Below are positions 1 to 64,000 of a stretch of 64,000 nucleotides of DNA, piece after piece. The notes under the pieces are model-generated. The model was not told the origin of the DNA. It saw only the letters and a list, made by a program, of their open reading frames with translations, and searched no databases. The translations under genes and the position numbers were made by a program. How positions within the stretch are numbered: the stretch's first letter is position 1; every line of letters begins with the position of its first letter. The DNA is from Pseudomonadota bacterium (lineage in GTDB: Bacteria; Pseudomonadota; Alphaproteobacteria; Micavibrionales; Micavibrionaceae): contig JAKQEE010000258.1 of the NCBI GenBank assembly GCA_029558635.1, forward strand, positions 109,052-173,051, given 5' to 3'.

Positions 1-189
1 CTCGACGAGAATGTTGCCGGCCTCAAAGAGCGTTATGGTGATAAAGTCGTGGCCCGCGTTTTCGATGGTAATGCTGAAATGGTCACCGAGATGGATGCTC
101 TGGTGGCTTACCTTCAGGTTCTCGGGACGATGGTCGAGTTTCCGGCTGCGGAAGCTGCAGATGACCAGACTTCGGACAAGCAGGAGTAG
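1..189 (+). CDS. ccoO: cbb3-type cytochrome c oxidase subunit II (C-terminal end, partial)
   Basis: The reading frame is open from the first base and ends at TAG 187-189. The visible 62 residues include MDALVAYLQVLGTMV, the usual C-terminal signature of CcoO, the membrane-anchored mono-haem cytochrome c subunit of cbb3 oxidase. CcoO passes electrons from CcoP to the CcoN haem-copper centre. The haem-binding CxxCH lies upstream of the window. The last residues are acidic and not conserved in the family. ccoQ and ccoP follow immediately, so this is the 3' end of ccoNOQP. Confidence 0.9.
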   Translation, partial: LDENVAGLKERYGDKVVARVFDGNAEMVTEMDALVAYLQVLGTMVEFPAAEAADDQTSDKQE

Positions 190-195
190 TTGGGC

Positions 196-360
196 GTGGA
201 GTGGCTATACGACCATGCGCCGGTGATCGGGCTGTTGTTCTTCGTCGCATTTTTTGCGGTGATGACAGTCTGGGTCTATCGGCCTAACGCAAAACAGAAA
301 TTTGAACATTTTGCAAATATCCCCTTTGAGGAGGACCGTAAGGAGGCCCGGGATGAGTGA
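196..360 (+). CDS. ccoQ: cbb3-type cytochrome oxidase assembly subunit CcoQ/FixQ
   Basis: This 54-residue protein is absent from the ORF track because it starts at GTG. An AGGAG lies 9 bases upstream, which favours GTG 196 over the in-frame TTG 190. It has one N-terminal membrane helix (VIGLLFFVAFFAVMTVWVY) and then a charged tail with a FANIPFEED motif, the normal CcoQ layout. CcoQ is a small helper that stabilises CcoP in the oxidase. Its TGA overlaps the ATG region of ccoP, so translation is probably coupled. The position between ccoO and ccoP is diagnostic. Confidence 0.85.
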   Translation: MEWLYDHAPVIGLLFFVAFFAVMTVWVYRPNAKQKFEHFANIPFEEDRKEARDE

Positions 361-1423
361 AGATCATAAAAAAGAAATTGACCAGATTTCAGGTGTCGAG
401 ACGACTGGACATGAATGGGACGGTCTGAAAGAACTCAATAATCCGGCTCCGCGCTGGTGGTTGATCGTCTGGATTGTTTGTACGATCTGGGCCGTTGGGT
501 ACTGGTTCGTTTATCCGGCATGGCCTACTGCGTGGCCTGGTTTCGGCAGTGGTGAAGAGGCGGAAAAAACCGGTTCTGTTACCCGTGTGACAACCGGTGC
601 TACGCAAGGGTCTGCGGGCTGGACGGAATATAAGCAACTTGAAGAGTCCCAAGCTCAGATTGTTGCTCGTCAGGCCGGATATCTTGAAAAATTCCAGGGC
701 GCTTCTTACGAGCAAATCGCCAACGATCCCGAGCTGTACAAGTTCGCGGTTGCCGGTGGTAACGCCTTGTTCAAAAACAACTGCTCCGTTTGTCACGGCG
801 CGGATGCGCAAGGGTCGAAAGGCTTCCCCAACCTGAGTGATGACGACTGGTTGTGGGGTGGCGATTTGGCTTCTATCGAGCAGACGGTTCGTTTCGGTAT
901 TCGTTCCGAGCATGATGAGACCCGTCAATCGGCGATGCCTTCTTTCGGTAAGGACGAATTGCTGGAAAAAGAAGAGGTCGATCAGGTTGTCGATTATGTT
1001 CTGTCCATGTCCAGTGAAGAAGGGCCTAAAGCTGACGCTCCGGGTGCTGAAATTTTTGCCAATAACTGTGCGTCCTGTCACGGCGAACAAGGTAAAGGCG
1101 GCCGCGATTTCGGCGCTCCGAACCTGACTGACCAGATCTGGCTCTATGGTGGCGAGAAAGAAGATGTGTATAATACTGTCTTCAATGCTCATGCCGGCGT
1201 GATGCCTTTCTGGGAAGGCAAACTTGATGAAAATGCAATTCGTCAGTTGACAATCTACGTTCACGGCCTAGGTGGTGGTGAGGGTGTTGGCGCCGCTGTC
1301 GAGGCTTCTGCGGAGGAGAGCGCTCCTACCCCTGAAGCTGCCCAACCTGCAGAAGGTGAAGGCGCTTCTACCGAGGAACCAGCCCCAGCAGAGGCGGAGA
1401 GTGATGGATCAGCCGCAGAATAA
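353..1423 (+). CDS. ccoP: cbb3-type cytochrome c oxidase subunit III (di-haem)
   Basis: Start ATG 353 (MSEDHKKEID) is chosen over the track's 302 because AAGGAGG sits just upstream and the added residues do not look like CcoP. The N-terminal HEWDGLKELNNPAPRWW motif and one membrane helix anchor it. Two cytochrome c domains follow with CSVCH near residue 144 and CASCH near residue 239. It accepts electrons from soluble cytochrome c and passes them to CcoO. It is 356 residues, longer than usual, because of an Ala/Glu/Pro-rich acidic tail of about 50 residues that is not part of the fold. It overlaps ccoQ upstream and ccoG downstream. Confidence 0.95.
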   Translation: MSEDHKKEIDQISGVETTGHEWDGLKELNNPAPRWWLIVWIVCTIWAVGYWFVYPAWPTAWPGFGSGEEAEKTGSVTRVTTGATQGSAGWTEYKQLEESQAQIVARQAGYLEKFQGASYEQIANDPELYKFAVAGGNALFKNNCSVCHGADAQGSKGFPNLSDDDWLWGGDLASIEQTVRFGIRSEHDETRQSAMPSFGKDELLEKEEVDQVVDYVLSMSSEEGPKADAPGAEIFANNCASCHGEQGKGGRDFGAPNLTDQIWLYGGEKEDVYNTVFNAHAGVMPFWEGKLDENAIRQLTIYVHGLGGGEGVGAAVEASAEESAPTPEAAQPAEGEGASTEEPAPAEAESDGSAAE

Positions 1424-2858
1424 TAAAACATCTGAGAATGGCTCCGAAGCAGGAGCCATTCAGTATTTCGCCGCTCAGGAAAAAGTCTATCCCAAGGCTG
1501 TTTCCGGGCGGTTTCGTACTTTGAAATGGACGGCGATGATCGTGTGTCTCGCGATCTATTATCTGGCACCGTTTCTGCGCTGGACGCGCTCCGGTGATGT
1601 GCCCGATCAGGCGATTCTGATTGATTTGCCGTCGCGTCGTGCCTATTTCTTCATGATAGAAATCTGGCCGCAGGAAGTTTACTATCTGACCGGCATTCTG
1701 ATTTTGGCAGCCATTATGTTGTTCTTCGTCACCTCGCTCTTTGGGCGTGTGTGGTGCGGGTATTTTTGTTTCCAGACGGTATGGACCGATTTGTTTATGA
1801 AGGTCGAGCGTCTGATTCAGGGGGACCGTAATGCGCGGATGAAGCTTGATAAGACCCCGTTTTCGTTTGAAAGAATCTGGAAAAAAAGCCTTACCCATCT
1901 GGTCTGGCTGCTTATTGGATTTGTGACGGCAGGTTCGTTCGTTCTTTATTTCAATGATGCCCCGACGCTGATCAAGGATGCTCTTGGTTTCAATGTTTCG
2001 ACGACCGTTCTTGGGTTTGTCGGTGGCCTGACACTTTCCACCTATATTATGGCCGGATTTGCGCGTGAGCAGGTCTGTACCTATATGTGTCCATACGCCC
2101 GCTTCCAGTCAGCCATGTTTGACAAGGACACGTTGATTATAGGTTATGATAAAATCCGTGGCGAACCTCGTGGCAAGAGCAAGGGGGCTTCAACCCGCGA
2201 TCATTTGGGTGATTGCGTCGATTGTTCCTTGTGCGTTCAGGTCTGTCCGATGGGGATTGATATTCGCAACGGGTTGCAGATGGAGTGTATAGCCTGCGGG
2301 CTTTGTGTTGATGCGTGTGATAATGTGATGGACAAGGTCGGTTCGCCGCGCGGTCTGATCCGTTACGATATTGAACGCGGTCTGGAAGGAGCTGCGGAAG
2401 AGGATCACAATCTGACGCGCCATTTGCTGCGTCCGCGGACGATCTATTACACGGTGTTGTTGTCGGTGGTCTGTTTGGCCATGCTTGTCTCGTTGCTGAT
2501 GCGTCCGGTTCTTGATGTTCATGCGATCCATGACCGCAACCCGCTGTTTGTCAAACTTTCTGACGGCAGCATTCGTAACGGCTATGAGATCAAGATCCTC
2601 AACAAAACCTATGACGAAAGACATTTCACCCTGTCGGTTTCCGGAATCGAAGGGGCCAAATTGTCTTTGCAAGCTGCGGACGGGTCGACCATTGATAACC
2701 TGAAAGTCGAGCCGGATTCAGTTGGGCATTTCCGTGTTTTTGTCACTGCTCCACGCAAGCATGCCGTAACGGGAGATATCACTTTCCGCGCTGTCGATAA
2801 CGAGGATGGAACGGTTGATGAAATTGGATCGGTCTTCATGACCAAGATGGATCGGTAG
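1404..2858 (+). CDS. ccoG: cytochrome oxidase accessory protein CcoG/FixG (Fe-S, Cu reduction)
   Basis: Start ATG 1404 (MDQPQNNK) is chosen. The track start at 1272 only reads through the end of ccoP in another frame. The 484-residue protein has several membrane helices, a VWCGYFCFQTVWTDL segment, and ferredoxin-type cysteine clusters CVDCSLCVQVCP and CIACGLCVDACD for two [4Fe-4S] centres. A C-terminal immunoglobulin-like domain follows. In the family it is needed for cbb3 oxidase assembly and is thought to reduce copper for CcoN. The 20-base overlap with ccoP suggests coupled translation. Confidence 0.93.
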   Translation: MDQPQNNKTSENGSEAGAIQYFAAQEKVYPKAVSGRFRTLKWTAMIVCLAIYYLAPFLRWTRSGDVPDQAILIDLPSRRAYFFMIEIWPQEVYYLTGILILAAIMLFFVTSLFGRVWCGYFCFQTVWTDLFMKVERLIQGDRNARMKLDKTPFSFERIWKKSLTHLVWLLIGFVTAGSFVLYFNDAPTLIKDALGFNVSTTVLGFVGGLTLSTYIMAGFAREQVCTYMCPYARFQSAMFDKDTLIIGYDKIRGEPRGKSKGASTRDHLGDCVDCSLCVQVCPMGIDIRNGLQMECIACGLCVDACDNVMDKVGSPRGLIRYDIERGLEGAAEEDHNLTRHLLRPRTIYYTVLLSVVCLAMLVSLLMRPVLDVHAIHDRNPLFVKLSDGSIRNGYEIKILNKTYDERHFTLSVSGIEGAKLSLQAADGSTIDNLKVEPDSVGHFRVFVTAPRKHAVTGDITFRAVDNEDGTVDEIGSVFMTKMDR

Positions 2859-2863
2859 TTATA

Positions 2864-3346
2864 ATGAGTGTCGCTCTTCCCAAGCCTCTGACCGGAAAAC
2901 GGGTCCTTCTCTATATGATCCTGTTTTTTGGCGTTGTTATGGCGGTTAACGGCTACATGATTTTCGTGGCCTTAAAACACCACCCGGGTGTTGTCACCGA
3001 ACATAATTACGAACGGGGCATTGCTTATGATGAAACTCTGGCTCAGGCCGAGTTCCAGAAGAAGCTGGGGTGGGCGACTTCGTTCTCGATTTCCGGAGAT
3101 CAATCCGAAATGGTTTATGTGATCCGCGACACAGACGGCAAAGTCCTCGAGGGCAAGTCTGTCAGTGTGCGCATGGTGCGTCCGGTACAGGCCGGTTATG
3201 ATTTCGAGGTGAAGCTTGAGGGAGCCTCTGACGGGCGTTATCACGCTCCGTTTAAGGCCCCATTGCGCGGCGCGTGGGATGCTCATATCACTGTCCGATG
3301 GGACGGGGGCGTATACTATGATAACGTTCCTGTTGTGCTGGACTAG
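2864..3346 (+). CDS. ccoH: FixH/CcoH family cbb3 oxidase assembly protein
   Basis: A 160-residue protein with one N-terminal membrane helix (VLLYMILFFGVVMAVNGYMIFVAL) followed by a NYERGIAYDETLAQAEFQKKLGW segment typical of FixH. The rest is a periplasmic beta-rich domain. FixH helps assemble the cbb3 oxidase and interacts with the copper ATPase CcoI. It lies 5 bases after ccoG and about 30 bases before ccoI, matching the ccoGHIS order. Confidence 0.92.
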   Translation: MSVALPKPLTGKRVLLYMILFFGVVMAVNGYMIFVALKHHPGVVTEHNYERGIAYDETLAQAEFQKKLGWATSFSISGDQSEMVYVIRDTDGKVLEGKSVSVRMVRPVQAGYDFEVKLEGASDGRYHAPFKAPLRGAWDAHITVRWDGGVYYDNVPVVLD

Positions 3347-3377
3347 TTTTGATCTTCTTTAGTCAGGGTTGGGGTTC

Positions 3378-5564
3378 ATGTCCGTCGTTGCCGAAACAGG
3401 ACCGGATTTTGCCGCTTATGCGGAAGTGACCGAGACGGGACATTTGTCCGAGACGTTTCTGGTCGAGGGTGTTCATTGCGCGGCGTGTATCCAGAAAGTC
3501 GAATCCGCTTTGCAGGCTCAACCGTTTGTGAGTTATGCACGGCTTAATTTTTCCACGAAAAGATTGCGTGTCGAATGGGACGGTCCGCTGGACCGCGTTC
3601 ATGATATTGTCGGGGCGATCCGCGCTCAAGGCTACGGAGTGCAGCCTTATGATCCCAAAGCGGTGCAGGCCGAAAGCGACGAGGAGGAGCGATTCCTTCA
3701 ATTGTCATTGGGTGTGGCGGCGTTTGCGGCGGGAAATATCATGATGATATCCGTTGGGTTGTGGGCCAGCACAATAGAGGCGATGGGGGTTGGCACGCGC
3801 GATCTATTGCACTGGATTTCGGCGTTGATTGCCATTCCGGCGGTGGCCTATGCGGGGAGGCCTTTCTTTCGTTCGGCGTGGTCGGTTTTAAAACATGGCA
3901 AGACCAATATGGATGTGCCGATTTCCATTGGTGTGATCGGAGCGGTATTGGTTAGTATCTGGCAAACGCTTCACAGTGGTGAGGATGCCTATTTCGACTC
4001 TGCTGTGATGCTGCTCTTTTTCCTGCTGATCGGGAGGTATCTTGATTTTCGGGCGCGGCGCAGGGCACGCGGGGCAGCGTCCGATCTGCTGGCGATGATG
4101 TCGGGAACGGCGGTGGTGTTGAGTGAAGACGGATCGCAGAAATCTGTTCCCATTCGCGACCTCAAAGAGGGAATGAAAGTTCTGGTTCCGATGGGACTGC
4201 GCATTCCGGCTGATTCACGCGTTCTGTCAGGAGAGTCAGAGATTGATACGTCGCTGGTGACAGGGGAAACCTTGCCACGCGGCGTGAAAGAAGGAGACAC
4301 GGTATTTGCCGGAACGATCAATTTGTCGGCGCCGTTGACGTTAATGGTTACCTCGGCGGCCAAGGATTCTTTGCTCTCTGATATTGTGCGACTGATGGAA
4401 AAGGCCGAGCAGGGGCAGGCGAAATATGTTCGTCTGGCCGACCGCGCGGCACGGCTTTATACGCCGTTTGTGCATACGCTGGCGGCGCTCACTTTTTTTG
4501 GTTGGTGGCTGGGGGTTGGGATTGACGGGGCTCATGCGGTTCTGATTGCTGTGACGGTTCTTATTATTACTTGTCCCTGTGCGTTGGGGTTGGCTGTTCC
4601 GGTGGTGCAGGTGTTGGCGACAGGGAGGCTCATGAAGCGGCAAATTTTGGTCAAGGCAGGAGATGCGTTTGAGCGTTTGGCCGGCATTGATACGGTGCTT
4701 CTGGACAAGACGGGGACGTTGACATTGGGCAAGCCTGCGCTGGTCAATGGTGATGAAATTTCTACGCAGCAATTTCAATTGGCGGCGTCTTTGGCGGTGC
4801 ATTCTCATCATCCGCTGTCCAAGGCTTTGGCTGCTTCATGGGCGGGAGATGTTTTATCTGTTTTCGATGTGAAGGAGCTGCCAGGCAAAGGCATTGAGGC
4901 GACGTGGAGCGGTAAAATTGTGCGCTTGGGATCGGCGGCGTGGTGTGGGAATCCATCACAATCGCATCATGATATGCAGGAAATCTGGTTGCAGGTGGAT
5001 GATACTGCGCTCGCGTGCTTTATGTTCCGTGACCAGTTGCGTGTTGATACAAAGGAGACGATTGGGAAATTGAAAGAGCTGGGTTTGAAACCTGTTTTAT
5101 TGTCTGGCGACCGTGTCGAAGTTGCCGAATCTGTTGCACGGGAACTGGGGATTGATGATGTCGCGGGCGGGTTGTCGCCTGTTGGTAAGTACCAGCGCAT
5201 GGAGGCTTTGAAAGCGGCAGGGCATAAGGTTCTGATGGTGGGGGACGGGCTCAACGATGCGCCGACGATTGCGGGGGCGGATGTGTCGATTTCGCCGTCC
5301 TCGGCGATTGATATGGCGCAGAATGCCGCCGATATCGTCTTTATGGGCGATAAGCTGGGGGCAATTGTCGAGGTTTACCGGACTTCGGTATTTGCGCAAA
5401 AACTGGTCAAAGAAAATTTTGCATTGGCCATTCTTTATAATATCATTGCAGTGCCGCTGGCGGTGGCGGGATTGGTTACGCCTTTGATTGCGGCCATTGC
5501 CATGTCGGGGTCGTCTTTGGTGGTGATTGCCAATTCTTTCCGCCTCAGCCGGATGAAGGGATAA
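3378..5564 (+). CDS. ccoI: copper-translocating P-type ATPase CcoI/FixI
   Basis: Start ATG 3378 (MSVVAETG) is preferred over TTG 3369. The 728-residue protein has an N-terminal heavy-metal domain with GVHCAAC (Cys34, Cys37), then transmembrane helices. Other motifs are the TGE actuator, CPC in TCPCALGLAVPV near residue 399, the phosphorylation motif DKTGTLT near residue 443, the HP motif HHPLSKA, and GDGLNDAP in the hinge. These are the P1B copper ATPase hallmarks. In ccoGHIS operons this pump supplies copper for the CcoN active site rather than for detoxification. Confidence 0.95.
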   Translation: MSVVAETGPDFAAYAEVTETGHLSETFLVEGVHCAACIQKVESALQAQPFVSYARLNFSTKRLRVEWDGPLDRVHDIVGAIRAQGYGVQPYDPKAVQAESDEEERFLQLSLGVAAFAAGNIMMISVGLWASTIEAMGVGTRDLLHWISALIAIPAVAYAGRPFFRSAWSVLKHGKTNMDVPISIGVIGAVLVSIWQTLHSGEDAYFDSAVMLLFFLLIGRYLDFRARRRARGAASDLLAMMSGTAVVLSEDGSQKSVPIRDLKEGMKVLVPMGLRIPADSRVLSGESEIDTSLVTGETLPRGVKEGDTVFAGTINLSAPLTLMVTSAAKDSLLSDIVRLMEKAEQGQAKYVRLADRAARLYTPFVHTLAALTFFGWWLGVGIDGAHAVLIAVTVLIITCPCALGLAVPVVQVLATGRLMKRQILVKAGDAFERLAGIDTVLLDKTGTLTLGKPALVNGDEISTQQFQLAASLAVHSHHPLSKALAASWAGDVLSVFDVKELPGKGIEATWSGKIVRLGSAAWCGNPSQSHHDMQEIWLQVDDTALACFMFRDQLRVDTKETIGKLKELGLKPVLLSGDRVEVAESVARELGIDDVAGGLSPVGKYQRMEALKAAGHKVLMVGDGLNDAPTIAGADVSISPSSAIDMAQNAADIVFMGDKLGAIVEVYRTSVFAQKLVKENFALAILYNIIAVPLAVAGLVTPLIAAIAMSGSSLVVIANSFRLSRMKG

Positions 5565-5567
5565 AAT

Positions 5568-5768
5568 ATGAGTGTGCTTGCGTTTCTAATTCCGTTGGCG
5601 CTGGTTTTGGGCGGATGCGGGTTGGCGTTCTTTATCTGGACGATCCGTACGGGTCAGTATGAAGACCTTGAGGGAGCGGCGCACCGTATTCTGATCGACG
5701 ACGATTTTCCTTTGTCCGACGAGCCGGAAAAAAAAGAGGACTCTAAAGCTTCGAAAGCTTCGCTTTAA
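5568..5768 (+). CDS. ccoS: cbb3-type cytochrome oxidase assembly protein CcoS
   Basis: A 66-residue protein with one N-terminal membrane helix and the conserved WTIRTGQYEDLEGAAHRIL segment of CcoS/FixS, followed by an acidic and lysine-rich tail. CcoS is needed to insert haem b and copper into CcoN. It starts 3 bases after ccoI. Its last 26 bases overlap the 3' end of the thioredoxin gene on the other strand, through a repeated aagcttcg sequence. Confidence 0.92.
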   Translation: MSVLAFLIPLALVLGGCGLAFFIWTIRTGQYEDLEGAAHRILIDDDFPLSDEPEKKEDSKASKASL

Positions 5769-6300
5769 GTTCTTCACCTGTCCAATCCGTATCTCCGACA
5801 ATCTTTTCCGCCATCCGGCCTTTGCGGTCGATCAGGATAGTTTCCGGCAATTTGTAAGTCTGGAACAAATCTTCGGTGATTTTTTTGCCCTCATCGCGGC
5901 TGATGATGATGTTCGATGATTTCAGTTTTTCTTTGATGGCGTCCGGTTGCTTTGCCAGAAAGTTTTCGATTTTGTCTTTGTCAATGTCGTTCGAGAGTGC
6001 AATCAGAATCAGATCATCACGACTGGCGGCCAGTTCGACCAGTTTGGGGAATTCAACGACGCAGGGTGCGCACCATGAAGCCCAGAAATTGAGCAGGACG
6101 ATTTTGCCCTTGAAATCGGATATTTTATAGGTATTGCCATCGAGCGCAGTGATATCGAAGACCGGAAGGGGCGCACGGTTATCTTGCGTGGATTGTTGTG
6201 CGGCCTGTTGTGCGGGCGGGCCGGAATCATCAAGCCAGATCGTGAGCAAGAATCCCGCAACAATCGCCAGAGCTAGAACGATCAGATTAAGCTGTTTCAT
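5743..6300 (-). CDS. TlpA/ResA-like membrane-anchored thiol-disulfide oxidoreductase
   Basis: A 185-residue protein with an N-terminal signal anchor (LIVLALAIVAGFLLTIW) and a periplasmic thioredoxin fold with active site WCAPC (Cys77, Cys80) in NFWASWCAPCVVEFPKL. Such proteins reduce apocytochrome CxxCH cysteines before haem attachment. It is the last gene of the set lipoprotein, resB, ccsA, tlpA and overlaps the ccsA end by 14 bases. By position it plays the ResA/CcsX role. It converges on ccoS with a 26-base overlap. Confidence 0.85.
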   Translation of the reverse strand: MKQLNLIVLALAIVAGFLLTIWLDDSGPPAQQAAQQSTQDNRAPLPVFDITALDGNTYKISDFKGKIVLLNFWASWCAPCVVEFPKLVELAASRDDLILIALSNDIDKDKIENFLAKQPDAIKEKLKSSNIIISRDEGKKITEDLFQTYKLPETILIDRKGRMAEKIVGDTDWTGEELKAKLSKL

Positions 6301-8155
6301 GTGATGCTTCTTTTTGTGAAATGCGGAACGACAACGCGCCGATCAACATCAACTCAAATAAAGCGAAAGCGCCTAGCCCCCAGAACAGGCCTTCGATAAA
6401 GCCGTAGGAGTGGAGACCGACGCCGAGCAAATTCACGCCGATCCAGGCAATGCCCACAATAACAGAGACGAAGGCCAGTCCGGCGGTTTGGACGAGCGGG
6501 GAGATTTGTCCCGCGACCTTGCCGTGGATAATCCAAATAAGCCAAAGTGTAATCAGGAGTGCGCCGTTTTCTTTCGGGTCCCATCCCCAGAAGCGTCCCC
6601 ATGATTGATCCGCCCAGACACCGCCCAGAATGGTTCCGGTGGCGGTGAAGAGAAGGGCAGTCAGGGCCAGTGTGCCCAAGCTGTGGCGCATGGATTTCAG
6701 GGTTTCGTTATCGGTTTTTCCGGTGGCTTCGCCGATCAGGATCATGTGGGCCAGAACGGAAGTCACAAGGCACCAGCCATAGCCGATAGTGATGCATAAA
6801 ACGTGTGTGGTAAGCCAGAACCTGGTGTTGAGAACGGCGGTCAGGACTTTCATCGTGTCGCCTTCGTCGGCCATTGACAGCCCCAGAAGGCCGATGCCCG
6901 TCCCCATCAAGCCCGCGCAGAGGAGACCGATGTGGTTCTTGAGTTTGCGTTCAAACAGGATAGCAAAGAGCGGTGCGACAAGCCCGACAAAGAGGATCGA
7001 TTCGTAGAGCGTTCCAACGGGGGGGCGATCGAGCAGAATAATCCGTGCGGCGAGGCCACCGCCTTGCAGCACGATTGCGACCAGCATTGAGATGGCAGAG
7101 AATTTGATCAACCAGCCACTGCGGCCCAAACTGAGAGCCAGCAGGGTGAAAAGGAACGAAACGGCGAAGAAAATCAGAGCGGATTGGAAGGGCCCAATCT
7201 GGTTATAGAGCAGCTCAAGCGAAAGTGTGCCGGGAGCAAGGTAGGAGAGTTCGAGGCTCGCCGATGACCATTCCTGCGGTTTGTTCAATTGCCATGCCAT
7301 TGCAAGGTCTTGCCAGAGTTTCAGATATTCCGCCGATCTGGGAGAGCCTTTGCCGGAAGAGATCATATCCCACGGGGCGATCCATTCGCCGGATTTTTTA
7401 TCCCAGTCATTCGGGATCACGCGGAAGAGCGTGTTGTTCTGGGCGGCTTGTTCGATAGTTTTGATTTGCCAGCCGAGGACAGCGGTTTGTTGCTCGAAGG
7501 GAGTGTACCGCGTCGGGTTTTCGCCTTTCTTTTTGATGATAGCGAGAATTTGTTGTTCCAATTGGGTGTCGATTTTTTTGAGGGATAGGTAGGTTGCCGG
7601 TTCACCTGCCGTCATATCCAGCTTTTCCTGCCATTCGGAGGGGATAGAGACGTTCAGGGGCAGAAGGAGAGAGAAGCTGCGCAGGAGCTGGGTGTATTCC
7701 AGCGCATTTTCGTGAAGGGTCAGGAGGGCTTTTTGTTCGCCGGAGAGGGTTTTGGCATCTTTGCCCATCAGCTGTTCGACGGTCGGGAAGGTTTTTTCCA
7801 AGCCCGTCGTCAGTTCAGTGAAAGCGTAGAGAGGCTTTTTGCGCTCTTCCAATCCCAGCAGGTGACGGACATTGCCGTTTTCGATTTTGAAAATATTCTG
7901 TCTGACAGAAGCGACCGGATCGAAGATCGTTTCGGCCAGCCAGTTGACGGCGGATTGCCCTTCGAATGTGCTTTTGCCCGAAAAGCGGATCAACTCGTTG
8001 CGGGCGAAGGTGTCGAGCGGCTTTATGCGGCCGTCGTGCAGAATAGGGATTTGCGCAAAGGCGGATAGGTCGATGTCTTCGGATTTTGCAAAGGCGGTTC
8101 CTGCAAAACAGAAAAGGACCAGAAAAAGTGAATGCAGAAAAAGGCGGATGGTCAT
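6287..8155 (-). CDS. ccsA: cytochrome c biogenesis protein CcsA/ResC (System II haem lyase)
   Basis: A 622-residue protein. A signal-like helix leads into a soluble region of about 300 residues starting HDGRIKPLDTFARNEL, and then a block of membrane helices. The tryptophan-rich haem-handling motif QSWGRFWGWDPKENGALL is clear, with flanking histidines in TTHVLCITIGYG and GVGLHSYGF. With ResB it carries haem across the membrane and joins it to CxxCH motifs. The long N-terminal region is seen in several large CcsA proteins outside Alphaproteobacteria. Its ATG overlaps the resB stop (ATGA), so the two are translationally coupled. Confidence 0.88.
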   Translation of the reverse strand: MTIRLFLHSLFLVLFCFAGTAFAKSEDIDLSAFAQIPILHDGRIKPLDTFARNELIRFSGKSTFEGQSAVNWLAETIFDPVASVRQNIFKIENGNVRHLLGLEERKKPLYAFTELTTGLEKTFPTVEQLMGKDAKTLSGEQKALLTLHENALEYTQLLRSFSLLLPLNVSIPSEWQEKLDMTAGEPATYLSLKKIDTQLEQQILAIIKKKGENPTRYTPFEQQTAVLGWQIKTIEQAAQNNTLFRVIPNDWDKKSGEWIAPWDMISSGKGSPRSAEYLKLWQDLAMAWQLNKPQEWSSASLELSYLAPGTLSLELLYNQIGPFQSALIFFAVSFLFTLLALSLGRSGWLIKFSAISMLVAIVLQGGGLAARIILLDRPPVGTLYESILFVGLVAPLFAILFERKLKNHIGLLCAGLMGTGIGLLGLSMADEGDTMKVLTAVLNTRFWLTTHVLCITIGYGWCLVTSVLAHMILIGEATGKTDNETLKSMRHSLGTLALTALLFTATGTILGGVWADQSWGRFWGWDPKENGALLITLWLIWIIHGKVAGQISPLVQTAGLAFVSVIVGIAWIGVNLLGVGLHSYGFIEGLFWGLGAFALFELMLIGALSFRISQKEASHETA

Positions 8156-9306
8156 TTTGCTGCGTTCTCCCGTTTAGCTGTGTTGCGGATGCGGATAATC
8201 AGATGGATGATAAGCCCCAGCGCTATGATGATGCTCGCCAGGTAAGGGAAGATGCGGCCTTTGTTCTCGACCACGGTCAGGATGGTGTAGGGCTTTTCAC
8301 CGCTGAGATCGAATGAGGATTGATAGAGCGTCAGGCCGCGGTAGCGCAACGGTTCATTCATTTCGATGGTGGCGGGGAAGCTCACGTTTCTCTCTTTATC
8401 CTCGACGACGATTTTCGAAGAGAAGGCGCTTGCCATTTCCGTTCCGGGATGGAGGGTACGAGTGAATTCTTCCAGAGAGACCGAGAACGGAATCGGGCGT
8501 TTTGCGCGCTCGATGGTGATTTTGTAATCTTTGCCGTCTACTGAAATGACCGGAGGTTTGGGGAAGCCGTCGAAGGTCAGGCGTTTTAGCTTGGTTCCGT
8601 CTTTTTCGAAGACCGAAAACTCTACACCCGTCATGTTCTTCTCATCCTGCGGGTCGGCTTCGGCCTTGTTCAACATCATAAATTTGCCGGGGCGTTCCCA
8701 TCCGTCTTGCAGGTTTTCAGGGCGGCGGGAAATTGCGCAGTTGAAGCAATATTTATCGACGGTGAGATCAAAGGGGAGATCATTTGTTGCAGCAATTTTG
8801 TAGCCGTCTTTTAATTGTTCATGCGGGACGGCCACCAGAACTTTATCGGCTTCACGAACGACCAGATTGCGTTCGTGGTAATCTTCGACGTAGGAGTTGC
8901 TTTCGCCTTGGGGAATGATCAGAAACCCTTCCTTCGAGGTGACGGCGGTCATAACACCGCCAAAGACCAGAACGATCACGCCGAAGTGCGAAAGAATGGT
9001 TCCCAGCTTGGCCCACGACCAGTCGCTTTTGAAGATGAATTTGCACAAAAGGTTGATGAGGAAGATGCCCATCAGGGTCAGCCCGCCCGGAAAGGGAACG
9101 GGGCCGATCATGACCAGCCATGATCCGAAAAACTTTTCCTGTGCGGCGTAAAGGCCAATGGTTTTCTGGGCGATGGTGCCTACAATCAGGAGTGCCATCA
9201 TAAAGGGCAGCAGCCAGAAGAGAATATCGGGTCTGGCCAGACGGTTTCCAAATCTGGTAAGGGGGATAAATAAGCTCATGGGGCTTTGTTTACCCCAATT
9301 TTCCAT
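8152..9306 (-). CDS. resB: cytochrome c biogenesis protein ResB (System II)
   Basis: A 384-residue membrane protein. Helices near residues 28-46 and 75-92, a third with SHFGVIVLVFGG (His107), a long periplasmic domain, and a C-terminal helix (YLASIIIALGLIIHLIIRI) match ResB. It partners CcsA in System II haem delivery. The start is uncertain: ATG 9306 or ATG 9279 (MSLFIPL), and neither has a clear ribosome site. The periplasmic domain carries CFNC (Cys187, Cys190), a possible redox pair. It lies 15 bases after the lipoprotein gene. Confidence 0.85.
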   Translation of the reverse strand: MENWGKQSPMSLFIPLTRFGNRLARPDILFWLLPFMMALLIVGTIAQKTIGLYAAQEKFFGSWLVMIGPVPFPGGLTLMGIFLINLLCKFIFKSDWSWAKLGTILSHFGVIVLVFGGVMTAVTSKEGFLIIPQGESNSYVEDYHERNLVVREADKVLVAVPHEQLKDGYKIAATNDLPFDLTVDKYCFNCAISRRPENLQDGWERPGKFMMLNKAEADPQDEKNMTGVEFSVFEKDGTKLKRLTFDGFPKPPVISVDGKDYKITIERAKRPIPFSVSLEEFTRTLHPGTEMASAFSSKIVVEDKERNVSFPATIEMNEPLRYRGLTLYQSSFDLSGEKPYTILTVVENKGRIFPYLASIIIALGLIIHLIIRIRNTAKRENAAK

Positions 9307-9321
9307 GAGCTTAAAGCGGTT

Positions 9322-9993
9322 TTATCGGCTCTCGTAAACCGGGGCCGGGGCGTTGGTGATTCCGGTTGTCGGTTGGGTCGTATATCCGGGGAGGCGGGAA
9401 TATTCCAGTTTTTCATGCGGAAAAATGCCTATTGTGTGCGATTTGCCCAGTTCGCTACCGTCAGCGGACATGAGTCTGGCGCACAACATATAGGCATCTT
9501 TTATGTTTGCAGTTCCGATATACTCAAAACCTTCCATTTTCTTGGCCCGTTCTATGATTTCAGGCTTGGATAGCGGTTCGACATTCAGTTTCATGGTCAA
9601 ACCGATCCCTTTGGTGGTTGTCAGGGTCATGTTTTTTTGCATCAAGGCCTGACGGGTGTAATGGTCGAGGGCCAAATCCTGATTGGTGACGGGGGCTACG
9701 GTTTCAACGTTGATCGGACTTCCGTCCGAGGGGAGGACGGCAGACAGGCCGTCGATCAATTCAAAGGTCGCGCCTTGCCATGCCGCGGTGCTGGCGGCCA
9801 GTTTTTCCGTATCTTTGATTTCAGCCTCTTTCAGCCATGGCGAAGAGGGGGCCGGAGAAGACAAAGGGGTGTTGTCCTGATAGGTGTAGCCTTTGGGCAT
9901 CCATTGATTTGGGCCTTGCGGGGCGCAGGCGGTGAGGGAGAGCGCCACAACAGATACAGTCAAAGAAAGGGTTGTGTTAATACGGAAAATCAT
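9322..9993 (-). CDS. hypothetical lipoprotein
   Basis: A 223-residue protein with a signal peptide ending LSLTAC, which fits a lipobox, so the mature protein is probably lipid-anchored at Cys22. The ATG has GAGGA about six bases upstream. The remainder has no motif I recognise. It is the first gene of the apparent operon with resB, ccsA and the TlpA-like gene, which hints at a role in the cell envelope or cytochrome maturation, but this is only inference from position. Confidence 0.7.
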   Translation of the reverse strand: MIFRINTTLSLTVSVVALSLTACAPQGPNQWMPKGYTYQDNTPLSSPAPSSPWLKEAEIKDTEKLAASTAAWQGATFELIDGLSAVLPSDGSPINVETVAPVTNQDLALDHYTRQALMQKNMTLTTTKGIGLTMKLNVEPLSKPEIIERAKKMEGFEYIGTANIKDAYMLCARLMSADGSELGKSHTIGIFPHEKLEYSRLPGYTTQPTTGITNAPAPVYESR

Positions 9994-10091
9994 ATATATC
10001 CTCAGTTTTTAAAAGAGGGGCGAAAAGACATGGCGAGTTTATCAGGTCTTTGCTCCCCCGCAAAGAGATATGATGGGGTGTCCGGCAATTA

Positions 10092-10982
10092 ATGGATGGG
10101 TTAGTTCAAGTTTCCCAGAGTGAGGTTTTTGCGCTTCTCCAGCGTTTTGTCTCATTCTATGACGGCGTTCTGATTGATTTTGACGGGACGCAGGTTAAAG
10201 CCGAAGAGACGCGGGCGCAGATTCGTGTCAACATTCTGAAAGATGCCGGAATCGATGTCGGGTACGACGAGATGTTCCGTCTTAAGGGTCTGGAACCGGA
10301 TCAAATCCTAGATCGCCTTGCCATGGAAGGCCGTTTGTCTTCGGTTCCGGGGAGCAGAATTACCACCCTTCGCAATGATATCGTCACCCTTCATAGGGAA
10401 AAATATGCTGCGGCTTTGGAAGAGGCTGGTCCCGAGGTTCGTCGCGACGGGATGGTCGAGTTTATGACGGCATTCAATCATGCTGCAAAGCCGGTGATTA
10501 CCGTTTCCAATTCACCTTTGGCCATTGTCGATTTCGGAAGCCGGATCGCGGGGTATAAGGACAGCGGTCTGGTGAGTGGTTTCATCACGGCAGATGACGT
10601 TTTTGCTGCAGGGAAACAAAAGAAACCCTTTCCCGATCCGTTCGATATGGGGATTGAGTTGGCGTTCACAGTGGCGGGGGTCAAAGGTAAACGGTATCTG
10701 ATTATCGACGATTCGCTGGTGGGATACAATTCCGCTCTTGCCGCCGGAAAGGTCGCAGGCGTCGAATGTCATGTCATGGGGATTTATTACGATCAGGTGA
10801 GTGAAGAACCAGATTCGAGATGTCGTTTTGCGGTCAAGGCCTCAGGTGGTTTGATGGATTTCTTCACGGATGCGGCGCTGGCGTTCAAGGTTGCGGGGCG
10901 TGACGTGTCCACTGCCAGTGAAGCGGAAATTCTGCGGCAGATGGCACAAATTCATAGAGGGCGCAGTTTGGCGTATCCATAA
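10092..10982 (+). CDS. HAD superfamily hydrolase
   Basis: A 296-residue protein with the four HAD motifs in order: DFDGT near residue 27, a Ser/Thr motif in TVSNSP, a lysine in KKPFPDP, and acidic IIDDSLVGYNSALAAG. The cap insert after motif I is alpha-helical, as in phosphoglycolate phosphatase or beta-phosphoglucomutase relatives. The substrate cannot be told from sequence. It stands alone between a divergent lipoprotein gene and a convergent histidine phosphatase gene. The last residues share an 18-base DNA repeat with the next gene. Confidence 0.8.
   Translation: MDGLVQVSQSEVFALLQRFVSFYDGVLIDFDGTQVKAEETRAQIRVNILKDAGIDVGYDEMFRLKGLEPDQILDRLAMEGRLSSVPGSRITTLRNDIVTLHREKYAAALEEAGPEVRRDGMVEFMTAFNHAAKPVITVSNSPLAIVDFGSRIAGYKDSGLVSGFITADDVFAAGKQKKPFPDPFDMGIELAFTVAGVKGKRYLIIDDSLVGYNSALAAGKVAGVECHVMGIYYDQVSEEPDSRCRFAVKASGGLMDFFTDAALAFKVAGRDVSTASEAEILRQMAQIHRGRSLAYP
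10948..10965 (+). repeat. 18-bp direct repeat, copy 1
   Basis: The sequence aaattcatagagggcgca occurs here inside the HAD gene and again at 11097-11114 inside the histidine phosphatase gene, 149 bases away. The two genes are on opposite strands, so the repeat encodes different residues in each. Confidence 0.7.
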
Positions 10983-11000
10983 GCGGGTTCTCGGAAGCGG

Positions 11001-11606
11001 CTATTTAGTAGGTCTTGGCCCTTCGAAAAGCGCAATTGCTAGGGTGGAAAGGTTTGTATGGTCCCTGTATTGCCAACGCCCTTTCTGATCGGGCCAAAAT
11101 TCATAGAGGGCGCAATTGACGATCCTGACTTTTCCGTGGCCAGTATAGGAAAAAAAGGCTTCGAAAATTCCCCCGTGGCATGTCAGCAAAGGAATTTGAT
11201 CCGTTTGGCTGAGGCACTCGGCGATGGCTTTTTGTGCACGGGTGAAGAAGTCTTTCTGCGATTCGCCGTTTGGCGGGTCCTCGCCATGTTTCATTTCCGA
11301 TTTTATGATGTCCCAGTTCCGACCTTGCCAATCACCGTAATGTTGCTCTTTTAACCCCGAGTGGGAGATCATTGGCAGGTTTAGGGTGCTGTTGACCAGA
11401 TCGGCTGTGTCTTTTGCGCGGGACAGCGGGCTGTGGAAGATAATCTGCGGTTTTCGGTCTAGTTCCATAAGGGTTTTTTGTGTCAGAACGGCTTGTTCCC
11501 GCCCTTTTTCCGTTAAGGGTGTGTCCAGGCTTCCGGAGGCGTAGCCTTCGGCATTGGCGACCGTTTCGCCGTGGCGGAGCAGGTAAAAGGACTTTGGCGG
11601 AATCAT
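11001..11606 (-). CDS. histidine phosphatase family protein (phosphoglycerate mutase-like)
   Basis: Start ATG 11606 (MIPPKSFYLLRHGET) is chosen. The track start at 11675 is a TTG with a lysine-rich extension unlike the family. The 201-residue protein carries the catalytic RHGE motif near its N-terminus, SPLSRAKDTA, and a second histidine in LTCHGGIFEAF. These fit the cofactor-dependent phosphoglycerate mutase/phosphatase fold. The physiological substrate is unknown; many small members are broad phosphatases. It is convergent with the HAD gene. Confidence 0.82.
   Translation of the reverse strand: MIPPKSFYLLRHGETVANAEGYASGSLDTPLTEKGREQAVLTQKTLMELDRKPQIIFHSPLSRAKDTADLVNSTLNLPMISHSGLKEQHYGDWQGRNWDIIKSEMKHGEDPPNGESQKDFFTRAQKAIAECLSQTDQIPLLTCHGGIFEAFFSYTGHGKVRIVNCALYEFWPDQKGRWQYRDHTNLSTLAIALFEGPRPTK
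11097..11114 (+). repeat. 18-bp direct repeat, copy 2
   Basis: This is an exact second copy of the 18-base sequence at 10948-10965. It falls in the minus-strand histidine phosphatase gene, encoding part of NCALYEFWPD. Confidence 0.7.
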
Positions 11607-11784
11607 GTTGGAAAAAAACCTGTGTTTTTTGGCGTCTTTCTGCGTTTTTTTCTCATGCCGTTCAGGATTTGTCAATCTTTCGCGTGTTTAATTGAGGGTG
11701 GAGCAATGCTCCTCCAGCTGGCGTAAAGCAGGCGGGTTGAATGTGGGATTATTAGAGTAACACTCGTATTTTAAGGCTTAGTAC

Positions 11785-12732
11785 ATGAGATTTGGTGTTT
11801 TTTCAGGTTTTAGGCATTTTCTTTCTTCTCACCGTATTGGCGAGGTTCTGGTTCGCCGCGGGCTGTTGACACCCCAGCAGTTGAAAGAGGCTCTTTTGCA
11901 GCAAAAGCGCGGGCTTGCTTCCGGCAAAGCTCTCGGGGAAATTCTTGTCTCCCAAGGACTTATTTCCAGATGGGATCTCAAGACGACTTTGGCTGTCCAG
12001 TCTTCGCTGCGTGTGGCGGCGGCGACCATGGCGGTTATGGCGTCGCTCAGCAGTTTTGGGGCCAAGCCGTCCCATGCCGGTTCTATGAAGGATATTCCGT
12101 CATCGATTACTTTGGCATCTGTCTCGCTTAATTATGCCGATGGGGTTGTCCAGACTGCCTTGTTCGGGACTGGGGAAAAACGTTCGGGTGATCTTTCTGC
12201 TTTTACCAAATGGCGCGACATGTTTGACCGTTTTCAGCGCGATGTTGCGAATGGTTCCAATCAGGGTGTGATCCAGAATTGGCGTAACGGTCTCGCGCAG
12301 TTTCGCGGCCAGTCTCTGGTTGATATGGCCAATGGCGTCAATGATCTGATGAATAAGGTTCATTATATCGGTGACAATCGCAATTGGGGTAGGTCTGATT
12401 ACTGGGAAACTCCGGTCGAATTTATGACCCGTGGCGGAGATTGCGAAGATTTTGCGATTGCCAAATATGCGTCGTTGCGGGCGCTGGGCGTTCCTGAATC
12501 CTTGCTGCGCGTGGCGATTGTCAAGGATCTGGAGAAGGGCATTCCGCACGCGATCCTGATCGTTTATACCGAGCAAGGGCCGATGGTTCTGGATAACCAG
12601 ATCAAGCGTATGACCCGGGCCAGTGCGATTTCGCATTACAAGCCGATCTTTTCGATCAACCGTTCCGCGTGGTGGGTGCATACCGATCAGTCGGCGGGAA
12701 GTGCAACACAAATTGCTTCGGCGTCGAGATAG
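11785..12732 (+). CDS. MshEN-like domain fused to LapG-type transglutaminase-like cysteine protease
   Basis: A 315-residue two-part protein. Residues 16-75 hold two tandem repeats of the MshEN pattern (RIGEVLVRRGLLTPQQLKEALLQQ and ALGEILVSQGLISRWDLKTTLAVQ), a fold that binds c-di-GMP in some type II secretion ATPases. The first repeat keeps the Arg, while the second has Ala in its place. A hydrophobic stretch (about 77-92) and a signal-like AKPSHA follow. The rest is a bacterial transglutaminase-like cysteine proteinase with Cys220 (GDCEDFA), His255 (HAILIV) and Asp270 (LDNQ), as in LapG, the periplasmic protease that releases biofilm adhesins. Topology, ligand binding and target are inference. 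Confidence 0.8.
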   Translation: MRFGVFSGFRHFLSSHRIGEVLVRRGLLTPQQLKEALLQQKRGLASGKALGEILVSQGLISRWDLKTTLAVQSSLRVAAATMAVMASLSSFGAKPSHAGSMKDIPSSITLASVSLNYADGVVQTALFGTGEKRSGDLSAFTKWRDMFDRFQRDVANGSNQGVIQNWRNGLAQFRGQSLVDMANGVNDLMNKVHYIGDNRNWGRSDYWETPVEFMTRGGDCEDFAIAKYASLRALGVPESLLRVAIVKDLEKGIPHAILIVYTEQGPMVLDNQIKRMTRASAISHYKPIFSINRSAWWVHTDQSAGSATQIASASR

Positions 12733-12757
12733 GTTTTCTTCTGTTTGTCTAAAAAAC

Positions 12758-12782
12758 GAACCCCGTCGCAAGACGGGGGTTC
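12758..12782. terminator. bidirectional intrinsic terminator
   Basis: gaaccccgtc pairs with gacgggggttc around a gcaa loop, with one bulged G. A run of A precedes and a T-rich tract follows, so it can work on both strands. It sits between two convergent genes, the protease fusion and the 129-residue hypothetical protein. Confidence 0.8.
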
Positions 12783-12805
12783 ATTTTATCGGGTGGATAT
12801 CATTT

Positions 12806-13195
12806 CTAAATGTCAGGAGCTTGAGAGAAATTTCCCGTCATGCGGGCTTTGCTCCATCGTTCGTTAAAAGCTTCCCGTCCTGTTACACCGCCGGAAGAGG
12901 TGCAGCGCGGGTGATGCATCATTCCGACCTGTACTCTGACGGGTTCGTTGTTGATCGAAGTTACCGCATCCTTGAACAAATCGCGGACGGCCCCTTGAAT
13001 CAGGTCGTTGGTCGGACAATTGCCGTATGTATTGTGCGTAACACCTGTCAGGCCTGCGTTTTCGAGTCTGTAGGCAAAGTATGTCCGTAAGGCTTCAAGC
13101 GTTTTCGGGCTGGTAATATCCCGCCCGCGCTGGCCGTTGTTCAGGAAATAGGCCTGAGCCTTGTCCCCGTCTTTGCTGTAAAATATATTAGACAT
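12806..13195 (-). CDS. hypothetical protein
   Basis: A 129-residue soluble-looking protein with no signal peptide or membrane helix. It contains SPKTLEALRTYFAYRLENAGL and two cysteines in NCPTND and HPRCTSS. I do not recognise a family. A near-consensus promoter ends five bases before the ATG, so the transcript may be leaderless. It lies downstream of pyk on the same strand with a 68-base gap, and a bidirectional terminator follows. Confidence 0.6.
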   Translation of the reverse strand: MSNIFYSKDGDKAQAYFLNNGQRGRDITSPKTLEALRTYFAYRLENAGLTGVTHNTYGNCPTNDLIQGAVRDLFKDAVTSINNEPVRVQVGMMHHPRCTSSGGVTGREAFNERWSKARMTGNFSQAPDI

Positions 13196-13200
13196 AACAC

Positions 13201-13229
13201 AAAGTACTTGGCGGGGACAAGTTTGTCAA
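13201..13229 (-). promoter_or_regulatory. sigma70-type promoter for the 129-aa gene
   Basis: Read on the minus strand, TTGACA is followed by 17 bases and TACTTT. The expected start of transcription falls on or beside the ATG at 13195, so the mRNA would have little or no leader and no ribosome site. Confidence 0.55.
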
Positions 13230-13263
13230 GTTTCAGACTGTGAGGTCTATTTTACATCACCTG

Positions 13264-14691
13264 TTAGTCTACCCAAGCGACGCGGAGGATGTTGGTCGAG
13301 CCCGGCGTGCCAAAGGGGACGCCCGCGGTCATCACAAAGCGTTCGCCTTTCTTGGCGACGCCTTCCTGACCGATTCTTTGCTGCGCGACTTTAACCGCGT
13401 CGGCGAAGGTGTCGACTCCTTCGATTTCAAGACCGTAAACGCCGTAAGATACAGCCAGACGGCGCGCGGTAGCCAGATTTTGCGTCATGCACACGACACG
13501 CATGGCGGGGCGTTGACGGACAGCACGCAGGGCTGTTCCACCTGATGTCGTATAGGTCACGATGCAGGAAGCGTGAATATCTTTGGCCACTTGATCTGCC
13601 GCAATCGTGATGGCGTCCGACGCATCGTTGGTGTTGGCGTTCGGGTGGTCGGCGTCGATCAGTTTGCGGTACATTTCGTCTTTTTCAACGCGTTTGCAGA
13701 TGCGGTCCATGATCTGGACGGCTTCGAGCGGGTATTGTCCGGCGGCGGTTTCGGCTGAGAGCATCACAGCGTCTGTTCCGTCGAATACGGCGGTCGCCAC
13801 GTCGCCCGCTTCGGCGCGGGTCGGGGCTGGGTTTTCGATCATCGATTCGAGCATCTGGGTTGCGACGACAATCGGTTTTCCTGCAAAGCGGACGGCGCGC
13901 ACGACTTTCTTTTGCGCAATCGGTACTTCTTCGGGCGGGATTTCTACGCCCAGATCGCCACGGGCCAGCATCACGCCATCGGCTTCGGCAATCATTTCAT
14001 CAAGATATTGAAGGGCCGACGGTTTTTCGAGTTTAATCATCAGGGCCGCGCGGCCTGCGATCAGTTTTTTGGCTTCGATCACGTCTTCGGGTTTTTGCAC
14101 AAAGGATTGCGCAATCCAGTCCACGCCCATGCCCAAGGCTGCTTCAAGGTCAATACGGTCTTTTGGAGTCAGGGCCGCAATCGGCAAGATCACGCCAGGG
14201 ACATTGAATCCTTTGTTGTTGGAGAGGGTGCGTCCGGCCTTGATTTCACCGACCAGAAATCCGTCGCCACGTTCGACGATTTCCATGCGGACCTTGCCGT
14301 CATCCAAGAGTATGTGCGAACCGATGGTCATCGAGTTGATAACTTCGGGGTGGGGGAGGTTGACACGGGTTTCGTCGCCCAGTTCGGTGCTGAGGTCGAG
14401 GCGGATTCTTTGCCCGACTTTCAATTCGATCTTGCCTTCTTTGAATCGGCCGACGCGAAGTTTTGGGCCTTGCATATCGGCGATAATCGCAATCGGGCGG
14501 CCCGTTTCTTTTTCGACGTTGCGGATCATTTTGACACGGTCGGCATGGTCTTTGTGTTCGCCGTGACTGAAGTTCAGGCGGAACACATCAACGCCTGTTT
14601 CAAACAATTTGCGGATCATTTCTTCGGTGTTGGAAGCCGGTCCTAAAGTTGCGACGATTTTGGTCTGGCGTTCGCGAATAATTTTACCCAT
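13264..14691 (-). CDS. pyk: pyruvate kinase
   Basis: A 475-residue protein of the usual length for bacterial pyruvate kinase, which converts phosphoenolpyruvate and ADP to pyruvate and ATP. Signatures are TKIVATLGPAS at the N-terminus, RLNFSHG, the substrate and metal region VMLARGDLGVEIP, and ATQMLESMI. The C-terminal domain contains TTSGGTALRAVRQRP. The gene is alone on its strand apart from a small gene after it and is divergent from the NDUFA9-like gene. Confidence 0.97.
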   Translation of the reverse strand: MGKIIRERQTKIVATLGPASNTEEMIRKLFETGVDVFRLNFSHGEHKDHADRVKMIRNVEKETGRPIAIIADMQGPKLRVGRFKEGKIELKVGQRIRLDLSTELGDETRVNLPHPEVINSMTIGSHILLDDGKVRMEIVERGDGFLVGEIKAGRTLSNNKGFNVPGVILPIAALTPKDRIDLEAALGMGVDWIAQSFVQKPEDVIEAKKLIAGRAALMIKLEKPSALQYLDEMIAEADGVMLARGDLGVEIPPEEVPIAQKKVVRAVRFAGKPIVVATQMLESMIENPAPTRAEAGDVATAVFDGTDAVMLSAETAAGQYPLEAVQIMDRICKRVEKDEMYRKLIDADHPNANTNDASDAITIAADQVAKDIHASCIVTYTTSGGTALRAVRQRPAMRVVCMTQNLATARRLAVSYGVYGLEIEGVDTFADAVKVAQQRIGQEGVAKKGERFVMTAGVPFGTPGSTNILRVAWVD

Positions 14692-14797
14692 AAAAAAACC
14701 TCTCTAAAAGTGTATCGGGCGAAAAAATAGAGCCTTTTTAATTGGCTCTTGGGTGGTATAGTGTGGCGTACTATAACCGAAGGAGTTGATCTTTCAA

Positions 14798-15790
14798 ATG
14801 GCTGTTTATTCGGATCTTGAATTAAAAGGTGCGGTTGTGACTGTTTTCGGCGGCACGGGCTTTATCGGCGCGCGGATTGTCGCCAAGCTGTTGAAGGAGG
14901 GCGCCCGTGTGCGGGTTGCTACACGCCATCCCCAGTCCACTTATTTTCTGCGGGTTCTGGGGGATGTCGGGCAGGTGGTGGCTGTACCCTGTTTTTACCG
15001 TTCCGAGACCGAGGTCGAGGCCGCAGTGATCGGGTCTGATATCGTTATCAATTGCATGGGCATCCTTTATGAAAAAAGAAGAAATGATTTCGCCCATGTG
15101 CATACCGATCTGGCGCACTGGATTGCCAAAGCTTGTGCGATGCATCATGTGGCGCGGTTCGTCCATATTTCGGCTTTGGCTGCCGACCGTTCCGAATCGG
15201 AATATGCGATCAGCAAAATGTCCGGCGAGCGCGGTGTGATGCAGGCTTTTCCAGCGGCTACTATTTTACGCCCCAGCATTGTGTTCGGGCCGAGTGATAA
15301 TTTTTTCAATAAATTTGCAGCATTGGCCAAGATCGTTCCGGCGTTGCCGCTTTTCGGCGGGGGAAAATCGAAGTTCCAGCCCGTTTATGTCGAGGATGTT
15401 GCTGCGGCTGTACTTGCCGCACTTAAAAATCCTGCCAGTGTTGGACAGACTTATGAATTGGGCGGGCCGGATGTGATGACGCTCAAAGGGGTTTATAAAA
15501 AAGTTGAAACCATGACCGGTGTTCGTGTTCACAAACTTTATATTCCATGGTGGATGGCGCGGATTCAGGCGTTCTTCTTCAATATCCCGTGGTGGTTGAC
15601 GCGGGTCGTCGGTTTGTCCGGCTTGTTGCCGACGCCGCTTTTGACCAACGACCAGATCACGAGTCTGCAAACTGACAATGTCGTGCAAAACGGGGCGATG
15701 GGTTTTGCCGATCTGGGGATTCACCCTACGTCCATGGATGCGGTGTTGCCATCCTATATGGAGCGTTACCTGCACAAAGGTAAACCCTAA
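14798..15790 (+). CDS. NDUFA9-like NAD(P)-binding protein (complex I-associated SDR)
   Basis: A 330-residue atypical short-chain dehydrogenase. Start ATG 14798 is preferred, as the track's TTG 14786 directly abuts AGGAG. The nucleotide-binding glycine motif GGTGFIGARIV is near the N-terminus. ILRPSIVFGPSDNFFNKFA and QPVYVEDVAAAVLAAL are typical of the alphaproteobacterial NDUFA9 group, relatives of the mitochondrial complex I accessory subunit. The C-terminal part is hydrophobic and aromatic-rich (PWWMARIQAFFFNIPWW). A role with complex I is inferred from homology only. A generic epimerase is the alternative. Confidence 0.8.
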   Translation: MAVYSDLELKGAVVTVFGGTGFIGARIVAKLLKEGARVRVATRHPQSTYFLRVLGDVGQVVAVPCFYRSETEVEAAVIGSDIVINCMGILYEKRRNDFAHVHTDLAHWIAKACAMHHVARFVHISALAADRSESEYAISKMSGERGVMQAFPAATILRPSIVFGPSDNFFNKFAALAKIVPALPLFGGGKSKFQPVYVEDVAAAVLAALKNPASVGQTYELGGPDVMTLKGVYKKVETMTGVRVHKLYIPWWMARIQAFFFNIPWWLTRVVGLSGLLPTPLLTNDQITSLQTDNVVQNGAMGFADLGIHPTSMDAVLPSYMERYLHKGKP

Positions 15791-15825
15791 ATAGTAGCCA
15801 ACCAAGATAACCGGAGACGGATAGA

Positions 15826-16767
15826 ATGATGATGCGCGTTTTTCTTTTGATGATGCTTTTTGCTGTGGCTGTGCCGATGGGCGCTCAGGCCGGCGGGAAA
15901 GAATCGATTGTGGCTGTTGTCAATCAGGGGGTTGTGACATCGTCCGACCTTCAGGCGCGGCTTGATCTGATCGCTATGTCCACCGGACTTCCTCCCAGCA
16001 AGGAGCTGACTGCAAAACTTCGTCCTCAGGTGCTTGATATGCTGATCGAGGAAACGGTCAAGACGCAGGAAGCCGACCGTTTAAAAATTGCAGTCGATCC
16101 GAAAGAAGTCGAAGAAGGATTTGCGACCATTGCCAAGCAGAATAATATTCCGGCGGATACGTTCCGCAAAGCGTTGCAGCAGCGTGGGATCAACACGGCG
16201 ACAATGAACGAGCAGATCCGTGCGCAACTGGCATGGAACAAGGTGATTCAAAAACGTGTGCGTCCGCGCGTCGATGTGAGTGAAGCGGATATCGATTCGG
16301 AACTTGATGTTTTGCGCGCTGCAATCGGCAAGACGCAATACCGTGTGGCGGAAATCTTTTTGCCGATTTCCGAGCAGGCCAAATCTTCGGATGTTGCCAA
16401 TCTCGCCCGTAAATTATCCGACCAGTTGCAAGGAACGCCTGAAGCTTTCCCGAAAGTGGCCCGTCAGTTTTCACAAAGCGCAGGGGCCGAGCAGGGCGGG
16501 ATGATCGGTTGGGTGTTCGGCGGGCAAATGCCTGAGGAAATCGACGAGGCTTTGCCCAGTTTGGCGGTTGGGAAAGTGTCCCAGCCAATCAAAACCGCGT
16601 CGGGGTATTATATTCTGTTTGTGGCCGATAAGCGTCAATTGACTGAGGAAACGCTTCCGCCCCGCGAAGAAATTTTGCAACGGATTGGGACGCAGAGACT
16701 AGATCGCGCTCAACGGCGTTATCTTATGGATTTGATGTCATCGGCCTTTATTGAAAAGCGTGTCTGA
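15826..16767 (+). CDS. surA: SurA-like periplasmic peptidyl-prolyl isomerase/chaperone
   Basis: A 313-residue protein with a cleavable signal peptide ending GAQA, a SurA N-terminal chaperone region (VAVVNQGVVTSSDLQARLDLI) and one parvulin-type domain with GGMIGWVFGGQMPEEID and VSQPIKTASGYYILFV. SurA helps outer-membrane proteins fold in the periplasm. The first residues (MMMRVFLLMM) allow several ATG starts, and the first is used. Its stop overlaps the start of rsmA. Neither lptD nor pdxA, common neighbours of surA, is present here. Confidence 0.85.
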   Translation: MMMRVFLLMMLFAVAVPMGAQAGGKESIVAVVNQGVVTSSDLQARLDLIAMSTGLPPSKELTAKLRPQVLDMLIEETVKTQEADRLKIAVDPKEVEEGFATIAKQNNIPADTFRKALQQRGINTATMNEQIRAQLAWNKVIQKRVRPRVDVSEADIDSELDVLRAAIGKTQYRVAEIFLPISEQAKSSDVANLARKLSDQLQGTPEAFPKVARQFSQSAGAEQGGMIGWVFGGQMPEEIDEALPSLAVGKVSQPIKTASGYYILFVADKRQLTEETLPPREEILQRIGTQRLDRAQRRYLMDLMSSAFIEKRV

Positions 16768-17599
16768 GTCTTCCTCCCATTTGCCCCCACTGCGTGACGT
16801 GATCCGTGAATACGGATTGCGGGCGGAAAAGTCGCTGGGGCAGAATTTTCTGCTCGATCAGAATATCACCGATAAAATCGTGCGTTTGTCCGGTCCCAAA
16901 ATGGACGGGGTGAATGCGGTTGAAATCGGGCCTGGGCCTGGCGGGTTGACGCGGGCAATTCTGGCTTCTAAGGCATCGCAACTTGTGGCGGTGGAATTTG
17001 ATCCACGCGCAGTCACGGCGTTGCAAGGGTTGGTCGATGTGTACGGAGCCGAGCGGTTTGAAATCGTTCAGGGGGATGCGCTCGGAATTGATCCATGCGA
17101 TCTTGTTCCCGCGCCACGGGCGATTTTATCGAACCTGCCTTATAATATCAGTACGGTGTTGCTTTTGAAGTGGCTCACGCAAATTCGGGAAGATGTGACG
17201 TGCTATGCGTTTCTATCTTTGATGTTTCAAAAGGAAGTGGCCGACCGGATTTTGGCGCAGCCGTCGAGCAAAACATACGGGCGTTTGAGCGTGATGGCGC
17301 AGTGGCTTTGCGATGTGAAGAGGCTCTTTGATTTACCGCCGTCCGCTTTTACCCCGCCGCCCAAAGTGAAATCGAGTGTGTTACACTTTGTGCCAAAAAA
17401 TCTGGATGCAGGTCAGCCGCGCTTCGAGACGATGGAGAAAATTCTGGCGGCGGCATTCGGTCAGCGGCGCAAGATGATCCGCGGATCGCTTTCGGATTAT
17501 GCGGCAGAGATTGAACAGGTCGGGATCGACCCGACCTTGCGGGCTGAAGATGTGCCTGTTTGTGAGTATGTGCGTTTGGCCCAAGCTTTTGAGTCTTAG
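16760..17599 (+). CDS. rsmA: 16S rRNA dimethyladenosine transferase
   Basis: About 280 residues. EYGLRAEKSLGQNFLLDQNI and the SAM-binding VEIGPGPGGLTRAIL are strong KsgA/RsmA signatures, with the catalytic-site motif SNLPYNIS. It dimethylates two adjacent adenines near the 3' end of 16S rRNA. The start is uncertain: GTG 16760 is used here, and TTG 16751 is also in frame. Either start overlaps the surA stop. The stop overlaps the serC stop by four bases in convergent orientation. Confidence 0.93.
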   Translation: MSESSSHLPPLRDVIREYGLRAEKSLGQNFLLDQNITDKIVRLSGPKMDGVNAVEIGPGPGGLTRAILASKASQLVAVEFDPRAVTALQGLVDVYGAERFEIVQGDALGIDPCDLVPAPRAILSNLPYNISTVLLLKWLTQIREDVTCYAFLSLMFQKEVADRILAQPSSKTYGRLSVMAQWLCDVKRLFDLPPSAFTPPPKVKSSVLHFVPKNLDAGQPRFETMEKILAAAFGQRRKMIRGSLSDYAAEIEQVGIDPTLRAEDVPVCEYVRLAQAFES

Positions 17600-18756
17600 G
17601 CTTTTGAAGTTTTAAGCTCCGCATAGGCCCAGTCCATCCACGGGCATAGAGCTTCGAGATCGGAGGATTCAACCGTGGCCCCACCCCAGACGCGAATGCC
17701 CGGTGCGGCTTTGGCGTGGCCCGCGATATCAAAGGCGACGTTTTCTTTTTCCAAGATTTTGACGAAGTCTTTGATAAGGGCGCGTTGTGTGTCTTCGTCG
17801 AAGGCTGCAAACCACGGGTCGGTGATTTTGAGGCAGATCGAGGTGCGGGAGCGGATGTCTTCGCGCTCAGGCAAGAAATCGACCCAGTCGGTTTTCTGTA
17901 CCCAGTTTTCGATGACGGCCAAGTTTTGTTTGGACCTGCTTTCCGTCCCTTTCCATCCGCCCAAAGATTCTACCCATCTCAGGGCGTCAAGGCAGTCTTC
18001 TACCGCAAGAAGAGATGGGGTGTTGATTGTTTCGCCTTTGAACAGACCTTCGTTCAGTTCTCCTTTGGAGGTCATGCGGTAGGTTTTTGGCAGAGCGCGA
18101 TCAGGTTTAAATGTGGTGAGGCGTTCGACAGCTCGCGGAGATAGAACCAGCATGCCATGGGCCGCTTCACCGCCCAAAACTTTTTGCCATGACCATGTGA
18201 TGACATCGAGTTTTTTCCAATCAACGTCGTATGCGAAAACGGCAGAGGTGGCGTCGCAGATGGTGAGGCCTTTTCTATTGTCCCCTATCCAGTCGTGGTT
18301 CGGAATGCGCACGCCCGATGTCGTGCCGTTCCATGTGAAGACTATGTCGCGGTCGGTGTCGATTTGGCTGAGGTCGGGAATCTGGCCGAAATCGACCTTG
18401 AACTGGCGGACATCTGTGATCTTAAGCTGGTTCACCACGTCGGTCAGCCAGTCGGACCCGAAAACTTCCCAGGCCATCACATCCACACCGCGTTCGCCCA
18501 GAACCGACCACAGGGTCATTTCCACCGCGCCGGTATCGGACCCCGCAACAATTGCAATTCTATAATCGTCGGGAATGCCCAAGGTCGAGCGGTGGAGGTC
18601 GATGACTTCTTTCAGTTTGGCTTTGCCGCCTGTGGCGCGGTGGGACCGGCCCAAGAAAGCGCCGGCGAGGTTTTCAAAGCTCCAACCCGGGCGTTTGGCG
18701 CAGGGGCCTGATGAAAAATTGGGGCAGTTTGGTTTTGCGGTTGGTTTTTCCATCAT
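17596..18756 (-). CDS. serC: phosphoserine aminotransferase
   Basis: A 386-residue PLP enzyme converting 3-phosphohydroxypyruvate and glutamate to phosphoserine. Signatures are NFSSGPCAKRPGW at the N-terminus, IVAGSDTGAVEM, and the PLP-lysine region ITWSWQKVLGGEAAHGMLVLSP. The subtype with GRSHRATGGKAKL is common in Alphaproteobacteria. Two ATGs are adjacent with AAGGAG just upstream, and the second (18753) has slightly better spacing. folD lies 24 bases upstream on the same strand, so the two form a one-carbon/serine pair. serA is not nearby. Confidence 0.93.
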   Translation of the reverse strand: MMEKPTAKPNCPNFSSGPCAKRPGWSFENLAGAFLGRSHRATGGKAKLKEVIDLHRSTLGIPDDYRIAIVAGSDTGAVEMTLWSVLGERGVDVMAWEVFGSDWLTDVVNQLKITDVRQFKVDFGQIPDLSQIDTDRDIVFTWNGTTSGVRIPNHDWIGDNRKGLTICDATSAVFAYDVDWKKLDVITWSWQKVLGGEAAHGMLVLSPRAVERLTTFKPDRALPKTYRMTSKGELNEGLFKGETINTPSLLAVEDCLDALRWVESLGGWKGTESRSKQNLAVIENWVQKTDWVDFLPEREDIRSRTSICLKITDPWFAAFDEDTQRALIKDFVKILEKENVAFDIAGHAKAAPGIRVWGGATVESSDLEALCPWMDWAYAELKTSKA

Positions 18757-18780
18757 TTGGCTCCTTAGTTGGATAAAGAC

Positions 18781-19623
18781 TTATTTGCTGCGGTTGGCCT
18801 TCAGGGTATTCACCATCAAACAGGCGATGGTCATGGGGCCGACGCCGCCGGGGACGGGGGTGATGGCTCCGGCAATATTCTTGGCTTCTTCAAAATCGAC
18901 ATCGCCGCACAGTTTGCCGTCTTCAAGGCGGTTGATGCCTACATCAATCACGATGGCGCCTTTTTTAATCCAATCGCCTTTGACCATTTTCGGGCGGCCA
19001 ACGGCGGCCACCAGAATATCAGCGGTCTTGCATAGACCCGCAAGGTCTGACGTTTTCGAATGGGCGGTGGTGACTGTGGCGTTTTCTGCGAGCAGAAGCT
19101 GGGCCATCGGTTTTCCGAACAAAAGAGAGCGGCCAATCACAACGGCGTGTTTGCCAGTCAGGTCGGGCATGACTTCTTTGATGAGAATAAGGGAGCCTTG
19201 CGGTGTGCAGGGGACAAGGCCGTCAATTCCGGCAACCAGTTTGCCGATATTAGGAATGGTCAGGCCGTCCACGTCTTTTGCGGGGGCGATCATCTGCACC
19301 AGTTTGTCAGAGTCCAGTCCTTTGGGTAGCGGAAGTTGCAGCAAAATCCCGTCAACGCTGGTATCGGTATTGAGAGTGGTTATCATGTTCGCGATTTCGC
19401 CTTCGGTCGCGGTGGTGGGCAGGCGGTGCTCAATCGAGCGGATACCAGCCTTGGCACAGGCTTTGATTTTGTTGGCCACATAGACATGGCTGGCAGGGTC
19501 GTCGCCCACCAGAATAACGGCCAGACCGGGCGGGGTGGACATGGCGGCGGTTTGCGTTGCAATCGTCTCCAGCAGACGTGCGGATACGGTTTTTCCGTCT
19601 ATAATTTGTGCGGTTTGGGTCAT
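18781..19623 (-). CDS. folD: bifunctional methylenetetrahydrofolate dehydrogenase/cyclohydrolase
   Basis: Start ATG 19623 (MTQTAQIIDGK) is chosen, with AAAGGA upstream. The track's 65 extra residues are not FolD-like. The 280-residue protein has the signatures VGDDPASHVYVANKIKAC, the NADP-binding VIGRSLLFGKPMAQLL (the usual Ser-x-x-Val-Gly site), and the C-terminal PGGVGPMTIACLM. It interconverts methylene-, methenyl- and formyl-tetrahydrofolate. It is upstream of serC, whose downstream product serine feeds the same one-carbon pool. Confidence 0.96.
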   Translation of the reverse strand: MTQTAQIIDGKTVSARLLETIATQTAAMSTPPGLAVILVGDDPASHVYVANKIKACAKAGIRSIEHRLPTTATEGEIANMITTLNTDTSVDGILLQLPLPKGLDSDKLVQMIAPAKDVDGLTIPNIGKLVAGIDGLVPCTPQGSLILIKEVMPDLTGKHAVVIGRSLLFGKPMAQLLLAENATVTTAHSKTSDLAGLCKTADILVAAVGRPKMVKGDWIKKGAIVIDVGINRLEDGKLCGDVDFEEAKNIAGAITPVPGGVGPMTIACLMVNTLKANRSK

Positions 19624-19703
19624 GTGTTGTCCTTTATCCTCATTTTCCCAAAAAGGCAAGGTCTCCGCAGAAATCCCCTTTAAAAACTGAAAGATAGTGT
19701 GGT

Positions 19704-20387
19704 ATGGACTCAAGTATGCTTCTTTCCCGTTTTCCGATTCTGCTTGAATTTGGAACCGGCGCCGTCGGGCGCTGGCGGTTGTGGGCTGTTTTTGCTGCGG
19801 TGGTGCTGGTGGCGTCATTCGGGACGTGGGTGTCGGGGCAATACAAGATCGGACGCCTTGATGTTCTCAAGAGCAAATATGACGAGCCCGTGCAGAATTA
19901 CGCCCGTTCGTTTTCCGCGGCCCAGAAACATTCCCTCGAATCCGATCTGCTGGACGGGTGCAAACAAAACCAGATCGGGACGTGGCTCCAGACCACCGAA
20001 GCGCTTGAATTCAGGGGGCCTTTGACCGGAAACCGTGTCGAGGTCGAGCTTGATCCCGCCAAAGCGCATGTCGATTTGAACGGCAAGGAATTGGCTTCCT
20101 GCGTCCAGAGTGATATCGAGGATATGCAGTTTGATATCGGGTCGATGGTCAATTCGTGGTCGGTTATTCTCTTGCTGTTGTCGTTCTGTCTCGGCGTGTG
20201 GTCGTGGGTTTGTTATTCCGCCCAGAAAATCGGGGCGCAGCGGGCGCGCAATATTTATGCCGAAACCCTTGCCGAGACGGTCGATGCTGAAACCGTCGGC
20301 GGCGATGATATTGATGATGAGGCTTCGGAGCTTGGCAGTGACGAGGACGATAAGAAGCCATCCTCTCCCGATTTAAAAACTGAGTAA
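19704..20387 (+). CDS. hypothetical membrane protein with acidic tail
   Basis: A 227-residue protein. It has a first membrane helix near residues 26-44 (LWAVFAAVVLVASFGTWVSG), a periplasmic-looking domain with two cysteines (DGCKQNQ, ELASCVQ), a second helix (WSVILLLLSFCLGVWSWVCY) and a cytoplasmic tail rich in Asp and Glu. I do not recognise a family. It stands alone and overlaps the YggT gene end by 15 bases. ATG 19716 is a possible second start. Confidence 0.6.
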   Translation: MDSSMLLSRFPILLEFGTGAVGRWRLWAVFAAVVLVASFGTWVSGQYKIGRLDVLKSKYDEPVQNYARSFSAAQKHSLESDLLDGCKQNQIGTWLQTTEALEFRGPLTGNRVEVELDPAKAHVDLNGKELASCVQSDIEDMQFDIGSMVNSWSVILLLLSFCLGVWSWVCYSAQKIGAQRARNIYAETLAETVDAETVGGDDIDDEASELGSDEDDKKPSSPDLKTE

Positions 20388-20654
20388 TCTCCAAACCAGC
20401 GTATCGAGAATTTGCAGGCCGATGATCACGATGATCGGTGTGATGTCGATTCCACCGATCGGGGGAACGTATTTCTGGACGGGAACCATAACCGGATCGG
20501 TGGCTCTTTTAAGAAGGTTCACCAGATTTTTGGCCTGAGGGTTGTCAGTGTTCAGCACTTTGAAGACGATCAGCCAGCTCACGGCGACCTGCAGGATGAT
20601 GACAAACATATACAATCCGATCAGCGTGGATATCGTCTGGGCCACTACAAACAT
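20373..20654 (-). CDS. YggT family membrane protein
   Basis: A 93-residue protein with two membrane helices separated by the conserved loop LVNLLKRATDPVMVPVQKYVPPIGGIDITPII, which defines the YggT family. Members have been linked to osmotic tolerance and to cell-envelope or division functions, but the role is not settled. It is monocistronic here and convergent with the preceding hypothetical gene. Confidence 0.88.
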   Translation of the reverse strand: MFVVAQTISTLIGLYMFVIILQVAVSWLIVFKVLNTDNPQAKNLVNLLKRATDPVMVPVQKYVPPIGGIDITPIIVIIGLQILDTLVWRLLSF

Positions 20655-20782
20655 GGGGTTTCTCCGTTTCTGTCCGTTTTGGCTGATATCCTAACCAGAA
20701 AATGCCGAGATGACAATTCGTTAATCTTATGGCTTTATACTGGTGGAGGACTGGAAGAAACTGCTTTTTCCGGAGGGGTTTT

Positions 20783-21463
20783 ATGGTCAAAATCATTTGG
20801 GGTCTGTTTGCTGCAGTTTTTGCTATGGGGGGCGTTTCCGCTTCGTCCTTTGCCGAAAACTGGTGCAAATCCGTTCAAGCTCCGCAAATTCATATCAAGA
20901 CTTCGACCGATAGCGTTTCCTATAATTTCAGCTTGTCAGAGAAAGCCCTCAATGGGTTCTCGATTGATACGGTTAATCCCTATGGCGGCAATGTCATTAC
21001 CGATGTTGGCGGATTGATGAAGGGCGGGATTGTTGTGTCCCAATCCATGCGGTACGGCACCATGACCAATACCAGAACCAATGAAGTCTGTTATTGGTAC
21101 ACGGATATTGATATTTCACTTCATATAAATCCCACCATCTATATCGCCAGCGAATTTCCCCATGGGACCTGCAAACATAACGCCATTATGCAACACGAGC
21201 AGCAGCATGTGATGATCGACCGTCAGATCGTCAATAAATTTGCGCCTTTGATCGGTCAGGCGGTTAAAAACGAGGTCCGGCGGCAAACCACCTTCGGGCC
21301 GATTTCCACATCCCGTCAGGCCGAGCTTGAAGCCTATCTCAAGTCAAACATGCAGACCATTGTGAACCGTCAGACTGACATCATGAATGCCGAACGCAAG
21401 CAGCGTCAACAGGCTCTCGATAATCTTCAGGAATATGAGCGTGTTAACCACGTTTGTAAATGA
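20783..21463 (+). CDS. secreted HExxH-containing protein (putative metallopeptidase-like)
   Basis: A 226-residue protein starting at MVKIIWG with GGAGGGG just upstream. A signal peptide (about 22 residues, ending SSFA) is followed by a domain with NAIMQHEQQHVMIDRQ, which contains an HExxH zinc-protease motif and a following Asp. The C-terminal third is helical and charged. The HExxH context resembles small uncharacterised putative zinc-dependent protease families, but I cannot name the family with certainty. It may be a periplasmic hydrolase. Confidence 0.6.
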   Translation: MVKIIWGLFAAVFAMGGVSASSFAENWCKSVQAPQIHIKTSTDSVSYNFSLSEKALNGFSIDTVNPYGGNVITDVGGLMKGGIVVSQSMRYGTMTNTRTNEVCYWYTDIDISLHINPTIYIASEFPHGTCKHNAIMQHEQQHVMIDRQIVNKFAPLIGQAVKNEVRRQTTFGPISTSRQAELEAYLKSNMQTIVNRQTDIMNAERKQRQQALDNLQEYERVNHVCK

Positions 21464-21476
21464 ACTGAAAAGACAA

Positions 21477-21506
21477 ACCCGATGCGAGGAGGAACAAGCA
21501 TCGGGT
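21477..21506 (+). other. stem-loop with purine-rich loop
   Basis: acccgatgc and gcatcgggt pair perfectly (9 bp) around the 12-base loop gaggaggaacaa, just after the HExxH gene. No run of T follows, so it is not a standard terminator. The loop exposes GGAGGA, a form that CsrA-type proteins or the anti-Shine-Dalgarno sequence could bind. The rest of this 225-base gap up to ctlX shows nothing else I can support. Confidence 0.5.
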
Positions 21507-21688
21507 GTCATAGGTGGTCAATCGCTATGGTGTCTTATTGGCCGTCATTTCTTTCAGTGCTGAAACGTCAGAAATTCTTGCTATGATTTAAGGATGACAG
21601 AAAAATATGGCAGAAGTTTGGGTGACGCTTGCCTTAATTGTGTCACATTTGGACGAATCAGATATAGTTATAGGAAAGGGGAGTGTTT

Positions 21689-22606
21689 ATGAAGCCAGAA
21701 ATCCGTCAATCCGCCGATCATATCTTGATGGTCGAGCCTGTCAGGTTTCATTGCAACGTCCAGACCATGCCCACCAATTCCTATCAGCATGAGGATCAGG
21801 GCGGGGTTGAGGATATTCAAAAGCATGCCTTGGCCGAATTCCGCGCTTTGCGCGACAGAATCGTCGAAGCGGGCGTGATGGTGACGACCGTTCTGGGTTC
21901 TCCCGATTCGCCTGACGATATTTTTCCCAACTGGATGTCGAGCCATGTGATGCCGGACGGCACGCGCAAGCTGATCTATTATCCGATGCTGGCCCTCAAC
22001 CGACGGATTGAGCGGCGGCCCCATATCAAGGCCATGTTGGAGCGAGGGTATCAGGATGTTCTGGACCTTTCCGCGGCAGAGGCGGAGAACCGTGCGCTGG
22101 AGAGTACATCGGTCTTGTGGTTCGATCGTTTGAACCGTGTGGCCTATATGGGGCTTTCGGCGCGCTCCGACCTTGAACTGGGGCGGGAGTGGTGCGATAG
22201 GATGGGATACAAATTTGTACCATTCGAGACGCGCGGGCATACAGGGCTTCCCGTTTATCATACCGATGTGATGATGTTTATCGGCACGGGGTTTGCGGCT
22301 GTGTGCTTTGACTGCATTTTGCCTGAATACCGCGGTGTGGTGCGAGCGTCGTTAGAGGCTACGGGGCGCGATATTGTCGAGATCGAGATGGACCAGCTTC
22401 TGGAATTTTGCGGAAACTCTCTTGAACTGCATTCCAGTGATGGAACCAAGAAACTGGTGATGTCCGGTTCAGCATTTCGGGCGTACCGCGATGACCAGAA
22501 GGACATTTTTTTACGCCATGTGTCGGAAATTATCTACGCCGACCTGCCCACTATCCAGCAATTCGGCGGCGGCGCGGCCCGTTGTACGATTATGGAGATG
22601 TTTTAG
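21689..22606 (+). CDS. ctlX: CtlX-like amidinotransferase/citrulline utilisation hydrolase
   Basis: A 305-residue protein with ATG 21689 preceded by AAAGGGGAG. It is a guanidine-modifying superfamily member: MVEPVRFHCNVQT at the N-terminus, the catalytic His in GLPVYHTDVMM, and the catalytic Cys in the C-terminal GGGAARCTIMEMF. This matches the CtlX family, related to arginine deiminase and annotated as citrulline utilisation hydrolase. The substrate is not proven from sequence. It stands alone and converges on the EgtD-like gene. Confidence 0.82.
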   Translation: MKPEIRQSADHILMVEPVRFHCNVQTMPTNSYQHEDQGGVEDIQKHALAEFRALRDRIVEAGVMVTTVLGSPDSPDDIFPNWMSSHVMPDGTRKLIYYPMLALNRRIERRPHIKAMLERGYQDVLDLSAAEAENRALESTSVLWFDRLNRVAYMGLSARSDLELGREWCDRMGYKFVPFETRGHTGLPVYHTDVMMFIGTGFAAVCFDCILPEYRGVVRASLEATGRDIVEIEMDQLLEFCGNSLELHSSDGTKKLVMSGSAFRAYRDDQKDIFLRHVSEIIYADLPTIQQFGGGAARCTIMEMF

Positions 22607-22618
22607 AAAGGGTGCCTG

Positions 22619-23851
22619 CTAGGCAGGTCCGTTAGGGTATTGTTGGATAAGTTCAAGCAATTCTTTGTCAGGCCGTCTGATAGCCTCAGCAACTATAAGC
22701 TTGTTGAAATTTCCCTCTTGAGAATACGTTTCTTTAACTTCAAACCCCGCTCTTTGAGCGATTGAGATATGAGTGTTTTCATCCCATTTGTGGGCAAGAG
22801 TGATAACGCGTTGATCTTTTTGAGCTCTCAACTGAACTGAAGATCCATCAGCAAAATTTAAAACATGATCTCTTTTGCAGACTGCAGTCAGTTTGACCGC
22901 AGATATCCCAGTGTCAAATCTTTCAGAGAGTTTCCAATTCTTTAAGACGTCATACTGGGGGTTTAGGATAATTCCTTGCTGAACCGCACGGGCAAAGGCG
23001 CTCAAAATGAATGCTTCGAAGTTTCTTGTCGGTTTGTATCGTCTTTCCTGTTCTTGAGGGTCCTGATTCGAGTCGAACGTTTTGATAACAATACTCCCCA
23101 ATCCGTGTTGGGTATTCATTTTCGCCCACGCCATGGCAGCAGAATCTTGTGGTGACGGGTAGCCGGAGGTAGAGGGGGTGTTTTCAAATGATCCGCCAAA
23201 AATCATAACAACAGGAGTTCCTCTCGTTTCATTAATGGCCAACTTTCCGTTGTAAAGGAAATCTCCTACAACGCCTTGGGAACTGATCCCAAATCTCCGG
23301 TTTACGGCCACGGCATTCGAAATTGCATATCGCTCAAGAATGTCTACTATGCAGCTGTCGGTAATGTCTCTGTTCACGTCTTTGAGTGTTGCTGCGAGAA
23401 TTTGCGATTCTTTACCATTGAAGGCGTGGATATCTCCGCAACCATAGCTGACAAATTTTATAGATCTTGGCAGCAGATCGATAAGTCCTTTGTTGATCGA
23501 GAATGTTATGATTGATTGATCATTATCCCAGTATCCGTAACTCTGTGTGGGGTCTTTGGAGGAGGTAACGGCATCATCGATGTGTCTTTCCCAAGCGCGT
23601 CCGCCAGACAGGATGATTTTTGCGTCGTAGGATAATCCATTAAATGCGGCAGTCGTTTCTTCAGGAATGTCGTAAAACAAATGAGTCGTCAGGAGACCTT
23701 CAGCATCAGGATTTTTGATTGTTTTCAAGAAGGCCTTTTTGAATTTCTGATCGTACAAACCAGCACGCGATTGCACAGCGTCAACGCGGATTACGCTCCG
23801 GCTTTCGTCTGGAAGTGTATTATCATCAACATCTACAGCTAAGGTATTCAT
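22619..23851 (-). CDS. EgtD-like (histidine-specific type) SAM-dependent methyltransferase
   Basis: A 410-residue protein. The pattern matches EgtD-fold enzymes: a nucleotide-site motif FVSYGCGDIHAF, then VVMIFGGSFENTPS in the place of the family's FGGSTIGN, then IVIKTFDSNQDPQE, and a C-terminal RVITLAHKWDENTHISIAQRAGFEV like the EgtD end. EgtD trimethylates histidine for ergothioneine, but no other ergothioneine gene is nearby, so the substrate may differ. The region looks AT-richer than its neighbours. It lies 28 bases after an XRE regulator on the same strand. Confidence 0.6.
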   Translation of the reverse strand: MNTLAVDVDDNTLPDESRSVIRVDAVQSRAGLYDQKFKKAFLKTIKNPDAEGLLTTHLFYDIPEETTAAFNGLSYDAKIILSGGRAWERHIDDAVTSSKDPTQSYGYWDNDQSIITFSINKGLIDLLPRSIKFVSYGCGDIHAFNGKESQILAATLKDVNRDITDSCIVDILERYAISNAVAVNRRFGISSQGVVGDFLYNGKLAINETRGTPVVMIFGGSFENTPSTSGYPSPQDSAAMAWAKMNTQHGLGSIVIKTFDSNQDPQEQERRYKPTRNFEAFILSAFARAVQQGIILNPQYDVLKNWKLSERFDTGISAVKLTAVCKRDHVLNFADGSSVQLRAQKDQRVITLAHKWDENTHISIAQRAGFEVKETYSQEGNFNKLIVAEAIRRPDKELLELIQQYPNGPA

Positions 23852-23879
23852 GCTCTAAGTGGCCTTGTAATCTCTTTTA

Positions 23880-24539
23880 TTAAGCAGTTTTATCTTTGTT
23901 TTTTGCCGGAATTGATAATTTCCAAAAAGCTTCGAATTGTACACGGTAGGCTTCTGCAACAGAAGGATAGTCCAAAATGATGACTGTCGGTTCCGCGTCA
24001 AACAACAGGATGGCTAGCTTCTGTCCATAAACGTAAAAAGGAACAGACGAAAAGAAACTCGACGGTATCCATCTGTATTCACTGTAGTCAGGCGTTGCCA
24101 GAAAATAGTCATCTCCTTCTTTCAGCAGAATTCTGTAATTGATTCCGCTGATGGACTTCATACGTTCAATATGGACCTCGAGATTTTCAGTTCCCAGCCA
24201 TTTCTCAAATTTTCTTTCATCCACATTGTGCACAACCACTTCGCCTGGGTTTTTGCTTAATGTTTCATATACATCTTCATAAAACTGCCAGAATCCCGAT
24301 CGTCCCTTACAGACTCTTACTTCACCGCTTTTCTTTTTAATGCCTTCATCCGGCAGGAATTCAATCCCGGAATCTTCAAATGCTTTTTGAATCAGCTGCA
24401 GGGTGGAGTCGCGCGGTTGAGTCAAACCGTTTTCGATACTGCCGATTGACGTTGCGGAAATACCTGTGCGTTCGGACAGGTCTCCTTGAGACCAGTTCAA
24501 TACTCCTCGTGCTCCACGTATTTGGGCCGTTGTAATCAT
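23880..24539 (-). CDS. XRE-type helix-turn-helix regulator with C-terminal sensor-like domain
   Basis: A 219-residue protein. Residues 1-60 are a Cro/C1 helix-turn-helix (QIRGARGVLNWSQGDLSERTGIS...SIGSIENGLTQP) ending in FEDSGIEFL, a form common in Alphaproteobacteria. The C-terminal region (FYEDVYETLSKNP ... FYVYGQKLAILLFDAEPTVIILDYPSVAEAYRVQFEAFWKLS) resembles the effector-binding end of TrmB-like/PLD-type regulators. A promoter lies upstream. It is co-oriented with the EgtD-like gene and probably controls it. Confidence 0.75.
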   Translation of the reverse strand: MITTAQIRGARGVLNWSQGDLSERTGISATSIGSIENGLTQPRDSTLQLIQKAFEDSGIEFLPDEGIKKKSGEVRVCKGRSGFWQFYEDVYETLSKNPGEVVVHNVDERKFEKWLGTENLEVHIERMKSISGINYRILLKEGDDYFLATPDYSEYRWIPSSFFSSVPFYVYGQKLAILLFDAEPTVIILDYPSVAEAYRVQFEAFWKLSIPAKNKDKTA

Positions 24540-24584
24540 GCTTGTCCTGCTTATTTGATTGCGGGCTTATGTTTATCCCAACTT

Positions 24585-24613
24585 TATATAGAGGGAAAGC
24601 TTTTATTTGTCCA
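24585..24613 (-). promoter_or_regulatory. sigma70-type promoter of the XRE/EgtD-like pair
   Basis: On the minus strand TGGACA is followed by 17 bases and TATATA, about 45 bases before the regulator ATG. This fits a single promoter for the two-gene unit. Confidence 0.5.
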
Positions 24614-24654
24614 GTAAAAAATATGACAAATATCGCAGGGCAGGAATTCCGCCC

Positions 24655-26691
24655 TTAAGCGGCCAAACCTTCACGGCGGAGCAGGGCTTTCAGGTCAGCA
24701 TCGCGGCCGCGGAAATTGCGATAAAGTACTGCAGGGTGCTCAGATCCGCCTTTTTCAAGGATTTCCGTGCGGTAGCGGTGGGCGGTGTCCTGATTATAAA
24801 GGCCGTTTTCCAGAAACGCTTCGAAAGCGTCGGCTTCCAGAACTTCTGCCCATTTATAGGAATAATATCCTGCAGAATAGCCTCCGGCGAAGATATGGTT
24901 GAAGGAATGGGACGCTGTTCCGCCATATCTAGGGAAAAACTGGCAGTCTTTGAGGACTTCATCCTCGAAGGCCATGATGTCGGTGATGGTTTGCGGGTCG
25001 CGCATATGCCATTCCATATCGAGGATCGAAAAGCTCATTTGCCTTACGCCCGTCCAGCCTTTCATAAAGTTTTTGGCGGCTCGCATTTTTTCGATCAGCT
25101 CGGCTGGAATTTTTTCGTCCGTCTCATAATGCGCGGCGAAGCTGTTCAATGTTTCGGGTTCGTACAACCAGTTTTCCTGTAATTGAGAGGGTAGCTCGAC
25201 AAAATCCCATAACACATTCGTTCCCGTTTGAGACGCATAGGTGCCTTTGGCCAGAAGGCCGTGGGTGGCATGACCCATTTCATGGAAGAGGGTTTCAACT
25301 TCATTAAAGGTCAGCAAAGACGGTTTGTCTTTTGTGGGTTTGGTGAAGTTGCACACAATTGCGACGACGGGGCATTCGACCTTGCCGTGGAAGAGACCTT
25401 GATCGCGGTAGCTGGTCATCCATGCTCCCGGTTTTTTGCCGGTGCGCGGATAAAAATCGGCGTAGAAAGTTCCGATGAATCTTCCGGTTTCCTTATCTGT
25501 TACGTCGTAGGCGGTTACGTCCTTATGCCATGTCGGGAGGTCTTTTGTCTCGGTGAAAACCAGGCCGAAGAGTTTTGAAAAATGATCGAACGTGCCCTTC
25601 AGAACATTGCCCAAAGGGAAATAAGGGCGCAGATCTTCTTCCGAAAAATGATAGAGGCTTTCGCGGAGTTTTTCGGAATAATATCCCACATCCCATGGTT
25701 TCAGATCGTCGATGCCGTCTGTGTCTTTTGCAAATTTTTTGAGGGCATCGAGGTCTTTCAATGCGCCCTCTTTGTATTTCATTTTGAGGTCATTCAAAAA
25801 GTGCATCACCGTCTCCGGCTTTTCAGCCATGCGGCGTTCCAGAACGTAGTGGGCGTGTGTTTCATACCCCAGCAATTTGGCGCGCTGGTTGCGGAGGTTT
25901 ACGATTTTGAAAATATTTTCGGTGTTATCAAATTTATCTTTATAGGCGCGGGTGCTGAACGCTTTCCAGATTTTCTCGCGCAGATCGCGTTTTTTGGAAT
26001 AGGTGAGGAAGGGGCCAAAGCTTGGGTAATCAAGGGTGAACAGCCATTTGTCAGCTTGCCCTTTTTCTTCGGCTTCGTGTTTGGCGCCGTGGATCGCGGT
26101 TTCGGGTAGTCCCGCCAGATCATCTTCATTGTCGATCCACATCTCAAAGGCTTCGGATGATTTGTTGACGTTGTTGGCGTAGGCGGGGCTTAGGGTGGAC
26201 ATGGCTTCGTTGATTTTACGAAGTTCCGCTTTTTTATCATCGTCGAGCAAAGCGCCGCCACGGACGAAGTTTTTATAGGTATCATCAAGCAGCGTTTTTT
26301 GTTCGGTGGTGAGGTTGAGAGAGTCCATCTGGTCGTAGACGGCTTTGACGCGCTTAAACAGGTCGGCGTTTAAAATGATGTCGCTGCCGAAATTGGCTTG
26401 AATGGGGCCGATTTCTTCGGCGAGGGCTTGCAGTCCATCCGTTCCGGCGGCGGTCAATTGGTTGTAGAAAATTCCTGCGGCCACGCCCAGCGTTTCGGCA
26501 GCAGTTTCCAATGCCACAATGGTGTTGTCAAAGGTCGGGGTGTCCGGGTTGGCGATGATTTTGTCAATGTTGGTGTGGGCCTCTTTGATCGCGGCTTCGA
26601 TGGCGGGCTTGTAATGCTCCTCCTTAATCAGGTCGAATTGCGGCGCGTGGTTGCGCAAAGGAGAGAGGGCCAAGAGCGGATTTTGAGACAT
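24655..26691 (-). CDS. dcp: M3 family metallopeptidase (dipeptidyl carboxypeptidase type)
   Basis: Start ATG 26691 (MSQNPLLALSP) is chosen. The track extension runs into the mnmC region and is not peptidase-like. The 678-residue zinc peptidase has FHEMGHATHGLL as the HExxH site and a downstream zinc-ligand region. Its C-terminus GGSEHPAVLYRNFRGRDADLKALLRREGL is typical of Dcp rather than PrlC. It removes dipeptides or cleaves short peptides in the cytoplasm (no signal peptide seen). It is divergent from mnmC with a 48-base gap. Confidence 0.9.
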   Translation of the reverse strand: MSQNPLLALSPLRNHAPQFDLIKEEHYKPAIEAAIKEAHTNIDKIIANPDTPTFDNTIVALETAAETLGVAAGIFYNQLTAAGTDGLQALAEEIGPIQANFGSDIILNADLFKRVKAVYDQMDSLNLTTEQKTLLDDTYKNFVRGGALLDDDKKAELRKINEAMSTLSPAYANNVNKSSEAFEMWIDNEDDLAGLPETAIHGAKHEAEEKGQADKWLFTLDYPSFGPFLTYSKKRDLREKIWKAFSTRAYKDKFDNTENIFKIVNLRNQRAKLLGYETHAHYVLERRMAEKPETVMHFLNDLKMKYKEGALKDLDALKKFAKDTDGIDDLKPWDVGYYSEKLRESLYHFSEEDLRPYFPLGNVLKGTFDHFSKLFGLVFTETKDLPTWHKDVTAYDVTDKETGRFIGTFYADFYPRTGKKPGAWMTSYRDQGLFHGKVECPVVAIVCNFTKPTKDKPSLLTFNEVETLFHEMGHATHGLLAKGTYASQTGTNVLWDFVELPSQLQENWLYEPETLNSFAAHYETDEKIPAELIEKMRAAKNFMKGWTGVRQMSFSILDMEWHMRDPQTITDIMAFEDEVLKDCQFFPRYGGTASHSFNHIFAGGYSAGYYSYKWAEVLEADAFEAFLENGLYNQDTAHRYRTEILEKGGSEHPAVLYRNFRGRDADLKALLRREGLAA

Positions 26692-26739
26692 GCGAATATT
26701 CCTTTTTTTTATTCCAGTTACAATATATGGATTAAAAAA

Positions 26740-28497
26740 ATGGAAACGCCAAGGTCCGAACAGTTTGATGACATATATTTTGCGGTCGAGGATGGTCTCG
26801 CCGAGAGCAAATATGTGTTTTTGGAACAAAATAACCTTCCGGCGGGCTGGGACAGGCGGGGGCGGTTTACCATTTGCGAGACAGGATTCGGGACGGGCCT
26901 TAATTTCCTTCTGACGTGGACGTTGTTTGAAAAAACGGCTAATTCTACCCAACAGCTCACTTATATCTCCTTTGAAAAATATCCGCTGTCCAGAGACGAT
27001 ATTTTAAAATATCTGGGCCATTGGTCTGGGGAATTCGGCGGGCGGCTGGAGCGGCTTGTGGAAATTTATCCGCTCAGGGTCGGCGGGTGGCATAAAATCC
27101 GCGTGTCGGACCGTGTGACGCTTCTCCTTATATTTGACGATGTGAACCGCGCTTTGCCGCAACTCGATTTTCCGGTGGATTGCTGGTTTCTTGATGGGCA
27201 TGCTCCGGCTAAAAATCCCGATATGTGGACGGATGTTCTTTTTGCCAATATGGGGCGACTGTCGCGCGCGCAGGCGCGGGTAGCGACGTTCACGGCGGCG
27301 GGTTTTGTAAGACGCGGACTTGAAGCGGCGGGGTTTCATATTTCCAAGGCCAAGGGGTATGGACGTAAACGGGATATGAGTGTCGGCGTGTTCGCTGGTG
27401 ATGGGCGACAAGATGGTTTGCGTGCTGTTCCTTCGCGTGTTGCGGTTGTCGGTGGTGGAATTGCGGGCACGTCGGTGGCGGCGGCGTTAATGGTGCGCGG
27501 GATTGATCTTGATCTTTATGAGAAAACGGATTTGGCCAGTGGCGGGTCGGGGAATGTGCGCGGGCTTTTTAATCCGCGCTTTACCGCGCAGCTGGGCAAT
27601 GAATCCGATTTCTATTCTTCGGCGTTTGCGAATGCTGTGCGGACGTTTGAAAAAATTCAGGCCGATTCCGATATCGGGTTTTCGCGATGCGGATCGGTGC
27701 ATCTGGTGACAGATGCGGCCAAAGACAAACGGTTTTCAGGGTTTTTGCAGAGCTGGGGATGGCATGAAGATCATGCGCGATACGTGTCGCGTGAGGAAGC
27801 GTCGGCGATTGCGGGGGGGGCGGTTAAACATGACGGAGTGTTTTTGCCCGATGCCGGACTCGTTGCTCCCTTTAAGGTTGTGGGTGCGTTGGCGGCGCAT
27901 GTCAATGTGATCCAAAAAGAGATTTTGTCGCTTGAAGAGCTGCGCGATTATGATGTGGTAGTGTTAGCGGGTGCTGCGGATATATTGAAGTTTCCGCAGG
28001 CTGCGTTTTTGCCGGTTTCCACGGTTCGCGGTCAGGTGAGCATCATTGAAACACCCGCTGCATTTTCGGCTCTTAAAACCAATTTGTGTTATGGTGGGTA
28101 CGCGTCATTACCGTTCGATGGGCAGATGGTGGTCGGGTCGACATTCCAGCCGTGGATAGATGATCTGGTGATCCGCGACGAAGATCACATCGACGTTTTG
28201 CAAAAACTTTCCGATGTTGTGGACGGGTTTGACGGCATAGCCACTGTTACTGGCGCGCGCGCGGCGTTCCGCTGTGCGTCCAAGGACCGTGTACCGGTGA
28301 TTGGGGAAATTGACAGCAATCTTTATGTGTCCGTAGCACATGGTTCGCATGGGCTGATTACATCATTGCTTGGGGCCGAAATGATTGCGGCACAGATGAC
28401 GGGAGAGATCAGTCCTGTGCCGCAAAATGTTGTGCGTTATGTATCGCCGGATCGTTTTAGAACCCTTCAAGCGAGTCGTAGAACATCATCTCGCTGA
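26740..28497 (+). CDS. mnmC: bifunctional tRNA mnm5s2U biosynthesis enzyme MnmC
   Basis: Start ATG 26740 (METPRSEQFDDIYF) is chosen; the track start at 26398 lies inside dcp. The 585-residue protein has an N-terminal methyltransferase domain (FTICETGFGTGLNFLLTW, FLDGHAPAKNPDMW) and, after about residue 230, an FAD oxidoreductase domain with the dinucleotide motif VAVVGGGIAGTSVAAAL. Together they complete the 5-methylaminomethyl-2-thiouridine modification at tRNA wobble uridine. The end overlaps the anti-sigma-like gene by 41 bases. No clear ribosome site is visible. Confidence 0.9.
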   Translation: METPRSEQFDDIYFAVEDGLAESKYVFLEQNNLPAGWDRRGRFTICETGFGTGLNFLLTWTLFEKTANSTQQLTYISFEKYPLSRDDILKYLGHWSGEFGGRLERLVEIYPLRVGGWHKIRVSDRVTLLLIFDDVNRALPQLDFPVDCWFLDGHAPAKNPDMWTDVLFANMGRLSRAQARVATFTAAGFVRRGLEAAGFHISKAKGYGRKRDMSVGVFAGDGRQDGLRAVPSRVAVVGGGIAGTSVAAALMVRGIDLDLYEKTDLASGGSGNVRGLFNPRFTAQLGNESDFYSSAFANAVRTFEKIQADSDIGFSRCGSVHLVTDAAKDKRFSGFLQSWGWHEDHARYVSREEASAIAGGAVKHDGVFLPDAGLVAPFKVVGALAAHVNVIQKEILSLEELRDYDVVVLAGAADILKFPQAAFLPVSTVRGQVSIIETPAAFSALKTNLCYGGYASLPFDGQMVVGSTFQPWIDDLVIRDEDHIDVLQKLSDVVDGFDGIATVTGARAAFRCASKDRVPVIGEIDSNLYVSVAHGSHGLITSLLGAEMIAAQMTGEISPVPQNVVRYVSPDRFRTLQASRRTSSR

Positions 28498-28810
28498 TAT
28501 CATTGGCGTCATCCGAGAAGCTTGAAGCTTGCTCTGTTTGTATGGAGACGGGTGTTGCAAATTGTTTAACTGTATTCTGCGGGAACAGGGTTAGCAACAG
28601 AATGAGGCAAGCCGCTGTTGCCAGTCCTCCCGACCACCAGACTTTGCCCGACATCCATGAAGATTGTCTTTGCGGGTGCATGACCTGTTCACGGGTCAGG
28701 GCTTGATCTATCATCTCGTCCAGTCTCGTTTTGGAGAGGATCGGGACCACTTTTGCGTCCGTGTCCAGAAGATCAAACGGGTCGTTAATTGGATTGGGTT
28801 GCGAGGTCAT
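28457..28810 (-). CDS. putative anti-sigma factor (single-pass membrane protein)
   Basis: A 117-residue protein starting at MTSQPNPI with GGAGAG upstream; ATG 28822 is the alternative. An N-terminal cytoplasmic segment with SKTRLDEMIDQALT is followed by one membrane helix (GGLATAACLILLLTLF) and a short periplasmic tail. It overlaps the end of the ECF sigma gene, the usual place for a cognate anti-sigma factor. No zinc-binding HxxxCxxC motif is present, so it is assigned by position and topology only. Confidence 0.6.
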   Translation of the reverse strand: MTSQPNPINDPFDLLDTDAKVVPILSKTRLDEMIDQALTREQVMHPQRQSSWMSGKVWWSGGLATAACLILLLTLFPQNTVKQFATPVSIQTEQASSFSDDANDISEMMFYDSLEGF

Positions 28811-29357
28811 GTTTCTCTCCATTTATGTTGGCGGGGATCAGGTTTCCCAAGGCTTTCAGGCCGCGTGCGACCAGATGTTCCACCGCCTTTTCCGTTGTCT
28901 TCATGCTGTTGGCAACGTCACGGCGGCTATTATCGTAAAAGTACGTCAGCAAGATCGCTTCCTTCTGGCGGTCCGGCAAGCGTTCCACTGCCTGCAACAG
29001 CAGGGAGCGGTATTCGTTTGTGAGTACCGTTGCACTCGCCGTTTCGGGGATGCTCAGATGCTCGGGGATCTCGTCATTCCTGTTTTTGCGGGCGCGGTGA
29101 ATATCCATGCATGCATTATAAGTCAGGCGCGAGACCCAGGCCTGAACCGATCCTCCCGGTTGCCATTTCGGGGCGAATTGCCAGAGTTTAATCATAACAT
29201 CTTGCGAGACGTCTTCGGCCGCCGCGCGGTCGCCCGAAAGCAAGCGGAAGGCAAGGGCAAAGACCTTCTGGCCCAAAGCTTCGGCGAGCTTGCGGAAGGC
29301 GATTTGATCGCCCTCCGCGCTACGCATCAGATACTCAGTCAACAGATGGTTATCCAT
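28785..29357 (-). CDS. ECF-type RNA polymerase sigma factor
   Basis: A 190-residue protein with sigma region 2 (FRLLSGDRAAAEDVSQDVMIKLWQF, typical of ECF factors) and region 4 (LPDRQKEAILLTYFYDNSRRDVANSMKTTEKAVEHLVARGLKAL). No region 1 or 3 is present, as in ECF sigma factors. It lies between an EF-hand protein gene upstream and a membrane protein gene downstream that overlaps its end by 26 bases. It probably directs an envelope stress response and its own operon. Confidence 0.9.
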   Translation of the reverse strand: MDNHLLTEYLMRSAEGDQIAFRKLAEALGQKVFALAFRLLSGDRAAAEDVSQDVMIKLWQFAPKWQPGGSVQAWVSRLTYNACMDIHRARKNRNDEIPEHLSIPETASATVLTNEYRSLLLQAVERLPDRQKEAILLTYFYDNSRRDVANSMKTTEKAVEHLVARGLKALGNLIPANINGEKHDLATQSN

Positions 29358-29374
29358 TCTGTGTCCTTTTGTGG

Positions 29375-29878
29375 TTAGTCGTCACGACCGGAGTCATTGG
29401 CAGAGTCATCGGAAAAGCGTTCCCGACCGCTGCCGTCTTTTTTACCGTATTTTTCACGCATTTCTTCGCGTCTTTCTTTCACGTTTTTCATGCGGTCCTT
29501 GAATTTGGCGCGCATTTCCTGATGAGCGGCGCGCATTTCATCCCGCGAAAGTTTACTGTCGCCGTCTTTATCGGCTTTGGCAAACATATCATCCAGACGG
29601 ACTTTATGGGCTTCGAGCATTTCGTCCTTGGTCAGGAAGCCGTCGCCGTCTTTATCGGCTTTGGCAAACATTTCCGCACCGCGCTTGTCGCCATCAGGGC
29701 CACCTTTGCCACGAGGGCCATCGCCAAACCCACGGGAGTCATCGTCCGATTTCATCGGGCGTTCGTCTCCCATTGGAGGAGGTGTGTCGTCGTCACCATC
29801 ACGGGCCATAGCCGGAAAACCGGAGGTCAGCAAGATTGCCAAAGCCGAGAAGGCCAGTAATTTTTCTTTGTTGGTCAT
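29375..29878 (-). CDS. secreted EF-hand protein
   Basis: A 167-residue protein with a signal peptide (LAFSALAILLTSGFPAMA) and two EF-hand calcium loops in FAKADKDGDGFLTKDEM and FAKADKDGDSKLSRDEM (DxDxDG pattern). A charged Lys/Arg/Glu-rich helix and an acidic tail follow. The two loops share an exact 30-base DNA repeat. It is the first gene of the cassette with the ECF sigma and the membrane protein, so it may be a periplasmic calcium sensor or a target of that system. Confidence 0.8.
   Translation of the reverse strand: MTNKEKLLAFSALAILLTSGFPAMARDGDDDTPPPMGDERPMKSDDDSRGFGDGPRGKGGPDGDKRGAEMFAKADKDGDGFLTKDEMLEAHKVRLDDMFAKADKDGDSKLSRDEMRAAHQEMRAKFKDRMKNVKERREEMREKYGKKDGSGRERFSDDSANDSGRDD
29558..29587 (+). 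repeat. 30-bp direct repeat, copy 1 (EF-hand loop)
   Basis: This 30-base stretch is identical to 29642-29671. It encodes the MFAKADKDGD part of the second EF-hand. The spacing of 84 bases (28 codons) keeps the frame, so it looks like a recent internal duplication or gene conversion. Confidence 0.85.
29642..29671 (+). repeat. 30-bp direct repeat, copy 2 (EF-hand loop)
   Basis: This exact copy of 29558-29587 encodes the same residues of the first EF-hand in the minus-strand gene. Confidence 0.85.
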
Positions 29879-30017
29879 TTTGTCCTCTTATCGTGTGTTG
29901 TCGAGTTATTTGAATTCCGTGTCGAGAGTATAACGGAGCTTGCTAGAGAGTCCCCCCGTTATTGCGAATATTTATTTACCGTAATGCAAAATCCTGTGAA
30001 AACAAGGGGTTAATCAA

Positions 30018-30046
30018 TTGGCAAGGCCCTACTTTCTGGTTATGAT
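30018..30046 (+). promoter_or_regulatory. promoter of the sdh operon
   Basis: TTGGCA, 17 bases, then TATGAT, about 30 bases before the sdhC ATG. It is the best sigma70-like match in the 198-base gap between the EF-hand gene and sdhC. Confidence 0.65.
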
Positions 30047-30076
30047 CTTGGCAAATTTACCCTAAGGAATCCGAAT

Positions 30077-30469
30077 ATGGCCTCTTCTCTTCCTCCCCGT
30101 CCTTTGTCCCCTCATTTGCAGATCTGGCGCTGGACCATGAATATGGCCTTGTCGATCTTCCACCGTGTCAGCGGCGTGGGGCTTTCCGTTGGGACGCTGA
30201 TGTTGGTGTGGATGCTGGTGGCCGCGGCGACTGATGAAGAGTCTTATAAATGTTTTCTGGATTTTGCGACGTCGTGGGTCGGGCAGGTCTGTCTGTTCGG
30301 GTGGACGGCGGCTCTTTACTACCATTTATGTTCCGGTGTTCGCCATCTGATTATGGATACAGGCGCGATGATTACCATTCCCGCCACGCAAAAGGCCGGA
30401 TTTGTGATTTTTGTGGTTTCCATTGCACTGACGCTCTCGACATGGGGCTGTCTCAAATATTTTTATTAG
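30077..30469 (+). CDS. sdhC: succinate dehydrogenase cytochrome b556 subunit
   Basis: A 130-residue protein with RPLSPHLQIWRWTMNMALSIFHRVSG, the SdhC signature with the Ser/His region near the quinone and haem site, then three membrane helices. The haem-ligand type motif HLCSGVRHLIMD is present. It anchors the SdhAB catalytic pair to the inner membrane and carries electrons to ubiquinone. sdhD follows after 9 bases. Confidence 0.95.
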   Translation: MASSLPPRPLSPHLQIWRWTMNMALSIFHRVSGVGLSVGTLMLVWMLVAAATDEESYKCFLDFATSWVGQVCLFGWTAALYYHLCSGVRHLIMDTGAMITIPATQKAGFVIFVVSIALTLSTWGCLKYFY

Positions 30470-30478
30470 GAGAGTTTT

Positions 30479-30886
30479 ATGACCCAGCAGAAATACAAAT
30501 GGAACGATACGCCGTTCAAGGGGCCGATGGCGCGGGCTCGTGGTCTCGGCTCGGCGCATGACGGGCTGCATCACTGGAAGGCTCAAAAACTTACGGCGGT
30601 TGCCAATATTCCGCTCGTACTGTGGGGCGTGTGGTCGGCGATGACGCTCGCTGCGACGGGGGCTTCGATTGAAACGGTGTATGGATTTTTTCATCAGCCG
30701 GTGAATGCCATTCTGATGATCCTGTTTATTGTTTCGGTGTTCTACCACATGGCGCTGGGGCTTCAGGTGGTGATCGAGGATTACGTGCATTCGTGTAAAA
30801 AGCCGATGTTGTTGATGTTGGTGAAATTGGGAACGACGGCTTTGGCTTTGGCTTCGATATTCTCTGTCCTAAAAATCGCGTTATAG
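30479..30886 (+). CDS. sdhD: succinate dehydrogenase hydrophobic membrane anchor subunit
   Basis: A 135-residue protein with three membrane helices. GSAHDGLHHWKAQKLTAVANIPLVLW is typical of alphaproteobacterial SdhD, and the haem/quinone-region YHMALGLQVVIEDYVHS follows. An AGGAG is just upstream. It works with SdhC. The next gene is an unexpected solute-binding protein rather than sdhA. Confidence 0.93.
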   Translation: MTQQKYKWNDTPFKGPMARARGLGSAHDGLHHWKAQKLTAVANIPLVLWGVWSAMTLAATGASIETVYGFFHQPVNAILMILFIVSVFYHMALGLQVVIEDYVHSCKKPMLLMLVKLGTTALALASIFSVLKIAL

Positions 30887-30901
30887 GTTCGTGGGTTCAG
30901 T

Positions 30902-31714
30902 ATGCGTTTTGTTGCTTTTCTTGTTGCCTTGATGTTGGCTGTTCCGGCGTTTGCGGAAGGAAGCGGCGAGCCTGCGTATACCCAAGTTGTCGCTTCGGGT
31001 GTTATCCGGTGCGGGTACGGGATTTCGCCGCCTGCGCTGGTGATGGATGTCAACACGAAACAACTCTCTGGCCTCGATTACGATATTTGGACCGAGGTCG
31101 GCAAGGAATTGGGCCTCAAAATCGAGTGGACCGAAGAGGCGGGATGGGGCAATTTTATCGAAGGGCTGCGCACGGGCCGCTATGATGCGTTTTGTTCCGA
31201 ACTGTGGCCCGATCCTGCACGGTCGAAGTTTCTGTCGTTGACTAACCCAGTGGTGTTTTCCTTTCTTGATGCTTATGCGCGGGTTGATGATCATCGTTTC
31301 GATGGCGATTTATCCAAAGTCAATGATCCTTTGGTCAAGGTTCCGGCGATTGAGGGTGATATTTCTTATAGTCTGATGCAGAATGCTTTTCCAAAGGCCG
31401 GCATAGATGCGTTGGGCCAGACGGGGACTGTGTCGGATATGTTTCTCTCGGTTCTCGCCAAAAAATCGGATGTGATTTTTCTGGATCAAGCCATGGTGGG
31501 TGAGTTGACAAAAAATAACCCGGGCATGATCCGCAAGGTCGAGAATGTGCCGCATGCCTTTACATTTGCGTCCTATTACGGGGTGCGGGCGGGGGAGTAT
31601 CAATTGCGCGATATGATTAACCTTGCGCTGCGCACCATGAAAAATGACGGGCGTCTTGAAAAACTCGCGAAGAAATATTCGGAGAGTTATGAGACTCCAA
31701 AAAAGGATTTTTAA
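30902..31714 (+). CDS. periplasmic solute-binding protein (family 3) within the sdh operon
   Basis: A 270-residue protein with a signal peptide ending PAFA and the family 3 fold of amino-acid binding proteins: [57 protein letters not shown]. It resembles the binding protein at 40310-41152 in many positions (IRCGY, SGxxYD, GRYDA, DDxRFD), so the two are paralogues. It sits 15 bases after sdhD and 13 before sdhA on the same strand, so it is probably co-transcribed. Its ligand is unknown; a dicarboxylate or amino acid would fit the context but is a guess. Confidence 0.8.
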
Positions 31715-31727
31715 GAAGGAAATCGAA

Positions 31728-33512
31728 ATGACTTATGACGTAATTACCCATGAATATGATGTTGTTGTGGTGGGCGGCGGCGGGGCCGGATTGCGGGCCG
31801 CGATGGGGATGGCTGAAAAGGGCCTCAAGGTTGCGTGTTTGTCCAAAGTTTTTCCGACACGCTCGCATACGGTTGCGGCGCAAGGCGGGATTTCTGCGGC
31901 GCTTGGCAATATGGGCGAAGATGACTGGCGTTTTCACATGTATGACACGGTCAAGGGATCGGACTGGCTCGGGGATCAGGATGCGATCGAGTATATGTGC
32001 CGCGAAGCCATTCCGGCGATTATCGAACTGGAGCATTTCGGCGTACCGTTCTCGCGCACAGCCGAAGGTAAAATCTATCAACGTGCGTTCGGCGGTATGA
32101 CGACCCATTACGGGCAAGGCACGGCGCAGCGTACTTGTGCGGCAGCCGACCGGACGGGGCATGCGATTTTGCATACGCTTTATACGCAGGCTTTGAAATA
32201 CAAGGCTGAGTTTTTTATCGAATTTATCGCGCTGGATTTGTTGATGGATGATGAAGGTGCTTGTGTCGGGGTGGTGGCGTGGAATCTCAATGACGGGACG
32301 ATCCATGTGTTCCGCGGGCATCAGACGGTGCTCGCCACGGGTGGATATGGTCGCGCCTATTTCTCTTGTACGTCCGCGCATACTTGCACGGGGGACGGGA
32401 ATGCGATGGTGCTGCGGGCCGGATTGTCTTTGCAGGATATGGAATTTGTCCAGTTCCACCCGACGGGGATTTACGGGGCCGGATGTCTGATTACCGAAGG
32501 GGTGCGCGGCGAAGGCGGGTATTTGACCAACTCCGAAGGCGAGCGGTTTATGCTGCGTTATGCGCCGTCGGCAAAAGATCTGGCGTCGCGTGATGTGGTG
32601 TCACGATCGATGACGATTGAAATTCGCGAAGGGCGCGGTGTCGGCCCGCATAAGGATCATATCCATCTTCACCTTGAACATCTGGACCCCGATATCATTC
32701 ATTCGCGTTTGCCGGGAATTGCCGAAACCGCCAAGATTTTTGCAGGTGTCGATGTGACCAAGGAACCGATTCCGGTTCTGCCGACCGTTCACTACAATAT
32801 GGGCGGCATTCCCACCAACTGGCGCACTGAGGTTGTCGCGCCGACTGCTGACGATCCGAACTGTGTGGTGAAGGGTTTGATGGCAATTGGCGAAGCCGCT
32901 TGTGTGTCCGTTCACGGGGCGAACCGCTTGGGGTCGAACTCTCTTCTCGATTTGGTTGTGTTCGGACGGGCGGCAGCGATTCGTGCGGGCGAAACTGTGG
33001 TGGCAGGGGCCAAGCACCGCAAGACGCCGCAGGCCAGTTTGGATAAGGCTTTGGCGCGTTTCGATGCGTACCGTAATGCCAATGGGTCAACCTCGACGTC
33101 GGATATTCGCAATAAAATGCAACGCACGATGCAAAACCATGCGGCAGTGTTCCGTACTGGCGAATCTTTGTCTGAAGGTTGCAAGGAAATTTCCAAAGTC
33201 TTTGATATGAAGAAGGATGTGAGAGTTGCTGACCGGTCGCTGGTGTTTAATACCGATCTGGTTGAAACGCTGGAACTCGACAATCTTCTGTCTCAGGCCG
33301 TGGCCACAATGTATTCCGCCGTCAACCGTGAGGAAAGCCGTGGGGCGCACGCACGGGAAGATTTTGCGGACCGTGACGATGAACAATGGATGAAGCATAC
33401 GGCCATCTGGGTCGATGAGGCGGGCAAGACCAAAATCGGATACCGTCCGGTGATTATGAAGACTTTGACGGATGAGGTTGAGGTTGTTCCGCCGAAAAAA
33501 CGGGTTTATTAG
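31728..33512 (+). CDS. sdhA: succinate dehydrogenase flavoprotein subunit
   Basis: Start ATG 31728 ([12 protein letters not shown]) with AAGAAGGA upstream; the track's upstream residues overlap the binding-protein gene. The 594-residue protein has the FAD-binding [15 protein letters not shown], the covalent-FAD histidine region [17 protein letters not shown], and the active-site [23 protein letters not shown] and [18 protein letters not shown]. It oxidises succinate to fumarate in the TCA cycle and respiratory chain. Confidence 0.97.
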
Positions 33513-33530
33513 GTTCGTTCGTGTCAAGGT

Positions 33531-33863
33531 ATGAATGTGCCGGAAACGATTGATTCTTTTGTCTCCCAGTCCAAACAGAAATTTCCGAGCTTGGCTGCTG
33601 ACTTGGATGATCTGGCCGAGACCCTGCGGTCTATGGATATCGCCTCCAAGGTATCGGAGCCCGTTCTGGTGTCCATGTTGGAGAAAGCTCTTCAAAGAAG
33701 CATAAAGTCCAGTAATCCCAAGATCAAGTTTCGCGAGATGACCAAAGCCATATCTGCCGTTAAACCCAGAGTGGATCGAGCGTTTGGGTTTATGTCATTT
33801 GTTAAAATAACTTTTTTCGGGATTTTTATGTTGGCCGTTTATCTATACCTGACTGTTGGTTAG
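33531..33863 (+). CDS. small hypothetical protein with C-terminal membrane helix
   Basis: A 110-residue protein, helical and charged for its first 80 residues and ending with one membrane helix (VKITFFGIFMLAVYLYLTVG) at the extreme C-terminus, a tail-anchored topology. No family is recognised. It is 18 bases after sdhA on the same strand, so it is probably in the operon, and it could help SDH assembly. It is convergent with the aldo/keto reductase gene. Confidence 0.6.
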   Translation: MNVPETIDSFVSQSKQKFPSLAADLDDLAETLRSMDIASKVSEPVLVSMLEKALQRSIKSSNPKIKFREMTKAISAVKPRVDRAFGFMSFVKITFFGIFMLAVYLYLTVG

Positions 33864-33902
33864 GCCGGCTGTTTCGTTGCCGCCCATTCGGGGGATTCTG
33901 AT

Positions 33903-34748
33903 TTACGCTGCTTTTTCTTGATCGTCCCGATCCCATTTCGGGGACCAGTCGGGGGCGACAATTCTGCCGTTCGGTTGTGCCAGAGCTGAAATTTTGGCCA
34001 TTTCTTCCGGGCTTAGCTCAAAGTCGAAAATCTCAAGGTTGGTTTTGAGGTGGAGCAGGTTTTCTGTTTTGGGAATGGCCACGACGCTCTCTTGTTGAAC
34101 GAGCCAGCGGAGCGCGACTTGCCCCGCTGATTTCCCGTATTTTCCGGCAATTTCAAGAAGGGTCATATCAGTGCGCACTTTGCCACGCGCCAACGGAGAA
34201 TATGCGGTCAGGAACATATCGTGTTGGCGGCAGAAATCCAGAACGGCACTTTGCGACAGGTAGGGGTGGTATTCCACCTGATCGGTGACGATTTCGGCTT
34301 CGGTTTCTTCGATAATCCGTCGCATCAGGGCGGTCGGGTAGTTCGATACACCGATCATTTTGGCCAGCCCCCAATCCTGCACCGTTTCCAGCGCCGAAAT
34401 CTGATCGCGCAACGGGATGCCCGAAACAGGCCAGTGGAGCAGAAGCAAGTCCACATAATCGGTTTTGAGTTTCTTGAGGCTTTCCTCGACACTTTTTGGG
34501 AGCGCGGACGAAGCCACACTATCCATCCAGACTTTGGTGGTCAGGAAAATGTCGGTGCGGGAAATTCCCGAAGATTTGATAGCAGTGCCAACATCGGACT
34601 CGTTGTCGTAAATCTGGGCGGTGTCGATATGGCGATACCCCAACTCAAGGGCCTTGCCGACCACATCCTGACACACCGACCCTTTCAATTCCCACGTTCC
34701 AAGACCCAACACCGGAACCTGACGGCCTTTGATCTCAACCGACTTCAT
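33903..34748 (-). CDS. aldo/keto reductase
   Basis: A 281-residue protein with the AKR barrel and catalytic residues: Asp and Tyr in YRHIDTAQIYDNE, Lys in TTKVWMDS, and His in DLLLLHWPVSG. Cofactor-site motifs IGVSNY and VAIPKTENLLHLKTNLEIFDF are also present. It reduces aldehydes or keto compounds with NADPH; it resembles 2,5-diketogluconate reductases but the substrate is unknown. Its orientation breaks the sdhCDAB order, lying reversed between sdhA and sdhB. Confidence 0.9.
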   Translation of the reverse strand: MKSVEIKGRQVPVLGLGTWELKGSVCQDVVGKALELGYRHIDTAQIYDNESDVGTAIKSSGISRTDIFLTTKVWMDSVASSALPKSVEESLKKLKTDYVDLLLLHWPVSGIPLRDQISALETVQDWGLAKMIGVSNYPTALMRRIIEETEAEIVTDQVEYHPYLSQSAVLDFCRQHDMFLTAYSPLARGKVRTDMTLLEIAGKYGKSAGQVALRWLVQQESVVAIPKTENLLHLKTNLEIFDFELSPEEMAKISALAQPNGRIVAPDWSPKWDRDDQEKAA

Positions 34749-34789
34749 CTTACTCTCCCATCAATTTTTTGATTATTCCTTACATGTTC

Positions 34790-34817
34790 AGTGTAGGCGT
34801 TTTCAGAATATTGTCCA
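34790..34817 (-). promoter_or_regulatory. probable promoter of the aldo/keto reductase gene
   Basis: On the minus strand TGGACA is followed by 16 bases and TACACT, about 40 bases before the ATG. It lies in the 192-base divergent gap shared with sdhB. Confidence 0.4.
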
Positions 34818-34863
34818 GAAAAAGAAAAGATTTTTATTTTAATAATAATATTTCAAGTTAGGC

Positions 34864-34892
34864 TTCACAAATCAGACACTACGCGGTATCCT
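34864..34892 (+). promoter_or_regulatory. probable separate promoter of sdhB
   Basis: TTCACA, 17 bases, then TATCCT, about 48 bases before the chosen sdhB start. A separate promoter is expected, since the inverted reductase gene cuts sdhB off from the sdhC promoter. Confidence 0.4.
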
Positions 34893-34940
34893 GATAAGAT
34901 AAGGTTTTCCTTTCCTCAACCCGTTTTCCGGATGCGTTTT

Positions 34941-35735
34941 ATGGCAGAGTTCAAGCTTCCCAAAAATTCCGAAGTCAAAAAGGGCAAGTCCGTCGATGTA
35001 TCGAACGGGGCCAAAAATGCCAAGTCGTTTCGTTTGTACCGTTATGACCCTGATTTAGGTGAAAATCCGCGTTACGACACCTATATGATCGACCTCGACC
35101 AGTGCGGGCCGATGGTTCTGGATGCGGTTTTGTATATCAAGAATAACGTCGATTCGAGCGTGACCTTGCGCCGTTCATGTCGCGAGGGGATTTGCGGGTC
35201 CTGTGCGATGAATATCGACGGGCTTAATACGCTGGCCTGTCTCAAGCCGATTGAAGAGGTGAAAGGTGAAGTGCGGATTACACCGCTTCCCCATTTGCCG
35301 GTGATTAAAGATTTGGTGCCGGATGTTACCCATCTAGCCGCGCAATATGCGTCAATTGAGCCGTGGATGAAAACGGAGTCTCCTGCGCCCGCGCGTGAAC
35401 GGTTGCAAAGCCCCGAAGATGCCGAACTTCTCAACGGGTCGGACGGGAAGGGGCCTGCGGCCTGTATTTTATGTTTCTGCTGTTCGACGTCGTGCCCCAG
35501 CTATTGGTGGAACGGCGACCGTTTTCTTGGTCCGTCGATTTTGCTTCAGGCGTATCGCTGGATTGCCGATACACGTGACGAGGCAACAGGCGAGCGTCTT
35601 GACCAGCTTGAAGATCCGTTCCGTTTGTACCGGTGTCACACCATTATGAACTGTACGCGGACTTGCCCCAAGGGGCTTAATCCGGCCAAGGCTATCGCCG
35701 AGATTAAAAAGTTGATGGTGGCACGTAGTGCTTAA
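34941..35735 (+). CDS. sdhB: succinate dehydrogenase iron-sulfur subunit
   Basis: Start ATG 34941 ([10 protein letters not shown]) matches the family; ATG 34932 is nine bases upstream. The 264-residue protein has a ferredoxin-type [2Fe-2S] site ([22 protein letters not shown]), then [16 protein letters not shown] and [17 protein letters not shown] for the [4Fe-4S] and [3Fe-4S] centres. It passes electrons from SdhA to the SdhCD quinone site. It is separated from sdhA by a small gene and an inverted reductase gene. Confidence 0.97.
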
Positions 35736-35766
35736 TTTTGTTTATTTCTTTTAGGGAGGAAAAAGT

Positions 35767-36201
35767 ATGGACCCACAAATTCTTCAGGATCTTATCACGT
35801 CGTGGCTGATGCCCTCGTTTTTGAGTGCCGTTGTTGCCTTTCTTCTGGGCTTGATCTGGTATCATCCCAAAGTTTTGGGCGGCAAGTGGTTTGAAGCTCG
35901 TGAAATATCTTCTGACGATCTGAAACGTGGTGCACATCCGTTTATCTTATCGTTTCCGTTGTGGTTTCTGACAGCTTTGTTTTACACGTTCATGTTGATC
36001 TACATGAATATTGATAGCGGTGCGGAAATCTTTTTGATGTCGTGTTTGCTGTGGGTTGCTTTTGCCATGCCGCCGATTGTGATGGGATCGCTGTATACCG
36101 GTTATCCATTTGCGGCGGTGGCGATTGATGCCTCGTATCAGCTGGCAGGGTATTACGCTCTGGCTTTGACGCATATGGCGCTTAAGGCACTGGGAATATA
36201 A
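35767..36201 (+). CDS. DUF1761 family membrane protein
   Basis: A 144-residue protein with four predicted membrane helices and the family motif GLIWYHPKVLGGKWFE after the first helix, followed by FPLWFLTALFYTFML. GGGAGGA lies just before the ATG. The function of DUF1761 proteins is not known. It is downstream of sdhB by 31 bases and may be co-transcribed. It converges on the DUF167 gene with a one-base gap. Confidence 0.8.
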   Translation: MDPQILQDLITSWLMPSFLSAVVAFLLGLIWYHPKVLGGKWFEAREISSDDLKRGAHPFILSFPLWFLTALFYTFMLIYMNIDSGAEIFLMSCLLWVAFAMPPIVMGSLYTGYPFAAVAIDASYQLAGYYALALTHMALKALGI

Positions 36202-36202
36202 T

Positions 36203-36475
36203 TTATATTTCTGATTCAGGCTTATTGGGAACGGATAGGACTTTGTTTCTGTCCGTTTCGCCTTTTTCGATGACAATTTGTGTTTTTGGAATTTTCCATT
36301 CTTTCGCGATCAGGTCGATCATCGCTTTATTAGCTTTGCCTTTTTCGGGAACGGCGGTGACCGAAATTTTAAGGACCTGCCTGCCGTCCCCGTCTTTATC
36401 CCATCCGGTGATGGCAGTACGGGATGCTTTCGGGGTCAGGCGCACGACAAAGGTAAAGCGTGTGCCCCCTACCAA
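36203..36475 (-). CDS. DUF167/YggU family protein
   Basis: A 90-residue protein with the family core VVRLTPKASRTAITGW and AVPEKGKANKAMIDLIAKEWKIPKTQIVIEKGETDRNKVL. The fold is small and alpha/beta, and the function is not established. It overlaps the end of the NAD kinase gene by seven bases, so the two are co-transcribed. In many related genomes it is found next to yggT, which here lies 16 kb away. Confidence 0.88.
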   Translation of the reverse strand: MVGGTRFTFVVRLTPKASRTAITGWDKDGDGRQVLKISVTAVPEKGKANKAMIDLIAKEWKIPKTQIVIEKGETDRNKVLSVPNKPESEI

Positions 36476-37227
36476 GAGAATTGTTCCTTGAGGATGCGTT
36501 CTTCGAGAGAGTGGCCGGAATTGAAAATCAGGGTGCGTGTGATGTCACGGTTTTCCCAAATTTCGACGCTCGCGATATCGCGGACTTCGAAATCGTCAGC
36601 GGTGGCGCTCACGGGGCGTCCTTCGGGATCGTGGATATCGAAGCGAATGCGGGCTGATGCGGGAAGCAACGCTCCACGCCAGCGTCTGGGGCGGAACGCA
36701 CTGATGGGGGTCAGGGCCAAAATATTGGTCGAGAGCGGAATGATCGGGCCGTGGGCCGAAAGGTTATAGGCCGTGCTACCCGCTGGTGTGGCCACCATGA
36801 TGCCGTCGCAGATCAGCTCTTCCATACGGATGACGTCATCGACGGTGATGCGGATTTTCGCGGCTTGACGTACTTCACGCAGAAGCGATACTTCGTTGAA
36901 GGCTGTCGCTTTCTCGGTTTTACCGTCCAGTGTTGTGGCCAGCATGCCCAACGGATGGATTGTGACGCGCTCCGCATTCGTGATGTTTTCTATCAGGTTT
37001 TCAGACGAATAGCCGTTCATCAGGAAGCCAACCGATCCGCGGTTCATGCCGTAAATCGGCAGGTTGGTGTCGGCTGTGGCACGCAGGGCGGACAGGAGTG
37101 TCCCGTCCCCTCCCAGAGCCACGACGACTTCTGCGTTATTCAGGTTGCATTGTCCGTACTTCGCCACCAGTTCGTTTTTGGCGGTTCGGGCTTCGTCGGA
37201 AGTGTTGGCAAAGAAATGGATTTTCAT
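36469..37227 (-). CDS. nadK: NAD kinase
   Basis: A 252-residue protein with the kinase motif VVALGGDGTLLSAL, GMNRGSVGFLMN, the conserved NEVSLLRE, and DGIMVATPAGSTAYNLSAHGPI. It phosphorylates NAD to NADP. It has no signal or membrane region. It is the first gene of the pair with DUF167. A 137-base gap separates it from the divergent 65-residue gene. Confidence 0.95.
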   Translation of the reverse strand: MKIHFFANTSDEARTAKNELVAKYGQCNLNNAEVVVALGGDGTLLSALRATADTNLPIYGMNRGSVGFLMNGYSSENLIENITNAERVTIHPLGMLATTLDGKTEKATAFNEVSLLREVRQAAKIRITVDDVIRMEELICDGIMVATPAGSTAYNLSAHGPIIPLSTNILALTPISAFRPRRWRGALLPASARIRFDIHDPEGRPVSATADDFEVRDIASVEIWENRDITRTLIFNSGHSLEERILKEQFSW

Positions 37228-37309
37228 TTTCAGGCTTGTTCCTGATTAAGTAATTTTTAAGAAATGTTTCATAGTTTTAGCCGCTTTTTGACGGAATGAC
37301 AAAAAGAAC

Positions 37310-37338
37310 TTGCTTTCTGGTCATAAAATCACTATCTA
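37310..37338 (+). promoter_or_regulatory. promoter of the 65-aa gene
   Basis: TTGCTT, 17 bases, then TATCTA, about 27 bases before the small gene's ATG, which also has AGAGGA upstream. It supports the small gene being real. Confidence 0.45.
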
Positions 37339-37364
37339 TGGGCGCGTAATAAGAGGATAAGAAT

Positions 37365-37562
37365 ATGTTAAATAATATGGGCGGCGGACAAAAAGCTAAA
37401 CCTAAAACCGTGCAAGGTGCGTGGTCTTTTGCATCTTTGCCGATGCCGTCCCAGTCCGATGCCGGTAAGGGCCAAACGTCCCAATTTGGTGCTGTGCCCC
37501 AACCGTCGTCAACATCGTCGTCTGCTGCCCAGCAGCCGATTCGCCAGAGTCAGTTCTGCTAA
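37365..37562 (+). CDS. small hypothetical Ser/Gln/Gly-rich protein
   Basis: A 65-residue low-complexity protein beginning [22 protein letters not shown] and ending QSQFC. It is rich in Ser, Gln, Pro and Gly, so probably disordered. It has a ribosome site and a promoter-like sequence, and its stop overlaps the acs stop by four bases. No family is recognised. Confidence 0.5.
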
Positions 37563-39493
37563 ACTGTCCGATTTTTAATCAGTTCTTCGACCACAGCCGG
37601 ATCGGCCAGAGTGGATGTATCCCCCAGGCTATCCAGTTCATTCGCTGAAATTTTCCGCAAAATCCGTCGCATAATTTTCCCCGAGCGTGTTTTGGGCAGG
37701 TTGGGTGCCCATTGAACCACATCGGGTGTGGCAATTGGGCCGATGATGGTGCGCACCTTCTTGATGATTTCCTTTTTGGTTTCATCGTTCATTTCGAATC
37801 CTTCATGCAAGGTGACATAGGCGTAGATGCCCTGTCCCTTGATGTCGTGCGGGAAGCCGACGACAGCGGATTCCGATACGGCGTGATGTTCGCCGATGGC
37901 GCTTTCGATTTCTGCGGTTCCCAAACGGTGGCCGGAGACATTGATCACGTCATCGACACGTCCGGTAATCCAGTAATATCCGTCTTCATCTCGTCGTGCG
38001 CCGTCGCCGGTGACGTACATACCTTTGAAGGTGGTGAAATAGGTTTGTCTGAAGCGGGCATGATCTTTATAGACCGTGCGCATTTGTCCCGGCCAGCTGT
38101 CGAGAATAACCAGATTGCCTTCGGTTGCGCCTTCAAGGATGTGACCTTCATTATCGACCAGTGCAGGTTTGATGCCGAAGAAGGGGAGGGTGGCTGAACC
38201 CGGTTTGGTGGTGGTGGCTCCGGGGAGAGGTGTGATCATATGCCCGCCGGTTTCGGTTTGCCACCACGTGTCAACGACCGGACATTTATCCTGGCCGATG
38301 ACATGATAATACCACAGCCATGCTTCGTGGTTGATCGGTTCGCCCACGGTTCCGAGAATGCGTAAGCTTGCGCGCGATGTCTCATGAACCCACTCGTCCC
38401 CTTGCTTGTGGAGGGAGCGGATGGCGGTCGGTGCGGTGTAGAAAATATTAACCTTGTGCTTATCCACCACCTGCCAAAATCTTGACCAGTCGGGATAGTT
38501 CGGCACGCCTTCGAAAATGAGCGAGGTCGCGCCGTTGGCTAGCGGTCCATAGACGATGTAGGAATGACCCGTGACCCAGCCCACATCGGCGGTACACCAA
38601 TAGATTTCCCCGTCATGGTAATCGAACGTCCATTGATGGGTGAGGGACGCGTAAACCAGATAACCTCCGGTGGTATGCAGTACGCCTTTGGGTTTTCCGG
38701 TCGATCCGGATGTGTAGAGGATGAAGAGCGGGTCTTCGGCGCTCATCGGTTCACACGGGCAGTCAGTGCTTTGCGTATCCACAACTTCGTGCCACCAGAG
38801 ATCACGGCCCGCAGTCCAGTTGATGTCGCCGCCCGTGCGTCTTAAGACCAGAACATTCTTGACGTCGGGGCAATGTGCGAGCGCCGCGTCGGTATTGGCC
38901 TTGAGAGGGACTTTCTTGCCGCCGCGCAATCCTTCATCGGCAGTGATGATAAAGGTCGACTCACAATCCAGTATCCGGTCGCGCAGGGATTCCGGTGAGA
39001 ACCCGCCAAAGACGACGGAATGGATCGCACCAATGCGTGCGCAGGCGAGCATGGCGTATGTGGCCTCTAACACCATCGGCATATAGATGGTCACGCGGTC
39101 GCCTTTTCCCACGCCGTGGTGTTTCATGGCGTTTGCTAGTTTCGAGACATTATCTTTTAATTCTGCATAGGTGACGTGTTTACTCTCATTCGGGTTGTCG
39201 CCTTCGAAGATTAATGCGGTTTGGTCGGCGCGGGCGGGGAGGTGGCGGTCGATGCAGTTGTGACAGGCATTGAGTATTCCGTCTTCATACCATTTGATGG
39301 ATATATCGCCTTCGAAGCTCGTGTTTTTGATAATGGTCGGGAATTTGTCCCATGTGATGCGCTTTGCCATCTCCATCCAGAATGCGTCAGGGTCGTTCAC
39401 CGATTGTGTGTAAAGTTCCCGATATTTTTCGGCTGTAATATATGCGCTTTTTACAAGTGACGCAGGTGGATCAAAATGTTCCGTAACGGACAT
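37559..39493 (-). CDS. acs: acetate-CoA ligase (acetyl-CoA synthetase)
   Basis: A 644-residue protein of normal length. It has the AMP-binding motif [69 protein letters not shown], and the acetylation-site lysine in [14 protein letters not shown]. It makes acetyl-CoA from acetate through acetyl-AMP. Start MSVTEHF has GGGGG seven bases upstream. It is convergent with the 65-residue gene. Confidence 0.97.
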
Positions 39494-39592
39494 GGATTAC
39501 CCCCAGTGTTATTGAAATCTTAAAGAATATCTTTCGAGTCTAACACGGTTGGAATGTGAAAATCATTATGCAGCGCAATATTCGGGGGAACG

Positions 39593-40300
39593 TCAGGCGG
39601 CAATCTTTGCCAATGACAGGAATTGTTGCAACCGCTCGGTTTGCGGGGATTCAAGGATGGAGGCAGGGCCTTGTTCCGCGATTTTGCCGTTATCCATGAA
39701 GATCACCTGATCGGCGGCTTCCTTGGCAAAGCCGAGCGAGTGTGTAATCAGAAAAACGCCAATGCCGCGTTCCTTGAGGTGGGTCAGTTTTTCGAGAATC
39801 TTGGCGGTTTGTTCGACATCAAGCGCGGACGTGATTTCATCGAGCAGCACATATTTCGGGTTGAGGATCAGGGCGCGGGCCATGGCAACCCGTTGACGTT
39901 GGCCGACCGAAGTCTGGTTCGGGAATTTATCAATGAAATGATCCATCTCGAAAAGCTGGATCAGGCCGTCCATGTCTTTGTCCGCTTGCGGGTTGTGGTT
40001 GCGGGCGGGCAGCATAATGTTTTCACGCAAGGTGAGGTGCGGCCAGAGGAAGAGCGACTGGAACACCGCGGTGACTTTGGGCCACGGGGTACTTATTCCG
40101 AAGCGGAGATGTTTGTCATCAAGAATGATCTCGCCTTTATCGCTGTGCTCAAGAAGGCAGAGCATACGCAGCAACGTGGTCTTTCCCGTACCGGACGGGC
40201 CGATCACGCAGGTGATCTCTCCGGCCTTGATGTCCATGTCAATGCCGTCCAGAATTTTCCGGTGGTCGTAGGATTTATGGATGTTGCGAGCGGAGAGCAT
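39593..40300 (-). CDS. amino-acid-type ABC transporter ATP-binding protein
   Basis: A 235-residue ATPase with Walker A GPSGTGKTT, a signature region TSVGQRQRVAMARAL (SVGQR in place of LSGGQ), Walker B YVLLDEITSALD and the H-loop LITHSL. It is of the polar amino acid (GlnQ/HisP) class by similarity. It is the last gene of permease, binding protein, ATPase. The signature Ser-Val-Gly-Gln form is a divergence from most relatives. Confidence 0.9.
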   Translation of the reverse strand: MLSARNIHKSYDHRKILDGIDMDIKAGEITCVIGPSGTGKTTLLRMLCLLEHSDKGEIILDDKHLRFGISTPWPKVTAVFQSLFLWPHLTLRENIMLPARNHNPQADKDMDGLIQLFEMDHFIDKFPNQTSVGQRQRVAMARALILNPKYVLLDEITSALDVEQTAKILEKLTHLKERGIGVFLITHSLGFAKEAADQVIFMDNGKIAEQGPASILESPQTERLQQFLSLAKIAA

Positions 40301-40309
40301 GGTCGGGCC

Positions 40310-41152
40310 TTATTTCTGGATTTCGTAGGGTTTGGCGACCGGAAGAACCGCACCGGGGTATTCTTCGTATTTTTTGAGAATCCTGTCCATCATCCCGCCG
40401 TTGATAAGCTGCATGAAGGCTGTGTTTAACATGATTTCGAATTGGTGGTCGGCTTGGGGAAAGGCGATGGTGCTGGCAAAAACACGGACCGGTTGAGTGG
40501 CGGCGGCATTTTTGATTTCCCCCGGGTTCATTTCCTCAAACCTGAACCCGTCCCGAAAGGCCAAAAATGTAACGTCGGCCTTGCCTGTTGCGACATTCAT
40601 TAAATTGTCCGTAATGTCTGTCAGGTTTGGCAAAGATACGACTTGTGCCTTTGGAAAGTCCTGGGCGGCGATCATTCCTGCAATCATTCCATCGGATGAG
40701 GAAATGCGGATGGATGGATCGTTGATGGCCATGATGTCCTTGTCAAAACGGGTATCATCTGCGCGGACGAATGCCCCGACCGGCATATAGTAGAGCGGGG
40801 TCGAAAATCCGATATAGCCGAGTTTGGCTTGATAAGGGTTTTGCCAGTACCCGAAGCAGATGGCGTCATAGCGTCCATTCTGCAACCCCGGATCCATGTT
40901 TGCAAAACCGACCTCTTCGCTCCAGTCGATTCTAAGATCGAGTATTTTGGCTGCAGATTCCATGACATCGTAAATAATGCCGGACATTTGGCCGGTGTTT
41001 TGATCCTTGATGATGTGCGGTGGCAGAACAACATAACCGCAGCGGATGGTTTTGGTGCGTATAACCCGCTTGTAAGTCGATTCTTTTGCGTCTTGGGCAA
41101 GGGCAGGGATGGCAAATGATATGAGGGCAAACAGGATCAGAAGTTTTTTCAT
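40310..41152 (-). CDS. ABC transporter periplasmic substrate-binding protein (family 3)
   Basis: A 280-residue protein with a signal peptide ending PALA and the family 3 fold: TIRCGYVVLPPHIIKDQNTGQMSGIIYDVMESAAKILDLRIDW and GRYDAICFGYW. It delivers a small solute, probably an amino acid or related acid, to the permease next to it. It is clearly related to the binding protein inside the sdh operon. It is 9 bases upstream of the ATPase gene. Confidence 0.87.
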   Translation of the reverse strand: MKKLLILFALISFAIPALAQDAKESTYKRVIRTKTIRCGYVVLPPHIIKDQNTGQMSGIIYDVMESAAKILDLRIDWSEEVGFANMDPGLQNGRYDAICFGYWQNPYQAKLGYIGFSTPLYYMPVGAFVRADDTRFDKDIMAINDPSIRISSSDGMIAGMIAAQDFPKAQVVSLPNLTDITDNLMNVATGKADVTFLAFRDGFRFEEMNPGEIKNAAATQPVRVFASTIAFPQADHQFEIMLNTAFMQLINGGMMDRILKKYEEYPGAVLPVAKPYEIQK

Positions 41153-41153
41153 G

Positions 41154-41819
41154 TTATTGCTCCGACAGGTTACGGGTGTAGCGTTTTTTGAGCCAGAAGG
41201 CGAAGGCGTTGACCGGAAGGCAGACGGCCAGAAAGAAAAATCCGAGGGCGGTGTAAATTTCGACAGGGCGGTAGATCTGGGCGTTGATGCGTTGGGCCAC
41301 GCGGAAAATTTCCTCGACCGAAATCAATGACGAGAAAAGCGTGGTGTGGAGCATCGCGACTTGCAGCAACAGCAGCGGCGGAATGGTTTCACGCAGGATC
41401 AGCGGTAACTGGATTTTGAAAATTGTTTGTTTGCGGGTGAGGCCCGTTACTCTGGCGGCGGTCAGATATTGTTTGGGGAAATCGTGGAGCGCGCCGCGCA
41501 CGATGTCGGCGACTGCAAAAATATTGACAAAGGAAAGGGTAAAGGCCGCCGTATAAAACGGGTCGATGACCACGTCAAACATCGCCTGAACCGGATAATG
41601 GAGCCAGAATAGAAAGACCAGCAGGGGAATGCCGCCCAGCAGGAACGAAAATCCGTGGGAGGGAAAGCCCACGCCCTTCGGGAACTTGTTGCCGGCCAGA
41701 CCCAGTGCGCCGCCCAAAATCAGGCCGGCGGTCCAGATAATCGCACATAGCTGGAGAGTCACCTTTAGTCCGCTTAAAAATGCCGGATAATAGGTGGTTA
41801 GAATATCCCAAACGCTCAT
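41154..41819 (-). CDS. ABC transporter permease (amino-acid type)
   Basis: A 221-residue membrane protein with about five helices. LTAARVTGLTRKQTIFKIQLPLILRETIPPL resembles the EAA loop that contacts the ATPase. Only one permease gene is present, so it would act as a homodimer. It is first in the three-gene operon and its stop is one base from the binding-protein start. Confidence 0.88.
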   Translation of the reverse strand: MSVWDILTTYYPAFLSGLKVTLQLCAIIWTAGLILGGALGLAGNKFPKGVGFPSHGFSFLLGGIPLLVFLFWLHYPVQAMFDVVIDPFYTAAFTLSFVNIFAVADIVRGALHDFPKQYLTAARVTGLTRKQTIFKIQLPLILRETIPPLLLLQVAMLHTTLFSSLISVEEIFRVAQRINAQIYRPVEIYTALGFFFLAVCLPVNAFAFWLKKRYTRNLSEQ

Positions 41820-41871
41820 GTGTCAAATCCCTTGAATTTGGGAGAAATCCTAGAGGATTGAGGGGGCTAAA

Positions 41872-42279
41872 TCAAGGTTTTACGCCGCCCAGTTCACAAA
41901 GAATTTGCCATTCTTCGTCTGTAATCGGCATGACCGACAGGCGGGATTGTCGGATCAGGGCAATGTTTTCAAGTCTGGGGTCGGATTTGATCTGGGCGAG
42001 AGGTAAAGGTGTTTTAAACGGTTTCTTGCAGGCGACATCGACCAAGACAAAACGTTCATCCAGTGGGTCGGGGTAATGTTCGCGCTTCACCTCCATGATG
42101 CCGACGATTTCCTTTCCGATATTGGAATGGTAAAAGAAAACCTGTTCACCGCGTTTCATCGCCTTCATGTTGTTGCGGGCCTGATAATTGCGGACATCGT
42201 CCCACGGGGCCACACCTTTTTGTTTCAGGTCATCCCACGAAAATACATTCGGTTCCGATTTCATCAGCCAATATGCCAT
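41872..42279 (-). CDS. EVE domain-containing protein
   Basis: A 135-residue protein covering one EVE domain: YWLMKSEPNVFSWDDLKQKG, the conserved RNYQARNNMKAMKRGEQVFFYHSN, and the C-terminal ALIRQSRLSVMPITDEEW. EVE proteins (YTH-related PUA-like fold) bind modified bases in RNA or DNA; some are linked to tRNA or thiouridine modification. GGGGAG lies before the ATG. It starts where gpsA ends, so the two are co-transcribed. Confidence 0.92.
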   Translation of the reverse strand: MAYWLMKSEPNVFSWDDLKQKGVAPWDDVRNYQARNNMKAMKRGEQVFFYHSNIGKEIVGIMEVKREHYPDPLDERFVLVDVACKKPFKTPLPLAQIKSDPRLENIALIRQSRLSVMPITDEEWQILCELGGVKP

Positions 42280-43272
42280 TTACTCCCCCTCCTCCCGTTG
42301 CGGGCGGGTGAGGATTTGGTCGATGGCGGATGTGATCGGCAGCGCGTTGTAGAGGCACTCGTAAATCGCTTTGGTGATCGGCATATCGACGTTATGTTCT
42401 TTGGCGAGGTCGTGCGTGGCCTTTGCTGTCTGTACGCCTTCGGTGACGGAATTTCTTCCCGCGAGGATTTCTTCCAATGGTTTGCCGGAGGCCAGTTCCG
42501 CGCCCAATGAAAAATTGCGGGATGTCATGCTGGAACAGGTCAGCATCATGTCACCGACGCCACATTGCCCCATCAGAGTTTCGCGTTTGCCGCCCAGTGA
42601 AACGGCGAGGCGTGCGATTTCGGCCAAGCCTCGCGTGACGAGGGCTGCGCGCGCGCTTTCACCCAGCCCCAGCCCGTGAACGATGCCGCACGCAATGGCG
42701 ATGACGTTTTTCACCGCGCCGCCGGTTTGCGCTCCGATCACGTCATTTGTGGTGTAGAGGCGCAAGTTCCTTGCGGTCAAAAGTTTGACAATTTGTTCGC
42801 CGGTGGTTTTGTTGGCGGCGGCGAGGGTCGAGGCGCTAGGGAGGCCGCGGCTGATTTCTTTGGCAAAGTTCGGGCCGGTGAGAAAGGCAATCTCGGCCTT
42901 CGGGGTTTCCTCGGTCGCGACGGTCGAGAGGAGTTTATGGGTTTGGGTCTCGATCCCCTTGGCGCAGATGACCATTTTTTGATGGTCGCGCAGCAGGGGG
43001 CCAAGGAGTTTGAGGTTCGTGCGCAAAAATTGCGCGGGTGTGACGTTCAAAATCACATCGGCACTTGATACGCTGGCCAGATCGGTCGTGATGTCGATCG
43101 ATTTGTGCAGATCGATGTCGGGCAGGTAGTCGGTATTGCGGCCCGTCTCACTCATGCGCGCGGCCAAATCCGCATCACGCGACCACAAGGTTACGTCGTG
43201 GCCTGCTGTGGCGTAGCATTGCGCCAATGCTGTTCCCCATGCGCCTGCGCCGATCACTGAAATTTTGGTCAT
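42280..43272 (-). CDS. gpsA: glycerol-3-phosphate dehydrogenase (NAD(P)+)
   Basis: Start ATG 43272 (MTKISVIGAGAWGTALAQCYA); the track's extra residues overlap tsaD in another frame. The 330-residue protein has the dinucleotide motif GAGAWGTALA, the LTGPNFAKEI region, catalytic-type lysines around AVKNVIAIACGI, and GMVGDMMLTCSS-like GQCGVGDMMLTCSS. It makes glycerol-3-phosphate for phospholipids. Its ATG overlaps the tsaD stop by four bases, and the EVE gene follows. Confidence 0.95.
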   Translation of the reverse strand: MTKISVIGAGAWGTALAQCYATAGHDVTLWSRDADLAARMSETGRNTDYLPDIDLHKSIDITTDLASVSSADVILNVTPAQFLRTNLKLLGPLLRDHQKMVICAKGIETQTHKLLSTVATEETPKAEIAFLTGPNFAKEISRGLPSASTLAAANKTTGEQIVKLLTARNLRLYTTNDVIGAQTGGAVKNVIAIACGIVHGLGLGESARAALVTRGLAEIARLAVSLGGKRETLMGQCGVGDMMLTCSSMTSRNFSLGAELASGKPLEEILAGRNSVTEGVQTAKATHDLAKEHNVDMPITKAIYECLYNALPITSAIDQILTRPQREEGE

Positions 43273-44318
43273 ACAAGCTCCTTTAATTCTTCGAGTGGCC
43301 AGCGGGGGCGGGCCTTGATGGATAGGGGGGCTGTGCGCCCTTGTTGCAGCAATTCCACTCCGGCCCATGCGATCATCGCGCCGTTGTCGGTTGCGTATTC
43401 TAGCGGCGGGCATTTAAGGGTAAAGCCGTGTTTGCTGGCACAATTGTTGAGTTCTGTGCGAATGGCTTTGTTGGCTGAAACTCCGCCGCAGACAATCAAT
43501 GCAGGGTCTTTTTTGTGCGGATAGGCGTTGCAGAATTTTTCCATGGCTTGTGCTGCGCGGTAGGACAAGGTTTCAGCCAGTGTCGATTGGAAGGAGGCCG
43601 CCAATGCCGCGAGATTTTCCGGCGTGTGGTCTGTTTTATCCAAGACCTGACGCATCGCGGTTTTTAATCCTGAAAAAGAAAACTCGATTTCCTTGCTCCC
43701 CTTCATCGGGATGGAGAAGGGGAATTGATGTTTTGCTTTTTTCAAATCCGCGCAATGGGATGCGAGTTTTTCGAGGTGCGGGCCACCCGGGTAGGGAAGG
43801 CCCATCATCTTGGCCGATTTATCAAAGCATTCACCCACGGCGTCATCGCGGGTGCTGGCCCACAGGTGATACTGCCCGACATCTTCGGCCACCAGAATTT
43901 GCGTGTGTCCGCCCGACACTAGCAAAACGAGATAAGGAAAGGGAATATCTTCGATCAAACGCGGGGTCAGGGCGTGGGCCTCCAAATGGTTAACGGCCAG
44001 AAAGGGTTTATTGTGGGCCAAGGCAATGGCTTTGCCCGCCATCATGCCGACCATCACCCCGCCGATCAGTCCCGGTCCGCAAGTGGCGGCCACTCCGTCG
44101 AGGTCGGAAAAATCGAGACCAGCTTGTTTTACAGCTTCATGGATCAAGTGGTCGAGGTGGTCAAGATGGGCGCGGGCCGCGATTTCCGGCACGACGCCGC
44201 CCGTGGCCTGATGGGTCTTTATTTGACTTAATACAAGATGAGACAAAACTTGCCGGTCGCTTGTCACAACCGCCACGCCTGTTTCATCGCAGCTTGTCTC
44301 AATTCCCAGAATTTTCAT
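43269..44318 (-). CDS. tsaD: tRNA N6-adenosine threonylcarbamoyltransferase
   Basis: Start ATG 44318 (MKILGIETSCDETGVAVV). The 349-residue ASKHA-fold protein has metal-binding NHLEAHALTPRL, YLVLLVSGGHTQILV, VCGGVSANKAIR and the C-terminal ATDNGAMIAWAG. It transfers threonylcarbamoyl to A37 of ANN-decoding tRNAs. It is divergent from hemC, a conserved arrangement in Alphaproteobacteria, and overlaps gpsA. Confidence 0.97.
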   Translation of the reverse strand: MKILGIETSCDETGVAVVTSDRQVLSHLVLSQIKTHQATGGVVPEIAARAHLDHLDHLIHEAVKQAGLDFSDLDGVAATCGPGLIGGVMVGMMAGKAIALAHNKPFLAVNHLEAHALTPRLIEDIPFPYLVLLVSGGHTQILVAEDVGQYHLWASTRDDAVGECFDKSAKMMGLPYPGGPHLEKLASHCADLKKAKHQFPFSIPMKGSKEIEFSFSGLKTAMRQVLDKTDHTPENLAALAASFQSTLAETLSYRAAQAMEKFCNAYPHKKDPALIVCGGVSANKAIRTELNNCASKHGFTLKCPPLEYATDNGAMIAWAGVELLQQGRTAPLSIKARPRWPLEELKELV

Positions 44319-44462
44319 TTTTGGCCTTAATAATGAAGTGTTTAGCCCGTCCTGTGGACGAGGGCAAGATGTTGTGTGGCGGGGAGTTGCCAAAGGGCCT
44401 TGTTTGCTTTAACGATAGGGGTCTTAAAAACAGAGATAACATAATAAAAATCCAGAGCTTAT

Positions 44463-45392
44463 ATGGTTGATATTCTTCGCATCGGGACCCGCGGGTCGCA
44501 GTTGGCTTTGACCCAGACCCAGCAAGTGGCGGACGCTTTGCGCGCGGCGCATCCGTCGCTTGAGATTGAAATTGTCGAGATTGTGACGTCGGGGGACTGG
44601 AAACCGTCTCATGGCGAGACGCGCCTGATGGAAGCCCAAGGCGGTAAGGGCCAGTTCGCGCACGAGATCGAGCAGCGCATTCTGACCGGCGAGATCGATT
44701 GCGGTGTGCATTCGCTCAAAGATATGCCGTCTTTCTTGCCTCATGGCCTAAAAATCGAACATTTCCTGCCGCGTGAAGATGCGCGTGATGCGTTTATTTC
44801 GCTTAAATATAAAAATCTTGCCGAAATGCCGGAAGGCGCGGTGGTCGGGACGTCGAGCCTGCGGAGGCAGTCATTTCTTCTGTCCAAATTCCCGCATCTC
44901 AAGGTCGTGCCGTTGCGCGGGAATGTGGCGACGCGGCTTGAAAAGCTTGAACAAGGTTTGGTCGATGCGACATTTCTGGCTGTGGCGGGGCTTAACCGCT
45001 TGGGGCTTGCCGATCGTGCGACGTCTACCCTTTCTCCGGTCGAGTTTTTACCGGCTTGCGGGCAGGGCGTGATCGGGATCGAGCTGCGCACGGGCGATGT
45101 GGCCGCATCGCAACTGTTTGACGAGATTTCCTGTCCGGCTACGATGTTGTGCTCTGTTGCGGAGCGCGCGGCGCTTCAGGTTCTGGACGGGTCGTGCCAT
45201 ACGCCGGTCGGCTCTTATGCGACACTTGACGGGAACAAGATGCATCTGAAAGTCGCCGTGGCCGAACCTGATGGATCAGCGTTCTTCGAAGACGAAATTT
45301 CCGGTCCGGTGGTGACAGCCGAGGATGCGCGGACGATGGGGCAGGTGATAGGGCACCGGTTGAAGCCCCGCTTGCCTGAAGGAATTCTTTAA
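44463..45392 (+). CDS. hemC: hydroxymethylbilane synthase (porphobilinogen deaminase)
   Basis: A 309-residue protein with the N-terminal LRIGTRGSQLALTQTQQV, IDCGVHSLKDMPSFLP, GTSSLRRQ and the dipyrromethane-cofactor cysteine in LDGSCHTPVGSYA. It polymerises four porphobilinogen units. The 144-base gap to tsaD has a short GC-rich hairpin (gcccgtcc/ggacgagggc) but no clear promoter that I can defend. hemD follows after two bases. Confidence 0.97.
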   Translation: MVDILRIGTRGSQLALTQTQQVADALRAAHPSLEIEIVEIVTSGDWKPSHGETRLMEAQGGKGQFAHEIEQRILTGEIDCGVHSLKDMPSFLPHGLKIEHFLPREDARDAFISLKYKNLAEMPEGAVVGTSSLRRQSFLLSKFPHLKVVPLRGNVATRLEKLEQGLVDATFLAVAGLNRLGLADRATSTLSPVEFLPACGQGVIGIELRTGDVAASQLFDEISCPATMLCSVAERAALQVLDGSCHTPVGSYATLDGNKMHLKVAVAEPDGSAFFEDEISGPVVTAEDARTMGQVIGHRLKPRLPEGIL

Positions 45393-45394
45393 TC

Positions 45395-46120
45395 ATGGAA
45401 CGGCGCCTGATCCTTGTCACACGACCAAAGGAACAGGCGAAGGAATTCGCCGCAGAGATCGAACGTCTCGGGGCTGTTCCTGTTCTTTGTCCGCTTCTTG
45501 ATATTCACCCCGTTTCTTACGATTTGTCGCATTTTTCTCGTCCCGATGCTGTGCCCGATGCAATAATTGTCACCAGCCAGCAGGTGTTTTCCGTGGGGGC
45601 CGATTTTTCTCCTTTGCTTTCTGTTCCGGTTTATTGTGTCGGCGAAAAGACCGGTGAGGCAGCGCGCGGCGCCGGATTTGCCGATGTTTATGAAGCGGGA
45701 GGGGATGTGGATGCGCTTGTCGCGCTGGTGCGGGACCAGGTGCAACCTTCATCTCGGCTTTTGTATCTGCGCGGGGAGGATGTGCGGGCTGACATTGCAG
45801 CGTTGTTGGCAGGTTATCAGGTTGACGAGGAAATTATGTACGGGGCGGATGTCATTTCCGCATTGCCGCAGGATGTGATCGATCTGTTTCCTAAACTTTT
45901 TGCGATTTGTTTGTTTTCTCCGCGCAGCGGGTCTATTCTCAAGGGGCTGATGGACAAACACGGGCTTGGGCCTTTCGTGAAGAATATAAATCTCTTGTCT
46001 CTCTCGGACGCGGTGTTAGAGTCGGTGGATGATTTGGGGTGGAAAACGTCCCGCGTGGCGGATCGGAAAGATCTCCGGTCCATGATTGCGAATTTAACTT
46101 CTATATTGGATCGAATATGA
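45395..46120 (+). CDS. hemD: uroporphyrinogen-III synthase
   Basis: A 241-residue protein with AAGGA before the ATG. The family is weakly conserved, but LILVTRPKEQAKEFAAEIERLGAVPVLCPLLDI, ALIVTSQQ-like AIIVTSQQVFSV, YLRGEDVRADIAALLAGYQVDEEIMY and CLFSPRSGSIL fit the two-domain HemD fold. It closes and inverts the linear tetrapyrrole made by HemC. Its TGA overlaps the ATG of the Mic60-like gene (ATGA). Confidence 0.88.
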   Translation: MERRLILVTRPKEQAKEFAAEIERLGAVPVLCPLLDIHPVSYDLSHFSRPDAVPDAIIVTSQQVFSVGADFSPLLSVPVYCVGEKTGEAARGAGFADVYEAGGDVDALVALVRDQVQPSSRLLYLRGEDVRADIAALLAGYQVDEEIMYGADVISALPQDVIDLFPKLFAICLFSPRSGSILKGLMDKHGLGPFVKNINLLSLSDAVLESVDDLGWKTSRVADRKDLRSMIANLTSILDRI

Positions 46121-47676
46121 CGACGGAACATCAGGATAATATCGGCAATGCTGTGGAGATCATCGAACGGTTCGGCGGTATCCGGCCAATGGCCACCAAA
46201 ATGGGCGTGGCGGTCACCACTATTCAGGGGTGGAAGCAACGGAATTCTATTCCGTCCAACCGTTGCGATGATCTTTTGAAGGCGGCCAAAGTGCATGGTG
46301 TTGTACTCGACGATTTATTGGGAGGGGAGACTCTCGAGCCTGTCTCTGCGGTGAAAGAAAAAGAGATTCCGCTGGGACGCCCGGCCCCGTCTGTTTCGCC
46401 TGCGTCTTCCGACGAATTTGCTTCTCCGTCGTTGCAAATGCAAAGCCAGAAAACGACGTTGTTGATTGCGGGCGTTTTGATTATTGCGGCGGCTGTGGTC
46501 GGTATCGTGTTTGCCATGGCTCCCAAGGTCCAGCATTTGACCGAGCAGGAGCAACGCATTCGCGAGCTGGAAGCTCAGGTTCAGGCGATGAAAGAGGCAA
46601 AGCCCGCCGAGCCGTTGATTCCTGAGGAATACAAGCAGTCTCTGACCCAGTTGCAAAGCAGGGTTAGTGATCTGGCGGCGCAGGCGCAAAATTACAAGGG
46701 CGTTGTCGATGATATCCAGCGTGATTTGCAAAGCGGCAACATGCAACAACGCCTCTCTAAAATCGAAGGGCATATCCAGACGATGGTTGCACAAGCCAAA
46801 GCTGTCGGATTGCAGGATATGATCGCCAAGGTTCAGATGATGCAGTCTTCTCCGGAAGGGGCGGCGCAGCTGGGCGATGTTGTCCGGTCGTTGCTGCCCG
46901 TGGTGCAGTTGCCGGAAGGGGCGACGGATGAAAATTTCGCTGCGGCCTTGCAACAGTTAAAGGATAGCGACCCGAAAGTAGCTGAGACGTTCAAAGACGT
47001 TGCGCCTGAAGATATGAAGGCTGCGGTGATGCTGGTGGGGATGTCGCAACTCCGTTCATCTCTGGCGCGTGACAATCAATCGTTTGAAACGGATCTGACA
47101 TTGCTCAAAGCGACGATGGCCAAGGATGATCCTGAATTGGCGGCGGCGATTGATCGTCTTGCGCCCAAGGCCAAGAGCGGCGTTTTGACGCCTGACGGAT
47201 TGTCGAACGAGTTCCGGTCTCTAGCGGGGGATGTGGTCGCCGCGTCGTTGGCGGGCGAAAACGTCTCCGTTCAGGACAAAGCCTTGGCGCGGTTTGGCAA
47301 TCTGGTGACGGTCGAGAAGGATGGAAAACAGATTTCGGGAACCGATACGCAGATCCGTGTGGCGGAGGCGCAGAAGCTTCTCGATCAGGGCGATATCGAA
47401 GGGGCGGTTGCCGTTCTTCAGCAGATCGAAGGTCCTGCCGCCGAGAAAACGCAACCTTTTATCGACCAAGCGCAAGCCACGATGATGGCGCGTCAGGTTC
47501 AACAGATGCTCGGCACCAATTTGCTGATGAAGCTCAAATCCATGGCGGGCGGAGCGCGCGGTGGTGCGGGCGGGGCCTATATCGTCAAAAGCAACGGGCT
47601 TGACGGGATGATGGCGCCGTTCAAATCCATTATTCCGGAAGCTACCCAGAGCTTGCCGAAAGGTGGTGCGCAGTAA
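46117..47676 (+). CDS. Mic60/mitofilin-like membrane protein with N-terminal helix-turn-helix
   Basis: Start ATG 46117 (MTTEHQDNIG). Residues about 12-62 form a Cro/YdaS-like helix-turn-helix (IIERFGGIRPMATKMGVAVTTIQGWKQRNSIP). A proline/serine linker, one membrane helix (113-135), a coiled coil (EQEQRIRELEAQVQAM) and a long helical periplasmic region follow. The C-terminus has the mitofilin signature FGNLVTVEKDGKQIS...AEAQKLLDQGDIEGAVAVLQQIEGPAA. Mic60 homologues shape crista-like membranes and are known beside hemC/hemD/hemY in Alphaproteobacteria. The N-terminal domain's DNA binding is inference. Confidence 0.8.
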   Translation: MTTEHQDNIGNAVEIIERFGGIRPMATKMGVAVTTIQGWKQRNSIPSNRCDDLLKAAKVHGVVLDDLLGGETLEPVSAVKEKEIPLGRPAPSVSPASSDEFASPSLQMQSQKTTLLIAGVLIIAAAVVGIVFAMAPKVQHLTEQEQRIRELEAQVQAMKEAKPAEPLIPEEYKQSLTQLQSRVSDLAAQAQNYKGVVDDIQRDLQSGNMQQRLSKIEGHIQTMVAQAKAVGLQDMIAKVQMMQSSPEGAAQLGDVVRSLLPVVQLPEGATDENFAAALQQLKDSDPKVAETFKDVAPEDMKAAVMLVGMSQLRSSLARDNQSFETDLTLLKATMAKDDPELAAAIDRLAPKAKSGVLTPDGLSNEFRSLAGDVVAASLAGENVSVQDKALARFGNLVTVEKDGKQISGTDTQIRVAEAQKLLDQGDIEGAVAVLQQIEGPAAEKTQPFIDQAQATMMARQVQQMLGTNLLMKLKSMAGGARGGAGGAYIVKSNGLDGMMAPFKSIIPEATQSLPKGGAQ

Positions 47677-49007
47677 TGATCAATACGATCTGGTATCTTT
47701 TTAAAATCTGTCTGGTTCTCGGGGTTGCTACTTACCTTGCGACGCTGCCGGGCGAGCTTGTCCTTGAATGGGGTCAATACCGCATGGCCGTGCAGATGGG
47801 ATTTGTTGCGGTAGCGGCGTTCCTCGGGTTTCTGGCGATGGTGTTTGCGTCGGGACTTGCATACCGGATTGTTTCTTTTCCATCTTCTTTTATGCGCTAT
47901 CGTCAGCATCGTCGCCATGCCAAGGGGTATCAGGCGTTGCTCAGGTCCTTGACTGCTGCGGCAACGGGCGATCAGAAAAATGCGCGGTATCTGGCGGTGC
48001 GGGCACAGAAATTGTTGCCTGAATCGGAAGCGGGCTTGCCGCTGTTGTTGCAGGCTCAGGCGATGCGTGATCTGGGTGACGGGGCCACGAAAGACGAGCC
48101 TTATCAGCTGTTATTGAAGAATGCCGAGACGGCGCTTCTGGGGCTTCATGGCTTGACACAGAATGCCATTCTGGATGGGGACTTTGCCAAGGCGTTGCTT
48201 CTGGCGCGTGAAGCGATCAAAAAATATCCGAAAAATTATGCGTTGCTTAAAACCGTTTATGATCTCGAGGTTCGCAACAGGCTCTGGAATGATGCGCTTC
48301 TGACCCTCGATCAGGCTGTAAAGCGCAAGGTGATCCCAAAAGAGACAGCGGCTCATGACCGTGCGGCCGTTTGTGTCGTGCTGGGTGATATGGCGACGGA
48401 AGGCGGACGTGCGGGCGAGACACTCGCGCTTTATCAAAAGGCTGTTGATGTCGATAACATATTTGTTCCGGCGGTTGCGCGTCTGGCGCGTGCGTATTTG
48501 TCCGCAGGCGAGCGCAAGAAGGCTTTGTCGGTTGTCAGCAAGTCATGGAAGAAGGCAGCACATCCCGATCTTATTCCGTTGTGGATGGAGGTTATGCCGT
48601 CGCCTAGAGTTGGTGAAATCGCGCCGCATTATAAATGGTTTGAGTCCCTTGCCAAATCCCACCCCGATTCCCCTTGTGTGGTGTTGGGGCTGGCCAAGGC
48701 TGCTATTCAGGACGGGTTATGGGGCGATGCGCGGGTCGCTTTGGCGCGTGCCGAAAAACTCGGCCCCACGGAAGAGTTGTACCGTTTGTGGGTCTTGCTC
48801 GAAGAGAAAACGGAAAATCGTGCGGAGGTTATTCGTCAATGGCTTGACCGCGCCTATACGGCTCCGAAATCGTCGTCATGGGTGTGTTCCAAGACCGGAC
48901 GTGTTTTCTCCGAATGGAGAGCAATTGTGGAGCCTGAGGGGTTGTTCAATACACTGGTCTGGGCAAAAATCCAGTCGTCCGATCCTGCTCTAATGCTTGC
49001 GGCCTGA
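47676..49007 (+). CDS. hemY: HemY-type TPR membrane protein (haem operon)
   Basis: A 443-residue protein with two N-terminal membrane helices, then a run of tetratricopeptide-like helices (GYQALLRSLTAAATGDQKNARYLAVRAQKLL and DNIFVPAVARLARAYLSAGERKKALSVV). This is the HemY_N/TPR family that follows hemD in many Proteobacteria, distinct from protoporphyrinogen oxidase of the same name. Its exact role in haem synthesis or its link to Mic60 is unclear. It starts by a TAATG overlap with the Mic60-like gene. Confidence 0.88.
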   Translation: MINTIWYLFKICLVLGVATYLATLPGELVLEWGQYRMAVQMGFVAVAAFLGFLAMVFASGLAYRIVSFPSSFMRYRQHRRHAKGYQALLRSLTAAATGDQKNARYLAVRAQKLLPESEAGLPLLLQAQAMRDLGDGATKDEPYQLLLKNAETALLGLHGLTQNAILDGDFAKALLLAREAIKKYPKNYALLKTVYDLEVRNRLWNDALLTLDQAVKRKVIPKETAAHDRAAVCVVLGDMATEGGRAGETLALYQKAVDVDNIFVPAVARLARAYLSAGERKKALSVVSKSWKKAAHPDLIPLWMEVMPSPRVGEIAPHYKWFESLAKSHPDSPCVVLGLAKAAIQDGLWGDARVALARAEKLGPTEELYRLWVLLEEKTENRAEVIRQWLDRAYTAPKSSSWVCSKTGRVFSEWRAIVEPEGLFNTLVWAKIQSSDPALMLAA

Positions 49008-49706
49008 CCTTTTCATCATCACGCTGGCAATTCCGATTCCACCCAGAAACCCGCCGATATGCGCGACCCAGGCGATGCTCGATCCGTCGGGTGCGCCCAA
49101 CACACCCATAAAGACCGAAATCGCAATCCAGGCGATGATGATCGGCATCATGTTGGAATTCATTCCCGATGTGCCGGTGCGCATGGCGAGCAAGACGGCG
49201 CCGAACAATCCACTGATCCCGCCCGAGGCGCCGACAATCGGCATGGTCGAGAAAGGCGAGAAAGCCAGATGGGTCAGAAGGGCGATCCAGCAGGAGAGAA
49301 TGAACAGGATCATATAGCGTTTGGGGCCGAGCCATTTTTCGGCGCCGCTGCCGATGGCGACCAGCATTAGCGCGTTGACGCCGACATGCATCCAGCTTCC
49401 ATGTATGAAGATCGAGGTGATCGGTGTGACGGGTGTCCACGGCATGAAAGGGGTAGAGCCGGTCCAGCTTCCCGAAATAAAGCCGCCGAAGAGTGCAACA
49501 TATTGCATTATATCGGGAATGAGTGCGAGAGACAGTGCCCAGATCACAAGGTGAAGACCCAGAATGAATCCCGTCAGATATTTCGTGATGGGCGGGATGT
49601 TAAACATCGGAGGGGCTTTGCGCGGCGGCATGTTGGACGGCACATTATTCGTGCGCGGTGTAAAGCGGATCACGTTGTCGCTATTGTCTTCGGGTTCGGA
49701 AGCCAT
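48990..49706 (-). CDS. rhomboid family intramembrane serine protease
   Basis: Start ATG 49706 (MASEPEDNSD) is preferred, with AAAGGA upstream. The 238-residue protein has a cytoplasmic N-terminus and about six membrane helices. HGSWMHVGVNALMLVAIG, the catalytic serine in VGASGGISGLFGAVLL (GxSG), and the catalytic histidine in VAHIGGFLGGI are all present. Rhomboids cleave other membrane proteins within the bilayer. The targets are unknown. It overlaps the hemY end by 18 bases in convergent orientation. Confidence 0.92.
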   Translation of the reverse strand: MASEPEDNSDNVIRFTPRTNNVPSNMPPRKAPPMFNIPPITKYLTGFILGLHLVIWALSLALIPDIMQYVALFGGFISGSWTGSTPFMPWTPVTPITSIFIHGSWMHVGVNALMLVAIGSGAEKWLGPKRYMILFILSCWIALLTHLAFSPFSTMPIVGASGGISGLFGAVLLAMRTGTSGMNSNMMPIIIAWIAISVFMGVLGAPDGSSIAWVAHIGGFLGGIGIASVMMKRSGRKH

Positions 49707-49781
49707 AAAAGAAAATGTCCTTTGTTGTTTTCTGTTTAGCACAAAGGACATTTTAGCACATGTTATTTTTCGAGTTTTACG

Positions 49782-50483
49782 TCACCCCGGTAACATGCCG
49801 GTGAACATCGGTTCGTTTTTCTCGCGATTGTATTTGTAAGCTTTTGTTTCATCGCCCTTCGGTTTCATAAAGGACGGAGGCATGAATTTCGTCACGAGTT
49901 TACCAGCCGCAGCGACCAGATCGGTGGTTGCAATCTTGGCGTGGGCAATCTGGGTTGTCAGACGACTCATCACGTTTTCATATGCTTCTTCGGCAATTTT
50001 TTTGCCCATCACAACCATTTCAACGACTTTGCCCATTTCAGGCAGCACGCCTTCGACGGCGGATGAGAAGGACATGCGAGACAGGGACGCTGTTTCATCG
50101 CGTTCCGCTTTTTTGGCAGGGTGTTTGCCACCGCCACCGGATTTGCCTTTGCCGCCTTTGCTTTCATCTTCGTCGTCATTGTCGTCGTTGGCAACCACAT
50201 GACGCGTTACGGTGCGCATGTCGCCGGTTTGGACGTCAATTTCTACATAGGTCGGTGCCTGAAAGCTCACCGGATATTTGAGCAGATCCTTGGTCGGCAG
50301 ATCTCGGCCAGTTAGGCCCGCTTTGATTTCGATACGGATGCGGGATGGATCGCGCCAGTCATAGACCACGCAGTGGCTGCGGAACTCGCCCGGTTGCGGG
50401 CAAGGTTTGACAACCCATTTGCCCGGGTAGAAGGGTTCTCCGAGGCCGGATTGTTCGACAAATTCCTTGATATTGACTTGCAT
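49782..50483 (-). CDS. hypothetical protein with acidic and Gly/Lys linker
   Basis: Start MQVNIKEF (ATG 50483) with AAGGATGG upstream; the track's 11 earlier residues are less likely. The 233-residue protein has an N-terminal domain (residues 1-100, GEPFYPGKWVVKPCPQPGEFRSHCVVYDW and YVEIDVQTGDMRTVTRHVV), an Asp/Glu stretch, then a Lys/Gly linker (KGGKGKSGGGGKHPAKK), and a C-terminal helical domain. No family is recognised, and no signal or membrane helix is seen. Confidence 0.6.
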   Translation of the reverse strand: MQVNIKEFVEQSGLGEPFYPGKWVVKPCPQPGEFRSHCVVYDWRDPSRIRIEIKAGLTGRDLPTKDLLKYPVSFQAPTYVEIDVQTGDMRTVTRHVVANDDNDDEDESKGGKGKSGGGGKHPAKKAERDETASLSRMSFSSAVEGVLPEMGKVVEMVVMGKKIAEEAYENVMSRLTTQIAHAKIATTDLVAAAGKLVTKFMPPSFMKPKGDETKAYKYNREKNEPMFTGMLPG

Positions 50484-50619
50484 TTCACACCATCCTTTGG
50501 ACCTTTTATTGTCCATAATTCTTATTCTTGTTTTCTATAATGCTGTTAAATGGTTAATAAGATATTAAGAGAGAAAGAAAATTTGCAAACGTAAAATTTT
50601 CCTGCGATATGAATAAGTT

Positions 50620-51414
50620 ATGGATGCCTTGCCGAGCGAGTTCTGGACTGTCTTGCCGCTGTTTGCGGTGCTGGGATGCGTTGTCGGGTTTCTGGCGGGG
50701 CTGCTCGGGATCGGCGGCGGAGGAATACTGGTTCCGGCCCTGTATTATAGCGGCGTGCATCTTCTGGGCGATTCCCTTCCTCAAAACGAATTGATGCATG
50801 CGGCGTTGGCCACGTCGATGGCGGTGATTATTCCGACAGGTCTTTCATCTTCTTATGCACAGATCAAGCGCAAGGCGGTGGAATGGAATGCGTTTTCACG
50901 AGTGGCTCCTGCGCTGGTGTTTGGTGTGATTGTTGGTGTTTACGCTGTATCGGAAATGAAAAGTTCTGCGCTCCAGATTGTTTTTGCGGTCGGGCTTTAT
51001 TTTCTTTCGGCGCTGATCTTTTTCAAAAAGGAAGGTGGGGTGACACATCAGGTGCTGTTGCGCCCTTTCGTTTCCTATCCTGCTGCCTCATTGATAGGTT
51101 TGTTTTCGACGCTGGTCGGGATCGGCGGGGCCAGTCTCAATGTGCCCTATCTGGCGCGGGCGGGCGTCCCGCTGCATCGTGCCATTGCAACGTCTTCCGT
51201 CTTGGGTGTTGCTATTTCCATTCCTGCGGCGGTGGGGTTGATCGGTTTTGTGTATTGGCTGGCGTGGGTTCTGATTGTTCCGTTCAGTGTTCTTTGCGCA
51301 CCGATGGGGGTTCGGGCATCCCATGCTCTTCCGGTTTCCAAACTCAAAATTGTCTTTGCCATTCTGTTGTGTCTGATTGCCACCAAGATGGCGTTTGATG
51401 TCGTGGTGCCATGA
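50620..51414 (+). CDS. TauE/SafE-type sulfite exporter family permease
   Basis: A 264-residue protein with about eight membrane helices and the two family repeats FLAGLLGIGGGGILVPAL and LIGLFSTLVGIGGASLNVPYLARAGVPLHRAIATSS. Such permeases move sulfite, sulfoacetate or related anions; the substrate here is unknown. No strong ribosome site is visible. It overlaps the next gene by ATGA, so the two are in one transcript with the polysaccharide genes. Confidence 0.88.
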   Translation: MDALPSEFWTVLPLFAVLGCVVGFLAGLLGIGGGGILVPALYYSGVHLLGDSLPQNELMHAALATSMAVIIPTGLSSSYAQIKRKAVEWNAFSRVAPALVFGVIVGVYAVSEMKSSALQIVFAVGLYFLSALIFFKKEGGVTHQVLLRPFVSYPAASLIGLFSTLVGIGGASLNVPYLARAGVPLHRAIATSSVLGVAISIPAAVGLIGFVYWLAWVLIVPFSVLCAPMGVRASHALPVSKLKIVFAILLCLIATKMAFDVVVP

Positions 51415-52568
51415 CATATTCCTGGGGCGCCATTTTTTTTCTTACGGGATTGGCGGTTTATGCGCTGTTCGGGTCGCCGACGCCCGATCATTACGGGTGG
51501 CCTGAGTATGTTGTCGGGCTTTTGTTATTGCTCGCGGTGAGGTTTCCCGACCTGAAGCGTGACGGCATTTTGCTTGGTTGTGCAGCGGGCGGGTTTTTTA
51601 TTCCGGCGTTGATTGGTGCGGTTCACGGCGCGGTGTTTACCGATATCGTGCGTGATATGGTTCCTTTCCTGTTTTTATTTCTGGTGGCTGTTTACCGTCC
51701 GCATATCGAAGAGCTGGGGATCAGGTTTGTCTGGTTCGTGGCGGGGATGGGGTTTGTCTTTTCCGTACGGGCACTGGTTCCGGTGTGGAGCGAATTGATT
51801 CAGGACAATGTGCGGATGTGGGGGGCGCCGCCCGATCTTTTGTATCTGGCCAACTCTCCGGAAGTTTTGTTTGCCGCGCTGTGGTTGATGGGGGCGGGGT
51901 TTGCTTCCCTGTTTTACGATATCAGGATTTTGCGTGGGCTGGTGTTGGTTGTCTTGTCTTTGATCCCGCTTCTTTCCATGGTGATGATGATGCAGCGAGC
52001 CGGAGCCGGGGCTTATGCCGCTTCCCTTTTGATTTTGTTATTCGGCTTGCTTGTCTATTCCCCTAAACGGTTTGCGGTGGCGATACTCTGTCTGGCGGGC
52101 GTGGTCGTTGCGGTCAGTCCTTTGGTTCTTCCGGTGGTTGATGCGCTGGTGTGGAAGACGCATCTGGTTGGATTCAATTCCCGTGTGCAGGAATGGGGCA
52201 AGGTTTTGGACCTTGTGTCACAAGATTGGGTTCACGCCCTGTTTGGTTATGGCTGGGGCGCTCGGTTTGAAAATCCGGCGGTCGGGGGAATTTCGGTTCT
52301 TTATACCCATTCGCTTCCTTCATCCCTTTTGCTCAAGACCGGATGGCTCGGGACGGGGATTGTTATAACGGGTCTCGGGATGTCTTTGGCGCGGGCGTTG
52401 CCCGATATTTTCGGAAATCGGCGGTTGTTTTGGGCGCTCGTCTTTCCGTTCTTGATCGCAGCCGGGATTTATGCAAGCTACAAATCCCTAGGGTTTGGGC
52501 TTATCCTGTTAATATTTTTCGCTTATCGGCATCAAAAACTTGAACGGGACGCCCCTCCTGTGGCATAA
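51411..52568 (+). CDS. polysaccharide polymerase/O-antigen ligase-like membrane protein
   Basis: A 385-residue membrane protein with about ten helices. After the eighth helix is VGFNSRVQEWGKVLDLVSQDWVHALFGYGWGARFENP and YTHSLPSSLLLKTGWLG, a form typical of the large periplasmic loop in Wzy polymerases and O-antigen ligases. The family is diverse and the assignment rests on topology, this loop and the surrounding glycosyltransferase and Wzz-like genes. Confidence 0.7.
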   Translation: MTYSWGAIFFLTGLAVYALFGSPTPDHYGWPEYVVGLLLLLAVRFPDLKRDGILLGCAAGGFFIPALIGAVHGAVFTDIVRDMVPFLFLFLVAVYRPHIEELGIRFVWFVAGMGFVFSVRALVPVWSELIQDNVRMWGAPPDLLYLANSPEVLFAALWLMGAGFASLFYDIRILRGLVLVVLSLIPLLSMVMMMQRAGAGAYAASLLILLFGLLVYSPKRFAVAILCLAGVVVAVSPLVLPVVDALVWKTHLVGFNSRVQEWGKVLDLVSQDWVHALFGYGWGARFENPAVGGISVLYTHSLPSSLLLKTGWLGTGIVITGLGMSLARALPDIFGNRRLFWALVFPFLIAAGIYASYKSLGFGLILLIFFAYRHQKLERDAPPVA

Positions 52569-52608
52569 AAACCATACTTCAACTTCGACCAGTATAGTTT
52601 TGAGGCGC

Positions 52609-53856
52609 ATGCAAAAACCATCCGTTTTGTTTGTTAACCGTGTTTATCCTCCGTCACGGGGGGCGACGGGTCGCGTTTTACGCGATCTGGCCCATGCGTT
52701 TGCCAGAGACGGGTGGGAGGTCACGGTGTTGACTAGCGGGGCATCGTCTTCCGAAGTGATGGACGGGCCGGTACGGGTCAAACGTGTCAAGGCTTCGGGG
52801 AAAAAAGCCTTGTCCGCCTATTTCTGGGTGTGGGTCAAATTGTTGGTGGCGGCTTTGTTCATGCCCAAACACAAGATGATCGTGACACTCACCGATCCGC
52901 CGATGCTGGTGGTGGCGGGGCGCATTCTGGCGCGGATCAAGGGATCGTCGCATATTCATTGGTGTCATGACCTTTATCCCGATATTTTGCCGGTTCTGGG
53001 TCTCAAGATTTCTTCGAAGGTGATGAGTTTCCTCAAAGGCATGTCGCGGCGCGCGATGAAGTCGTGTGACCGCGTGGTGGTGGTCGGGCGCTGTATGGCC
53101 AAACATCTGGCCTTTACGGGTCTTGATATGTCGAAGGTCACGATTATTCCGAACTGGCCGGATCTGGAGCTGACAGCTCGCGCAAGCATGACATCGGGTG
53201 TGCCCATTCGCGTCAAGGCGGCGGCCAATGCCAATCTGGACGGCAAGTCTCTTCGTCCCAAGAATCCTTTCTTTGTTGATGAAAGCCCGAAATTCCGCGT
53301 ACTTTATGCCGGAAATCTCGGTCGGGCGCATCCGATCAGCACGATCCTTGATGCGGCGGCGTTGTTGATGCCGGATCATCCTGAAATCGAATTCGTCTTT
53401 GTCGGCGATGGTGTTGGGTATGAACGGATCGCCCAAGAACGCGCGCGGCGCGGTCTTGATAATATCCGTTTGCTGCCGGCCCAGCCTTTGTCACGTCTCA
53501 AGGAGCTGATGGAGAGCGGCGATGTGCATTTAATCAGTATGAAACACGAAGCTGCAGGAATGCTGGTTCCGTCCAAGCTTTATGCGGCGCTTGCGGCAGG
53601 ACGGCCTTGCATTCTGATCGGTCCGGACCATACCGAGACGGCGCGGGTTATTCGCGAATATGGCGCGGGACGCGTGGTGGCGCAAGGCCATGCGCGGCAA
53701 TTGGCGTCCGAAATCCTCTCGTTCCGGACGGATGGTGATAAATGGTTTGCCGCACAGGTTGGCGCCAATCGTGCCGGTGAAGATTATGCGCCGAATCGTT
53801 CGATTTCGTCGTGGATCAAAAATGCGCGGGATACGATTCGCTATCGCGTTGCCTGA
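52609..53856 (+). CDS. glycosyltransferase family 4
   Basis: Start ATG 52609 (MQKPSVLFVNRVYPPSRGATGRVLRDLAHAF) is chosen, because the track's earlier residues overlap the polymerase gene end. The 415-residue protein has the GT-B fold: an N-terminal acceptor domain with HWCHDLYPDILPVL, and a C-terminal nucleotide-sugar domain with FRVLYAGNLGRAHPISTILDAA, IEFVFVGDGVGYE and VPSKLYAALAAGRPCI. It is close in pattern to WcaI/WbuB-type transferases. The sugar is unknown. Confidence 0.88.
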   Translation: MQKPSVLFVNRVYPPSRGATGRVLRDLAHAFARDGWEVTVLTSGASSSEVMDGPVRVKRVKASGKKALSAYFWVWVKLLVAALFMPKHKMIVTLTDPPMLVVAGRILARIKGSSHIHWCHDLYPDILPVLGLKISSKVMSFLKGMSRRAMKSCDRVVVVGRCMAKHLAFTGLDMSKVTIIPNWPDLELTARASMTSGVPIRVKAAANANLDGKSLRPKNPFFVDESPKFRVLYAGNLGRAHPISTILDAAALLMPDHPEIEFVFVGDGVGYERIAQERARRGLDNIRLLPAQPLSRLKELMESGDVHLISMKHEAAGMLVPSKLYAALAAGRPCILIGPDHTETARVIREYGAGRVVAQGHARQLASEILSFRTDGDKWFAAQVGANRAGEDYAPNRSISSWIKNARDTIRYRVA

Positions 53857-53878
53857 TTTCTTTTCTTAAACTGTTTCT

Positions 53879-54715
53879 ATGATCCGAACTGATGATCCGC
53901 CCTTGTCCTTGTCCGAGGTGTTGAACCTTTTTTATCAGGCCCGTTTTTATGTGCTTGGCGGGTTGGTGCTCGGGTGCGCTGTTGCGTTGTTGTTTCTTGT
54001 CCTTCTCAAACCCCAGTATGAAATCTGGATGATTGTGGCACCGCCACGGCAGGGGGCCGAGAGTGTCAATTTTCTGGTCGAGGATTTGCCGCAGGTTCTG
54101 GCGCCGATGGCCGGACAAGCGACGTCGCGTGACGGGGAATATATCCGCTTCAAGCAAAGTCTGCGTGGTCCGGCGGTGGCTTCGGTTCTGATCAAGCTGG
54201 ACGGGATGGTTAAAGGGATCAATGACAAAAGTCTGATGCGCGGCGGGAGCGGGTCGCTTTCCGATGCGCGGGAAGTTGCCCATCATCTGGCGTGGTCCAT
54301 CGACCTTGATCCGTTGGCAGATACCGAGAGTTTACGTCTGGTCTATCATCATCCCGATCCTGAATTTGGGCTCAAGCTATTGCGCAATCTGGTTAAAATT
54401 GACGACCAATTGATCCGTCTGGATGTGCGCAAGGACGTCGAGGCACGGATCGACTGGTTGAAACGCGAACTGAAAGCGACGCTCAATCCCGAGCATCGTC
54501 AGGCGCTCACGCGGTTGTTGATGGCCGAAGAGCGGCGGCGGATGTTGTTGTCCATTGAAACGCCCTATGCGGTCAGTGTGATCGAAGACGCCACGGCTTC
54601 GCCTGTCCCTGTATCACCCAAGTCGACCTTGTTCCTGCCGTTTTTCGGGTTGTTCGGCATGGTAGTGGCGTTTCTGGTTTTTTATGTACGGCGTCAGTTC
54701 GAGCGGGAATTATGA
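53879..54715 (+). CDS. Wzz-like polysaccharide chain-length/co-polymerase protein
   Basis: A 278-residue protein with a membrane helix near the N-terminus (FYVLGGLVLGCAVALLFLVLL), a periplasmic domain with long helices (RIDWLKRELKATLNPEHRQALTRLLMAEERRRMLL), a proline-rich PVPVSPKSTLF motif and a second helix at the C-terminus. This is the polysaccharide co-polymerase (Wzz) layout. It lacks a C-terminal tyrosine kinase domain. It overlaps the next gene by ATGA. Confidence 0.82.
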   Translation: MIRTDDPPLSLSEVLNLFYQARFYVLGGLVLGCAVALLFLVLLKPQYEIWMIVAPPRQGAESVNFLVEDLPQVLAPMAGQATSRDGEYIRFKQSLRGPAVASVLIKLDGMVKGINDKSLMRGGSGSLSDAREVAHHLAWSIDLDPLADTESLRLVYHHPDPEFGLKLLRNLVKIDDQLIRLDVRKDVEARIDWLKRELKATLNPEHRQALTRLLMAEERRRMLLSIETPYAVSVIEDATASPVPVSPKSTLFLPFFGLFGMVVAFLVFYVRRQFEREL

Positions 54716-55533
54716 GCGCGGTTCTTCCTGTCTCCGTTGTTGTCGTGACCAAGAATGAAGCCCAGCAGATTGTCGCTTGTCTTGAAACTCTAAAGGATTT
54801 TGATGAAATTCTAGTGGTTGATTCACAAAGTACCGATACTACGCAAGAGATTGCGCGTGAGTGCGGCGCAAGGGTTGAATCGTTTGTCTGGGATGGGAAA
54901 TATCCCAAGAAGCGGCAATGGATTTTGGACAATGTTTCCCTGAAACATGACTGGGTATTCTTTGTCGATGCGGATGAAATCGTGACGCCCGATCTGGTGG
55001 ATGAAATTCATCGTCTTTTTGAGAAGGGTTCGCCCGTGTGTGCCGGGTATTTTGTAACGGGGAGGTATCTTATTGACGGGAGAGTTCTCCGGTTTGGGAT
55101 GCCTAACCGTAAAATTGCACTGCTCAACAAAACCAAAATGGAGTTTCCGGTGGTCAATGATATCGATATTCCGGGGATGGGGGAGATCGAGGGGCATTAC
55201 CAGCCTGTTCTCAAAAATTCTTCTGATAAAATAGGGTTGCTTGAGACTTATCTGATCCACGATGCGTTCGATGACGAGCGGGCCTGGACTTTCCGTCATG
55301 AAAAATATGCGCGCTGGGAAGCGGGGATGACCTTGAAAAATGCGTGGCCGACCGATCCTGTGCCATGGCGTGAAGCCGTCAAAAAAGCGCTGCGTGGCTC
55401 CAAATTCCGTCCAGAACTCATATTTTTCCTTGGCTTTGTGCTAAAAATGGGCTTTCTGGATGGGAAAATGGGTAAAAAACTTGCCGTATCGAAATACAGG
55501 TATTATAAGCTTATAAGATATTTTACGAAATAA
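54712..55533 (+). CDS. glycosyltransferase family 2 (LPS core/WaaE-like)
   Basis: A 273-residue protein starting VSVVVVTKNEAQQIVACLETLKDFDEILVVDSQSTDTT, the GT-A nucleotide-sugar site, with the metal-binding DADE in WVFFVDADEIVTPDLVDEI. The length and C-terminus (WRRAVKKALRGSKFRPELIFFLGFVLKMGFLDG-like) match KdtX/WaaE-type transferases that decorate the LPS core. The acceptor is unknown. It is in the operon with the Wzz-like gene. Confidence 0.85.
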   Translation: MSAVLPVSVVVVTKNEAQQIVACLETLKDFDEILVVDSQSTDTTQEIARECGARVESFVWDGKYPKKRQWILDNVSLKHDWVFFVDADEIVTPDLVDEIHRLFEKGSPVCAGYFVTGRYLIDGRVLRFGMPNRKIALLNKTKMEFPVVNDIDIPGMGEIEGHYQPVLKNSSDKIGLLETYLIHDAFDDERAWTFRHEKYARWEAGMTLKNAWPTDPVPWREAVKKALRGSKFRPELIFFLGFVLKMGFLDGKMGKKLAVSKYRYYKLIRYFTK

Positions 55534-55546
55534 AAGTGGACGAATT

Positions 55547-55852
55547 ATGATTGTTGGGATTTTGGCTGTTGCTTTGCGTAAGGATTTTTGGAGAGAGGCA
55601 TCCGAGAGGATTGCTCCCCATGTGGAATATATACCTGAGAATAAACAGGATGCCGAATATCTTGTTGGCGAGGCCTGTCCCGATTTGTTCGAGAGCTTTG
55701 TTCAAGCATCCGGTCGGGACCAAGTGATTGAAGCGGTTTCCGTGCGTTTGAATGATATGATGGAGTGGGAAGGCGGATATTCTATGAGCACTCCTGAAAA
55801 TGTGATGGAAACTGCCAAAAGAGTTGTCAGACGGATGAATGGGCTTGGTTGA
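55547..55852 (+). CDS. small hypothetical protein
   Basis: A 101-residue protein beginning MIVGILAVALRKDFWREASERIAPHVEYIPE. It is acidic and helical, with no signal or membrane helix. No family is recognised. It lies 13 bases after the GT2 gene and may be the last gene of that operon. It converges on another GT2 gene without a gap. Confidence 0.5.
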   Translation: MIVGILAVALRKDFWREASERIAPHVEYIPENKQDAEYLVGEACPDLFESFVQASGRDQVIEAVSVRLNDMMEWEGGYSMSTPENVMETAKRVVRRMNGLG

Positions 55853-56599
55853 TCAGGATTTCAGGCATTTATAAATAAACGGGCAAAGGCGGCGGAAGAA
55901 ACTGGCCGTCTTTTGTTTTGTGGTGATCGCCCAATTTTTCACAAATGGGATTCTCGCCTTCTGTCTGGCTAGAAATTGTTCGTCGCGGCCCTGCTTGATC
56001 TGGCGTTGGGAAATGCCGCCGCTTTCGAAGATGCAAACAGGAAAGGGCAGGTAGAGGCAGTGCCGTTTCTTTTCCTTTAAAAATTTCAAGGTCAAATCGT
56101 AATCGGCGGCGATTTTATAGTTTGTGTCGTATCTCAGTTTGTCGAGGCTTTGGCGGTTGTAAAATATCGCCTGATGATGGGTGAACATACCGCGCTCGAT
56201 GGTGGTGTGGGGTTTGGCGCGTTTCAGGAATTTTTTTTCATTGCCTTCGAATGAATCGCCGTAAAAAAGATCGTAGGTGTTGTTGCATATGGCGGATTTT
56301 ATTTTTTCGAGAGTATCGGGGGCGGCAAATTGATCTCCGGCATTCATAAAGACCAGATAGTCACCTGTGGTTTTGTCGATGCCTTTGTTCATGGCGTCGT
56401 AAATGCCGCTATCCGGCTCGCTGGTGATGCGGGCGTCTATGTAATTTTTGAAATCGTTTTCAGTGCCGTCGGCTGACGCCCCGTCGATGATGATCCATTC
56501 ATAATCGGTGCAGGTTTGATCCATCACGCTCTCTGCGGTTTTGGCCAATCCTGCGCGATTGTTGCGCGTGATGGTGATGATTGAAAATTTAACGGTCAT
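55853..56599 (-). CDS. glycosyltransferase family 2
   Basis: Start ATG 56599 (MTVKFSIITITRNNRAGL) is chosen. The 248-residue GT-A protein has SVMDQTCTDYEWIIIDGASADGT, the DSG in ITSEPDSGIYDAMNKGI, and LVFMNAGDQF as the DxD-like region. It resembles colanic-acid WcaA/WcaE-type transferases. Its start overlaps the end of the SLBB export gene, so the two are co-transcribed and probably serve the same polysaccharide. Confidence 0.88.
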   Translation of the reverse strand: MTVKFSIITITRNNRAGLAKTAESVMDQTCTDYEWIIIDGASADGTENDFKNYIDARITSEPDSGIYDAMNKGIDKTTGDYLVFMNAGDQFAAPDTLEKIKSAICNNTYDLFYGDSFEGNEKKFLKRAKPHTTIERGMFTHHQAIFYNRQSLDKLRYDTNYKIAADYDLTLKFLKEKKRHCLYLPFPVCIFESGGISQRQIKQGRDEQFLARQKARIPFVKNWAITTKQKTASFFRRLCPFIYKCLKS

Positions 56600-59135
56600 T
56601 CGCGATGTCATCCGCAAAGATCGCGGTGGTGGCGAGGTTCGCGAGGATTTGGCTCAGGTCTTTCGCGCCGTCCATAAAGGTGAGCGGTTTCGGATCTTTG
56701 GGTACGATAATGGTCGAACCTGGCGGGATCATGGTGGCGCGCTGGTTCCATGCCGAAACGGACAACGGGCTGGCGCTGCCATCCGGATAGACCACAAAGG
56801 CACGGTCTCGATCGGCATTGTAGCTAAAGCCACCTGCTTCGTCGATGTAGGTGCGCGGATTCTTTCCGGTTCTGAATTGGAGGGAAGCGGGGGAGAGGAC
56901 TTCGCCGGCTACGCGTACCGTCAGCGGACGCTTTGGAATAAAAACACGGTCGCCGGTTTCGAGCAGAATATCGAGTTCCGGATTGGCTTTGAGCATTCCG
57001 GGGTCGGCCTCGACCGTCAGGCGGCCCAGAGCTTCGGAGTTTTTGAGGTTGGAAATCAATTCGCGGGCGACGGATACTTCTTCGTCGCTCGGTTTTTTAT
57101 CCTTGTCTTTTTGAGCAAGGGCAGTGGTGAGTTTAAGTTCAAGGTCTTGTGCCGAAGCCTTGAAGCGTTGTTCTTCGCGCAGGCGCTCGGACTTGCGCGA
57201 GAAAATTGAGCCCTCGGGATAGGCTTGTTCGGTAATGCCACCGGCGCGTTCGATCAGTTTGCCAAGCGTATCACCCGGAAGAAGGTCATAGGTCCCGGGG
57301 TTTCTGACTTCGCCCACCAGCATGACGTGATTGTCTTCGATGCGGCGGAATTTCTGGTTGATGCGGATGGTGTCGCCCGGATGCAATGTGATGCGGTTTG
57401 CAGGGGTCGAATTCAGGTTGATGTTGACACGTTTCGATTTCTCATCGGCCAGTGGTTGGGTAATTTCGACATTGTCGAGGCTGGCTTCGAGCGAAGCGCC
57501 GCCCGCGACAGCCAGAAGCGTATCGAGCGTTGTGTCGTTGGTGACGGGATAGGAGCCGCTGTTTCTGATCGACCCTCTGATGAAGACTGCGTGCTCCAAT
57601 AGAAAATCTTTCATGTTAGTTTCGATAGTCCGGCGTTTTGGTGTCTGGCTGTCGTCTATATCACTTCCGGACGTGGTGTTGAGGCTGGCCAGTTTCAATG
57701 CGGCTATCTGGTCGGTGGAAACAGGCGAGCCGAGCGCTTTGATCTCATCATTCGAAAACAGATAGACGCGATCCGATTCTTTCAATCCGACATTGGTTGC
57801 GCCGCTTAGAATTTGTTTCGGTGAGAAAGCAATCAATTCTTTCGATAGAAGTTTTGAATTCCAGCGTTCGATGACGCCGATTAAGGGGTATATATCCGGC
57901 CCCAGAATAGCATCGCTTGAAAGGATATGGGAGAGTGTCGGTGTATCATTCAGAGCATAAACACCATCGGCGCGTGTATGCCCTAATAGTTCAACCGAAT
58001 CAGCACGGCGCTCTTGTCCCTTGCCGACAATCAGCGTGTCTCCGTCGCCGAAAATTTTCAGATCGGCTTGTTCGATATCGCTGGTGTTGTCGTGGCCGCG
58101 CGTGTCGGGGGAAATGCGGATATAGCGCAGGCTTCCCGGTGCGATGGTTCCGCCCGAGAAAATCATCAGGTCGTCGAGGGAGAGTTTCTGGCTTCTGGCT
58201 TCGTTGTCTCCGTTCCACAAAGTTTGACGGGCAGGAAGAATCTCGTAAATGGCGGGGCGCTTGACGGCGCCGCTGATGGCCACAGTGGGGCCGATGGGGC
58301 CAATCTGGAGCATGTCGCCATCGCGTAAAGCCAAGTCTGATGTTTTCGATCCGTAGATCAGAACTCCATACAAATCGACGATTGTGCTGCCGTTTTTTCT
58401 TATCAGTTTGATTTGGCGCAGCGTTCCTGTTTTCAGGATTCCGCCCGCACCGTTCAGTGCATCCATGATGGTGCCGAAAGATGATAGTGTGACCTCACCG
58501 GGGTTGGTGACATTGCCTGAAACCGTCACGGAAATTTGTCGCGTTTTGTTCAGTGATAGATAAACATCGGTATTGTAATAGTCGCCCAACATCGACTGCA
58601 ATTCTTTGCGCACCTCTTTGATGGTGCGGCCTGCGGCGGGGACCGGCGCCAGATCTTCGATGACCAGTTGTCCATCGTTGGTGATTTTTAGTGTGCGGGA
58701 AATGTTCTGTTGTCCGCGAACAAGAACCGACAATTCGTCGCCTTGACCGAGGATGTAATCATCCTGAACGTCGCCAGAGAGGCGTAATTTGTTCAACGTG
58801 TTTTTTTTCTGGCCGAGAGTGTCATAGCCGAATTGTTCAATGCTGTTGCCCAGTCTTTCCGCATAATAGGATTCAAGTGCGGATGCTGTGCTTTGCGATT
58901 TTTTGAATTGTGGTTTGACATTTGTTTGCGGAACGGTCGAGAGAAGCGTGTCGATATCGCTGTCATCAAGCGTGTCGCTTTTCAACAAGACCGGATCGAC
59001 GGCAATGTCTTCGGGGTTGAGCCATGCGGAAATCCGTTCGTTCTTTTCAGGCTGTGCGGCTTGACTCTGGTCGCCTGTCGCGAAAAGGGCGCACAGGCTT
59101 ACGGTAGCGAGTAAAGCGAAGCGAATCTTAGGCAT
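56589..59135 (-). CDS. large polysaccharide export protein (Wza-like, multiple SLBB domains)
   Basis: Start ATG 59135 (MPKIRFALL). The 848-residue protein has a signal peptide, a polysaccharide export domain (DDYILGQGDELSVLVRG) and about six SLBB-type units: SVTVSGNVTNPGEVTL, VAISGAVKRPAIYEIL, SVELLGHTRADGVYAL, VFIRGSIRNSGSYPV, VMLVGEVRNPGTYDLL and VRVAGEVLSPASLQF. It is over twice the length of E. coli Wza. It probably forms an outer-membrane channel or periplasmic tunnel for polysaccharide. No lipobox is seen. Confidence 0.88.
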   Translation of the reverse strand: MPKIRFALLATVSLCALFATGDQSQAAQPEKNERISAWLNPEDIAVDPVLLKSDTLDDSDIDTLLSTVPQTNVKPQFKKSQSTASALESYYAERLGNSIEQFGYDTLGQKKNTLNKLRLSGDVQDDYILGQGDELSVLVRGQQNISRTLKITNDGQLVIEDLAPVPAAGRTIKEVRKELQSMLGDYYNTDVYLSLNKTRQISVTVSGNVTNPGEVTLSSFGTIMDALNGAGGILKTGTLRQIKLIRKNGSTIVDLYGVLIYGSKTSDLALRDGDMLQIGPIGPTVAISGAVKRPAIYEILPARQTLWNGDNEARSQKLSLDDLMIFSGGTIAPGSLRYIRISPDTRGHDNTSDIEQADLKIFGDGDTLIVGKGQERRADSVELLGHTRADGVYALNDTPTLSHILSSDAILGPDIYPLIGVIERWNSKLLSKELIAFSPKQILSGATNVGLKESDRVYLFSNDEIKALGSPVSTDQIAALKLASLNTTSGSDIDDSQTPKRRTIETNMKDFLLEHAVFIRGSIRNSGSYPVTNDTTLDTLLAVAGGASLEASLDNVEITQPLADEKSKRVNINLNSTPANRITLHPGDTIRINQKFRRIEDNHVMLVGEVRNPGTYDLLPGDTLGKLIERAGGITEQAYPEGSIFSRKSERLREEQRFKASAQDLELKLTTALAQKDKDKKPSDEEVSVARELISNLKNSEALGRLTVEADPGMLKANPELDILLETGDRVFIPKRPLTVRVAGEVLSPASLQFRTGKNPRTYIDEAGGFSYNADRDRAFVVYPDGSASPLSVSAWNQRATMIPPGSTIIVPKDPKPLTFMDGAKDLSQILANLATTAIFADDIANDR

Positions 59136-59281
59136 TCCGGACAATTTTACAGTCTCTGGTTTCGGCTAAAGCAGCACAGTAGACTACATACAGTTGTAGG
59201 AAAAGATGGAATCGGGCCTTAAAACCTTGAAATCCTGTACTTTTGTAAATCTCAAAAAATTTTTACGATTTTTTAAAAAAG

Positions 59282-59407
59282 ATGTTTGACAATCAGGAAT
59301 CGTCCGTATATAAAGCCGCTCTCGCTGACGCAGACGGTTTTCAAGTCTCCAAAAAGACGAAAGAAATCAAAGCATTGGTTGAGCGCAAGCCCGAAAAAAA
59401 ATTGTAA
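59282..59407 (+). CDS. possible 41-aa small protein upstream of the rRNA operon
   Basis: The frame runs from ATG 59282 to TAA with a protein-like, lysine-rich composition (VYKAALADADGFQVSKKTKEIKALVE). It has no ribosome site and overlaps the first rrn promoter, so it may be chance. It is reported with low confidence because it is too short for the ORF track. Confidence 0.2.
   Translation: MFDNQESSVYKAALADADGFQVSKKTKEIKALVERKPEKKL
59286..59314 (+). promoter_or_regulatory. rrn promoter P1
   Basis: TTGACA, 17 bases, TATAAA: a near-perfect sigma70-type promoter about 430 bases before 16S. Confidence 0.7.
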
Positions 59408-59425
59408 AAAATTTAATTTTGGGGG

Positions 59426-59454
59426 TTGACGGCAGAATAGCAGCTCGCTATAGT
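59426..59454 (+). promoter_or_regulatory. rrn promoter P2
   Basis: TTGACG, 17 bases, TATAGT, preceded by an AT-rich stretch that could act as an UP element. The TTGACGGC...CTATAGT form resembles alphaproteobacterial rRNA promoters. It lies about 290 bases before 16S. Confidence 0.8.
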
Positions 59455-59562
59455 CCGCAAACCTAAACAAAACGAGATTCTTTTGGTTTCTCGGTGACGT
59501 ACTCGCCGATTACGGTTTTTGTGCGTCGTGGTTATTGAACATCGTGAAAACGAAGCAAATAT

Positions 59563-59587
59563 AGAGAAGATTCGCAGGCAGCAGTAG
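59563..59587 (+). other. left arm of the 16S rRNA processing stem
   Basis: This 25-base segment is complementary to 61254-61278 with two mismatches, and cgaagc at 59551 can pair with gcttcg at 61286. Together they bracket 16S rRNA and form the long stem cut by RNase III. Confidence 0.8.
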
Positions 59588-59740
59588 CGTGATTATCGTC
59601 ACGTTGTTATATGATCTGTTGTTTTGCGCAATCTGCTCACGCAGACCTATTTATTTTTAATGAATAGTTGTTACGCAAGATGCAGGTCTTAAATTAATTT
59701 ACTTGAGACAAAAATAGTGATGTTTTTGAAATCATGGATT

Positions 59741-61228
<1,488 letters not shown>

Positions 61229-61253
61229 TAAGGACGTTGACGGTTTTGACTGT

Positions 61254-61278
61254 CTACTGCTGCCGGCGTATCTTCTCT
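61254..61278 (+). other. right arm of the 16S rRNA processing stem
   Basis: This segment pairs with 59563-59587 over 25 bases with two mismatches. It is just after the 16S 3' end, as expected for an RNase III site. Confidence 0.8.
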
Positions 61279-61306
61279 GAGTAAAGCTTCGTTTTAAGAG
61301 TTTGAT

Positions 61307-61383
61307 GGGCTAGTAGCTCAGCTGGTTAGAGCACACCCCTGATAAGGGTGAGGTCGGTGGTTCGAGTCCACTCTGGCCCACCA
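61307..61383 (+). tRNA. tRNA-Ile (GAT)
   Basis: 77 bases including an encoded CCA. The cloverleaf is complete: acceptor gggctag/ctggccc, D-arm with agctcagctggttagagc, an anticodon stem-loop with loop ctgataa (anticodon GAT), and T-arm ggttcgagtcc. It has the standard position in the 16S-23S spacer. Confidence 0.97.
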
Positions 61384-61396
61384 TTATCCTTCTCAA

Positions 61397-61472
61397 GGGC
61401 CCTTAGCTCAGCTGGGAGAGCGCCTGATTTGCATTCAGGAGGTCAGGAGTTCGATCCTCCTAGGGTCCACCA
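61397..61472 (+). tRNA. tRNA-Ala (TGC)
   Basis: 76 bases including an encoded CCA. Acceptor gggccct pairs with agggtcc, the anticodon loop is tttgcat (anticodon TGC), and the T-arm contains gttcgatcc. It follows tRNA-Ile by 13 bases in the spacer. Confidence 0.97.
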
Positions 61473-61567
61473 GAGATCAGCTTTTCTGCAAGTGCGGTTG
61501 CCGCCTTTGCATGAAGGCTGAAGCCTTCGTTTCTTAAACATCGTGAATAATTGAATAATAATATAGG

Positions 61568-61600
61568 TTCTTGTTTCTGACGAGCCGTTAGAAACAAGAA
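61568..61600 (+). other. spacer hairpin before 23S rRNA
   Basis: ttcttgtttct and agaaacaagaa form a perfect 11-bp stem around an 11-base loop, followed by attttt. It lies in the 200-base spacer between tRNA-Ala and 23S. It could be a processing site or a weak terminator-like element. A smaller hairpin (gaaggc/gccttc) lies near 61513. Confidence 0.55.
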
Positions 61601-61674
61601 ATTTTTGTCAAGATCGAATAACTGAGAATCAATCAACATCATACGCAGCGGATTTATCCCTGCGCGTGATTATG

Positions 61675-64000
<2,326 letters not shown>

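Follow-up and report, generated by a model that had tools for sequence, protein, structure and literature searches.

A putative c-di-GMP sensor domain ahead of the export signal of a predicted adhesin-cutting protease in Micavibrio and its relatives

Introduction

In the Lap-type systems described so far, which release giant adhesins under the control of c-di-GMP, the receptor is a transmembrane protein of its own, either LapD or, in sulfate reducers, DvhD. A gene from a member of the Micavibrionaceae raises the question of whether such a receptor can form part of the protease itself. It lies in a 64,000 nt stretch of DNA, hereafter the window (assembly GCA_029558635.1, contig JAKQEE010000258.1, positions 109,052 to 173,051, forward strand), as an ORF with an ATG start at 11785-12732 (+) that encodes 315 aa. 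A sequence-only reading of the window had proposed that this product links c-di-GMP sensing and LapG-type proteolysis in one chain across the inner membrane. The features of the gene are as follows.

11785..12732, +, whole gene, MshEN - signal peptide - BTLCP protease fusion of 315 aa; full-length orthologs in 53/58 related genomes, three split copies included
11794..11829, +, basic amphipathic helix ahead of the MshEN bundle, residues 4-15; AF2 helix 5-14, G4 in 49/55 aligned rows
11833..12000, +, MshEN c-di-GMP-binding-type domain, residues 17-72; NF053729 51.9 bits (cut-off 38), ortholog profile to 5htl E=2.3e-16
11833..11904, +, MshEN motif I, residues 17-40 (R17 I18 G19 ... L33 L37 Q40); R/K17, G19 and L33 each 54/54, Q40 41/54
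11929..12000, +, MshEN motif II, residues 49-72 (A49 L50 G51 ... L65 L69 Q72; Ala replaces Arg); G51, L/I69 and Q72 each 54/54, Arg at 49 in only 8/54
12001..12078, +, predicted signal peptide region, residues 73-98 (R76, hydrophobic 77-93, cleavage site S96-H97-A98); fast-evolving, [ASTVG]xA at the segment end in 54/54 orthologs, A98 in 51/54
12079..12159, +, N-terminal linker of the predicted mature protease, residues 99-125 (GSMKDIP...); D103 in 45/54 orthologs, low pLDDT
12160..12690, +, BTLCP (LapG-like) protease domain, residues 126-302; PF06035 E=1.2e-20, LapG 4fgp Foldseek E=9.7e-12
12442..12444, +, Cys220, catalytic nucleophile, between D219 and E221, whose counterparts are calcium-site residues in DvhG; invariant (DvhG D316/C317/E318, PMC13090378)
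12547..12549, +, His255, catalytic; invariant
12592..12594, +, Asp270, catalytic; invariant

Distribution and origin of the fusion

The fusion is ancient and conserved within the Micavibrio order. It is present in 53 of the 58 related genomes, a count that includes copies split by a frameshift, an alignment gap or a contig end (G011, G047 and G057), and the named records that contain it come from Micavibrio and related alphaproteobacterial MAGs. In a class-wide sample of 385 genomes, 97 had a BTLCP match, and the MshEN part was encountered only in the window's own family. A supposed fusion from outside the order (L100, Rhodospira-like) proved spurious, its N-terminal match being unrelated sequence that passes through a stop codon, and was excluded from all counts over 54 sequences. 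That the N-terminal part arose by chance or reflects a frame artefact is ruled out by its order-wide conservation and by the excess of synonymous over non-synonymous codon changes in the MshEN region of close relatives. The fusion likely arose once. The BTLCP domain tree is compatible with this, about three changes between fused and plain labels being required because two long-branch plain paralogs, whose joins are flagged as unreliable, sit within the fused clade.

A Lap operon was looked for at the protease gene and was not found; the housekeeping genes hldE and pyruvate kinase adjoin it, with hldE in divergent orientation in 44/55 loci, and adhesin and transporter genes are not adjacent. 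In the window, HAD-like and histidine-phosphatase-like genes (10092-11675) occupy the place that hldE holds upstream of the fusion in most relatives. One genome carries, immediately behind the fused gene, a plain BTLCP gene with an ordinary signal peptide (L064:6109-6834), which suggests tandem proteases there. Stand-alone MshEN proteins of 101-112 aa, with no protease and ending just past a hydrophobic segment, are encoded in two genomes of one family (L146:4271-4576 (-) and L147:2379-2717 (+)), next to a gene for a TrmJ-like methyltransferase.

The N-terminal domain and its ligand contacts

Profile search and structure prediction of the N-terminal region, the check that the sequence-only reading had proposed, both found MshEN similarity, and the tandem repeats it had claimed are genuine. 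Residues 17-72 align with the whole of NF053729 (cyclic di-GMP-binding domain, MshE-related; model 1-53), above its cut-off, and a profile of 16 orthologs matches the crystal structure of MshE in complex with c-di-GMP (5htl); the Pfam MshEN model PF05157 was absent among the matches listed for the fusion protein. The N-terminal bundle in the AlphaFold models (mean pLDDT 85.9 for the full protein) aligns structurally with 5htl (1.1 A across 58-59 residues), with probability 1.00 and 40% identity, and a separate model of 78 residues agrees with the full model, the top Foldseek matches being the MshE and PilF c-di-GMP complexes. Since the domain is so small, the Foldseek E-values for the bundle are weak (0.2-0.6), and the sequence profile therefore bears the weight. 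Like the MshEN/GSPII domains of MshE, TtPilF and NfrB, the fusion has the full 53-residue tandem motif, the same predicted four-helix fold and conserved contacts; unlike them, it has the N-terminal subdomain only, placed before a predicted Sec signal peptide. In PMC5013675 the partners given for MshEN comprise ATPases, glycosyltransferases and signalling domains, with no protease, periplasmic or other, among them.

All of the VcMshE ligand contacts G11, L25, L29, Q32, L39, G40, L54, L58 and Q61 are present, as G19, L33, L37, Q40, L50, G51, L65, L69 and Q72, respectively. Across the fused sequences R/K17, G19, L33, G51 and Q72 conform to the motif without exception (54/54), L37 and L69 are Leu or a close substitute in at least 53/54, and Q40 is retained in 41, with Ser in 10 of 55 aligned rows. 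The arginine of the second repeat is missing, as had been remarked earlier, both from the window protein, which has Ala49 there, and from 46 of the 54 fused sequences. The sequence-only reading held that binding may be altered by this loss, which taken alone is no argument against binding: in TtPilF GSPII-B both Arg positions are occupied by Lys/Leu, and c-di-GMP is bound at 6 nM (PMC11731258), so that the loss of the motif II Arg does not predict a loss of binding. This precedent covers lysine and leucine; with alanine or proline at the Arg position binding is putative. The spacer between the repeats, overlooked in the sequence-only reading, is 8 residues long in the window protein, three longer than the canonical 5 found in almost all relatives. 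With these two variants, Ala49 and the three-residue insertion, binding by the window protein is putative.

Entropy at the ligand-contact positions is lower than at the other positions of the MshEN domain (p=5e-6) and, with the Arg38-equivalent site left out, lower than in the buried core (p=0.006), a comparison internal to one family of related sequences, for which the p-values are indicative. On this pattern of conservation the ligand contacts are under strong selection, and the bundle would be expected to bind c-di-GMP. The domain might also serve not as a c-di-GMP regulator but to target or dock the protease precursor, for example, at the cell pole or at the base of a type II secretion system or type IV pilus. 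MshEN domains indeed occur mostly on the ATPases of type II secretion and type IV pili, and some, such as that of XpsE, no longer bind (PMC5013675); the absence of the motif II Arg from most orthologs and the serines at Q40 would fit such a role. A docking function is nevertheless quite unlikely, given that the two glycines, Q72 and the leucine clusters vary little or not at all, less than the hydrophobic core does, and that binding is possible without the Arg (PMC11731258).

Topology and the export signal

The hydrophobic segment behind the bundle looks like a cleavable Sec signal peptide preceded by a folded cytoplasmic extension of 76 residues. Position 76 is Arg in 51 and Lys in 3 of the 54 sequences and is followed by about 17 uncharged residues, a run about as long as in ordinary BTLCP signal peptides and slightly less hydrophobic. 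A small-x-Ala motif ([ASTVG]xA), the rule for signal peptidase I, ends the segment in every ortholog, with Ala98 (-1) in 51/54 and A, S, V or T at position 96 in 53/54. The motif and the ordinary run length are the reasons for reading the segment as a cleavable signal peptide; cleavage by signal peptidase is thus likely, and the mature protease would probably be released after it. In codon changes among close relatives, the signal region evolves faster than the MshEN region.

In the AF2 model helix 62-90 extends without interruption from the fourth helix of MshEN into the hydrophobic segment, so that the ligand site would stand only a few residues from the membrane. This continuity could also belong to a stable anchor, the transmembrane switch of the sequence-only reading, in which the segment remains uncut, keeping the periplasmic protease tethered, and c-di-GMP binding shifts the position or activity of that protease. 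Long n-regions often reduce cleavage by signal peptidase. A membrane-anchored BTLCP is known in DvhG of D. vulgaris (PMC13090378). Such tethering is improbable here in view of the small -3/-1 residues kept in all 54 orthologs, and the Ala at -1 in 51 of them, within a segment that otherwise varies freely, and of an uncharged run like that of ordinary BTLCP signal peptides, if of slightly lower hydrophobicity. Of the proposed single chain across the inner membrane, the fusion is supported and conserved, but the lasting membrane link is weaker, since every one of the 54 orthologs has a textbook site for signal peptidase I, which implies that the protease is probably released and that control would more likely act at export or processing. 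The possibility, raised in the same reading, that the N-terminal region is cut off as a long signal peptide and never forms a folded domain in the cytoplasm, holds by half: cleavage is likely, but the ligand contacts of the domain are strongly selected.

The protease domain

Peptidase_C93/BTLCP (PF06035) matches residues 179-300 with 74.3 bits against a cut-off of 27 (E=1.2e-20), LapG structures are the best fold matches (Foldseek E about 1e-11; 4fgp, 9.7e-12), and the triad Cys220/His255/Asp270 is invariant across orthologs, all of which bears out the earlier assignment of a BTLCP protease with these residues. The LapG equivalog model NF045674 gave 107 bits, below its cut-off of 320. With LapG of Pseudomonas and Legionella the protein shares the BTLCP fold, the triad, Asp/Glu beside the Cys and predicted periplasmic export; it differs in that score, in the MshEN domain ahead of the signal peptide and in belonging to an order where the LapD periplasmic domain was not found. 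DvhG of Desulfovibrio vulgaris is likewise a LapG-like protease working with a receptor other than LapD, and it cuts [TAP]AAG in two large adhesins; it has no c-di-GMP domain, its receptor DvhD being a separate HD-GYP/dCache protein, whereas the fusion carries MshEN. HvyA of Caulobacter crescentus is also an alphaproteobacterial periplasmic BTLCP with the same triad but, unlike the fusion, has a plain signal sequence, is controlled by cell-cycle abundance and acts on capsulation.

Candidate substrates and their secretion

As in the Lap system (LapG/LapD/LapA), the genomes encode giant type I-secreted adhesins with [TAP]AAG sites, together with a transporter of LssB/LapB type. Giant RTX-type proteins of Micavibrio genomes bear N-terminal [VI]EPAAG sites, the cleavage consensus of LapG and DvhG being [TAP]AAG (PMC13090378). 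Among the adhesin N-termini read, [TPA]AAG occurs in 30/30 and E[PT]AA[GA] in 28/30, as against 1.2% of shuffled N-termini. The adhesin module was found in 45/58 genomes, the window's own included, with a profile of four giant-adhesin N-termini, and the large adhesin model NF045619 scored 186 bits (cut-off 180). TIGR03375 (LssB/LapB-type transporter) exceeds its cut-off in 55/58 genomes (889 against 693 bits in the window's genome), and in 26 genomes no more than about 13 kb separates the adhesin from an LssB-type transporter, the remainder having the two mostly on different contigs.

The statement that no LapA is visible is correct for the window but not for the genome, which encodes a giant adhesin with LapG-type sites; a genome search for LapA-type adhesins with a di-alanine site, suggested by the sequence-only reading, found [VI]EPAAG in giant type I-secreted adhesins. 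The 5' part of the adhesin gene is at a contig end (G000:C423:28834-32217), and a 3' adhesin part with TolC-, LssB- and HlyD-like genes behind it occupies G000:C422:1-8136, on the contig that also carries the protease gene, some 110 kb away; synteny with a relative (G031) suggests that both parts form one gene. An adhesin substrate for the protease is, on these predictions, very likely present in the same genome. The assembly (G000) has 439 contigs, a total length of 3.65 Mb and a contamination of 5.9%; the relatives searched are all smaller (1.3-3.2 Mb), and some of the G000 contigs may be foreign to the organism.

One genome that is 98% complete (G036) lacks the protease, the adhesin module and the LssB transporter, a single case of joint absence that is suggestive of a tie between the three. 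In 12 genomes that have the fusion, several of them less than 90% complete, no adhesin module was found. The LapA retention module NF033682 was over its cut-off in none of the 58 genomes and had no match in the four adhesin N-termini. Its sub-threshold matches (37/58 genomes) were considered as the prime substrate and rejected, these being FecR/BapA-prefix surface proteins, most of which, among 12 read, have no N-terminal [TPA]AAG.

The best adhesin candidate in the literature is GMV0107 of M. aeruginosavorus ARL-13, an RTX protein of 2892 aa whose gene adjoins those of a type I secretion system; its expression index is 16.9 during attachment and 0.3 during the attack phase (PMC3189940). The adhesin of G031, with 2871 aa and a setting of the same kind, is taken to be its probable homolog by position and size. 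From the LapG-type sites in the giant adhesins, their cleavage by the protease is predicted. A capsule or other envelope factor has to be weighed as target, as for HvyA, which blocks capsulation and requires its Cys/His/Asp triad (PMC4241560), and the divergent hldE gene at most loci would agree with it; with LapG-type sites conserved in the giant-adhesin N-termini of the same genomes and a nearly universal LssB-type transporter, we hold this to be most improbable.

Receptors and turnover of c-di-GMP

LapD_MoxY_N, the periplasmic domain of LapD, was found in none of the 58 related genomes, with matches in 4/7 non-Micavibrio genomes with plain BTLCP as the positive control; the remark that no LapD is visible in the window can accordingly be extended, for this domain, to the whole set. 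The window's genome has ten GGDEF and seven EAL matches (one sub-threshold), which implies that c-di-GMP turnover exists. One membrane protein of this genome (L135:646-2835) resembles LapD in layout: it has two membrane segments and a periplasmic loop of ~130 residues, its GGDEF is degenerate (GEDEF), and its EAL signature motifs seem intact. EAL matches comparable in length are found in three other genomes that were checked. The protein could be a trans-acting receptor. That it or its kin act on the protease as a separate, divergent receptor, with MshEN only a modulator, would have a parallel in D. vulgaris, which uses the unrelated DvhD (PMC13090378), yet is very unlikely: the intact EAL motifs suggest an active phosphodiesterase, LapD_MoxY_N is absent from the protein, and its gene is unlinked to that of the protease.

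A model for c-di-GMP control of the protease

On balance we favour a Lap-type system for adhesin release whose protease has the c-di-GMP receptor built in: the ligand state of MshEN would control export and processing or the holding at the membrane, and the protease would cut the adhesin. The MshEN bundle would remain cytoplasmic and bind c-di-GMP, and its last helix, with contacts L65, L69 and Q72, would run directly into the Sec signal peptide by which the LapG-like protease leaves the cytoplasm. This direct passage is the reason for supposing that the ligand state at the bundle decides either export and AxA processing of the chain or the manner in which it is held at the membrane. The calcium-dependent periplasmic protease would then cut the [VI]EPAAG sites near the adhesin N-terminus, freeing the adhesin from a TolC-like channel so that the cell detaches. 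The step from binding to export control is conjectural, and its sign, by analogy with LapD, would be that high c-di-GMP switches the protease off. A fast cut by signal peptidase would cost the sensor its grip on the protease, and control must therefore precede cleavage.

A more specific version is plausible though tentative: MshEN would serve a Sec signal peptide as its cytoplasmic n-region, through which the second messenger directly gates export and release by signal peptidase, replacing LapD across the Micavibrio order and controlling adhesin release, possibly including detachment from prey. A c-di-GMP sensor would thus stand ahead of the export signal on a predicted adhesin-cutting protease, in place of the separate sensor of related systems. 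With sensing, export and proteolysis apparently united in one chain, the gating of export by c-di-GMP becomes directly testable on a single protein. The Micavibrio lineage includes epibiotic predators that stick to their prey, and the fusion is a concrete candidate for how such predators might control prey attachment and release. A literature search, conducted mostly outside subscription papers, returned nothing on MshEN with transglutaminase, on this architecture or on Micavibrio with LapG.

A further EAL-associated surface locus

An EAL gene lies immediately upstream of a gene for a FecR RTX-type surface protein both in the window's genome (L112, G000:C298:7063-8203) and in G031 (G031:C1:1809661-1811229), the surface protein of the latter being BapA-prefix-like. 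The pair is near a second LssB-type transporter and may constitute a second c-di-GMP-linked surface system.
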